A DNA stretch of 37,695 bases. It comes from Verrucomicrobiota bacterium JB024 (GTDB taxonomy: Bacteria; Verrucomicrobiota; Verrucomicrobiia; Opitutales; Cerasicoccaceae). A model generated the notes under the pieces. That model made no database searches. It saw nothing but the letters and a program-made list of their open reading frames with translations, and had not been told where the DNA came from. The stretch lies in assembly GCA_030673825.1 (NCBI GenBank), contig JAUTCS010000047.1, positions 1 through 37,695 of the forward strand, given 5' to 3'. This document shows positions 1 through 37,695 of this stretch, in pieces; the first letter of the stretch is position 1, and the number at the start of each line of letters is the position of its first letter. The position numbers were made by a program, and so were the translations under genes.

Positions 1-1198
1 CGCGGACGATCTCGGCCTGCCCCTCGGCAATGGGGAGCAGGGAGCGCCCGGGCAGGATGTTGCCGAAGGCGGGCCAGTCGCGTGCGAGCGACGCGCACGG
101 ATCAAGACCGGCGGCGTCGAGGATGGTTGCGGTGATGTCCGTCAGCTCGACGGGGCTGTCGTTGCGGGTGCCTTGCAGGTGCCGGGGGTGGCGAATGGCC
201 AGCGGTACGTTTAGCGATTCGCGGTAATAGGTGGATTTCTGGACGCGGAAATGGTCGCCCATCATCTCGCCGTGGTCGGAGGTGAAGAGGATGAGCGTGT
301 TCTCCAGGAGGCCCTCGGATTCGAGACGATCGAGGATTTTGCCGATCTGTTCATCGACGAGCAGGAGGGTAGCCTTGTAGGAGCGGCGCAGTTTCCAGAG
401 CGTCTTCTTCTGCGCGAGGGTGAGCTCGCCGTCCTCGCCGGGGAGGAAGTCGTCGATCTCCTCGTAGGGGACCTGGTCGAGGAAACGCTGAGGCGGGTCA
501 AAGGGTTTGTGCGGGCTGCAGAAGGAACCAAAAATGAAGAACGGGCGCTCGGCGGGGCGTGCGTCGATGGCGCGGAGGATTTCGCGCCCGGTGACGATGT
601 CGATGTGGTGCTCCTCGCCGAAGGGCCACGGATCGCCGTCCTTGTCCAGTTGTGCGGTGATCAACTCGTTGTTGCCGCCGCGCGTGGCGACCCAATCGCG
701 GAAGTCCTCCAGCAGGCCGTGCTCTTTGAGGTAGTTGCAGTAGTCGCAGGTGTTTTTGGCGGCCTGTTGCTTGCCCGCGCTTTCCCAGAGGTGGTCGTAG
801 CCGAGGGAGCGGAACTGCTCGTGGAGTCGGGCGAGGGGGACGCCCTGGCCGCGCGGCGTGTCCCAGGGCCAGGTCTGCAGGTAGTGAAATTTCCCTACAC
901 CGGCGGTCCAATAGCCCGCACGCTGGAGGGCCTGCGGGTACGTGGGGATGGAGAAGTCGAGGTCGCCGGACATTTGCAGTGTGCCGATCTGGTGCGAGTA
1001 GCGACCCGTGAGCAGGGCAGTCCGTGCGGGTTGGCAGATCGGGTTGACGGTCTGACAGCAACTGAAGGCCGTCCCTTCGGCGATGCGGTCGATATTCGGC
1101 GTGGCGATTTTCGACGCGGGCGCGTAACCGATGCAGTCGTAACGCTGCTGATCGGTCATCAGGAAAAGGATATTCAGGGGCGGCTCGCTGGCAGACAT
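1..1198 (-). CDS. Type I sulfatase, 3' end cut off by window edge
   Basis: Formylglycine-dependent sulfatase that would hydrolyse sulfate esters, probably from sulfated polysaccharides or a small organosulfate; the substrate cannot be told. Translation from the ATG at 1198 gives an N-terminal metal-binding stretch LFLMTDQQRYD (D16, Q17), then the maturation motif C55-Q-P-A-R59 followed by TALLTGR, the Cys-type CxPxR core whose cysteine is oxidised to formylglycine. A second metal site FTSDHGEMMGDH lies near residue 300. About 399 codons are present and the reading frame is open to base 1. No signal peptide precedes the catalytic domain, so this copy looks cytoplasmic, or the true start is elsewhere; no Shine-Dalgarno motif is seen. 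It follows the SDR gene of the dideoxyhexose cluster by 76 bp on the same strand but need not belong to it. Confidence 0.9.
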   Translation of the reverse strand, partial: MSASEPPLNILFLMTDQQRYDCIGYAPASKIATPNIDRIAEGTAFSCCQTVNPICQPARTALLTGRYSHQIGTLQMSGDLDFSIPTYPQALQRAGYWTAGVGKFHYLQTWPWDTPRGQGVPLARLHEQFRSLGYDHLWESAGKQQAAKNTCDYCNYLKEHGLLEDFRDWVATRGGNNELITAQLDKDGDPWPFGEEHHIDIVTGREILRAIDARPAERPFFIFGSFCSPHKPFDPPQRFLDQVPYEEIDDFLPGEDGELTLAQKKTLWKLRRSYKATLLLVDEQIGKILDRLESEGLLENTLILFTSDHGEMMGDHFRVQKSTYYRESLNVPLAIRHPRHLQGTRNDSPVELTDITATILDAAGLDPCASLARDWPAFGNILPGRSLLPIAEGQAEIVR

Positions 1199-1274
1199 GG
1201 GTAAGGTCCGATGCTGGCAGCTCCGGCGCCCTCAGGCAAGAACAGGCTGCGGGACACGCGAGCGTTCGTGTTCG

Positions 1275-2297
1275 TTAAGCGAGTCGGTCGAGGAACGCGC
1301 GGGTGAGGCGGAGCGCCTCGGGGAGGGGAACGGTGGCGCGCAGGCCGAGCGATTCGGCGCGGGTGCACTCGGGGAGGTAGGCGTTGGCGGGCTGGAGGCC
1401 GGGGCGTTCCTTGATGGCGACGCCGGGGGCGAAGACGGTGCGGACCGCCTCGGCCAGTTCGCGCATGGTGACGGGCTGGGGGGAGCCGACGTTGCAGGTG
1501 GTTTCGGGGGTGGAGAGCGTGAGCAGGCGCAGCAGGTGGGCGGCGGCCTCGGGGGCGTAGAGGTAGCTGCGGACGGTGGCGGGCGGGCCGTGAAGGACGA
1601 TGGGCTGCCCGGCGCGGGCGGCTCGGATGAAGTCCGTCACGGCGAACCCGGCGTCGAGGTCCTGCCAAGGGCCGAGAAAGGTAAAGGCGCGGGCGATGGC
1701 CAGCCCGGGGCCGGCGCGGGCGGCTTCGGCGCGGAGGGTGTCCTCGGCTTCGGCCTTGGCCTGGCCGTAGGCGGTGGTGGGGCGTAGGGAGGCGGTTTCG
1801 GCGGCGGGCTTACCGTCGGCGAAAGCCTCGGCCCCATAGACCGCGCCCGAGCTGAGGTAAAGCAGGCGGGCGGCTCCGGCGCGGCGGGCGAAGTCCAGCA
1901 CGCGGGCGGTGGCGGCGCGGGAACGGGCGAGGGTGTCTTCGTCGCCCTGGCGGCTGTGGGCGGAAGCGGCGGGCGCGGCTCCGTGGATGAGGTGGGTAAA
2001 GCTTCCCGGCGGCGGCGAAAAATCCGTCACGTCACCGGGCCAGAGGGTGAGCGCGGGGTGGGTGGCGAGGCGGGGAGCCTTTTTCGCAAAGGCGGCGGGA
2101 TCGCGGGTGAGGACGGTGAGGGAGAGATTCAGCCCGAGCGTGTCCTTTAAGTAAAAGAGCGCCTCCAGCAGGTTACAGCCGAGGAAGCCCGTGCCGCCGG
2201 TGAGGAAAAGGTTTGCCCCCTCCAGTGCGCGCCACGGGGCGGGGTCGCGGCCCAACAGGTCCGGCAGGCCGGGGGGCGGGACGTGGGGCGCGGGCAT
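1275..2297 (-). CDS. Extended SDR, NAD(P)-dependent sugar-nucleotide epimerase/reductase
   Basis: A 340-residue extended short-chain dehydrogenase/reductase. The Rossmann nucleotide-binding motif GGTGFLG is near residue 35, the catalytic Ser is in LYLSSGAVYG and the Tyr-Lys pair in AYGQAKAE (YxxxK). It starts 7 bp after rfbH and ends the rfbF-rfbG-rfbH run, the slot held in enteric dideoxyhexose clusters by abequose or paratose synthase. I infer it reduces, or epimerises and reduces, the CDP-4-keto-3,6-dideoxyhexose made by the upstream enzymes. Which final sugar (abequose, paratose, tyvelose precursor, ascarylose) forms cannot be read from sequence. The residues before the Rossmann fold are Pro-rich (MPAPHVPPPGLPDLLG). 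A generic UDP-sugar epimerase is the main alternative. Confidence 0.85.
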   Translation of the reverse strand: MPAPHVPPPGLPDLLGRDPAPWRALEGANLFLTGGTGFLGCNLLEALFYLKDTLGLNLSLTVLTRDPAAFAKKAPRLATHPALTLWPGDVTDFSPPPGSFTHLIHGAAPAASAHSRQGDEDTLARSRAATARVLDFARRAGAARLLYLSSGAVYGAEAFADGKPAAETASLRPTTAYGQAKAEAEDTLRAEAARAGPGLAIARAFTFLGPWQDLDAGFAVTDFIRAARAGQPIVLHGPPATVRSYLYAPEAAAHLLRLLTLSTPETTCNVGSPQPVTMRELAEAVRTVFAPGVAIKERPGLQPANAYLPECTRAESLGLRATVPLPEALRLTRAFLDRLA

Positions 2298-2304
2298 GGG
2301 CGGG

Positions 2305-3747
2305 TCAACGGGTTTGCTCCGCCACGAAGTCGTGCACAGAGGCGATCATGTAGTCGATCATGTCGGGGGTGAGGCCGGGATAGACGCCGAGGAAGAGGGC
2401 GGCGTTCATGATGCGGTCGGCCCCGGTCAGTGCGCCCACCGTGCGGAAGGCGGCGGGGTTGTCTTTCTTTGCCTGAACGAAGGCGGGCTGGCGGGTGAGG
2501 TTGCCGCCGAAGAACATGCGCGTGCCGATCTTGCGGGCGTTGAGGAAGCGGGCCAGGTCGGAGTGGCTGAAGGGCGCGTCCGGTTTGACGAGCATCTGGA
2601 AGCCGAACCACGAGGGCGCGGTGCGGCAGCCGGAGTCGTCCCACTGGAAGCCCTCGGGCGTCCAGGCGGTGGCGTGCGTGGGCAGGGAAAAATCAAAGAA
2701 TCCGGCGAGGTCGTCGAGCCCGGCGCGGAGGCGTTCCCAGTTGGCGATGCGGGCGGCGGTAAAGGTGTCGAGCCGCTTGAGCTGGACGCGGCCGATGGCC
2801 GCCTGCGGGTCGAGGGGCTTCAAGTTGTAGCCGAGGTGGCTGTAGGTGTACTTGTGGTCGTAGCCCTTGGGCAGCTCGCCCAGTTGCCAGCCGAAGCGCT
2901 TGTTGCAGGTGTTGTCCTGGCCGGAGGGGCACCAGCAGTCGCGGCCCCAGTCGCGCATGGACTCGACGATGAGCTTCAGGCGCATGTCGCGCACGATGTT
3001 GACCGCGCCGCCTTCGCCGAGGGTGAGGTGGTGCGGCGGGTAAAAGGACTGCGTGGAGAGGTCGCCAAAGGAGCCGGTGGGGCGGGCGGACAGCTCGCCG
3101 TTTTCACCCGGCGTGTAATAGAGCGAGCCGAGCGCGTCGCAGTTGTCCTCGATCAGCCAGAGGCCGTTTTTCTCGCAGAAGGCGGTGATCGTGGCGAGGT
3201 CGAAGGGGTTGCCGAGGGCGTGGGCCATCATGACGGCCTTGGTCTTGCCGGGGCGGTAAGCCTCGTCGAGCCCGGCGAGGTCGGCGTTGGCGGTGAGGGG
3301 GTCGTTATCGAGGAAGACCGGGACCGCGCCGTTTTGCAGGATGGGGGTGACGGTGGTGGGGAAGCCCGCCGCGCAGGTGATGACCTCGTCGCCGGGGCGG
3401 ATGCGCCGCTCGGCGGGGAGCTTGGCGCTGGTCAGGGCGGAAAAAGCGAGCAAGTTGGCCGAGGAGCCGGAGTTGACCAGAAGGGTGCGCTTGTTGCCGA
3501 GGGTGGCGGCCAGCTCGCGTTCGAGGGCTTCGCCGTTTTTACCCAGGGTGAGCCAGAACTCCAGCATCGAGTCCACGGCGGAGCAGACCTCGTCCTCAGT
3601 AAAGGTGCGGGCGGCGTAGGGCACGGTCGTCTCGCCGGGGACGAAGGCGTCCTCGCGCAAAGCGCCCGGGCGGCTGACGGCGTGAGCCTGCTTGCTGTAC
3701 TCGCGGGTGAGGCGGAGGATCTCCGCCCGGATTTCTTCCTGGGTCAT
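2305..3747 (-). CDS. rfbH: CDP-4-keto-6-deoxy-D-glucose 3-dehydrase (RfbH/E1)
   Basis: PMP- and [2Fe-2S]-dependent C-3 dehydrase of the CDP-3,6-dideoxyhexose pathway; it removes the 3-OH of CDP-4-keto-6-deoxyglucose together with an E3-type reductase, which is not in this window. The fold is the DegT/AspC aminotransferase fold, but the PLP lysine is replaced by His: the stretch SFYPPHHLTLGEGGAV puts H240 where aminotransferases have Lys, the hallmark of E1. Iron-sulfur ligands fit C203, then C271-W-C273 and C281 (C-X1-C-X7-C); the first spacer is 67 residues, about ten longer than I recall for Yersinia E1. The start at 3747 gives 480 aa and overlaps the rfbG stop by 4 nt (ATGA), so translation is probably coupled. 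The frame is open further upstream, but that part lies inside rfbG and is not used. Confidence 0.95.
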   Translation of the reverse strand: MTQEEIRAEILRLTREYSKQAHAVSRPGALREDAFVPGETTVPYAARTFTEDEVCSAVDSMLEFWLTLGKNGEALERELAATLGNKRTLLVNSGSSANLLAFSALTSAKLPAERRIRPGDEVITCAAGFPTTVTPILQNGAVPVFLDNDPLTANADLAGLDEAYRPGKTKAVMMAHALGNPFDLATITAFCEKNGLWLIEDNCDALGSLYYTPGENGELSARPTGSFGDLSTQSFYPPHHLTLGEGGAVNIVRDMRLKLIVESMRDWGRDCWCPSGQDNTCNKRFGWQLGELPKGYDHKYTYSHLGYNLKPLDPQAAIGRVQLKRLDTFTAARIANWERLRAGLDDLAGFFDFSLPTHATAWTPEGFQWDDSGCRTAPSWFGFQMLVKPDAPFSHSDLARFLNARKIGTRMFFGGNLTRQPAFVQAKKDNPAAFRTVGALTGADRIMNAALFLGVYPGLTPDMIDYMIASVHDFVAEQTR

Positions 3748-4829
3748 CGGGCTGCTGCTTGTTCGAAACGGGAAATTTGCTCCAGGGTGAAGGCGCGGAC
3801 GGCTGCGGGCGCCTCCGCCGCACGGCGGTACCACGTGACGGTCTCGCGTACGGTCGCGGCGAAGTCCCACACCGGGGCCCAGTCGAGCCGGTCGATAGCC
3901 TTTTCGATGCTCAGGTGCAGGAGGCCGGCCTCGTGCGGGGCGCCGGGGGCGGAGACGTCCTCCCAGCGGCCGGGCCAGTTTTTCAAAATCTCGGTCACGA
4001 GCGCCTCGACGCTCTGGTTGGCCGCCTCTTCGGGGCCGAAGTTGAACGCGCTGCGCAGGGCGGCGTTGCCGGGCGAGGCGGCGAGCGCCTGGGCCAGTCG
4101 CAGGTAGCCGTGGAGGGGCTCCAGCACGTGCTGCCAGGGGCGCACGGCGAGCGGGTTGCGCACGGCGATAGGCTCGCCCGCGCCGAGGCTGCGCATGCAG
4201 TCGGGCACGATGCGGTCCTCGGCCCAGTCGCCCCCGCCGATGACGTTACCGGCGCGGGCCGAGGCGATGGCCACGGGCGCGTTTTTCGGGAAAAACGAGT
4301 CGCGCCAGGAGGCGATGGCGATCTCCGCGCAGGCCTTGCTGGAGCTGTAGGGGTCGTGACCGCCGAGCGGGTCGCCCTCGCGGTAGCGGCGTCCGTCCTC
4401 GCGGTTAGCGTAGCACTTGTCCGTGGTGATAAAGACCGCTGCGCAGGGCTCGCCGAGGGCGCGAAGGGCCTCCAGCACATTGAGCGTGCCGTTGACGTTG
4501 GTCTCGTAGGTAGCGACGGGCTCGCGGTAGGACAGGCGCACGAGCGGCTGGGCCGCCAGGTGAAAGACGAAGTGCGGCTCGGCCTTGAGCAGGGCGTGCT
4601 GGAGCGTGCCCTCCTCTCGGATGTCGGCCAGGTGGTGGGCGGCCAGCTCGTCCGCCAGCCCGAGCTGGTCGAAGAGAGCGGGGGACTGGTCCGGGGGGAG
4701 GGCGTAGCCGTGGACTTCGGCCCCGAGACGGCGCAGCCACAGAGCCAGCCAGGAGCCCTTGAAGCCCGTGTGCCCGGTGAGGAACACGCGCTTGCCGTTA
4801 AAAGTGTCGCGGAGGGAAGGGGCGCTCAT
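3744..4829 (-). CDS. rfbG: CDP-glucose 4,6-dehydratase (RfbG)
   Basis: NAD-dependent dehydratase that turns CDP-D-glucose into CDP-4-keto-6-deoxy-D-glucose, the second step of the pathway. The 361 residues show the family signature GHTGFKGSWL at the nucleotide-binding loop (near residue 19), FHLAAQPLVRLSY, the active-site stretch ITTDKCY and the catalytic YSSSK. The length matches the family (about 360). It begins 9 bp after rfbF and its stop overlaps the rfbH start by 4 nt, so the genes form one transcription unit on the minus strand. No Shine-Dalgarno motif precedes the ATG. The identification is firm, since the GHTGFKGSW and TTDKCY motifs separate CDP-glucose dehydratases from dTDP-glucose dehydratases. 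Confidence 0.96.
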   Translation of the reverse strand: MSAPSLRDTFNGKRVFLTGHTGFKGSWLALWLRRLGAEVHGYALPPDQSPALFDQLGLADELAAHHLADIREEGTLQHALLKAEPHFVFHLAAQPLVRLSYREPVATYETNVNGTLNVLEALRALGEPCAAVFITTDKCYANREDGRRYREGDPLGGHDPYSSSKACAEIAIASWRDSFFPKNAPVAIASARAGNVIGGGDWAEDRIVPDCMRSLGAGEPIAVRNPLAVRPWQHVLEPLHGYLRLAQALAASPGNAALRSAFNFGPEEAANQSVEALVTEILKNWPGRWEDVSAPGAPHEAGLLHLSIEKAIDRLDWAPVWDFAATVRETVTWYRRAAEAPAAVRAFTLEQISRFEQAAAR

Positions 4830-4838
4830 GCGGGGGGC

Positions 4839-5618
4839 TTACCAGAGTTTCCAGGGGGCAGCGCCGGAGGCCCAGAGGCGGTTCAGGTGCTCGGTCTCCT
4901 GATAGGTGTCCATGGGTTGCCACCAGCCCTCGTGGCGATAGGCGTTGAGCTCGCGGGCCTCGACGAGGCGGGCGATGGGCTCGCGTTCGAGCATGACGTT
5001 GTCGTCGCCGAGGTAGTCGAAGACGCGGTGGTCGCAGACCATGAAGCCGCCATTGACGTAGGCGGTCTCGACCTGCGGCTTTTCCTGAAAGGTGTGGATG
5101 TGCCCGTTGATGTCGATGCCCATGGAGCCGAAGCGCCCGGCGGGGTGGACGGCGCTGATGGTGCAGGCCTTGCCGGAGGCCTCGTGGCTGGCGATGGCGG
5201 CGTTGATGTCGATGTTGGAGAGGCCGTCGCCGTAGGTCAGCAAAAAGGGTTCGCCCTCGGGGATGTGGCGCTGGATGAGCTTGATGCGGCGGGCGGTCAG
5301 GCTCTCGGGGCCGGTCTCGGCCAGGGTGACGGACCAGTCCTCCTCGTCGTGGCGGTCATGGAAGACCGGGTCGCTGTCGCGGCCGAGCTTGAGGGTCACG
5401 TCGCCGGTGTTCCAGTGGTAGTTGCGGAAGTACTCCTTGATCATCTCGCCCTTGTAGCCCAGGCACAGGACGAACTCCCGGTGCCCGTAGTGGGCGTAGA
5501 GCTTCATGATGTGCCACAGGATCGGGTACGCGCCGATGGAGACCATCGGCTTGGGCCGGTACTCGGTCTCTTCGCGCAGGCGGGTGCCCTTGCCTCCACA
5601 GAGAATGACGACTTTCAT
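4839..5618 (-). CDS. rfbF: Glucose-1-phosphate cytidylyltransferase (RfbF)
   Basis: Makes CDP-glucose from CTP and glucose-1-phosphate, the entry reaction of CDP-dideoxyhexose synthesis. The protein begins MKVVILCGGKGTRLREET, the nucleotidyltransferase signature, followed by RPKPMVSIG and later FLLTYGDGLSNIDI, where the Asp pair binds metal. Starting at the ATG at 5618 gives 259 aa, the usual RfbF size; the frame stays open for another 92 codons upstream, but the signature fixes the N-terminus. It is the first gene of the operon and is divergent from ada across 181 bp. The stretch directly before the ATG is pyrimidine-rich with no Shine-Dalgarno sequence. Confidence 0.96.
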   Translation of the reverse strand: MKVVILCGGKGTRLREETEYRPKPMVSIGAYPILWHIMKLYAHYGHREFVLCLGYKGEMIKEYFRNYHWNTGDVTLKLGRDSDPVFHDRHDEEDWSVTLAETGPESLTARRIKLIQRHIPEGEPFLLTYGDGLSNIDINAAIASHEASGKACTISAVHPAGRFGSMGIDINGHIHTFQEKPQVETAYVNGGFMVCDHRVFDYLGDDNVMLEREPIARLVEARELNAYRHEGWWQPMDTYQETEHLNRLWASGAAPWKLW

Positions 5619-5733
5619 AAGGGGGAAAGGGCTCACTAACTGACATTTTCCCCGGCAGGGCAACGTCTTTTTCCCAAACCGGGGGTGGTTCGCGGGTTGT
5701 TGGCCGGGGGTTGGGATGTCGAGGCTTTGCGGG

Positions 5734-5783
5734 AATTTAAAAGCAGGAAACGGAGTTTTCCGCCGTGGCGTTTGTGGTATACT
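5734..5783 (+). promoter_or_regulatory. Candidate ada promoter with Ada-box-like operator
   Basis: A good -10 hexamer TATACT lies at 5778-5783, with a weak -35 (TTTTCC, 5756-5761, 16-nt spacer). Directly upstream, at 5734-5746, is AAT-N6-GCAG, one base off the E. coli Ada operator pattern AAT-N6-GCAA, placed just before the -35 as in the enteric ada promoter. Transcription would begin about 10 nt before the ada ATG. The match is short and could be chance, but its position fits self-activation by methylated Ada. Confidence 0.5.
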
Positions 5784-5799
5784 CTGCGGCAACTGAACG

Positions 5800-6903
5800 A
5801 TGAAGTCCGCCCAGAAAGTTCCTGCCACCCGATCCGGTCCGATTGCCGGAACACCCGGCCCCGCCACCGACGAAGCCCGTTGGGCGGCGGTCATGGGGCG
5901 TGAGGCGTCGGCGGACGACGGCTTTGTCTATGCGGTGAAAACGACCGGCATCTACTGCCGTCCGAGCTGTCCGTCGCGGCGGGCGGTGCGGGCGAATGTG
6001 GTGTTTTTCGACACAAGCGCCGAGGCCGAGCGGGCGGGTTTCCGGGCCTGCAAGCGCTGCCGCCCGGACGGGCCGGGGCGGGCCGAGCGCGACGCGCAGG
6101 CAGTCGAGCGGGCCTGCGAGTTGATCGCGTCCGCCGAGGAAATGCCCGACCTGGCCACACTGGCGGCGGAGGCGGGGCTGAGCGCCTCGCATTTCCACCG
6201 CCTGTTCAAGGCGGCTATGGGGCTGACCCCAAAGGGCTACGCCCGCGCCCGGCGGGCGAAGCGGATGCGCGAGGAGCTGCCCGGCAGTACCACGGTGACC
6301 GAGGCGATGTACGGCGCTGGTTATCAGTCGAGCGGACGCTTTTACGCCGAGTCGGGCGAGGTGCTCGGGATGCGCCCGTCGCGCTTCAAGAAGGGCGGGG
6401 TGGGCGAGACGATCCGCTTCGCCGTGGGGGAGTGTTCGCTGGGGGACATCCTCGTGGCGGCCTCGGACAAGGGCGTGTGCGCGATCTTTTTGGGGGACGA
6501 GCCGGACATGCTGGTGCGGGCCTTGCAGGACCGTTTTCCCCGGGCGGAACTGGTTGGGGGTGACGAGGCCTTCGAGCGAACGGTGGCGCAGGTCGTCGGC
6601 CTGGTGGAGGGGCCCCGCGCCGGGCTGAGCCTGTCGTTGGATATCCGGGGGACGGCTTTTCAACAGCGGGTGTGGGAGGCCTTGCGGGAAATCCCTGTCG
6701 GCACCACCGCCAGCTACGCGGAGGTGGCGGGCCGGATTGGACGCCCGGAGGCCGTGCGGGCCGTTGCCCAGGCCTGCGGGGCGAACGCCCTCGCCGTGGC
6801 CATCCCCTGCCACCGTGTCGTGCGCACGGACGGCTCGCTCTCCGGCTATCGCTGGGGCGTGGAGCGCAAGCGCCGCCTGCTGGACCGGGAGAAAACAGCC
6901 TGA
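5800..6903 (+). CDS. ada: Ada: methylphosphotriester / O6-methylguanine-DNA methyltransferase and regulator
   Basis: Full three-part Ada protein of 367 aa (E. coli Ada is 354). The N-terminal Zn domain carries the cysteine quartet C53, C57 (IYCRPSC), C84, C87 (ACKRC); C53 would take the methyl group from phosphotriesters and switch the protein to an activator. An AraC-type helix-turn-helix region follows at about residues 100-195 (LATLAAEAGLSASHFHRLFK). The C-terminal methyltransferase domain has the active-site motif IPCHRVV with C337. All catalytic residues are present. It is followed by alkB after 35 bp, so the two probably form a small adaptive-response operon, as in enteric bacteria. The ATG at 5800 is the first in frame after the candidate promoter; no Shine-Dalgarno motif is seen. 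Confidence 0.97.
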   Translation: MKSAQKVPATRSGPIAGTPGPATDEARWAAVMGREASADDGFVYAVKTTGIYCRPSCPSRRAVRANVVFFDTSAEAERAGFRACKRCRPDGPGRAERDAQAVERACELIASAEEMPDLATLAAEAGLSASHFHRLFKAAMGLTPKGYARARRAKRMREELPGSTTVTEAMYGAGYQSSGRFYAESGEVLGMRPSRFKKGGVGETIRFAVGECSLGDILVAASDKGVCAIFLGDEPDMLVRALQDRFPRAELVGGDEAFERTVAQVVGLVEGPRAGLSLSLDIRGTAFQQRVWEALREIPVGTTASYAEVAGRIGRPEAVRAVAQACGANALAVAIPCHRVVRTDGSLSGYRWGVERKRRLLDREKTA

Positions 6904-6938
6904 GCTACCTGAACGGACACCTCTTTTTTCTTCGCCCG

Positions 6939-7550
6939 ATGAACCTTTTTGCCCCGGACCCGACGGCTAACCTGCTGCCCCGCGAGGGGGTTGTCCACTA
7001 TCACGGACCTGTGTTGAGTCCGGCGCAGGCGCGGGAGTATTTCGAGTGGCTGCTGGCGGACATCCCCTGGAAAGGCGACGAGGTCGTGGTGGCGGGGCGG
7101 CGGATCGTGACCGCCCGGCAGGTGGCCTGGTACGGGGATAGTTCCTACCGCTACACCTACTCGGGCACAACGAAGACCGCGCTCCCCTGGAGGCCGGAGC
7201 TGCTTGAGCTTAAAGAGCGGGTGGAGGCATGCAGCGGCGAGCATTTCAACTCCTGCCTGCTCAACCTCTACGCCAGCGGCGCGGAGGGTATGGCCTGGCA
7301 CAGCGACGACGAACCGGCGCTGGCTAGGCACGCCGCCATCGCCTCGCTCAGCCTGGGCGCGGAGCGCACGTTCACCTTCCGCCACAAGCTGACCGGGGAA
7401 AAGTGCTCGCTGGAGCTGGAGGACGGAAGCCTGCTGGTGATGGCGGGATCGACTCAGACGCATTGGCAGCACTGCCTGCCGAAGACCCGGAAAGTTGCCG
7501 GGCCGCGAATCAACCTGACCTTCCGTACTGTCGTGATGCCGACTCGCTGA
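6939..7550 (+). CDS. alkB: AlkB-type 2-oxoglutarate/Fe(II) DNA dealkylase
   Basis: Oxidative demethylase that reverses N1-methyladenine and N3-methylcytosine damage. The 203-residue protein has the iron facial triad H121-x-D123 (AWHSDDEPAL) and H178 (HWQHCLPK), and the 2-oxoglutarate arginines in PRINLTFR (R190, R196). HSDDEP and the WQH...PRINLTFR ending resemble ALKBH2/ALKBH3-type enzymes more than E. coli AlkB. The frame is open upstream to 6672, but that part overlaps ada; the first sensible start is the ATG at 6939, 35 bp after the ada stop. Co-transcription with ada fits a role in alkylation repair. Confidence 0.94.
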   Translation: MNLFAPDPTANLLPREGVVHYHGPVLSPAQAREYFEWLLADIPWKGDEVVVAGRRIVTARQVAWYGDSSYRYTYSGTTKTALPWRPELLELKERVEACSGEHFNSCLLNLYASGAEGMAWHSDDEPALARHAAIASLSLGAERTFTFRHKLTGEKCSLELEDGSLLVMAGSTQTHWQHCLPKTRKVAGPRINLTFRTVVMPTR

Positions 7551-7565
7551 GGCTTGCCGGGTGAA

Positions 7566-7590
7566 ACGTCGCTACGCGACGTCATCTTTT
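7566..7590 (+). terminator. Possible alkB terminator
   Basis: Stem ACGTCGC/GCGACGT (7566-7572 with 7576-7582) with a 3-nt loop, followed by catctttttattt, 15 bp after the alkB stop. The stem is only 7 bp, and its CGTCGC/GCGACG core recurs in the palindrome at 7636-7650, so it may be a repeat first and a terminator second. Confidence 0.5.
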
Positions 7591-7603
7591 TATTTCGCCC
7601 AAC

Positions 7604-7650
7604 CCGTGGGTTGAAACCCACGGCTAACGATCAAGCGTCGCGTCGCGACG
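7604..7650. repeat. Cluster of perfect short palindromes (REP-like)
   Basis: CCGTGGGTT-GA-AACCCACGG (7604-7623, 9-bp arms) is followed by CGTCGCG-T-CGCGACG (7636-7650, 7-bp arms). The second shares its CGTCGC...GCGACG arms with the hairpin at 7566-7582, so two related hairpins flank a different central one. This resembles REP-type intergenic elements. The rest of 7551-7848 holds no gene I can support. Confidence 0.6.
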
Positions 7651-7808
7651 AATGCACACTGGCTCGGCGAACCGGCCAGTTCGTGAATATCTTCTCCGCG
7701 CACACGACGTTGGCTGCGAAGCAGTTCTAGTCCCGAAGCAGCCGCGGGGCGGATTGCGAACGGTTCCAGTGCAAACGGAATTCAGAGCGGGTAGGTGCGC
7801 AGCACCGT

Positions 7809-7848
7809 AGGGGCGAGCCCCTCAATCGGATCAAACGCTGAGCGTTTG
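7809..7848 (-). other. Two hairpins directly downstream of tRNA-Ser
   Basis: Read on the minus strand, the CCA end of the tRNA is followed at once by a 17-nt perfect inverted repeat (arms CAAACGCT/AGCGTTTG, 7832-7848) and then by AGGGGC-TC-GCCCCT (7809-7822). There is no clear U-run, so an intrinsic terminator is not certain; they could mark the 3' processing or end region of the tRNA transcript. Confidence 0.45.
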
Positions 7849-7939
7849 TGGCGGAGAGGGAGGGATTTGAACCCTCGGTACCCTTTTGGGGTACGCATCT
7901 TTAGCAAAGATGTGCATTCTGCCACTCTGCCACCTCTCC
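7849..7939 (-). tRNA. tRNA-Ser (anticodon GCU), CCA encoded
   Basis: On the minus strand the 91 nt fold as a long-variable-arm tRNA. The acceptor GGAGAGG pairs with CCTCTCC and is followed by discriminator G and an encoded CCA. The anticodon arm CATCT-TTGCTAA-AGATG gives anticodon GCU, reading AGC/AGU. The variable arm stem GTACCC-CAAAA-GGGTAC and T-arm GAGGG-TTCAAAT-CCCTC are perfect. The long variable arm and the anticodon agree on serine. It is a single isolated tRNA with no integrase beside it. Confidence 0.97.
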
Positions 7940-7972
7940 CGAAGCCGGAAAATATCCGGACCGTAAGGCGGG

Positions 7973-8002
7973 TAAACAACTGACCGATTGCGGCGCTGTC
8001 AA
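7973..8002 (-). promoter_or_regulatory. Candidate tRNA-Ser promoter
   Basis: On the minus strand a perfect -35 TTGACA (7997-8002) is followed after 18 nt by TGTTTA (7973-7978), about 34 nt before the mature tRNA 5' end. The -35 is strong and the -10 is weak. Placement suits a tRNA precursor with a short leader. Confidence 0.5.
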
Positions 8003-8093
8003 CGACTTTTCCACCAAATGGGGAGGTTTCGTTGATGGAGCGAAAATGCGGGGGGAGGGAGGCGTCGAAGCGGCAGTACCCCGGTAAGCACGT

Positions 8094-8879
8094 TCAGGCG
8101 CTGGGGAGCGTCTGCATGTAGGGGGGGCGGGTGCCGTCGCGGTGGAGGATGGCCTGCACGTTGAAGACATCGGCCACGCGCTCTTCGGTCAGGACGTCGG
8201 CAGTGGGGCCGTCGGCGGCGACCTTGCCGCCGCTGATCAGGACGGTCTCGTCGGCGTAGGCGAGGGCGAGGTTGATGTCGTGGAGGATGGCGAGCACGCC
8301 CACGCCTTCGGCGGCCAGCTCGCGGGCGATGCGCAGCGTGCCGTGTTGGTGGGCGAGGTCGAGTCCCGCCACCGGCTCGTCCATCAGCAGGTAGCGCGGG
8401 CTCTGCTCCAGGGGCTCCCAGATCTGTGCCAGGACGCGGGCCAGATGCACGCGCTGGCGTTCTCCGCCGGAGAGCTCCAGGTAGTAGCGGTCGCCAAATT
8501 CCTGCAAATCCACCCGGCGCAGGGCCTGTTGGCAGATTTCGCGGTCGCGGAGGGTTTCCCCGCGCTGGATGTGTGGGGTGCGGCCCATGAGGACGACGTC
8601 GCGCACGGTAAAGTTGAAGGCCAGGCGCGGCTCCTGCGGGAGAACGGCGCGGACCTGGGCGAGGTCGCGGGTGTGCCAGGCGGGCAACGGCTTATCCTCC
8701 AGGCGGACGTCGCCTGAGCGGGCGTGGAGCTCGCCGGTGAGGAGCTTGAGCAGGGTGGACTTGCCCGCGCCGTTGGTGCCGAGCAGGGCGACGAGCTTAC
8801 CCGGCTTCAGGCGCAGGGAAACGCCGTCGAGCACCGGATGTTTGCCGTAGGAGAAGGTCAGTTCGCGCGCTTCGAGCAT
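8094..8879 (-). CDS. hmuV: Heme ABC transporter ATP-binding protein (HmuV)
   Basis: Cytoplasmic ATPase of a heme importer of the FecCDE/BtuD class. The 261 residues contain Walker A GTNGAGKST (34-42), the Q-loop region VLPQEPRLAFNFTVRDVV, the signature LSGGERQRVHLAR, Walker B YLLMDEPVAGLD and the H-switch ILHDINLALAYAD. The insert QIWEPLEQSPRYLL between signature and Walker B is typical of HmuV-type heme ATPases and supports heme rather than siderophore or cobalamin. It starts 9 bp after the permease gene and is the last gene of hmuT-hmuU-hmuV. No strong terminator follows before tRNA-Ser 155 bp downstream. Confidence 0.93.
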   Translation of the reverse strand: MLEARELTFSYGKHPVLDGVSLRLKPGKLVALLGTNGAGKSTLLKLLTGELHARSGDVRLEDKPLPAWHTRDLAQVRAVLPQEPRLAFNFTVRDVVLMGRTPHIQRGETLRDREICQQALRRVDLQEFGDRYYLELSGGERQRVHLARVLAQIWEPLEQSPRYLLMDEPVAGLDLAHQHGTLRIARELAAEGVGVLAILHDINLALAYADETVLISGGKVAADGPTADVLTEERVADVFNVQAILHRDGTRPPYMQTLPSA

Positions 8880-8888
8880 GTGTCCGGG

Positions 8889-10028
8889 CTAGAGGGAGAG
8901 TTTGCGTTTGGCGGACAGGAGCAGCCCGAGGAAGAAGGGGCCGCCGATCAGCGCGGTGAGGATGCCGATCTGGAGTTCGGCGGGGGCGACGAGCGTGCGC
9001 GCGCCCAGGTCGGCGGCGACGAGGACCGCCCCGCCGAGGATGGCCGATCCGGGGAGCAGCCAGCGGTGGTCGGGCCCGAGGCTGAGCCGGATCATGTGCG
9101 GCACGACCAGCCCGACGAAGCCGATGATCCCGCAGGCGGCGACCGTCACCCCGACCATGGCCGCGGTGACGAAGATCAGCCCGCGCTTGACCAACTGGAC
9201 GTTGACGCCGAGCTGGAAGGCTTCGGCTTCGCCGAGGAGAAAGGCGTTGAGCGAACGCCACTGGCTGAGCACCCAGAGCCCGCCCAGCAGGGTGAGCGCG
9301 GCCACGAGGAGGGCACCCTGCCAGTTGGCCCCCGCCAGGCTGCCGAGCGTCCAGAAGGTGATGGTGCGGATCTGCGTGTCGTCGGCGAAGCGCGTGACCA
9401 CGTATCCGATGAGGGCCGCGGCGATGGCGTTGACCGCGATGCCGGTCAGCAGCATGGTGGCGATGTGCGTGCGCCCGCCGATGCTGGAGAGGCGGTAAAT
9501 GAGGAAAGTGACGCCGACGCCCCCGGCCATGGCCAGGATGGGCAGGGCGTAGGTGGCGATGTGGGGGGCCAGGTCGATCAGCCAGCCCTCCGGGGCTGTG
9601 CCGGAGGGCGCGTCCGGGGCGCGGCTGAAAAACGACTGAATGGCGGGAGCGGCCTTGACGAGCATCCCTCCGAACAAGATCGCGATGACGCCGCCGGTGG
9701 CCGCGCCGCTGGAGACCCCGATGATGCCCGGGTCGGCGAGGGGATTGCGGAAAAGGCCCTGCATGGCAGCACCCGCCAGCGAGATGCCCGCGCCGACGGC
9801 CAGCGCCAGGAGGATGCGCGGCAGGCGCAGGCTCCAGATGACCGTCTCGGCCAGGGCGGTGGGCTTTTCCGAGCCCAGGCCGAGCTTGTAGGCGAGGACC
9901 TGGGTGCTCTCGCCGGAGGTGAACTTGACCGGGCCTGTGTTCAGGCTCACGAGCGAGATGGCCACCGTGCACAGGCCAATCAGGACGAGCAGAACGATTT
10001 TGACGGAATGGGAACGGGCGGGATTCAT
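8889..10028 (-). CDS. hmuU: Heme ABC transporter permease, FecCD family (HmuU)
   Basis: Multi-pass inner-membrane permease of about 379 aa. FecCD hallmarks are LRLPRILLALAVGAGISLAG near residue 75, then GLFRNPLADPGIIGVSSGAA and, near the C-terminus, GIIGFVGLVVPHMIRL. About ten membrane segments can be seen. A roughly 40-residue loop (around SFFSRAPDAPSGTAPEGWL) makes it longer than typical family members. I chose the ATG at 10028; a TTG six codons earlier (10046) is possible. It is separated from hmuT by 151 bp that hold a perfect palindrome AAGCTGGCCAGCTT (10094-10107) and a GGGCC/GGCCC-rich stretch, so expression may be attenuated or processed between the two genes. hmuV follows after 9 bp. 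Confidence 0.92.
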   Translation of the reverse strand: MNPARSHSVKIVLLVLIGLCTVAISLVSLNTGPVKFTSGESTQVLAYKLGLGSEKPTALAETVIWSLRLPRILLALAVGAGISLAGAAMQGLFRNPLADPGIIGVSSGAATGGVIAILFGGMLVKAAPAIQSFFSRAPDAPSGTAPEGWLIDLAPHIATYALPILAMAGGVGVTFLIYRLSSIGGRTHIATMLLTGIAVNAIAAALIGYVVTRFADDTQIRTITFWTLGSLAGANWQGALLVAALTLLGGLWVLSQWRSLNAFLLGEAEAFQLGVNVQLVKRGLIFVTAAMVGVTVAACGIIGFVGLVVPHMIRLSLGPDHRWLLPGSAILGGAVLVAADLGARTLVAPAELQIGILTALIGGPFFLGLLLSAKRKLSL

Positions 10029-10179
10029 CCTCGGGTGCAGTGACAACGTGCGGGCGTCTCTGAGAGGGACGCGCCGTGGGACGGCATAGACTCAAGCTGG
10101 CCAGCTTAAGGCGTTTCGGGCGCGTGGAACAAGCCGGATTTCACCGGCGGGCCCGAAACGGCCCGGCGCGGGCGGATTT

Positions 10180-11175
10180 TTAGCCGTCGGAGGGAGCGGG
10201 CGCGATGACGCCGGCCCAGCGGGAGGCGGCGTCGCCGAGGCGGGGGCCGAAGGCCAAGTCGTCCATCGGCACGGCCACGATGCGGCCGTTTTTCACGGCG
10301 GGGACGCCGCTGAGTTCCTTCAGGTTGAGGAGATAGGTAACGTCCTTGGGCCCGGCGCCATGGCCCAGGCCCGAGCCGAGCAGGATCACGTCCGGCTGGG
10401 CGGCGATGAGGGCCTCCAGCGAGTAGGGCTGGAAACGGTTGACGTCGGAAGCGGCGTTGACGCCCCCGGCGAGCTTGATCAGCTCGTCGGCGCGGGTGCC
10501 GCTGCCGCCGACCATGCCCCCGCGGCTGGCGGTGGGGGGCTGGAGAAAGAAGACCACGCGCGGGGCCTGCGGCCACTGGGCGGTCTGGAGCTGCACGTCG
10601 GTGAGCTGCTCCTGGATCTGGGCGGACAGGGCGGCGGCCTGCGCCTCCCTGTCCAAGGCCGCTCCGACCTCTTCTAGAGAAGCGTAGAGCGCCTCCGGGC
10701 TTTCGGGCTCCGGACACCACACCACGGGGATGCTGACCCGTTTCATGGCGGCCTTGGCGGCGGGAGGTCCGAGTGACTCGGTGGTCACGATAAGGTCGGG
10801 GTTGAGTGAGAGCACGCCCTCGGGGGAAATCTGCCGGATGTAGCCGACCTGGGGCAGCTTGGTCGCCGCCTCGGGGTAGGTGCTGGAAAGGTCCACCGCG
10901 ACGACTTCGTCGCCTTTGCCCAGGGCGAACACTATCTCCGTCGCCGCCCCGCCGATAGTGATGATGCGGGTGTTGGCGGCGGGTTGCTCCTGATCGGTCG
11001 CCGACTCCGCGGCCCCGGCGCTCGGCACGGGCGGGTGCCCGGCGGGCATGGGGCCGGTCTTGCCGGTGAACGGGCACACGGCGGGGGCCGCATCCTCGGC
11101 GTGCAGTACGGGGGCGATAAGCAGGGCCGCGACGGCGGCGGCCTGCATGAAGAGGTTCTGATAAGACGTTTTCAC
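10180..11175 (-). CDS. hmuT: Periplasmic heme-binding protein (HmuT)
   Basis: Substrate-binding protein of the heme importer, 331 aa, with a signal peptide ending around VLHA-ED (residue 26). From about residue 70 it follows the HmuT/BtuF fold: RIITIGGAATEIVFALGKGDEVVAVD, YPEAATKLPQVGYIR, LSLNPDLIVT and a C-terminal GRIVAVP stretch. Between signal and fold lies an unusual 40-residue segment with the cysteine motif CPFTGKTG (C34) and MPAGHPPV (H47); these could be extra heme or metal ligands (see findings). The start codon is GTG at 11175; a later ATG would cut the basic part off the signal peptide. It is divergent from hmuS across 74 bp with a Fur-like palindrome. Confidence 0.92.
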   Translation of the reverse strand: MKTSYQNLFMQAAAVAALLIAPVLHAEDAAPAVCPFTGKTGPMPAGHPPVPSAGAAESATDQEQPAANTRIITIGGAATEIVFALGKGDEVVAVDLSSTYPEAATKLPQVGYIRQISPEGVLSLNPDLIVTTESLGPPAAKAAMKRVSIPVVWCPEPESPEALYASLEEVGAALDREAQAAALSAQIQEQLTDVQLQTAQWPQAPRVVFFLQPPTASRGGMVGGSGTRADELIKLAGGVNAASDVNRFQPYSLEALIAAQPDVILLGSGLGHGAGPKDVTYLLNLKELSGVPAVKNGRIVAVPMDDLAFGPRLGDAASRWAGVIAPAPSDG

Positions 11176-11213
11176 GGTTTCCGGAGTTGACCCGACACCT
11201 AAAAGGATCAGTA

Positions 11214-11242
11214 TTGTGACTCAATCTCAAAATTAATAAAAA
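11214..11242 (+). promoter_or_regulatory. Candidate hmuS promoter overlapping a Fur-like palindrome
   Basis: TTGTGA (11214-11219) and TAAAAA (11237-11242) are 17 nt apart and would start transcription at about the hmuS ATG (11250), that is a leaderless mRNA. A 7-1-7 palindrome, TGTGACT-C-AATCTCA (11215-11229, 5 of 7 pairs), covers the -35 and spacer. Read on the minus strand it is TGAGATT-G-AGTCACA, close to the box at 13572-13586 and to the TGAnAAT-n-ATTnTCA Fur pattern. Being between hmuT and hmuS it could repress both when iron is plentiful. The Fur assignment is inference. Confidence 0.5.
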
Positions 11243-11249
11243 AGCCTTT

Positions 11250-12320
11250 ATGAACACAACCATTACTGACGCTACTTCCACGCCGGAAGAACTGAAGGCT
11301 CGCTGGGACGAGCTGCTCGAAGCCAACCCGAAGCTGCGCATCCGCAACGCCGCCGAGGAGCTCGGCGTGAGTGAGGCCGAACTGCTGGCCACCCAATGCG
11401 GCGAAACCGTCACCCGCCTGAGCGTGACCGACTGGGAAGCCTTCATGCAGAGCTGGAAGAGCCTGGGCCGCGTCATGGTGCTGACCCGCAACGACAATTG
11501 CGTCCACGAGAAGACCGGTGTCTATGAGCAGATCCATCCGCTCATGCACGGCGGCAAGGTTGGCCTGACCACCGGCAAGGACATCGACCTGCGCCTGTTC
11601 ATGGGCGGCTGGAAGCATGCCTTCGCGGTCGAGGACCTGTCTATCCCCGGCGGCCACAGCCGTTCGCTCCAGATTTTTGACCCGACCGGCACGGCGATTC
11701 ACAAGATCTACGTCAAGAGCGACGAGGGGATCGAGCCCTTCCACAAGCTCGTGGAGCAGTACCGTGCCGAGGACCAGTCCAAGGCCCTGAGCGTCGAGGC
11801 CCCCGAGGCCAAACGCCCCGAGATGCCCGATGCGCAGATCGACAAGGACGCGCTGCTTGACGGCTGGAAGAACCTCAAGGACACGCACGACTTTTTCCCG
11901 CTGCTGATGAAGACCCGCGTGGCCCGCGAGCAGGCGTTGCGCCTGGCCGATGGCGTCTTCACCCGCAAGGTGGACAACAGCGCGGCCCGCAAGGTGCTCG
12001 ACCTCGCCAGCGAGCGCGGCACCTCGATCATGGTCTTCGTCGGTAACGACCACTGCATTCAGATTCACACCGGTCCGGTGAAGAAGGTCATGGAGTACCA
12101 GGACTGGTACAACGTCATGGACCCGAGCTTTAACCTGCACCTGAAGGAGTCGGGCATCGCCTCCTGCTGGCATGTACGCAAGCCTACCGCCGACGGCGAG
12201 GTCAACTCGCTGGAGGTTTTCGATAAGGACGGCGAGGTCATCGTACAGTTCTTCGGCGAGCGCAAGCCCGGCAGCCCCGAGCTGGAAGCCTGGCGCGAAC
12301 TCCTGAGCGACATTTCCTAA
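11250..12320 (+). CDS. hmuS: Heme-degrading / heme-trafficking protein (HmuS/HemS/ChuS)
   Basis: Cytoplasmic heme-binding protein of 356 aa, the usual size of HemS/ChuS (about 340-350), which frees iron from imported heme or passes heme on. The two tandem repeats of the family are visible: residues about 15-170 with WKSLGRVMVLTRNDNCVHEKTG, and about 200-350 with ERGTSIMVFVGNDHCIQIHTG. The proximal heme ligand expected in DTHDFFPLLMKTRVAREQAL is H213, matching H193/H196 of ChuS/HemS. It is transcribed away from hmuTUV and ends in a strong terminator. No TonB-dependent heme receptor is in the window. The ATG at 11250 has no Shine-Dalgarno motif. Confidence 0.95.
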   Translation: MNTTITDATSTPEELKARWDELLEANPKLRIRNAAEELGVSEAELLATQCGETVTRLSVTDWEAFMQSWKSLGRVMVLTRNDNCVHEKTGVYEQIHPLMHGGKVGLTTGKDIDLRLFMGGWKHAFAVEDLSIPGGHSRSLQIFDPTGTAIHKIYVKSDEGIEPFHKLVEQYRAEDQSKALSVEAPEAKRPEMPDAQIDKDALLDGWKNLKDTHDFFPLLMKTRVAREQALRLADGVFTRKVDNSAARKVLDLASERGTSIMVFVGNDHCIQIHTGPVKKVMEYQDWYNVMDPSFNLHLKESGIASCWHVRKPTADGEVNSLEVFDKDGEVIVQFFGERKPGSPELEAWRELLSDIS

Positions 12321-12362
12321 CGCGCAGAGCCGGGCTTTACTTGTTTCACCCGGTGATCGCAG

Positions 12363-12399
12363 GCCGCGGACGGTTTTCCCGTCCGCGGCTTTTGTTTTT
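12363..12399 (+). terminator. hmuS intrinsic terminator
   Basis: Perfect 11-bp stem GCCGCGGACGG/CCGTCCGCGGC (12363-12373 with 12379-12389), 5-nt loop, followed by TTTTGTTTTT, 43 bp after the hmuS stop. Confidence 0.92.
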
Positions 12400-12465
12400 G
12401 GGGGAGGTTCTGGGGTGCCCGTTGCAGATGTGTCCGAACGGGAGGGTTTTTCCGAGGCGACTTTT

Positions 12466-12690
12466 CTCACACCAAGGCACCAAGCACACAAAGAGGTTAT
12501 ACCGTTTCGCAGGAGAAATGAGACTCTTGTTTTTATCCACAGATGACACAGATGGGCACAGATTGCTTTTCGTAAAATCATCCGCGTTTCATCCGCGTTC
12601 ATCCGTGGCTAAATAAAAAATCTCAACCCAAAGTAGAAACGGCCCGAGCTTCCCGCTCACTCTCTGTGTCCTCCGCGGGCTCCGTGTGAG
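12466..12690. repeat. Nested inverted repeats of the 9-nt-unit family
   Basis: This fills most of the 487-bp gap between the convergent genes hmuS and the PEP-CTERM gene. Outer arms are 12466-12495 (CACCAAG/CACAAAG units) and 12662-12690 (complementary GTGT/CTCCG units). Inner arms are 12535-12564 (CACAGAT units) and 12577-12613 (ATCCGCG/ATCCGTGG units ending in GGCTAA). Each arm has two or three short tandem units; the inner and outer pairs use different core words, and partner arms match each other. No gene is supported here. Confidence 0.75.
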
Positions 12691-12741
12691 AATAAGCCCG
12701 CATCCGCATGGCGTCTCGGTGAGTCCGCATCGGCGGGTAAC

Positions 12742-12772
12742 AAAAAGGCCGGTCGCGCAAACGACCGGCCTT
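12742..12772 (-). terminator. Terminator of the PEP-CTERM gene
   Basis: On the minus strand an 11-bp perfect stem AAGGCCGGTCG/CGACCGGCCTT (12745-12755 with 12762-12772) is followed by a T-run (A12742-12746 on plus), 35 bp past the stop of the gene ending at 12808. Confidence 0.9.
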
Positions 12773-12807
12773 CTGGTTTCTTATGAGGGATCTATGACTG
12801 TATGACT

Positions 12808-13518
12808 TTACTTCTGGGAAAGCTTGCGGCGGCGCAGCAGGGCGAACCCGAGGACGCCCAGCCCGGCCAGCGCGGCATAGGTGGAGGGCTCAGGAACGGC
12901 GTTGGCATAGGCGTTGCTGGTGTCGAGTTTCATGGCATAGAGGGCTCCGTGCGTGTCCACCGTCCAGTCGATGCTGTAGCCGGTGATGGTTTCAGCGATG
13001 CCGGAGAGGTCCCACTGCCAGACGTAGATGGTGGTCGAGCCGCCTTCAAAGCCGCCATAGTTGCCCGTGGTGGTCGTGCTGCCGCTGAGGCTGAGCGTGT
13101 CGCTGCCGCCGGAGTACGTATAGGTGAGGGTCGGGCCGCTGAGGATGGAGCCGTCCATGTCGAGCTGGAAGACAATCGTGCTCAGGTCGGCCATGGGGGA
13201 GCTGTCGCTCATGGTATAGGAGCCGGTGCCGGAGGGCGTATAGACGGAGCTTCCGCCAAAGTAGCCACTGGTGCCGTCCACCTTGTCGAAGACGGCGCTG
13301 GTGGAACCGGTCACTGCGGAGAGGGGCGTGGGCCAGTCCACGGTCGGGTTGCCGTAGTTGCCGGTGTAGCCGTCCGTAGCCGAGTAGTTAGTGCTGTTAA
13401 GCCCGGACCAGCCACCGTTTTCAGGCGTACCGGGCAGCGAAATCGTCAGGAAATCGGCGTGAGAGATCACCGGGGCCAGCAGAGCGGCGGCCAGTGCGAA
13501 GCGATGCATAGTTTTCAT
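12808..13518 (-). CDS. Exported PEP-CTERM protein, W-x-WDLS domain
   Basis: A 236-residue exported protein of unknown function. It has a signal peptide (MKTMHRFALAAALLAPVISHA) and a C-terminal PEP-CTERM sorting tag: VPEPSTYAALAG, a hydrophobic helix, then RRRK. The tag would be processed by an exosortase, not seen here, at the cell envelope. The middle is Gly/Ser/Thr-rich and beta-strand-like, ending in YVWQWDLSGIAETITGYSIDW. This last part matches the domain of the divergent neighbour at 13588 (MAWEWDLSSYTVAEYYIEF), so the two are probably related. I start at the ATG at 13518; the frame stays open to 13593, but that would cover the neighbour's start. It has its own terminator downstream. Confidence 0.88.
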   Translation of the reverse strand: MKTMHRFALAAALLAPVISHADFLTISLPGTPENGGWSGLNSTNYSATDGYTGNYGNPTVDWPTPLSAVTGSTSAVFDKVDGTSGYFGGSSVYTPSGTGSYTMSDSSPMADLSTIVFQLDMDGSILSGPTLTYTYSGGSDTLSLSGSTTTTGNYGGFEGGSTTIYVWQWDLSGIAETITGYSIDWTVDTHGALYAMKLDTSNAYANAVPEPSTYAALAGLGVLGFALLRRRKLSQK

Positions 13519-13571
13519 AGGTTCTTTATTGACTGTGGTAATGAGACTCGATAACAATAGCCTCATAAAAC

Positions 13572-13586
13572 TGAGACTGAGTTTCA
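13572..13586. promoter_or_regulatory. Fur-like palindrome between divergent surface-protein genes
   Basis: TGAGACT-G-AGTTTCA, a 7-1-7 inverted repeat with 6 of 7 pairs, ends one base before the ATG at 13588 and lies 53 bp upstream of the divergent ATG at 13518. It agrees with the minus-strand hmuT/hmuS box at 13 of 17 positions when one flanking base is included on each side. A second half-site TGAGACT is at 13542-13548. I infer a shared metalloregulator, probably Fur. Confidence 0.45.
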
Positions 13587-13587
13587 A

Positions 13588-14967
13588 ATGCAAGAGAATT
13601 TTTCTAAAAAAGTACGAATGTGTCGCTGGCTGACGGTAGGGGTCGGGCTGCTGGGCCTGACAATGAGCGGGCTCCAGGCGCAGACGGATTTCTTTTATTT
13701 TAACAGCGTGCTGCCGGACTTCGATGGTTTGCCCAACAGCGAGTATGCACAGTTCGACCGCGTGCAGTATGCTAACACGACGTGGGCTAATCCTTTCTAC
13801 ACAAGTGCACCCGCAGAGGTGAACACGCCCACGCCCTCAAGCGAAGGCGGCATCAGCACCAATGAAGATGCGATTTTGGCACAGGTGGGGACGAGCACGG
13901 CGTTCCGGACGAGTTTCCCGGGGATTTACAGCTTTTCCGAGCCGATGAGTTTCATCATCTACGACAATCCCACCTACAGCCCCGGACAGGTCATTTACCA
14001 GGTCAATACCGTGGGCAGCCTGCCCGATCAGGAAGCGGTGCTGTATTTCCGCGAAGAAGAGGGTGGAGAGCTCTACGGCCCGATCCCTTATACGCATGTC
14101 GGCTTTCTCACTGGCGGGGATTCGACCTATGGCGATGGTCAGGGCATCATGGCCTGGGAGTGGGACCTGAGTAGCTACACGGTGGCGGAGTACTACATCG
14201 AGTTCAAGGCGGCCAGCACGAGTATGAGCCTGTGGTGGTCCACACTGGACACCTGGGAAAATTTCTCCGCCGAGCTGGGTAACGCGCTCTTCCTGACCGC
14301 CAACAGCAACTTCGGCACCGTGGGTACGGTCGATCACCATATTTCCGGCGGCACCGATCCGCAGCTCTCCTATGAGCCGGGCGACGAGGTCGTCCTCAAC
14401 GCCGTGGCCGAGCCGGGCTGGGTCTTCGTCCGTTGGACGGGCGACATTGATTCGACCAATCCCTCGGTCGTCACCACGGTGGACGGCAACCTGAACGCCA
14501 AGGCGATTTTCGCCCCGCTCAATTTCGACGCCTGGGCGGCCAACGTCATGCTGCCGGGCTTCGCGGGTGGCATCCCCGGCGTGACTGACCAGCCGGAGGC
14601 CGACCCGAACCAGAACGGGCTCAACAACATTCTCGAATACGCCTTTGGCGGCACCCCCGAGGGGAGCAGCAACGCCGACGCCTTCCCGGTGGCGGGTATC
14701 AGCGCCGACGGCAAGCACCTGACCCTGACCTACCGCCGCCAGCCCGTGGCGACCGACCTGGAGTACCGCGCGGTCGTGTCCAACGACCTGACGACGTGGA
14801 ACTACAACGGTGACGGCACCGAGACCACGTACACCAGCGAAACCATTTCCCCCACCATCAACGAAGATGGGACCCAGACCGTTATTGTTACCGACCTGAC
14901 TGACCTCAGCACCCTGCCGGCGGGCACCGTCCGGCAGATGCGCCTGCAAATCGAACTGAACAATTAA
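13588..14967 (+). CDS. Secreted protein with InlB-type B-repeat and verrucomicrobial C-terminal domain
   Basis: A 459-residue exported protein of unknown function. It has a signal peptide (hydrophobic stretch about 14-31, ending LQAQ), a beta-rich N-terminal domain with MAWEWDLSSYTVAEYYIEF near residue 190 that is related to the divergent PEP-CTERM protein, and a divergent InlB B-repeat at about 260-310 (EPGDEVVLNAVAEPGWVFVRW, then AKAIFAP). The C-terminal region has DPNQNGLNNILEYAFGG (about 345-362), a Ca-binding-like motif common at the ends of secreted verrucomicrobial proteins. No PEP-CTERM tag. An ATG ten codons later (13618) is an equally good start and would leave the Fur-like box at 13572-13586 fully upstream. 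A pseudopilin gene follows after 13 bp in an apparent operon. Confidence 0.87.
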   Translation: MQENFSKKVRMCRWLTVGVGLLGLTMSGLQAQTDFFYFNSVLPDFDGLPNSEYAQFDRVQYANTTWANPFYTSAPAEVNTPTPSSEGGISTNEDAILAQVGTSTAFRTSFPGIYSFSEPMSFIIYDNPTYSPGQVIYQVNTVGSLPDQEAVLYFREEEGGELYGPIPYTHVGFLTGGDSTYGDGQGIMAWEWDLSSYTVAEYYIEFKAASTSMSLWWSTLDTWENFSAELGNALFLTANSNFGTVGTVDHHISGGTDPQLSYEPGDEVVLNAVAEPGWVFVRWTGDIDSTNPSVVTTVDGNLNAKAIFAPLNFDAWAANVMLPGFAGGIPGVTDQPEADPNQNGLNNILEYAFGGTPEGSSNADAFPVAGISADGKHLTLTYRRQPVATDLEYRAVVSNDLTTWNYNGDGTETTYTSETISPTINEDGTQTVIVTDLTDLSTLPAGTVRQMRLQIELNN

Positions 14968-14980
14968 GCTAACACTTCGG

Positions 14981-15862
14981 ATGAGTAACAATACGCACCT
15001 TCAGACACAGTCCCGCCGGGGCTTTTCCCTGATCGAGCTGCTGGCCGCGATCGCCGTCGTCGGCGTCCTCAGCAGCCTGACCTACGCGGTCACCGTCAAA
15101 GTCACCGAGCACGCCGCCCTGACCAACGAGAGCGCCGTGGCCCGCCAGATGGTTTCGGCCTTCCTGCTCTATCCGCAGGACAACGGGGGCAGCTTCATGC
15201 GGGGTAAGGGGACCGAGCCGCGCGGCAGCGTCACGGGCTTTCACGGGGAGACCCTTGAGCCCGGCGAGGAGGCCGCCATGCGCTGGCCCTGGAAGCTGGC
15301 CAACCTGATGAACGACGGCCCCCTGGGGCTGTTTATCAGCGACCACCACGACTACTTCGAGTATCTGAGCGCGCGTCAGGATGTCTACGGGGTCAGCTTG
15401 ACGCCGTCCATGGGACTGAACCTGACCTTTGTCGGCGGGAACTTCCGCAGCAGCACAGTCTCGCCGGAGGCGGTGATCTATGCCGACCGCCGTGACCGCG
15501 TGGGCTCGCCCAAGTTTCCGTACGACTACTGTGTGACGCGCCCGGATGTCGCCTACAACCCGAGCGAATTGATTGTGTTCGTCTCGACTTTCAGCGAATA
15601 CGCGGAGAACTGGGAAGATATCGGCTTTTACAGCGCAAATCCGCCCATCTCCCCGGATGGGGTCCACTGGGGCAGCTACACCGAGAGCATCCCCTCCAGC
15701 ATGGGATATGTCCACCTGCGCCACAACGATCAGGCCGTGGTCGCCATGCTTGACGGGAGCGTTTCCCTGATGGGCGAGGAAGAGCTGCGCGACATGCGCC
15801 ACTGGTCGAATCAGGCTATTCGCTATAATGATGAGAATTATAGCAATTTTACCCGTCAGTAG
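14981..15862 (+). CDS. H-X9-DG type pseudopilin (prepilin-type N-terminus)
   Basis: A 293-residue type II secretion/type IV pilin-like protein. The N-terminus has the prepilin peptidase site RRG-FSLIEL (cleavage after G14, Glu at +5) followed by a hydrophobic helix AAIAVVGVLSSLTYAV. Near the C-terminus is H-NDQAVVAML-DG, an exact H-X9-DG motif, which marks a large paralogous pseudopilin family in planctomycetes, verrucomicrobia and lentisphaerae. The function of that family is not established. It follows the InlB-repeat protein by 13 bp, so the two are likely co-expressed; the pseudopilin may help move or display its neighbour, which is inference. Three hairpins follow in the next 310 bp. Confidence 0.9.
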   Translation: MSNNTHLQTQSRRGFSLIELLAAIAVVGVLSSLTYAVTVKVTEHAALTNESAVARQMVSAFLLYPQDNGGSFMRGKGTEPRGSVTGFHGETLEPGEEAAMRWPWKLANLMNDGPLGLFISDHHDYFEYLSARQDVYGVSLTPSMGLNLTFVGGNFRSSTVSPEAVIYADRRDRVGSPKFPYDYCVTRPDVAYNPSELIVFVSTFSEYAENWEDIGFYSANPPISPDGVHWGSYTESIPSSMGYVHLRHNDQAVVAMLDGSVSLMGEEELRDMRHWSNQAIRYNDENYSNFTRQ

Positions 15863-16170
15863 GTGATAGATAAAGAAACGCGATCAAAACGTGCCGGGTT
15901 AACAGCTGGGACGGGCGGATAGGGTTCTTTTGTAAATAATATGCTATGGTTCGAAAAATGTGTTTTTTTAAAACCTTTTCGGGAACCTTTTCGACAATTT
16001 CGCGTCACAATCTTCCAGAGCAAGAGTTTTTGAGTTTTAGCAAGGAGTTCCGGCCTATCCGGAACGTTTTGGGGTAGAAACAGATACCGCCATTCCCGCA
16101 AGGGAATGGCGGTTATCATTTTAAGGGATTGCAAGCGCCGGGCAGGAGTGTCCGGCGCTTGCCTGTTTTT
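15863..16170 (+). terminator. Triple hairpin region after the pseudopilin gene
   Basis: No gene is visible in 15863-16394. Three hairpins follow one another: GTTCCGG/CCGGAAC (16047-16065) then GTTTT; a 12-bp stem with GCAA tetraloop, ACCGCCATTCCC/GGGAATGGCGGT (16086-16113), then TATCATTTT; and an 11-bp stem GCAAGCGCCGG/CCGGCGCTTGC (16131-16141 with 16152-16162) then CTGTTTTT. The last is the best intrinsic terminator. A 9-nt direct repeat ACCTTTTCG sits at 15973 and 15985. A small RNA between 15940 and 16170 is possible but no clear promoter is seen. Confidence 0.7.
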
Positions 16171-16179
16171 GGGGTGGCG

Positions 16180-16306
16180 TTGCCCGCGAAGTCACGCGAA
16201 GAAACCCCATGATACCGTTTCCTGTTTGGTTTGGGGAAATCCATTTAACCACGGATGGCCCGGATATGCCGATATCATCGGTGCCCTCCGTGCCATCCGT
16301 GGTTAA
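16180..16306. repeat. Two dispersed-repeat pieces: CGCGAAG arm and CACGGAT inverted pair
   Basis: 16180-16201 is a 22-nt copy of the CGCGAAG arm found at 23111 and 31160 (one mismatch). 16245-16306 is a compact inverted repeat: both ends read TTAACCACGGATGG inward, with degenerate second and third 9-nt units, and only 3 nt separate the arms. It lies between the convergent genes for the pseudopilin and glutamine synthetase. Confidence 0.75.
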
Positions 16307-16319
16307 GCCATTCTCGCGC

Positions 16320-16351
16320 AAAAAAACGGCGCTCCGAGAGGGAGCGCCGTT
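16320..16351 (-). terminator. glnII terminator
   Basis: On the minus strand an 11-bp stem AACGGCGCTCC/GGAGCGCCGTT (16325-16335 with 16341-16351) is followed by seven T, 43 bp past the glutamine synthetase stop. Confidence 0.9.
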
Positions 16352-16394
16352 GGAAATAGGCGGGATCGGCGTTTCGGCCGGTGTTAACCGAGGG

Positions 16395-17408
16395 TTACTT
16401 GGTCGGGACTTCCGCGATGGTCTGGAGCACGCGGGAGCAGATCCGGTAGGGATCGCCCTGCGAGTTCGGACGGCGGTCTTCCAGGTAGCCCTTGTAGTCG
16501 TTCTTCACGAAGCTGTGGGGGACGCGGATGGAAGCACCACGGTCGGCCACACCCCAGGAGAACTTGTCGATCGACTGGGTTTCGTGCAGACCGGTCAGAC
16601 GCAGATGGTTGTCCGGGCCGTAAGCGGCGATGTGCTCGTCCTTGTTCTTTTCAAAGGCGTCCATGAGCTTGAGGAAGTATTCCTTGCCGCCGACGGTGCG
16701 CAGGTACTCGGTCGAGAAGTTGCAGTGCATGCCGGAGCCGTTCCAGTCGCCCTTGAAGGGCTTGCAGTGCCATTCGACGTCGATGCAGTACTTTTCGCAC
16801 AGGCGGGAAAGCAGGTAGCGGGCGACCCAGATGTCGTCGGCGCACTTCTTGGAACCCTTGGCGAAGACCTGGAATTCCCACTGGCCCTTGGCCACTTCGG
16901 CGTTGATGCCTTCGTGGTTGATGCCGGCAGCGAGGCAGAGGTCGAGGTGCTCGTCCACGATCTGTCGGGCGATATCACCGACATTCTGGTAGCCGACGCC
17001 GGTGTAGTACGGGCCCTGGGGGCTCGGGAAGCCGCCGTCCTTGGGCCAGCCCAGCGGGCGACCGTCGCGGAAAAGGAAGTATTCCTGCTCCAGACCGAAC
17101 CATGCGTTTTCGTCATCCAGGATGGTGGCGCGCATGTTGGTGGGATGGGGCTCGCCGGTCGGCAGCATGACTTCGCACATCACGATGAAGCCATTAGGAC
17201 GGGCGGCATCGGGATAGAGGGCGACGGGCTTGAGGATACAGTCCGAGCTGTGGCCTTCAGCCTGCTGCGTCGAACTACCGTCAAAACCCCACTCGGGGCA
17301 GTCGTCGATGCTCTTGGGAGCCTTGTCGGCGAGGCGGGTTTTACCACGGAGATTCGGCACGGGCTGGTAGCCATCGAGCCAAATGTATTCTAGCTTGTAT
17401 TTTGTCAT
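16395..17408 (-). CDS. glnII: Glutamine synthetase type II (GSII)
   Basis: ATP-dependent ligation of ammonia to glutamate. The 337-residue protein belongs to the eukaryote-like GSII class (about 330-370 aa), not the 470-residue GSI. Motifs are EYIWLDGYQ near the start, WGFDGSSTQQAEG, WFGLEQEYFLF, the ammonia/Glu-binding region YYTGVGYQNVGD, INAEVAKGQWEFQV, NGSGMHCNFSTEYLR and ADRGASIRVP. GSII occurs in rhizobia, streptomycetes and planctomycete/verrucomicrobia relatives. It lacks the GSI adenylylation region, so it is unlikely to be controlled by GlnE. It stands alone, divergent from the kinase-like gene, with its own terminator. No Shine-Dalgarno motif. Confidence 0.96.
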   Translation of the reverse strand: MTKYKLEYIWLDGYQPVPNLRGKTRLADKAPKSIDDCPEWGFDGSSTQQAEGHSSDCILKPVALYPDAARPNGFIVMCEVMLPTGEPHPTNMRATILDDENAWFGLEQEYFLFRDGRPLGWPKDGGFPSPQGPYYTGVGYQNVGDIARQIVDEHLDLCLAAGINHEGINAEVAKGQWEFQVFAKGSKKCADDIWVARYLLSRLCEKYCIDVEWHCKPFKGDWNGSGMHCNFSTEYLRTVGGKEYFLKLMDAFEKNKDEHIAAYGPDNHLRLTGLHETQSIDKFSWGVADRGASIRVPHSFVKNDYKGYLEDRRPNSQGDPYRICSRVLQTIAEVPTK

Positions 17409-17532
17409 GGGTTGTTATGTGTTCGAAGCAGTTGGTTGACCGGGACAGCTAAACCATCCCTTTCTCTTTTGATTGAGGGTCAGAACGTTTCAGCAAAAGC
17501 GGTGCCAGTTTGTCAATTTGGTAAATTTTTTC

Positions 17533-17985
17533 ATGCAGGATATTAAGGACACTAAACAGGCCAGTGTGAGAATCACATATGATGGCCGGGTCCACAAGCG
17601 CTATCGTGGGCCGCTGGCCCGCCAGCGCTATGAAAACGAGTCCCGCGTCCTGCGTTACCTGGAAGAAAAGGGCTGCGATTTTGTCCCCCGGCTGCTCCAC
17701 GCCGAGCTCGGGGACGGTAATGGCTATATTGTGACCACCAACTGTGGCAAGGTGGTCGATAAAATTTCGCCCGAAAAGGCCGAGTCGCTCTTCAAGGAGC
17801 TGGAAGAGACCTACGGGGTGCGCCATGAGGACCGCTACCCGCGTAATATCACCTACAACGATTGGACCGGCAAATTCAACGTGATCGACTTCGAGTTCGC
17901 CACCATCCTGGAAACCGGGGAGGGGTTGACCCTTGACGAGGTCGAGGAAGAGCGGCGCGAAAGCGGCTGGGAGCGCAAGGACTAA
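17533..17985 (+). CDS. Minimal protein-kinase-like protein
   Basis: A 150-residue protein I do not recognise by name but which has kinase-fold landmarks in order: a possible ATP lysine in GRVHKRYRG (K22), a helix-C-like Glu in YENESRVLRYLEE (E35), a hinge-like YIVTTNCGK (65-73), the catalytic loop H98-E-D100-RYPR-N105 (HxDxxxxN) and a metal-binding D119 in NVIDFEFA, equivalent to DFG. There is no Gly-rich loop, no C-lobe beyond the DFG position and no membrane segment. That makes it much smaller than Ser/Thr kinases (about 260 aa) and nearer RIO/LPS-kinase/APH-type cores. The TTG at 17473 is a less likely start. It is followed after 20 bp by a PP2C phosphatase, suggesting a paired kinase/phosphatase. 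It may be a pseudokinase. Confidence 0.8.
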   Translation: MQDIKDTKQASVRITYDGRVHKRYRGPLARQRYENESRVLRYLEEKGCDFVPRLLHAELGDGNGYIVTTNCGKVVDKISPEKAESLFKELEETYGVRHEDRYPRNITYNDWTGKFNVIDFEFATILETGEGLTLDEVEEERRESGWERKD

Positions 17986-18005
17986 AAGACCCGCGGAACG
18001 GCTTT

Positions 18006-18839
18006 ATGAGTGAACCGGACGAGACTTCACGGCCCCCCCAGGTAACCTGGTCGGGCATGACCCATCCCGGCCGGTTCCGCCAGAACAACGAGGACGCCTT
18101 TCTCGCCCTCACTGTGGACCCGCAGGAGATGCGCCTGCTGGGCAAGGACGGCTCGGCCCCCATGGACGGGTGCGACTTTATCTTCGCCGTCAGCGACGGG
18201 ATGGGCGGGGCCAACGCCGGGGAGTTCGCCAGCCGTATCGCGGTGGACCGCATCTCCCATACCCTGCCGCGTAGCTTCTGGCTCGGGGCGCAGGGCATGC
18301 GCCGGGGCGCGGGCGAGTGGCTGGACAACCTTTTTTCTGAAATCCACACCGAGATGGGCCGGATGGGGCGCTTTTACCCCGAATGCGCGGGCATGGGGGC
18401 GACCCTGAGCCTGTGCTGGTTCTCACCGGGGCGGATGAACTTCGCCCACATCGGCGACAGCCGTATCTACTACTGGCCCAAGGGTGGCGAGCTGCGCCAG
18501 ATCTCCGAAGACCACACCCACGTGGGCTGGCTCCTGCGCACCGGCCAGATCACCGAGAGCCAGGCGCGTTTCCACCCCGGCAAAAGCGGCCTTCAGCAGG
18601 TGCTCGGGGGCAACGTCCGTACCATCGACCCGCAGATCGGCGTGGTCGATGTTGAGCCGGGCGACCGCTTCGTGCTCACCACCGACGGGATCTCCGACGG
18701 GCTTTCCCGCCGGGGCATTCAGAGTGTGCTCGAAAAGCCTCCCCTGCCGGAAAAATCCGTCTCCCAGCGTCTGATCGACGAGTCCATGGGCAACCTCAGC
18801 CGCGACAACCTCACCGCCCTCGTCGTCGAGGTGGCGTGA
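18006..18839 (+). CDS. PP2C-family Ser/Thr protein phosphatase
   Basis: Mn/Mg-dependent phosphatase of 277 aa, the size of a bare PPM catalytic domain. Motifs in order: RFRQNNEDAF (D30), IFAVSDGMGGANAGEFAS (D64), GMGATLSLCW, NFAHIGDSRIYYW, QISEDHTHV, RFVLTTDGISDGLS and NLSRDNLTALVV, so all metal-binding aspartates are present. No membrane segment or extra sensor domain. It lies 20 bp after the kinase-like gene on the same strand, so the two are probably co-transcribed and may act on the same targets. A nested inverted repeat begins 10 bp after its stop. Confidence 0.94.
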   Translation: MSEPDETSRPPQVTWSGMTHPGRFRQNNEDAFLALTVDPQEMRLLGKDGSAPMDGCDFIFAVSDGMGGANAGEFASRIAVDRISHTLPRSFWLGAQGMRRGAGEWLDNLFSEIHTEMGRMGRFYPECAGMGATLSLCWFSPGRMNFAHIGDSRIYYWPKGGELRQISEDHTHVGWLLRTGQITESQARFHPGKSGLQQVLGGNVRTIDPQIGVVDVEPGDRFVLTTDGISDGLSRRGIQSVLEKPPLPEKSVSQRLIDESMGNLSRDNLTALVVEVA

Positions 18840-18849
18840 GGAGGGGGAA

Positions 18850-19032
18850 TTAACCACAGAGAGCACAGAGTCGTTGCTCCTGTGCCACACTCCTTCTTGC
18901 GGTTTTGATCATTCGATCTTTAACCACGGATAACACGGATGGCACAGATAAATATCTTCTATCCGAGCTATCCGTGTTATCCGTGGTTAAAAAAGCCTCT
19001 TATTCCCACTCCTCTGTGTCCTCTGTGGTTAA
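18850..19032. repeat. Nested inverted repeat: CACGGAT element inside CACAGAG element
   Basis: Outer arms 18850-18870 and 19012-19032 (19 of 21 positions complementary, CACAGAG units) enclose inner arms 18920-18949 and 18961-18990 (27 of 30, CACGGAT units). All four arms begin with TTAACCAC at their outer edge. The structure fills the space between the convergent PP2C and flavoprotein genes, and reads like one element inserted into another. Confidence 0.85.
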
Positions 19033-19038
19033 TTCCCC

Positions 19039-20415
19039 TCATCCCTCCAGCACGTCTTCGAGCGGGTAGGTCCAGATCTCGGAGAGGGTGGGGTGGTACC
19101 AGTGGGTTTTGAGCAGGTCGGCGGCGGTGGCTTTGAGGGCGATGCCGACCGCGAGGCTGTGGATGAGCTCGGAGCCGTCCTTGCCCACACACTCGGCCCC
19201 GAGGACGCGCCCGGTGCCCTTTTCGGCAAAAACTTTGACGTAGCCGTGCTTGGCCTCCATGAGGATGGACTTGCCGTGGTCATCGAAGGGGTAGTCCGCG
19301 CTGACGTAGTCGATGCCGCGGGCCTTGAGCTCCTTTTCGGGAATACCCGCGTAGGCGATCTGCGGGTCGGTGAAAACAATGGACACGAGCGCGTCGTAAT
19401 CCACCGGCTGGGCCGGGCGACCCGTGGCGTGACGGGCGGCCAATTCGCCCTGGAGGATGGCGACATGGACGATCTCGTACGGCCCGGCCACGTCCCCGGC
19501 GGCGTAAATCGCGGGGTTGCTCGTCTGCTGGAACTCGTCGGTGCGGATGTGCCCATCGGACAGCAACTCGACGCCCGCACGGTCGAGACAGAGGCCGCCG
19601 GTGGCGGGGCTGCGGCCCAGGGCGTTGAGCAGGTGGGCGGCTTCGCGAACCAGTGTTTTCCCCTCATGTTCGAAGCTCACGCGGAAGCCCTTGGCGGTGC
19701 GCTCGACTTGTTTTATGTGCGTGTCGGTGATCAACTCGATGCCTTCGCCACGGAAGACCTCCTCGATCACGGTCGCGGATTCGGGCGAGTGCTCTTTTAA
19801 AATGTGCGGGCTGCGCTGGATCTGGGTGACACGGCTACCGAGGCGGTGCAGGAGCTGCGCCAGCTCGCAAGCGACGACCCCGCCGCCGAGCACGATGACC
19901 GACTCGGGCAGGCGGTCGAGCTCCAGCACGTCGTCGCTGGTCCAGGGGGCGGACTCCTTCAGGCCGGGGACAGGCGGCCAGGAGACGACCGAGCCGGTCG
20001 CCACGAGAAAGGCGTCCGCCGTCAGCACGGTGCCGTCGTCGAGGGTGAGCTCGCGCGCGCCGCTGAAGCGCGCCCGGTGGCGGTAGAGCGTGAAGCGGTC
20101 CGAGGCGAGCTGCTCCTGCCGGTACTCGGCGAACTCCGCGATGGTGTCGAGCTTGCGCTTGTGCAGGCGGGGCATGTCGGCCTTGGCCACGGGGATGGTC
20201 AGGCCGAAGCGGTCGGCCAGCCGGGCCAGGTGCAGGACCTCGGCAGAGTAGATGAGGGTCTTCGAGGGCATGCACCCGCGCAGGATGCACAGGCCCCCGA
20301 GCGGGTCCCCGCCGTCAACAATGGCGACGCGCTCGCGGGTTTCTCGGGCGGTGCGGGCAGCGGCGTAACCGGCGCTGCCGCCCCCGATCACGATGAAGTC
20401 AAAATGTTCGGCCAT
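19039..20415 (-). CDS. Pyridine nucleotide-disulfide oxidoreductase, mercuric-reductase-like
   Basis: FAD- and NAD(P)H-dependent flavoprotein of 458 aa in the dihydrolipoamide dehydrogenase/MerA/glutathione reductase group. It shows an N-terminal FAD site VIGGGSAGYAAARTA (9-23), the redox-active pair C43-ILRG-C48 (CX4C) in GGLCILRGCMPSK, a second nucleotide site VIVLGGGVVACELAQLL, the FAD motif AIYAAGDVAG and the dimer-interface His-Glu pair in HWYHPTLSEIW. There is no N-terminal HMA domain and no C-terminal vicinal Cys pair, so a true mercuric reductase is unlikely. No pyruvate or glycine dehydrogenase genes are near, which argues against a dedicated E3. The substrate is unknown. Confidence 0.88.
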   Translation of the reverse strand: MAEHFDFIVIGGGSAGYAAARTARETRERVAIVDGGDPLGGLCILRGCMPSKTLIYSAEVLHLARLADRFGLTIPVAKADMPRLHKRKLDTIAEFAEYRQEQLASDRFTLYRHRARFSGARELTLDDGTVLTADAFLVATGSVVSWPPVPGLKESAPWTSDDVLELDRLPESVIVLGGGVVACELAQLLHRLGSRVTQIQRSPHILKEHSPESATVIEEVFRGEGIELITDTHIKQVERTAKGFRVSFEHEGKTLVREAAHLLNALGRSPATGGLCLDRAGVELLSDGHIRTDEFQQTSNPAIYAAGDVAGPYEIVHVAILQGELAARHATGRPAQPVDYDALVSIVFTDPQIAYAGIPEKELKARGIDYVSADYPFDDHGKSILMEAKHGYVKVFAEKGTGRVLGAECVGKDGSELIHSLAVGIALKATAADLLKTHWYHPTLSEIWTYPLEDVLEG

Positions 20416-20508
20416 GAGAAATTCTAAGGGTTTGAGAGGTGGACGGCGGGATAAAACATTGCCGTGTCCTTGGGAACACTTAGTCTAGCGGCTCTGTCTG
20501 CCCTTACA

Positions 20509-22035
20509 ATGCCGGAGTTCACGAAAGCCCTCATCGCCCTTTGCCTGCTCATGCTGCCGCCTGTCGCCGTCTCGGCCGCTCCGGCCTTTGATCCGGATAA
20601 TCCCCCCGAGGGGCTCTTTTCACAGGAGTGGATGGAGGTGTATCTGCTCGGGCAAAAGGTCGGCTACTCGACGCTGACCCTGCGCCGCGACGGGGACGAG
20701 ATCACCACCGTGACCAAGACCCTGATGGAGGTGAAACGCGGGGCCGTGCCGATGTCTTTTGAGACGCAGGAGTTGACGACCGAAACGCTCGCGGGCGAGC
20801 CCTTGGGCTTCCGGGCGGAGATCAACATGTCGGGCCAGCCCGTCGTCCAGAGCGGCCAGGTCGCGGACGGTCAGCTTACCCTGACCCAGACCCAGCAGGG
20901 CCGCGCCCAGAGCCGCCAGTTGCCTTACCCGGACGGGGCGCTTATGACCTGGGGCCTCATGCGCAAAACGCTGGACCTGCCGCTGGAGCCGGGGGCGTCC
21001 TTTAGCGAGCAGATGTACAGTCCTTCGCTTTCGACCGACGCCGCGCTCGCGGTGGATTACGAGGTGATCGGCCCCGAGACGATCACCCTGCACGGGGAGG
21101 AGGTGCCCGCCTGGCGCGCACTCATGACGATGAAGCTGGGCGGGAGCGCCATTCCCACCACCATCTGGACCGATGAAAACCAGCGTGTGCTCAAGACCTC
21201 GGCCAACATCATGGGCATGCCGATGGAGATGGTCAGCGCCACGCAGGAGCAGGCGATGAAGGGCTTCGCCCCGGCGGAGATTTTCGAGTCCAACCTCATC
21301 ACCCTCAACCGCGCCATCCCCGCCGATGCGCAGGAGGTCGTTTACCGCGTGACGGTGGACGGGGCGCACCCGGACCTGAATCTGCCCGAGGGCGACTACC
21401 AAAAGGTCGAGCGCGTCGGGGTGGGCGAGTTCCTCGTCACCGTGACCCGCGCCGACCATGCCCAGTTGCCGCGCACCCTGCCCAAGCTGGATATGAGTGT
21501 CTGGGGCGAGTACCTGGAGCCGAACCTCATCCTCGACACGCAGGACGAGAAGGTCGTCGAGGTCGCGCACAAGATCACCGGCGCGGCACAGGACAAGGTG
21601 GCGCAGGCCGACCAGCTCCGTGTCGTGGTTTCCAACTACATCGACGACAAGAATCTCAGCGTGGGCTTTGCCACGGCCAGCGAAGTGGCCCGCGACCCGC
21701 AGGGCGATTGCAGCGAGCATGCCGTGTTACTGGCTGCGGTGGGCCGCGTCTGGGGCATCCCCTCGCGCTGCGTGGCCGGGCTGGTGTACCTGCCGCAGAT
21801 GAAGGACGCCTCCGGCCAGCTTCTCGACAACGTCATGGGTTACCACATGTGGACCCAGTTTTACCTAGGCGGCCAGTGGGTGGATTTCGACGCCGCCCTG
21901 GCAGAGTCCGAGTGCTCGCCTACGCGCCTGGCGCTGATGACCTCTTCCCTCCAGGAAACGTCCATGTCCGAGCTGGGCCTGGCGCTGCTGGACCTGATCG
22001 GCCAGATAACCGTCGAAGTTGAATCTGTAAAATGA
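20509..22035 (+). CDS. Exported transglutaminase-like protein
   Basis: A 508-residue exported protein. Signal peptide of about 26 residues (MPEFTKALIALCLLMLPPVA, then SAAPA), a large beta-rich N-terminal part, and a C-terminal transglutaminase-like cysteine-protease fold with the triad C401 (QGDCSEHAVLLAAVGR), H446 (YHMWTQFYLGG) and D459 (WVDFDAAL). Such domains in bacteria act as peptidases or cross-linking enzymes; the substrate is unknown. I start at the ATG at 20509; a GTG at 20464 would add 15 residues before the basic N-region. A possible promoter TTGCCG-16-TAGTCT (20459-20486) fits this start with a short leader. The stop overlaps the lipoprotein gene by 4 nt (ATGA). Confidence 0.88.
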   Translation: MPEFTKALIALCLLMLPPVAVSAAPAFDPDNPPEGLFSQEWMEVYLLGQKVGYSTLTLRRDGDEITTVTKTLMEVKRGAVPMSFETQELTTETLAGEPLGFRAEINMSGQPVVQSGQVADGQLTLTQTQQGRAQSRQLPYPDGALMTWGLMRKTLDLPLEPGASFSEQMYSPSLSTDAALAVDYEVIGPETITLHGEEVPAWRALMTMKLGGSAIPTTIWTDENQRVLKTSANIMGMPMEMVSATQEQAMKGFAPAEIFESNLITLNRAIPADAQEVVYRVTVDGAHPDLNLPEGDYQKVERVGVGEFLVTVTRADHAQLPRTLPKLDMSVWGEYLEPNLILDTQDEKVVEVAHKITGAAQDKVAQADQLRVVVSNYIDDKNLSVGFATASEVARDPQGDCSEHAVLLAAVGRVWGIPSRCVAGLVYLPQMKDASGQLLDNVMGYHMWTQFYLGGQWVDFDAALAESECSPTRLALMTSSLQETSMSELGLALLDLIGQITVEVESVK

Positions 22036-23078
22036 AGACCGCCTCCCGCCTCCTCCTCACCACCTGCGTGGCCGCTGTGGCCCTCACGCTGGCAGGCTGC
22101 TCGAAAAAGCAGCCCGCCCCCGTCGCCGAAAAGGCCCCCCCTCCGCCTCCTCAGCCGACGGTGGTGCCGATCACGACCGGACGGGTCGAGTTGACGGACA
22201 TGCCGGACATGGACGGGGCGGACCTCTCCGGTGTGGAGATCATCGTTTTGGACAAGCTCACCCCCGAGCTGATCATGCTGTTGAGTGAGCAGCACAACTG
22301 CTACACGGACCTGATGGCTCCGCCACCCGAGCCGGAGCCCCAGGCGGATGACACCGCCCCGGCACCGGACGGGACGACGAGCGGGCTGGAGCTGCTTAGC
22401 GACCGCGACCGCGACCGCCTTGACGAGATGCTGACCGAACTCAAGGGCAAGGTCCCGCCTCCGTTGAAGTCCTCCTTCACCGTCAACGGCGACATGCGCG
22501 ACTTCGAGAGCCGCAAGTCCCTCTACGAGCGCTACGAAAAACCGATCAGCACCCTCACCCTGGAGAACATGGTTCCCGTGCTTCAGCAGATCGGGGAGAA
22601 CATGCGCGCCGACTACGACCTGCTGGTGAAGGAGACCGAGTCCGGTGATGACAGGCGAGTGCTCCAGGCCAAGGCCGACATCAACTGGATGGCCTCCCTG
22701 AGCGAATACATGCAGGACTACGAGCGGCTGGTGCGCCGCTACGACTCGCTGCGCCGCCGCGCCCTGCTGCGGGACGCGCGCAGCAGCAGCCGTTCGTCTT
22801 CCTCTTCTTCCGTCCCTTCCGGCCAGGCGGCGCAGGTGGCTTTCGATCGTTTCCAGATGGACAACGCCATGAACCTCCAGGTCGTCTGCTACAAGGACGC
22901 CCTCGGGACCGCCTTCGCACAGGCCGACGGGACCTTTGAGGTCAAGGGGCACGGCATCTTGCTGGCCCGGATCGACGACGAGCACATGCGCCCGCTGTTT
23001 TTCCGTGAGGGCATGAAGCCGCCGACGATCAGCTTCGCCGATATCGAGCAGTCCGAGCAGACCGTTCAGCCCGAGTGA
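22032..23078 (+). CDS. Lipoprotein of unknown function, coupled to the transglutaminase gene
   Basis: A 348-residue predicted lipoprotein. The signal peptide ends in the lipobox LTLAGC (C23), followed by SKK and a Pro-rich linker. The body has a central acidic helical stretch (SDRDRDRLDEMLTELKGKV), a likely coiled-coil or helical part at about 195-250 (SLSEYMQDYERLVRRYDSLRRR), a Ser-rich run (SSSRSSSSSS, about 254-263) and a C-terminal domain of unknown type. No known domain is recognised. Its ATG overlaps the stop of the transglutaminase gene by 4 nt, so the two are translationally coupled and may form an envelope complex. Confidence 0.85.
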   Translation: MKTASRLLLTTCVAAVALTLAGCSKKQPAPVAEKAPPPPPQPTVVPITTGRVELTDMPDMDGADLSGVEIIVLDKLTPELIMLLSEQHNCYTDLMAPPPEPEPQADDTAPAPDGTTSGLELLSDRDRDRLDEMLTELKGKVPPPLKSSFTVNGDMRDFESRKSLYERYEKPISTLTLENMVPVLQQIGENMRADYDLLVKETESGDDRRVLQAKADINWMASLSEYMQDYERLVRRYDSLRRRALLRDARSSSRSSSSSSVPSGQAAQVAFDRFQMDNAMNLQVVCYKDALGTAFAQADGTFEVKGHGILLARIDDEHMRPLFFREGMKPPTISFADIEQSEQTVQPE

Positions 23079-23110
23079 GGGGCTTTCTCAATCAGGCAAA
23101 ATAAAAGAGC

Positions 23111-23193
23111 TTGCCCGCGAAGCCACGCGAAGGTACACGAAGGCACAACCACCCTGAATAAACATCGCGTATCTTCGCGTGACTTCGCGGGAA
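23111..23193. repeat. Inverted repeat of the CGCGAAG type
   Basis: Arms 23111-23143 and 23165-23193 carry the units CCGCGAAG, CACGCGAAG and TACACGAAG (right arm TACGCGA), the same 9-nt period as the CACGGAT/CACAGAG elements but with another core. The first 22 nt recur exactly at 31160-31181. It fills the convergent junction between the lipoprotein and O-antigen ligase genes. Confidence 0.8.
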
Positions 23194-23224
23194 AAAAGAG
23201 ACGCCGGAGGCGGTCTCAACCTGC

Positions 23225-24682
23225 TCAGTGCTTGCCCGCGTGGGGCTGTTGGCGCGGGAGGCGTTCCCCGGCGAAGACCATCTGCGGGCGCAGGACATCG
23301 GAGGTCTTCAGGTGGGGGATGATGGACCAGCGGTAGGCCATGAACCACAGCAGCAGGAACGAATAGGCGAAGGCCGGAAAACGGAAGGGAAAGCCTGCCA
23401 GCGCGAGAATCAGCCCGAGCGTGCAAGTGCCGAACAGATACCAGCTCAGCGGACGCTGGGCCTTCAGGCTCAGGAAGCGCAAAAACACGATCACCGGCAC
23501 GCTGATCCAGGCCAGCGCGCCGACCAGTCCGTACTCCACGAGCAGTTGGAGCACGTCGCTGTGCGCGGCCTGGTACATGCTCGTACCCAGCTCGGTCTCC
23601 TGGTAAAAAGTCATCATCGTGCGGAACGAGCCCGGCCCCCAGCCGAAGACCGGCTTGTCCATGAAGAGCTGCCAGGCGTCCTTGTAGATCAGGAGTTGTT
23701 CGTTCCAGCTCAGGCCGACGCTCGGGATGAATTTCAGCGGGACGAGGTTTTGGGTGGCGCGGTCCAGATGCAGGGCAAAGGCACCGATCCCGCCCGCGAT
23801 CAGGAGAAAGCCCGCCAGTCCGAGCACCAGCTTGCCGAACTTTTTGCGGCGGGAGAGGTTATGCGAGGCGTCAAAGGCGGTGAAGCCCAGCAGCAGGCAC
23901 AGGCACAGCACGTGCAGGCCGGTGCCGGTCAGCACGACCGAGGCGGTGAGGATCCCGACCGCGACCAGAAACCAGATGCCGCCCCGGTCCAGAAACGCCT
24001 GAAAACGCATGTGGCGAATGTAGTGCGAGCCCAGTCCGACCATCGCCCCCGTCCACAGCAGCGCGAACGAGGCCCAGCCGTGCGGGTGCGGGAAAATCGA
24101 GAAATAGCTGCCGGCGGGCGCGTAAAAAATGCCCAGCAGACGCGGCAGCTGCAGCACCGCCTGGATAAACCCGAGGGCGGCCAACACGCTGGCGGCGATG
24201 CCGAGGATGAGCAGGATGCGTCGAGTGACGTCTTCCTGGGTGATGACCAGCAGCATATTCAGCGCGGTGACATAAATGCCCCCAGCCAGAAAGAGCGCCG
24301 TCCACGTTTCCCGCGGGAGGGTGGTGACCGGTAGCCAGTTACGGATCTCATGCAGCAGCAGGTAGGTGGCCCCGTCTTCCTGGATTTCGGTCACGGACGG
24401 GTTCCACAGCCCGGCGATGGTGATGCCCAGGCAGACAATAAACGGGACGAGATAGGCCAGCAGGATCAGGCGCGGGCGCGAGCTGGCGTCGGTCAGTTCC
24501 GAGCTGTGCCAGAAGTAGATGATCAGTCCGATCCAACCCAACGCGCCGAGGTAGGGCACGGCGAAATGAGCCGCCCCGCCGAAGAGCAGCAGCGTAACCA
24601 GCCCGAAGGCGATCAGGTGCCACTGGACGGCCTTTTCGCCCTGGGTCTTGGGTCCTGGTGAGGGAAATTCTTCTTCGAGCAC
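23225..24682 (-). CDS. O-antigen ligase/polymerase family membrane protein
   Basis: Inner-membrane protein of 485 aa with about eleven hydrophobic segments. The Wzy_C/WaaL signature is the large loop with DKPVFGWGPGSFRTMM, then QAAHSDVLQLLVEYGLVGALAW, where the conserved His-Ser-Asp lies. Such proteins join or polymerise lipid-linked glycans at the periplasmic face. It could serve O-antigen ligation, capsule/EPS polymerisation or protein glycosylation (PglL-like); sequence alone does not decide. It could act with the dideoxyhexose cluster at 1275-5618, though they lie about 18 kb apart. It is followed upstream on the same strand by the DJ-1 and hydrolase genes with only a 19-bp gap, so it is probably the last gene of that unit. 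Confidence 0.87.
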   Translation of the reverse strand: MLEEEFPSPGPKTQGEKAVQWHLIAFGLVTLLLFGGAAHFAVPYLGALGWIGLIIYFWHSSELTDASSRPRLILLAYLVPFIVCLGITIAGLWNPSVTEIQEDGATYLLLHEIRNWLPVTTLPRETWTALFLAGGIYVTALNMLLVITQEDVTRRILLILGIAASVLAALGFIQAVLQLPRLLGIFYAPAGSYFSIFPHPHGWASFALLWTGAMVGLGSHYIRHMRFQAFLDRGGIWFLVAVGILTASVVLTGTGLHVLCLCLLLGFTAFDASHNLSRRKKFGKLVLGLAGFLLIAGGIGAFALHLDRATQNLVPLKFIPSVGLSWNEQLLIYKDAWQLFMDKPVFGWGPGSFRTMMTFYQETELGTSMYQAAHSDVLQLLVEYGLVGALAWISVPVIVFLRFLSLKAQRPLSWYLFGTCTLGLILALAGFPFRFPAFAYSFLLLWFMAYRWSIIPHLKTSDVLRPQMVFAGERLPRQQPHAGKH

Positions 24683-24701
24683 GCGGGGCGGAGGATGGGG
24701 G

Positions 24702-25256
24702 TTATTGTGGGGAGGACAGGCAGATGCTGGCGGCGACTTCGGTGGCCTTGGTCGGGTCCGTCAGGCGGGCCAGCACGGCCAGGGCAAAGACGGTCGCGGT
24801 GCCCGCGCCCTGCGAGGTGATGAGGTTGCCGCTCTCGACCACGGCCTTGCACGCGTCGCGGCCCGGCAGCTCGCCTTTGGTGGTGGGGTGCGAGGTGTAG
24901 GGCTGGCCGGGGAGCAGTCCGGCGTCCAGCAGGCAAAGCGGGGCGGCGCAGATGGCGGCTACGAGGCGGTTCTCTTTGGCGTAGCGGGCGAGGGTGTCGA
25001 GCACGCGGCGGTCGGTGCGCAGCTTGGCCACGCCGGGGCCGCCGGGGAGGACGAGGCAGTCGTAGCTGCGCTTGAGGGCTTCGTCGATCAGGACGTCGGC
25101 CTTGACGCTGATGCCGCTGCGGCCTTTGACCGTGGCGTGAAACTCGCGGCTGGCGACGGTGACGTCGATCCCGCCGCGGCGAAGGATGTCGATCGGGGCG
25201 ATGGCTTCCATCTCCTCGAAGCCTTCGTGCAGGATGATGAGGGCGGATTTACTCAT
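24702..25256 (-). CDS. DJ-1/PfpI family protein (YajL/ThiJ-like)
   Basis: A 184-residue DJ-1-type protein, the family's usual length. The conserved E15 (HEGFEEMEAIAPID) and nucleophile C103 in the elbow AAICAAPLCLLDAGLL are present, as is the loop LPGGPG at 70-75. Members act as protective deglycase/glyoxalase-like or redox-sensing proteins; the exact role is debated. The ATG at 25256 overlaps the end of the alpha/beta hydrolase gene by 8 nt (ATGAGTAA), pointing to translational coupling. The frame is open to 25316, but that extension lies inside the hydrolase gene. Confidence 0.92.
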   Translation of the reverse strand: MSKSALIILHEGFEEMEAIAPIDILRRGGIDVTVASREFHATVKGRSGISVKADVLIDEALKRSYDCLVLPGGPGVAKLRTDRRVLDTLARYAKENRLVAAICAAPLCLLDAGLLPGQPYTSHPTTKGELPGRDACKAVVESGNLITSQGAGTATVFALAVLARLTDPTKATEVAASICLSSPQ

Positions 25257-26181
25257 GGCTGAGACTTTCGCGGAAGTTGATGATGGCCCGAGCGTAAGCG
25301 CTCCCGGCGGTTTCAATCAAGTTGTTATGTCCGGCCCCCTCGACCCAGAGGTGGGTTTTGGGCTCGGCGGCCTTGGCGTAGAGCGCCTCGCCGTGCCAGA
25401 AGGGCACGGTGCGGTCGGCGGTGCCGTGGAGCATGAGTAGGGGGCAGTTGATCTTGTCGATCTTGGCGATGGAGTCGAAGCAGTCCCAGGGTAGCACGCG
25501 CACGCGGGTCATGACCCGAAAGGTGCTGGTAAAGGTGCCGTCGGTGATGACTCCGCCCACGGGCTTGCGGGCGGCCAGGTCGATGGTGGGCCCGCCGCCG
25601 ACTGAGCGGCCAAAGAGCACGATCTGCTCCGGCGTGCAGCCTTTTTCCTCGATCAGCCAGTTGTAGGCGGACTCGATGGCATCGTAGCAAGCCTGCTCGC
25701 TGGCGCGACCGCCGCTGGTGCCGTAACCGGGGTAGTCGTAGGCGAGCACGTTAAAGCCCAGGCTGGCCAGCCACGGCCAAAGCTCCGGGTCCGAGGCGAT
25801 GTCCTCGCCGTTGCCGTGGCTGTAGAGCAGGGTATGGGTGGCCTGCGGGTTCTCGACATAGAGGGCGGAGAAGGTCCCGCCGTCGGGCAGGGGGAGCTTG
25901 AAGATGCCCTTGTCGTTATCGGTGTAGTTGGGCGGCGGCGCGGGGAAGATCATCCCGTGGGCGAAAAACAGCGCGAAGAGCATCCCGCCAATGTAGAGGA
26001 TGAGTACGAACAGAAAGAGGGTCTGGAGAGTCAGCGACACGAGGTTGTTGGTGCGGAAAGGAACGGGGAAGATTTCCCACAACAGCACGCGCCGCAAGCT
26101 TTTACCCAGCCCGGACAACCGCGGGGGCGGGAGGTCCTCGGGGGTAGCTTCCCGCTTGTCAGGGGTGGGGCGGGGTGTCAT
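25249..26181 (-). CDS. Membrane-anchored alpha/beta hydrolase (ABHD13/BEM46-like)
   Basis: A 310-residue serine hydrolase. The N-terminal 45 residues are basic/Pro-rich and are followed by a membrane segment at about 47-76 (LTLQTLFLFVLILYIGGMLF). The hydrolase domain has SHGNGEDI, AYDYPGYGTSGG, nucleophile S193 in LFGRSVGGG, acid D256 in LHGTADRTVPF and H285 in EGAGHNNL. This matches the BEM46/ABHD13 type of type-II membrane hydrolase; the substrate is unknown. It is the first gene of a minus-strand unit with the DJ-1 gene (8-nt overlap) and starts back-to-back with the aminotransferase gene, leaving almost no room for separate promoters. Confidence 0.9.
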   Translation of the reverse strand: MTPRPTPDKREATPEDLPPPRLSGLGKSLRRVLLWEIFPVPFRTNNLVSLTLQTLFLFVLILYIGGMLFALFFAHGMIFPAPPPNYTDNDKGIFKLPLPDGGTFSALYVENPQATHTLLYSHGNGEDIASDPELWPWLASLGFNVLAYDYPGYGTSGGRASEQACYDAIESAYNWLIEEKGCTPEQIVLFGRSVGGGPTIDLAARKPVGGVITDGTFTSTFRVMTRVRVLPWDCFDSIAKIDKINCPLLMLHGTADRTVPFWHGEALYAKAAEPKTHLWVEGAGHNNLIETAGSAYARAIINFRESLSHE

Positions 26182-26198
26182 GGTTTCATCCTTTTCCC

Positions 26199-27470
26199 GT
26201 GAAAGAGTCTCCGCAATCCCTTTCCTATTCGCAACTGGGCCAGCGTGCGTCCGAGCCGGTCATCACGGACCTGATGCACCGGGCCCTCGAAAACTCGGAG
26301 CTGCTCTCGCTGGCGGCCGGCTTTACGGATAATATCACCTTGCCGGTGGACTTGGTCCGCCGCGCCCTGGAGCGCCTGGGCAACGAGATGCCCGGCGCCG
26401 AGTACCTCCAATACGGCACCAACCGGGGCCGGGCGGGCCTGCTTATCGAGGTGGCCAACTGGCTCAACGCCAGTGAGAGCGAGGCCGCGCCCGAGCCTTT
26501 CACGGCGGAGTCGGTCTTTATCTCCAACGGTTCCCAACAGGCACTCTACCTGGCCATGCAGAGCCTGTGCGATGCCGGGGACATCATCCTCGTGCAGCAG
26601 CCCACATACTTCGTCTTTCTGGAGCTGTGCCGCGGGCTGGGCATCCGGGCCGTTTCGTTGCCCGCGCTGGCCGACGGGGGGACGGACTTCGCCGCGCTGT
26701 CGGAGTTTTTCTTAAAGCTCAAGACCGAGCACGGCGCGGCCCGGATCAAGGCCCTCTACCTGAACAGCTACTACGGCAACCCGTCCTCGCGCAGCGTGCC
26801 AGTGGAGGAAAAGCGCGCCCTCGGGCGGGCTCTGCTCGACCACGCGCTGCACGTGCCCGTGATCGAGGACGCCGCCTACCGCGAGTTGTGGTTCGACCAC
26901 CCGTACCCGGCACCGAGCGTGTTCAGCCTGCCCGAGTTCGACAGTCTGCCGCGTCTGTACCTGGGCACCTTTACCAAGCCCCTGGCCACCGGCCTGAAGG
27001 TCGGCTACGGCGTGTGCTCGCACCCCGAGTGGATGGGCAAGATGCTCTCGCTCAAGGGGCACCAGGACTTCGGCACCCCGAATTTTAACCAGTCCCTGAT
27101 CGAGAACATCCTCGCCGCCGGCGAATACGGCCCGCACCTGGAGCGCGTCCGCGCCAACTACGGCGAGAAGGCGAAGATCATGGGCGTGGCGTTGGAAGCC
27201 TCGCCCCTGCGCAAGCTCGGGTGGAGCTGGGAGACGCCGCTCGGGGGCCTGTACTACTGGCTGCGCGGTCCGGAGGGGCTCGACCTGTCCATCGGCTCAG
27301 CCTTTTGCGAGCAGGCCGTGCGCGAGGGCGTGCTCTATGTCCCCGGCGACCTCTGTGTGGCCGAAGGCGACCCGAAGAACTTCGCCCGCCTCAGCTTCGG
27401 CTCCCTGGCCAAGGAGAAACTCGCCGAGGCGACGGAGCGTTTCGTGCGCGTGGCCGTGGCCCACGGGTGA
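26199..27470 (+). CDS. PLP-dependent aminotransferase (class I/II, MocR/LysN-like)
   Basis: Cytoplasmic fold-type I aminotransferase of about 423 aa. It shows LQYGTNRGRAGLLIEVANW, FISNGSQQALYLAMQSLCDAG, the PLP-aspartate region VIEDAAYRELWFD and the Schiff-base lysine K260 in YLGTFTKPLATGLKVGY. Sequence style is that of 2-aminoadipate/MocR-type aminotransferases without the GntR HTH domain. The amino-acid substrate is not readable. The start is uncertain: GTG at 26199 avoids overlap with the divergent hydrolase start (26181); GTG at 26175 adds eight residues and would overlap it by 7 nt. Confidence 0.9.
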   Translation: MKESPQSLSYSQLGQRASEPVITDLMHRALENSELLSLAAGFTDNITLPVDLVRRALERLGNEMPGAEYLQYGTNRGRAGLLIEVANWLNASESEAAPEPFTAESVFISNGSQQALYLAMQSLCDAGDIILVQQPTYFVFLELCRGLGIRAVSLPALADGGTDFAALSEFFLKLKTEHGAARIKALYLNSYYGNPSSRSVPVEEKRALGRALLDHALHVPVIEDAAYRELWFDHPYPAPSVFSLPEFDSLPRLYLGTFTKPLATGLKVGYGVCSHPEWMGKMLSLKGHQDFGTPNFNQSLIENILAAGEYGPHLERVRANYGEKAKIMGVALEASPLRKLGWSWETPLGGLYYWLRGPEGLDLSIGSAFCEQAVREGVLYVPGDLCVAEGDPKNFARLSFGSLAKEKLAEATERFVRVAVAHG

Positions 27471-27485
27471 GTTTGGGCGGGAAGA

Positions 27486-27543
27486 TTAACCGCAAAGACG
27501 CAAAGGAGGGAAATCTCTGTGCACTTTGTGACCTCTGTGGTTA
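27486..27543. repeat. Degenerate inverted repeat (GCAAAG/CACAGAG units)
   Basis: Left arm 27486-27506 (TTAACCGCAAAG then ACGCAAAGG) and right arm 27515-27543 (complement of TAACCACAGAG, CACAAAG, CACAGAG) form a 58-bp hairpin between two co-directional genes. The cores of the two arms differ, so the copy is worn. The following 100 bp up to the lyase start hold no recognisable signal. Confidence 0.65.
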
Positions 27544-27646
27544 TCATCGAATAGCAAAGTTAGCTGGCCCCGCGCGGGAGCGGAGCTTAACGTGTCTAGT
27601 CACCGGGCGGTTGAAGACGGGCGGCTTTGCGCGTCTTGTTGCCCGC

Positions 27647-29743
27647 ATGAACGGTTTTCTACGGATGAAGTTGCCCCGCCTGGTCGCCCTGCCCCTGATC
27701 TTTGCCTTGTCGGTCCCGGCCGCGCAGGCTGCCGCCGTCGGTTTCGGCGAGCAGTTGGACAGCCTGCACCCGTATTTGGCGGACCCGACGGTCCAGACCA
27801 TCCTGGAGCGGGCCGAAGCCATCGCCGCCGGGCCCATCAGCAAGCGTTCCTATAGCCTGGAGGATATGGAGGGCCGGGAAGGCTTCCGCATGGGCGACGC
27901 GCGTTCCAAGGCCGCGGCTATCATGCGTAACGGTGTGAAGTGGGACATCCCTGCCGAGGAACTGCCGCACTGGGCCGAGACTTTTGCTCTGGCCTCTTCG
28001 GACACCGGAACCGCCCGGCTCATGCTGGAAGAGCTGCCGCTGCTCGCTGCCGCCATCCGCCTGACAGACAGTGAGACCTGCAAGGACTACCTCGTGCGCC
28101 AGTTGCGCGAAGTCGTGACCTGGAAGCCGTTTCAGCGTCCGGGCTGGACCGTTGCCAGCCGGGTTGATGCGTTTCCCGAGGAAGGCGATGGCGTCTGGCT
28201 CTCAACCGGCGCTCTTATTCAAGGGCTCGCCATCATGGAGGAAATTTTGCCCGAGGGTGCGCTCCCAGCTGACCTGGATGCGGCTGTTCGCCAGCGGGTG
28301 GCCGAGGAGATCGAGCTCTCCTATGACGACTGGCAGGCTGCGCGCGGGTGGTTCGTGCGGGCCGAGGCGATCAACTCCAACCAGTGGGTCGTGCCCGCCA
28401 GCGGGATGGTTATCGGCGCGGCCATGCTCGGGCCGGAGCAATATCCGGAGATTTACGCGCTCGGGGTGGACTGCCTGCAACGGAGTATGACGGTGGTCGG
28501 CGAGGATGGCTCAATGAGTGAGGGCTACACCTACGCCATGACCTGGACCAGTGTGTCATTTTTCCTGGCCGCGCACTTCATGGAGATGGCGGGAGACCCG
28601 GGCTTGGGCGAGGAGCCGTTCTTCAAAAACTTTCCCGACTACCTGAGCCTGTACTTCCAGCCGGGCGGCAATGTCGTCAACGCCTCCGACGTGTTCGGGG
28701 GGCAGCGTAACCATCCCGAAGGCGCCCGCCTCGAAGTCACCCGCCTGGCCGGGCTCTCCGCCAACGCCGGGCTCGTGCGCGTCCTGATGGGCGAACTGGG
28801 GCGGCCCCAGTACGACTTTTTCGGCCTGCTCGTCATGGGTATCCACCTGAACGAGCCGGACGCGCCCTGGCCGCCCGCGTGGGGGCTGTTCCAGCGCACG
28901 CGGCTGTTCATCTGGCGCAGCGGCTGGGAAAACGACGCCAGCGGCGCGTGGGTGCGCGGGGGCGACCCGGAAGATTTTCATGACAACCATGACCGCGGGA
29001 ACGTGAACTTCATCGTCGGTGGCACGCCGGTGGTGATCGAGTCCGGCACGCCCGGCTACGCCCTGCCCGCGAAAAAGACGGACTTTGATTCCGGGCTGGG
29101 ACACAACGTCCTGCGCCTGGGCGAGGACAACTTCCCGCTCAAGGCCGAGGCCCCGATCACCGTCGAATACGCCGACACCGAGGGCGGCGAAGTTTCGGTC
29201 GATCTGGCGAAGGTTTACCCGAAACTGGCCGCCTATACGCGCACGGTTGCCTGGACGCTGGACGAAATGACGGTCAATGACGAGCTGACAGCCCCGGAGG
29301 GCTCGCCGGTGGAGCCGCACCTGACCTGGCACCTGGCCAGCCAGGAAACCCCCGTCATTGAGCGGCCCGACCCGCGCCGGGCGTTGGTCCATGTGCCCGC
29401 CGGGCAAATCGATTATCCGGCCTGGATCGGCTCCTGGGGTGACCGCGATGGCGAGCAGCCGGAGGGCGAGGACATCTTCAAGTCCCTGGCCATCACAGTC
29501 GAGATCGAGGCTGATCAGCCCTTCGAGCTGAGCGCGGGGCAGCGCCCCGACCACACGCTGAAGTACCGCAAGTTCACCAATCCGCACACCTCGCTGGAGT
29601 TGAGCTTCCCGGCAGGCGTGCCCGCGCTGTCCATGACGACGGTCATCTCCGCCAAGGCTCCGGCTACGGTGTGCTGCGCTGCTGGCACCGAAGAGGCCTC
29701 CGAGGGCTCGTCCGCTTCCCCGGTCAAGCCTGCCGCTGAGTAG
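27647..29743 (+). CDS. Heparinase II/III family polysaccharide lyase, exported
   Basis: A 698-residue exported protein with a signal peptide ending near VPAAQA. The N-terminal half is the helical toroid typical of alginate/heparinase lyases (NQWVVPASGMVIGAAML; DGSMSEGYTYAMTWTS with a likely catalytic Tyr), and the C-terminal half is the heparinase II/III beta-sandwich (DNHDRGNVNFIVGGTPVVIESGTPGY). It would cleave a uronic-acid-containing polysaccharide by beta-elimination; heparin itself is not implied. The open frame reaches back to 27221, but that part is antisense-like shadow of the aminotransferase gene. The start is ATG 27647 or, equally, ATG 27665 (MKLPRLVALPL). The Pro/Ser-rich tail ends at a stop codon placed in a hairpin loop. 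With the sulfatase it suggests use of marine-type sulfated or uronic glycans. Confidence 0.88.
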   Translation: MNGFLRMKLPRLVALPLIFALSVPAAQAAAVGFGEQLDSLHPYLADPTVQTILERAEAIAAGPISKRSYSLEDMEGREGFRMGDARSKAAAIMRNGVKWDIPAEELPHWAETFALASSDTGTARLMLEELPLLAAAIRLTDSETCKDYLVRQLREVVTWKPFQRPGWTVASRVDAFPEEGDGVWLSTGALIQGLAIMEEILPEGALPADLDAAVRQRVAEEIELSYDDWQAARGWFVRAEAINSNQWVVPASGMVIGAAMLGPEQYPEIYALGVDCLQRSMTVVGEDGSMSEGYTYAMTWTSVSFFLAAHFMEMAGDPGLGEEPFFKNFPDYLSLYFQPGGNVVNASDVFGGQRNHPEGARLEVTRLAGLSANAGLVRVLMGELGRPQYDFFGLLVMGIHLNEPDAPWPPAWGLFQRTRLFIWRSGWENDASGAWVRGGDPEDFHDNHDRGNVNFIVGGTPVVIESGTPGYALPAKKTDFDSGLGHNVLRLGEDNFPLKAEAPITVEYADTEGGEVSVDLAKVYPKLAAYTRTVAWTLDEMTVNDELTAPEGSPVEPHLTWHLASQETPVIERPDPRRALVHVPAGQIDYPAWIGSWGDRDGEQPEGEDIFKSLAITVEIEADQPFELSAGQRPDHTLKYRKFTNPHTSLELSFPAGVPALSMTTVISAKAPATVCCAAGTEEASEGSSASPVKPAAE

Positions 29744-29751
29744 CGGCAGGC
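29728..29751 (+). terminator. Hairpin enclosing the lyase stop codon
   Basis: A perfect 10-bp stem GCCTGCCGCT/AGCGGCAGGC (29728-29737 with 29742-29751) has a GAGT loop; the TAG stop (29741-29743) runs across the loop and the start of the right arm. There is no T-run after it, so it may act in mRNA 3'-end stability rather than as an intrinsic terminator. Confidence 0.5.
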
Positions 29752-29944
29752 CGGTCGTGCCCACCTGGGCTGGGGTGATATGCCCGGCCGGGGGTGAAAT
29801 ACCGATCCTTCCCTGAAAGCGGTCTCTCTGCGTTGCTTTGACTTTGGCGGTGACTCTCCTCCGGCACGCGTAATGTCACGACACTCCAGATTAGACCCCG
29901 TCGAGGCTCAACGTGTGTAGTTAAGAAGCATTTGTCGCAGTCGA

Positions 29945-29973
29945 TTACAGAAATGAGAATAATGGTGTAAGAT
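29945..29973 (+). promoter_or_regulatory. Candidate promoter of the second PEP-CTERM gene
   Basis: TTACAG (29945-29950) and TAAGAT (29968-29973) are spaced 17 nt. The stretch also has TGAGAAT at 29954-29960 and TGAGAATCTCA at 29977-29987, words similar to Fur half-sites. A leader of about 85 nt would follow. The rest of the 322-bp gap 29744-30065 shows nothing else I can support. Confidence 0.4.
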
Positions 29974-30065
29974 ACCTGAGAATCTCAATGGAACCGGAAG
30001 CTGTCGGCGTTTCTTTCCCCCTCACGGCGTTGCAGCCCCGGCCAACCCCGAACCCCAAATACACT

Positions 30066-31013
30066 ATGACGCACACACTCCCCCAGAACAACACAGACTC
30101 CTCCTCCTCCTCTTCTCGTTTCCCCCTTCTCAAGAGCCGCTGGATGGGCGGGGCCCTCGCGGCCTTGCTGATGGTGGCGTTCCAGGCGCCGACGGAGAGC
30201 TCGGCCAGCCTCGTAGCGATCGACGACTTTAACTCCTATGTGGCCGGAAGCGATGTCGGCGGCCAGAACGGCGGCACCGGCTGGGCTTATGCCTGGACGG
30301 TGGGCTCGGGTATCGACGTCCATCAGGTCTCCAGCAAGGCCGTGACCTACACGCTCGGCGATTTTACGTACGGTGGTGGCAACTCCCTCATGTTCACGGG
30401 CGGGAGCACGCAGAACTCCACCCAGCGTGCGACCTTTACCAGTGCGGACCAGTCCGGACAGACCTATTACTCGAGTTTCGTTTTCACGATCGAGGGGCCG
30501 ACGGGTGAAGAGACCGGCACCGCGACCGGCAACAACACGATCTCCATGCTCGCCAAGGGCAATAACTTCTCGGCCACCACGGACAACGCGCTTTTTGTCA
30601 ATGGCGCGAATTCAAAGACGCAGGCCCGTAACAGCGATCAGTTGGCCAGTGTGGATACGCTGATCCAGTACGGCGTGACCTACCTGGCTGTGGTTCGCTA
30701 CTCGGGCTGGGATGCCACCGCTGGCGTCTATGAGACGACCACGGTTTGGCTCAACCCAACCACCACGGACGAGAATACCAGCGACGCGGCCATTGTCGCC
30801 TCGGTGACGACCGACAACGCCGGTTCCGAAGGTTTCCAGGGGCTGGCGTTCCGCACCTACTTCACCAACTCCGCGAACAAGGTCTATATCGACGACCTGC
30901 GCGTGGGCACGAGCTGGGACTCCGTGGTCATCCCCGAGCCCGGCACCTGGGCCTTCGGGTTGTCGGCGGGCGTGCTGGCCATCGCGCTGTTGCGCCGTCG
31001 CCGCCGCTCCTGA
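30066..31013 (+). CDS. Exported PEP-CTERM protein, LamG/concanavalin-like fold
   Basis: A 315-residue surface protein of unknown function. The N-terminus is long and Ser-rich (NNTDSSSSSS) before a signal helix MGGALAALLMVAF. The mature part opens with IDDFNSYVAG, GGQNGGTGWAYAW, a beginning shared by many planctomycete/verrucomicrobial PEP-CTERM proteins with a predicted beta-sandwich. The C-terminus is VIPEPGTWAFGLSAG, a hydrophobic helix and RRRRRS, a textbook PEP-CTERM tag for exosortase. An in-frame ATG at 29988 would add 26 residues without a signal-like character; I prefer 30066. A strong hairpin follows about 95 bp after the stop. Confidence 0.88.
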   Translation: MTHTLPQNNTDSSSSSSRFPLLKSRWMGGALAALLMVAFQAPTESSASLVAIDDFNSYVAGSDVGGQNGGTGWAYAWTVGSGIDVHQVSSKAVTYTLGDFTYGGGNSLMFTGGSTQNSTQRATFTSADQSGQTYYSSFVFTIEGPTGEETGTATGNNTISMLAKGNNFSATTDNALFVNGANSKTQARNSDQLASVDTLIQYGVTYLAVVRYSGWDATAGVYETTTVWLNPTTTDENTSDAAIVASVTTDNAGSEGFQGLAFRTYFTNSANKVYIDDLRVGTSWDSVVIPEPGTWAFGLSAGVLAIALLRRRRRS

Positions 31014-31106
31014 GCAGCTGGCGCCCGGTCGCAAGAGCAACGCGTCGCCTCTCGCGTCCGATTCGTCTTCCCCGTCCGTTCCCGGGCGAGGTTACAGGTA
31101 TCGACT

Positions 31107-31140
31107 GCGCCCGCCGAGGGGTTCGGCGGGCGCGGCATTT
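31107..31140 (+). terminator. Strong hairpin after the PEP-CTERM gene
   Basis: Perfect 11-bp GC stem GCGCCCGCCGA/TCGGCGGGCGC (31107-31117 with 31123-31133), 5-nt loop, then GGCATTT. The T-run is poor, so termination strength is uncertain. Confidence 0.6.
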
Positions 31141-31159
31141 GGCATGGGATTCAAAGGGT

Positions 31160-31246
31160 TTGCCCGCGAAGCCACGCGAAGCAGGAAAGGGCAGAGCGGT
31201 CCATGTTTAATGAACCCTCTGTGCTCCCTGTGTCCTCTGTGGTTAA
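31160..31246. repeat. CGCGAAG arm next to a CACAGAG arm; overlaps the rsmA stop
   Basis: 31160-31181 is an exact copy of the 22-nt CGCGAAG arm at 23111. 31217-31246 is, on the minus strand, TTAACCACAGAG followed by CACAGGG and CACAGAG units. The partner arms of both are missing, so this may be two elements each reduced to one arm. The TTAA end of the CACAGAG arm provides the TAA stop of rsmA. Confidence 0.75.
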
Positions 31247-32079
31247 TCCATGTGCCTTCCGGACCGCAGCAGCTCGTCCAAGCTGATCCAGGCCTCCAGG
31301 GGGAGGGCTTCCGGGCGCAGGTTGGAGGCCGTACCGGCGGCTTCAAGAGCGGCCAGCCAGACGTCAAGCTCGGGGCGCTTCTCCTGGCGGGCGAGCGAGC
31401 CGATCTGCTTGCGGCGCTGGGTGAAGAACTTACGCATCAGCCCCCGGGTCTCGGCGGCGAAAGAGTAGGGCTGCTCGCGTCTTTCCAGGTGTAGCAGGAC
31501 AGAGTCGATATCCGGGGCCGGGTAAAAGCACGTGCGGGCCACGGCGTGGCCGGGGCGGCGGCGGTAGGCCGCGGCCAGGAACAGGCTGACCGCGCCGATG
31601 TTCTTGCCGCTGGGCTCGGCGGTGAAGCGGTCGGCGGCCTCCTTCTGAAGCATGAGGACCATCTTTTCCGGCAGGGGGCCGGCGAGGATTTTTTCCATCC
31701 ACGGGGTCGAGATGGCGTAGGGGAGGTTGGCCACGATCTTGAAGGGCCGGTCGCCGGGGAAGTCGGCCCGCGGCTTGTCCATGGCGTCGGCTTCGGCCAG
31801 GTGAAAGCGCGGCTCGGTCGCGCGACTTTCCCGCAGGGCGGCGGCCAGGCGGTGGTCCAACTCGACAGCGTAAACCTCTGCTCCCCGCTCCAGCAGGGCT
31901 CCGGTCAATGTCCCCAGGCCCGGCCCGACCTCGACCACGGTGTCCCCGGCGGCGACTTCGGCCAGCTCCAGGGATTTGCGGACGATGTTCGGATCGACCA
32001 GAAAGTTCTGCCCGAGTTTTTTGCTGGGGTGCAGTCCGAGGGTCTGCAGGCGCTCGCGCGTCTGGGAAAGGGTCAGCAT
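31243..32079 (-). CDS. rsmA: 16S rRNA dimethyladenosine transferase (RsmA/KsgA)
   Basis: Dimethylates the two adenines of the 3'-terminal helix of 16S rRNA, using S-adenosylmethionine, late in 30S assembly. The 278 residues show SKKLGQNFLVDPNIV near residue 19, the SAM-binding VVEVGPGLGTLTGALL, the catalytic NLPY motif (VANLPYAISTPW) and the C-terminal small domain with FFTQRRKQIGSLAR. Length is normal. The last codons read CAC ATG GAT TAA, where TTAA is the outer end of a dispersed repeat, so the repeat may have set or reset the C-terminus. It lies 157 bp downstream of the PiT-like gene, behind that gene's terminator. Confidence 0.96.
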   Translation of the reverse strand: MLTLSQTRERLQTLGLHPSKKLGQNFLVDPNIVRKSLELAEVAAGDTVVEVGPGLGTLTGALLERGAEVYAVELDHRLAAALRESRATEPRFHLAEADAMDKPRADFPGDRPFKIVANLPYAISTPWMEKILAGPLPEKMVLMLQKEAADRFTAEPSGKNIGAVSLFLAAAYRRRPGHAVARTCFYPAPDIDSVLLHLERREQPYSFAAETRGLMRKFFTQRRKQIGSLARQEKRPELDVWLAALEAAGTASNLRPEALPLEAWISLDELLRSGRHMD

Positions 32080-32160
32080 GCCGGGGTTAAGTTCCTGGTT
32101 TGAAAGTTTGAGGGTTTGAAAGTCGGGGAGGCGGTCCGGAAACTTACCCCATGCTTGCCA

Positions 32161-32210
32161 AATAAAAGAGCCCGTGGGCGTCAGGCAAGCGCTGCCTTCG
32201 GTCCACGGGC
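32161..32210 (-). terminator. Terminator of the PiT-like gene
   Basis: On the minus strand an 8-bp stem GCCCGTGG/CCACGGGC (32170-32177 with 32203-32210) holds an inner 5-bp stem AGGCA/TGCCT and is followed by TCTTTTATT. It starts 26 bp past the stop at 32237. Confidence 0.8.
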
Positions 32211-32236
32211 CCGGAAGTGAAAAAAGCGTTGGGTGT

Positions 32237-33424
32237 TTAGTTCGGGGTCGCCGGTTTGGTGGCGGGGGCTCCGACCGGGATCGCGGTTGGGGAAATGGCC
32301 GCGTCTGCCACAGGCTCGCTCACCTGCTCGGCAGCGACGGCAGGCTGTTGCTGGGACTCGTCCGATTTGGCGAGGTTGGCGTGCGAGAGCACGGGCAGGA
32401 ACATGGCCAGGACGATCGCCACCACGGAGCCGAAGAACGCCTTACCCGCGTCGGAGAAGACCAGATTGGTGAGTTTCTTCTTCTTGCGGTGGTGTAGGCG
32501 CAGGGCGATGCCGATTTCGCGCCCGGCGAGCAGCCCGAGGAAGACCCAGGTCGTGCTCATCGGCATTTTCGGGGGCCAGGGCACTTCCAGCCCCATGGCG
32601 TGGAAAAGCTTGGGAATGTAGTCCACCTTAAAGAACAGCAGCACCACCCCGTACATCAGGTCGATGAAGGTGGCTGAGCGGATATCCAGGGTATTGGTCT
32701 TGGAGGTGACGATCTTCTGGATGCGCCCGCCGCGTTCCTTGAAGAGGTAGCCCTGGAGCAGCGTCATGCCGCCCAGCGCGAGCGCGAGGCCCCACCAGGA
32801 GAGCTCCCGGGGCAGGTACACAAAGATATTTGCCAAGTCCTGCACCAGCCACATTGACCACAGGAAGCCGGTCGAGAGCCACTGAAAGACCGTCCAGAAC
32901 GGGTGCAGGCTATTGTGGTGCTCTCCTTCATCGTAGATCTTGCGCTCCATTTTGTAGAGCACGAGCACGCATATCACAAAACCGAGGGCGAAGGCGATGC
33001 CGTAGCCGACGAGCGACTTCTGCATCATGGTCTTGAACAGGTCGATCGCGCCGCTGGCGTCCTTGCCCTGCTGGGCGGCCACGAGGGCCTTGAAGCCCGT
33101 CAGCACGAGCAGCGAGGTGCTCACCGGGATGCCCATGCGCGTGAGGATGACCAGGCACAGGGGCGGCAGGACAAACAGCCAGGTGAAAACCATCGGCATC
33201 TCGATCTTCTTCGCGGCAAGCCGCCCGAAGGCGGGGTCCCCGCCGTTGGCGATCCAGCCCCACGTGACCGTGACGATCATGATGCCGGATATCCATATCC
33301 AGAGTACCCACCAGGGGCGTTTCGAGTTCGACGACAGGTACGTGCCGAGCGTTTGAATCGAATCGTTTGCGACAATGGCATAAGCCGCCAGCGCAAAGCC
33401 GAGAATCATGAAGAATTCTGACAT
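32237..33424 (-). CDS. Multi-pass membrane protein, distant PiT (inorganic phosphate transporter)-like
   Basis: A 395-residue inner-membrane protein with about nine or ten hydrophobic segments and a Pro/Ala-rich tail (VPVGAPATKPATPN-like end). Three motifs resemble PiT transporters: ANDSIQTLGTYLSS near the N-terminus (compare GANDVANALGT), RMGIPVSTSLLVLTGF at about residue 97, and a second KMPMSTTWVFLGLLAG near 288 (compare GIPVSTTHALVG in each half of PiT). This suggests the same inverted-repeat fold, but the second Asn-Asp motif is not clear and the substrate need not be phosphate. It is a single gene with its own terminator. No Shine-Dalgarno motif. Confidence 0.75.
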   Translation of the reverse strand: MSEFFMILGFALAAYAIVANDSIQTLGTYLSSNSKRPWWVLWIWISGIMIVTVTWGWIANGGDPAFGRLAAKKIEMPMVFTWLFVLPPLCLVILTRMGIPVSTSLLVLTGFKALVAAQQGKDASGAIDLFKTMMQKSLVGYGIAFALGFVICVLVLYKMERKIYDEGEHHNSLHPFWTVFQWLSTGFLWSMWLVQDLANIFVYLPRELSWWGLALALGGMTLLQGYLFKERGGRIQKIVTSKTNTLDIRSATFIDLMYGVVLLFFKVDYIPKLFHAMGLEVPWPPKMPMSTTWVFLGLLAGREIGIALRLHHRKKKKLTNLVFSDAGKAFFGSVVAIVLAMFLPVLSHANLAKSDESQQQPAVAAEQVSEPVADAAISPTAIPVGAPATKPATPN

Positions 33425-33444
33425 ACTAAACCGAAGTGCTGTTG

Positions 33445-33672
33445 CTAGAGGACCGGTACTGGCGAGGCGTGCGGCAGGCCCGGTGCCGGGCTCGCCACGA
33501 AGGCGTTAAGCTTTTCTGCCCCGGCGGCGCCGGATGCCCGGTTGGGAGCGGCTTGTGGCCATCTCACCCGGGCGGGAACCCCAGCCCCCTCCTGAATCCG
33601 GGTCCCATCCGATACGCGGGCCTGGATGACCTCCATTCCGGCGGGATGACTCTCAGGAGGAGTGGTGCTCAT
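33445..33672 (-). CDS. Possible 75-aa small ORF, weak support
   Basis: An ATG-started frame of 75 codons, Pro/Ala-rich (MSTTPPESHPAGMEVIQARV...), ends 20 bp before the PiT-like gene. Its third-codon GC is clearly lower than that of neighbouring genes, and no domain is seen, so it may be a chance frame in the 358-bp gap 33425-33782. Nothing else is evident there apart from the TAACAAT repeats at 33751-33785. Confidence 0.2.
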   Translation of the reverse strand: MSTTPPESHPAGMEVIQARVSDGTRIQEGAGVPARVRWPQAAPNRASGAAGAEKLNAFVASPAPGLPHASPVPVL

Positions 33673-33750
33673 GGGAAACGATAAAAGACATGTTGTACGC
33701 GGCCAATTCGTTAGAGAGCAATCAAACTCGCACGGCTGGCACCATTTCGA

Positions 33751-33785
33751 TAACAATGTAACAATCGTAACAATCGTAACAATTA
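33751..33785. repeat. Tandem TAACAATCG repeat overlapping the trpC stop
   Basis: Four tandem units: TAACAATG, TAACAATCG, TAACAATCG, TAACAATTA. The last includes the complement of the trpC stop codon (33783-33785). AT-rich and out of character with its surroundings. Confidence 0.8.
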
Positions 33786-34580
33786 CTCCAGGTTATGGAG
33801 TTCCTGGACGAAATCCTCGGGTTCGTCGTGCTTCATCAGCGCTTCGCCGATGAGCACGGCCTTGGCCCCGGCCTCCCAGACGCGGATGCCGTCCTCGATC
33901 GTGAAGATGCCGCTTTCGCTCACCGGGAGGACGTCGTCCGGGATCTGCGGGATGAGCTCCTCGGAGAAGGCGAGGTCTGTGCGGAAGCGGGCCAGGTCGC
34001 GGTTGTTGACCCCGATCATCTCCGGCTCGAAGCGCAGGGCGCGTTCCAGCTCGGGGGCGGTGTGGATCTCGTAAAGGATGTCCAGCCCGGCGAGCCCGGC
34101 GGCGTCGCGCAGGCGCTCAATCTCGTCGTCCTGAAGGGCGCGCACGATGATCAGGATGCAGCGGGCTCCGGCCTCGGCGGCCTCCAGCACCTGAAGCGGG
34201 TGGACCATGAAGTCCTTGCGCAGGCAGGGGATGGGGCGGCGGTGGTCGCCCAAAAAGTCTGTCACCGCCCAGAGGTCTTTCAGTGAGCCACCGAAGTATT
34301 TCTCGTCGGTGAGCACGGAGATGGCGTCGGCCTCGGCGTTGAGGTACTTGCGGGCCTGCTCCTCGGCCACGGGCAGCTCGGCGATTTGTCCGGCAGACGG
34401 GGAGCGGCGTTTGATCTCGGCGATCACGCCCAGGCCGGGGGCCTGCGCCAGTGCCTCGATAAAGCCCGGCCCGGTCCGCGGGCGGTCACCGAAGCGGGCC
34501 AGCTCGGCCTCGCTCACGGGGCGCAGTCGGTTGGCGATCTCCTCGCGCTTGTGCGCCATGATCTCGGTCAGCTTGTCCAT
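33783..34580 (-). CDS. trpC: Indole-3-glycerol phosphate synthase (TrpC)
   Basis: Closes the indole ring in tryptophan biosynthesis: CdRP to indole-3-glycerol phosphate plus CO2 and water. The 265-residue TIM barrel has VIAEIKRRSPSAG near residue 52, ISVLTDEKYFGGS, PCLRKDFMVHPLQV, MIGVNNRDLARF and LPVSESGIF, covering the catalytic Lys, Glu and Asn residues. Length is typical. I use the ATG at 34580; a GTG directly before it (34583) is possible. No other trp gene is adjacent, so the pathway genes are scattered or lie elsewhere. A 228-bp repeat element lies upstream. Confidence 0.96.
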   Translation of the reverse strand: MDKLTEIMAHKREEIANRLRPVSEAELARFGDRPRTGPGFIEALAQAPGLGVIAEIKRRSPSAGQIAELPVAEEQARKYLNAEADAISVLTDEKYFGGSLKDLWAVTDFLGDHRRPIPCLRKDFMVHPLQVLEAAEAGARCILIIVRALQDDEIERLRDAAGLAGLDILYEIHTAPELERALRFEPEMIGVNNRDLARFRTDLAFSEELIPQIPDDVLPVSESGIFTIEDGIRVWEAGAKAVLIGEALMKHDEPEDFVQELHNLE

Positions 34581-34714
34581 CACAGGGAAAAGGGTCGGGT
34601 GTCGGTGTCGGAAAGGTCAACCGGCGCGGGCCGGAGTGGAGAACGGGAAAGCCTTCGCGCTTGCCCCGGTTTTTTCAATGCCTAATCGCGCCCTGTAATC
34701 TAAATAATGGGATG

Positions 34715-34942
34715 AACCACAAAGGACACAGAGGGCACAAAGCGCTGTCGCTATCCGGTGATCGCCACCAAAAAAATGCGAGTATTATGGTGGAGCGAAT
34801 TCCCCATACGCTGATGGATAGCCCACCTTGAGCTATAAAAAATAATCGCCAGGCCCCGTTCGTCTTGACGCGCACCTGCGGAGAAGAGAAGGGCTCCCGT
34901 CAGCAGCGGCAGCGCTTTGTGCTCTTTGTGTCCTTTGTGGTT
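34715..34942. repeat. 228-bp MITE-like element with 38-bp terminal inverted repeats
   Basis: Arms 34715-34752 and 34905-34942 are complementary at 35 of 38 positions. Each arm has three 9-nt units (CCACAAAGG, ACACAGAGG, GCACAAAG on the left), followed by a shared CGCTG-n-CGCT extension. The 152-bp centre is not coding and includes an A-run and CCACC/GGTGG pair. It fills about half of the 448-bp gap between the divergent genes trpC and mazG. Nothing else is seen in 34584-34714. Confidence 0.85.
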
Positions 34943-34991
34943 AATGTGAAACTCTGGGCTTGCCGTTTTGCGTGGAAAGCGCCGGGAGGGG

Positions 34992-35020
34992 TTGCCTTTG
35001 CGGTGGGGAATGTACAGAAT
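34992..35020 (+). promoter_or_regulatory. Possible mazG promoter
   Basis: TTGCCT (34992-34997) and CAGAAT (35015-35020) at 17-nt spacing, with TG two bases ahead of the -10 region. Transcription would start about 5 nt before the ATG at 35032. Moderate match only. Confidence 0.35.
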
Positions 35021-35031
35021 AGGCACCAGTT

Positions 35032-35739
35032 ATGAGCGAAACGACGGCTTCCTCCTCCACGCAAACCGCCCCCGGCGGCAGCGCTCTTTTCGCGCTGCGC
35101 CAGACCGTAGCCCGCCTGCGGGCCCCCGGCGGCTGCCCGTGGGACATCGAGCAGACCCACCAGTCCCTTTGCGATTGTCTGGTCGAGGAAGTGGCTGAGC
35201 TGCTGGAGACGATCGACCGGCTCGACATGGAGCACATGCGCGAGGAGCTGGGTGACCTGCTGCTCCAGGTCGTCATGCACGCCCAGATGGCCGAGGAGGC
35301 CGGGTACTTTGACCTGGAGGCCGTCGCCGCCGAGATCAACGAAAAGCTCATCCGCCGCCACCCGCACGTCTTCGGCGACCTCGACCTGGCCGACTCCGAC
35401 GCCGTGCTCCAGAACTGGGACCGGATCAAGGCCGAGGAAAAAAAGAACGGCGTCCAGAGTGAAGGCCTTTTCAAGCACCTGCCCCCGCGCCTGAGCGCCC
35501 TGCTCACCGCCCGCGACGTCTTTAAGCAGATCAACAAAAAGCAATTGCCCGCACCTCCAAGCGTGGATAAAAAGGGGATTGAAGCGCTCGCTGCCGGGCT
35601 TTCCGAAGCGGAAGTGGGTAAGCGGCTCTTCGAGCTGGCCGCGGCCTGCCGCCTGGCCGGGATCGATCCGGAGTCCGCACTGCGGCGTTTCACGCAAACC
35701 GTTCAGGACCAGACAGAAGCCCGTGCCGCTAAAAGCTGA
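35032..35739 (+). CDS. mazG: Nucleoside triphosphate pyrophosphohydrolase (MazG)
   Basis: Hydrolyses (d)NTPs to NMP and pyrophosphate, a house-cleaning and stress enzyme. The 235 residues start with a Ser/Thr-rich tail, then LRAPGGCPWDIEQTHQSL, the metal-binding EEVAELLETI and REELGDLLLQVVMHAQM (ExxE ... ExxD), and further EKLIRRHPHVFGD and VLQNWDRIKAEEK, all classic MazG features. A second, degenerate all-alpha MazG half is hinted at by VGKRLFELAAACRLAGIDPESALRR. Length is typical for two-domain MazG. It overlaps the YgjP-like gene by 17 bp. Confidence 0.95.
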   Translation: MSETTASSSTQTAPGGSALFALRQTVARLRAPGGCPWDIEQTHQSLCDCLVEEVAELLETIDRLDMEHMREELGDLLLQVVMHAQMAEEAGYFDLEAVAAEINEKLIRRHPHVFGDLDLADSDAVLQNWDRIKAEEKKNGVQSEGLFKHLPPRLSALLTARDVFKQINKKQLPAPPSVDKKGIEALAAGLSEAEVGKRLFELAAACRLAGIDPESALRRFTQTVQDQTEARAAKS

Positions 35740-36469
35740 CAACCTCAAGCTGACCGAAGTCGAGACCTCGCAGGGCCCCGTGCTGGTTCCCTATGAGGTG
35801 CGCCGCCGCAAGGGCTCCCGCTACATCAAGCTCTCCATCGGCCTGCGTAACCACGCCGTCCTCTCCGTTCCCTGGCTCTGCCCCATGGCCGAGGCCATGG
35901 CCTTCCTGCGTTCGCAGGGCCCTTGGCTGGAGGAAAATTTTAAACAGAACCCCTCGCGCTGCTCGCTCACCCAGTACCTGGAGGCCAATCCGCGCCTCTA
36001 CGGCCTCGGCCACGTCCTGCGCCTGAGCCTGGAGCTGACCCGCGCCCGGCCCTTCTATATCTATGACACGCTCCGGGGCGAGGTCGAGATGCGCCTGCGG
36101 GCCGACGAGGACCGCGAGGTCGGGACCGTCGCCCTCGTGCGTGCCTTTGCCGCCGAGGTCGTGGAAAAGCGTACCCGCGAGCTCGCCGCCGAACACGGCC
36201 TCAAGATCGGGCGCGTCAGCGTGCGCGACCAGTCCAGCCGCTGGGGCTCATGCTCAAGCAGCCGTACGATTTCGCTGAACTGGCGGCTCGTCCTGCTGCG
36301 GCCCAATCTTCAGGACCACGTCATCCTGCACGAGCTGGCCCACCTCACGGAGATGAACCACAGCCCGCGCTTCTGGGCCCTGCTGCGCAGCTACGACCCG
36401 CGCACCGACCAGCACAACTCCCAGCTCAACCCCGCCGCCTCCCGCCTCATGCCCCTGGGCAGGGCATAG
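35723..36469 (+). CDS. YgjP/SprT-like zinc metallopeptidase (M48-type, DUF45)
   Basis: A 248-residue predicted metalloprotease. It shows the N-terminal RRRKGSRYIKLSI strand pattern of YgjP, the DQSSRWGSCSSSRTISLNWRL motif and the zinc site VILHELAHLTEMNHSPRFW (HExxH, then the distal H in NHSxxFW). In E. coli YgjP is a small DUF45 protein of uncertain substrate. Starts are non-ATG: GTG at 35723, overlapping the mazG stop by 17 bp, is the best; GTG 35780 is an alternative. The frame is open further back but inside mazG. Probably co-transcribed with mazG. Confidence 0.88.
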   Translation: MPLKADNLKLTEVETSQGPVLVPYEVRRRKGSRYIKLSIGLRNHAVLSVPWLCPMAEAMAFLRSQGPWLEENFKQNPSRCSLTQYLEANPRLYGLGHVLRLSLELTRARPFYIYDTLRGEVEMRLRADEDREVGTVALVRAFAAEVVEKRTRELAAEHGLKIGRVSVRDQSSRWGSCSSSRTISLNWRLVLLRPNLQDHVILHELAHLTEMNHSPRFWALLRSYDPRTDQHNSQLNPAASRLMPLGRA

Positions 36470-36500
36470 GCAGGGTCCGGCTGGACCAGCATTCACGGTT

Positions 36501-36570
36501 TTAACCACGGATGCCACGGATCGCACGGATGAGATCAAATATCCGAGTCATCTGTGTTATCCGTGGTTAA
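36501..36570. repeat. Compact CACGGAT inverted repeat
   Basis: Two 30-nt arms, 36501-36530 and 36541-36570, each begin TTAACCACGGAT at the outer edge with three 9-nt units and are separated by 10 nt (24 of 30 complementary). The right arm's third unit (CTCGGAT) matches the right arm at 18961, so copies share arm-specific differences. Confidence 0.85.
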
Positions 36571-36713
36571 ATCAATGATTTCCTATTTCTGGTAAGAACG
36601 AGGCCTATCACGAGCCCAGGCTTGAGTTTTCGGCGCGAGTGCGGCATAGAGGGCAGACTCTCTCCGGGCGGGGCAACTGCAGGTCTATTCAATTAGCCTA
36701 AGCTTTTGACCGC

Positions 36714-36741
36714 TTGATTTTCCGAAAAATCCTCCTATAAT
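36714..36741 (+). promoter_or_regulatory. Strong candidate promoter of the P-type ATPase gene
   Basis: TTGATT (36714-36719), 16-nt spacer, perfect TATAAT (36736-36741). Transcription would begin about 12 nt before the TTG start at 36761. This is the best sigma-70-like promoter in the window. Confidence 0.7.
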
Positions 36742-36760
36742 CCGAAGCATCTCTCTCGCT

Positions 36761-37695
36761 TTGCCAGTTTCTGCTGAATACGCCCCCCCGCGCGCGCCGT
36801 CCGCCTCCTGCTGCTGCCACGAGGACGAGGCCCCCGGTCTGTCCATCGGGGAGGAACGCTGGGGCAAGACCTGGCTAAAGGTTGCCATCGCGCTCGTTAT
36901 CGCGGGGCAGGGGATGATTTTCGGGCTCGGGTACAACACTGCGGACCCGCGTCCCACTTTCGGGACGCCGGTGTACTGGGTGCTCAACGGCGGGCTGCTC
37001 CTCTCCGCCGTGGTGGTGATGGCTTTGTTAGGGCCGCCGCTGTTCGCCGAGACCTGGCGCACGCTGCGGCGCGGGCGGCTGACGGTGGAGTCGCTCTTTA
37101 CCCTGACCATGCTCGGGGCCTTCGGCGGTTCGCTTCTGTCCACCCTGACCGGCACCGGCAGCCTCTATTATGAAGTCGTGGCCATCGTGCTGGCAATTTA
37201 CACCATCGGCAAAACCCTCGGGGCGCGTTCGCGGGCCAAGGCGCTGAAAGCGGCGGAGCGGCTGCGGACGGACTTCGACCATGCGTGGATCGCTGCCTGC
37301 GGGCCGGAAGGTCGGCGGCGGGTTAAGCTCGCCCAGCTCCGGGCCGGGCAGCGGGTGCTCGTCGCGCCCGGCGAACCGGTTACGGTGGACGGCGTGATCC
37401 TGTCCGGCGAGGGCTACGTGGCCGAGACCGCCATCAATGGCGAGACCGAGCCCGCCCGGCGTGGGGTGGGGGACCAAGTCTTCGCGGGCAGCTACGCGGT
37501 GGACGCCACGCTGGAGATCGAGGCGCGGGCGTTGGCCGGTTCGCGCCAGCTTGACGCCATCCTCGCAACCATCGAGCAGGCCCGCCTAAAACCGTCCCGC
37601 CTCCAGGCCCAGGCCGACCGGTTGACCCGCTATTTCGTGCCCTTCGTCCTGACCGTGGCCGTGGCCACCTTTGTCCTGTGGCTGCCGCATGTGCC
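36761..37695 (+). CDS. Heavy-metal P1B-type ATPase, N-terminal part, cut by window edge
   Basis: Metal-exporting P-type ATPase in the CopA/CcoI/Zn-Cd group; 311 codons are present. The N-terminus has a cysteine/acid cluster SCCCHEDEAPG (about residues 12-22) but no HMA domain with CxxC. Four membrane segments follow (VAIALVIAGQGMIFGLGY; YWVLNGGLLLSAVVVMALLG; LFTLTMLGAFGGSLLSTL; YEVVAIVLAIYTIGKTLG), then the actuator domain with INGETEPARRGVGD (TGE loop as NGE) and VFAGSYA. The phosphorylation site DKTGT and CPC-type metal site lie beyond the edge. The frame has no ATG before the first membrane segment; the TTG at 36761 fits the promoter and gives a sensible start. Metal specificity cannot be told here; the short HMA-less N-terminus slightly favours CcoI-like. 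Confidence 0.85.
   Translation, partial: MPVSAEYAPPRAPSASCCCHEDEAPGLSIGEERWGKTWLKVAIALVIAGQGMIFGLGYNTADPRPTFGTPVYWVLNGGLLLSAVVVMALLGPPLFAETWRTLRRGRLTVESLFTLTMLGAFGGSLLSTLTGTGSLYYEVVAIVLAIYTIGKTLGARSRAKALKAAERLRTDFDHAWIAACGPEGRRRVKLAQLRAGQRVLVAPGEPVTVDGVILSGEGYVAETAINGETEPARRGVGDQVFAGSYAVDATLEIEARALAGSRQLDAILATIEQARLKPSRLQAQADRLTRYFVPFVLTVAVATFVLWLPHV

Follow-up and report, generated by a model that had tools for sequence, protein, structure and literature searches.

The window, by which we mean the whole 37,695-nt stretch analysed here (contig JAUTCS010000047.1 of Verrucomicrobiota bacterium JB024), contains a convergent gap between a PP2C-like phosphatase gene and a pyridine nucleotide-disulphide oxidoreductase gene that is wholly filled by two nested inverted repeats. 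The parts of this site and the other features of the window are as follows (coordinates, strand, description).

18006..18839, plus strand: left neighbour, PP2C-like phosphatase gene, ending 4 nt ahead of the outer arm
18844..18870, plus strand: left arm of the outer pair, AGAG type (GGGGAATTAACCACAGAGAGCACAGAG); the GxxExxY ORF L040 lies between arms of this type
18871..18918, unstranded: left spacer of the outer element, homologous to the spacer of a second composite on contig C98 (score 47, best of 1000 shuffles 25)
18919..18950, plus strand: left arm of the inner pair, GGAT type; its three iterons (CACGGAT/CACGGAT/CACAGAT) have a 9-nt period
18951..18959, unstranded: inner hairpin loop, from arm pairing and RNA fold
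18960..18991, minus strand: right inner arm, GGAT type
18992..19011, unstranded: spacer on the right of the outer element; alignable with contig C130 (no shuffle test), and with C98 only within the whole alignment
19012..19038, minus strand: right outer arm, AGAG type
19039..20415, minus strand: right neighbour, pyridine nucleotide-disulphide oxidoreductase gene, its end abutting the outer arm
12466..12690, unstranded: degenerate second nested example, CTCACAC-type outer arms (12466-12496/12660-12690) around a GAT-type inner pair (12533-12564/12576-12612)
16245..16306, unstranded: single GGAT hairpin; a CGCGAAG arm at 16180-16201 has no partner
23111..23194, unstranded: single CGCGAAG hairpin
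34712..34945, unstranded: element with CACAAAG arms
36500..36571, unstranded: single GGAT hairpin

The outer arms are 27 nt each with 93% complementarity and extend 6 nt beyond the start and end given in an earlier note on this DNA (GGGGAA/TTCCCC), while the inner arms are 32 nt each with 91% complementarity. The arm pairs score 44 (outer) and 49 (inner) against a best shuffled score of 22 in each case, with neither value reached in 2000 shuffles, so that the nested order proposed in the earlier note, with an AGAG core outside and a GGAT core inside, is present. Folded as RNA, the 199 nt give −99.2 kcal/mol (z −12.2 vs shuffles) with both the outer and the inner stems formed. Rfam returned a tRNA as its sole match over the window, and a simple consensus scan found neither terminator nor promoter at the nested site, the scan being limited to loops of 3–8 nt and hence blind to a loop of 9 nt. 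The same nesting had also been claimed for 12466-12690; the order of outer and inner arms there is indeed the same, but the example is degenerate, with shuffles reaching the outer score in 16 of 2000 cases and the inner score in 5 of 2000.

Arms of this kind belong to a family that is spread across the genome. Thirteen places in the window match the arm pattern with up to three mismatches, against 0.02 expected, and 111 places in the whole genome match it with up to two, against none for the pattern read backwards. A typical arm strings together about three iterons, CACGGAT or CACAGAG words repeated every 9 nt, with TTAACC...GGTTAA ends. Most GGAT hairpins are short, at about 70 nt, and AGAG pairs have longer spacers that differ from copy to copy (by eye). 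Two further places in the window, 27486-27543 and 31160-31246, hold mismatched pairs, with a left arm of CGCAAAG or CGCGAAG type opposite a right arm of AGAG type, as might result from recombination between two elements or from the loss of element halves.

That genes for GxxExxY and IVP proteins sit in repeats of this kind was a lead that we tested in the genome at hand. A profile search retrieved seven PDDEXK_3/GxxExxY ORFs (PF13366) and three IVP/S23p ORFs (PF05635), and all ten are flanked by inverted arms of the same design (flanks read by eye). The words of these arms include CACAGAG, CACGGAT, CGCAAAG, CGCGAAG and CACACAAAG, with other tandem words at the IVP ORFs. All seven GxxExxY ORFs lie above the Pfam cut-off and the three that were submitted also lie above that of TIGR04256; the NCBIfam names returned for six submitted proteins were GxxExxY (three) and four helix bundle protein (three). 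Two of the GxxExxY ORFs, L045 with GGAT arms and L040 with AGAG arms, are located between arms matching the ORF-less hairpins of the same genome. The IVP arms (L276-L304) often carry tandem heptamers such as AGGAGTC and AGAAGAC, a period different from that of GxxExxY arms, whose iterons measure 8 to 10 nt.

The GxxExxY protein is predicted to adopt a restriction-endonuclease-like fold. Its structure was modelled with confidence (pLDDT 89.7), and although a Foldseek search of the PDB found nothing at E 0.001 or below, its top hit (1.6e-3) was SSO0001, which we take to be a Cas4 protein. A second structural comparison likewise put SSO0001 on top, at Z 9.6 across 115 residues, though at an rmsd of 8.2. 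Behind it came restriction-endonuclease-like proteins, and Holliday-junction resolvases scored Z 5.8 to 7.4, where values under 8 may mean a common arrangement only. The D...[E/D]xK residues are kept in the expected stretch in all 116 proteins compared. A sequence search of the PDB gave no match for GxxExxY at E 0.1, and it matched IVP to 2gsc and 2rld.

We quantified how general the arms are by scoring the flanks of relatives elsewhere. Inverted arms scoring at least 26 were found at 61 of 75 GxxExxY loci, compared to 4 of 397 pseudo-ORF positions within the same loci, leaving 14 loci at which clear arms were missing. These loci are the best 80 of 584 confirmed relatives, minus five with short flanks, and lean to L040-like proteins because only the best 80 were taken; the pattern used to search for the relatives itself held the GxxExxY motif. 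Judged from record titles, they cover Bacteroidetes, Cyanobacteria, Anaerolineae, Planctomycetes, Acidobacteria, Proteobacteria, methanogens and others. In the phylum of the window, 29 of 30 L045-like (GGAT-subfamily) loci had arms at a score of 28 (control 0/180) and likewise at 26 (control 3/180); the window genome’s own locus is among the 30, which makes 28 of 29 further loci. For IVP loci in the order of the window, arms were found at 21 of 29 at a score of 28 (control 1/159) and 23 of 29 at 26 (control 2/159), clear arms thus missing from 8 of 29. Both sets, the 30 L045-like and the 29 IVP loci, comprise the search matches for which loci were extracted. Control positions with arms accordingly amount to 0–1% at thresholds of 26 (GxxExxY) and 28 (L045-like, IVP). 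Another control, in which the left flank of one locus was paired with the right flank of another, gave a median score of 18 against 37 observed, with a 99th percentile of 42 and a maximum of 57, so that only 25 of the 75 GxxExxY loci exceed the cross-pair 99th percentile and 5 its maximum; flanks of different loci match each other because the arms share a consensus.

The word in the arm varies with the protein between the arms. Among 80 L040-like loci, 37 had GAG, 29 AAG and only one GAT (66 xAG vs 1 GAT), with seven mixed and six without a word, whereas the 29 L045-like loci had 24 GAT and no GAG or AAG, with two mixed and three without. The sole GAT exception in the L040-like set, L166, has GAT-word hairpins beside its ORF. 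On a tree of 116 proteins, the distinction between GAT and xAG required two changes, compared to at least 19 in 200 shuffles, over 97 labelled rows; the test left out the 19 proteins lacking one clear word, including one mixed case among the genome’s own seven. GAG and AAG were sorted less sharply on the tree, needing 14 changes where shuffles averaged 23.5 with a minimum of 16. The arm word is thus linked to the protein subfamily, from which we infer that the protein recognises the word, although the linkage could instead reflect common descent of the whole element. Since the arm word tracks the protein subfamily, the outer (AGAG) and inner (GGAT) hairpins of the nested site represent two element subfamilies, which bears out the suggestion that the two cores belong to different elements.

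Nesting of this kind recurs. An outer pair scoring at least 26 surrounds 5 of 26 GGAT hairpins, these 26 being mostly among the genome matches listed: the case in the window and those on contigs C98, C4, C119 and C124, the last with an inner hairpin that is only half present. Three further cases seen by eye (C75, C10 and C102) score 19 to 24, under the threshold. The corresponding frequency was 9 of 1000 at random window positions (Fisher p 1e-5) and 43 of 650 for cross-paired flanks of the 26 hairpins; as the random positions include genes, part of the enrichment may reflect a shared intergenic preference. The outer types around GGAT hairpins comprise AGAG, CACAAAG (C4) and CGCGAAG (C119). 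One nested unit, moreover, was apparently copied whole, as judged by sequence comparison: the composite on contig C98, in reverse orientation, can be aligned for some 177 nt, a stretch that takes in the left spacer with the score listed above. The right spacer alone gave no signal against C98 (697 of 1000 shuffles reach its score), and the flanks outside the C98 composite scored 22 each, which we took as chance without a shuffle of their own. Contig C130 carries only the inner hairpin, the right spacer and the right outer arm.

Comparison of orthologous sites points to mobility. The nested site itself offers no such comparison, with the PP2C and oxidoreductase genes lying apart in 9 of 9 same-family genomes examined and the contig holding the PP2C gene in G003 ending about 107 nt past that gene. 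Three other window sites are without the element in at least one syntenic genome of the same genus (by eye), namely 34712-34945 (in G001 and G002), 23111-23194 (in G001) and 36500-36571 (in G001), while remnants with other words were seen by eye at the first of these in G003 and at the second in G002. In another genus, g54 (13 genomes searched, 12 matched, junction viewed in 9), a single junction occurs in at least four states: a GAT element with an ORF in G223, the ORF being found also in G350 and G348; in G347, an ORF-less GAT hairpin at the place where the ORF-bearing element lies in G223 and G350; GAG hairpins in G211, G345 and G352; and no arms in the viewed parts of G353 and G354. For G353 and G348 the viewed parts are the two ends of a long junction, and for G354 only the right flank was aligned. 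Neither a target-site duplication nor a base-exact empty site was found, the intergenic DNA of relatives being too diverged or holding another element; the TTAA at both inner ends may be part of the arm or a duplication.

The hairpin in G347 (locus L321, about 2330-2440) is likely a direct case of a small element formed by internal deletion. In G005 (L107, 1044-1485), a GxxExxY gene whose protein is 52% identical lies directly downstream of the orthologue of the window oxidoreductase, with arm-like CAGCAAAG repeats alongside, i.e., the same intergenic region with another element type.

We consider it very likely that an ORF-less, MITE-like element with CACAGAG arms makes up the site and was invaded by an ORF-less element with CACGGAT arms. 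Both would be non-autonomous and belong to a single superfamily of small mobile elements. The proposal of the earlier note that one element entered another, and is therefore mobile, is supported by the occurrence of the inner and outer types each alone elsewhere in the genome, by GGAT hairpins lying within other outer types, and by the variable sites described above. Fuller members of the superfamily have terminal iteron arms with a word specific to the element and a single small ORF, either GxxExxY or four-helix-bundle IVP/S23p. The GxxExxY nuclease would recognise and cleave the iteron arms, perhaps when these are extruded as a hairpin. ORF-less GGAT hairpins would then be moved in trans by a GGAT-type enzyme, here that on contig C132, and AGAG hairpins by an AGAG-type enzyme on contig C119 and perhaps C114. 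After nesting, the composite was apparently moved or copied once as a unit, giving rise to the copy on C98.

A different route for such movement is suggested by the intervening sequences (IVS) of 23S rRNA. Passages of PMC4990558 describe these in Coxiella, Leptospira and others as having terminal repeats of ~28 bp, tandem heptamers and a single S23p (PF05635) ORF, and as being viewed as selfish; the Coxiella IVS has an S23p ORF, a 28-bp terminal inverted repeat and tandem heptamers GACAGAT, and is excised by RNase III. The elements here differ in that they are intergenic between protein genes and outside rRNA, are multi-copy with many arm words, and have numerous relatives with GxxExxY in place of S23p; the copies in the window are ORF-less, with an S23p/IVP ORF in fuller relatives elsewhere only. 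Because the Coxiella IVS has the same plan, an RNA step remains a live rival, in which transcribed double-stranded arms would be excised, in the way that RNase III excises rRNA IVS, and the RNA copied back into DNA. IVP (PF05635) also resembles the retroelement protein Avd, according to passages of PMC10053308, and a reverse transcriptase match above the cut-off was found in two of seven element-bearing genomes (G002 and G003). However, G001, G223, G211 and G347 had no reverse transcriptase match and G000 only one below the cut-off, and GxxExxY is predicted to be restriction-endonuclease-like, which together leave this route unlikely.

Less probable still is that the outer and inner stems form one functional double stem (a cruciform or RNA structure), which would for instance terminate or protect the convergent transcripts. 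Such a structure would suit the very stable fold, the complete filling of the convergent gap and the second copy with its homologous left spacer, but the inner and outer hairpins are separate elsewhere, where they occur with other partners and spacers, the C130 copy has only the inner hairpin and the right outer arm, and no terminator-like site appeared in the consensus scan, with the restriction on loop length given above. The designed double stem, which had been raised as an alternative to insertion, is therefore not needed to explain the site, though the composite was apparently copied once as a unit. That a RAYT (Y1 tyrosine transposase) moves these hairpins as REP/REPIN palindromes is most improbable: they are likewise short intergenic palindromes of high copy number, the genome has four Y1_Tnp matches (three above the cut-off) and passages of PMC3733652 report GTAG repeats in Verrucomicrobia too, but no GTAG or CGTC tag was seen by eye in 18844-19038, the four Y1_Tnp loci (1.9–3.3 kb) are without TTAACC-type arms at up to four mismatches, even if a RAYT may act at a distance, and what the relatives encode between their arms is GxxExxY or IVP rather than Y1.

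Invasion of one small mobile element by another thus remains our preferred reading, and among known classes the elements resemble MITEs, which are short, ORF-less, multi-copy and intergenic, have terminal inverted repeats, insert into one another and have a fuller, ORF-bearing relative. The elements described here share all of these features, the window copies being short, multi-copy and ORF-less between terminal inverted repeats; they differ from MITEs in that they are without a known transposase, the partner ORF is of PDDEXK type, the arms are iteron arrays and no target duplication was found. The fuller elements have an ORF that belongs to the GxxExxY family (TIGR04256/PDDEXK_3, PF13366), whose printed model descriptions cover the protein only, without arms or words. 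We know of no established function for GxxExxY and four-helix-bundle (IVP) genes, which occur in many bacteria and some archaea. Within the titles, abstract openings and viewed passages of the open-licence PMC papers that the searches listed, no published description of GxxExxY elements or of such arms was found.

More tentatively, and with somewhat less than even confidence, we suggest that GxxExxY proteins are the site-specific nucleases of very widespread, undescribed mini-transposons, in which a small Cas4-like nuclease would read about three iterons per hairpin arm. IVP/S23p elements, including the rRNA intervening sequences, would form a second, parallel line in which a four-helix-bundle protein takes the place of the nuclease, and nested composites would be one route to new elements. 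A regular place inside iteron arms, with a word tied to the subfamily, offers these proteins a concrete and testable role as element-encoded proteins; the element reading would also account for a class of hairpins between genes and connect the puzzling intervening sequences of rRNA with relatives located elsewhere than in rRNA.

The search of mobile replicons returned a GxxExxY relative in eight plasmid records and three relatives on viral contigs, the composite DNA itself being without a match in the plasmid records. At L166, L198 and L256 there is apparently a whole hairpin, not a single arm, on each side of the GxxExxY ORF, an arrangement that resembles an ORF set between two complete small elements. 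Gene order also shifts at element sites: the adjacency across 18840-19038 was not seen in the nine same-family genomes, and at about 36460-36700 the gene order shared with G002 is lost close to the GGAT hairpin at 36500.
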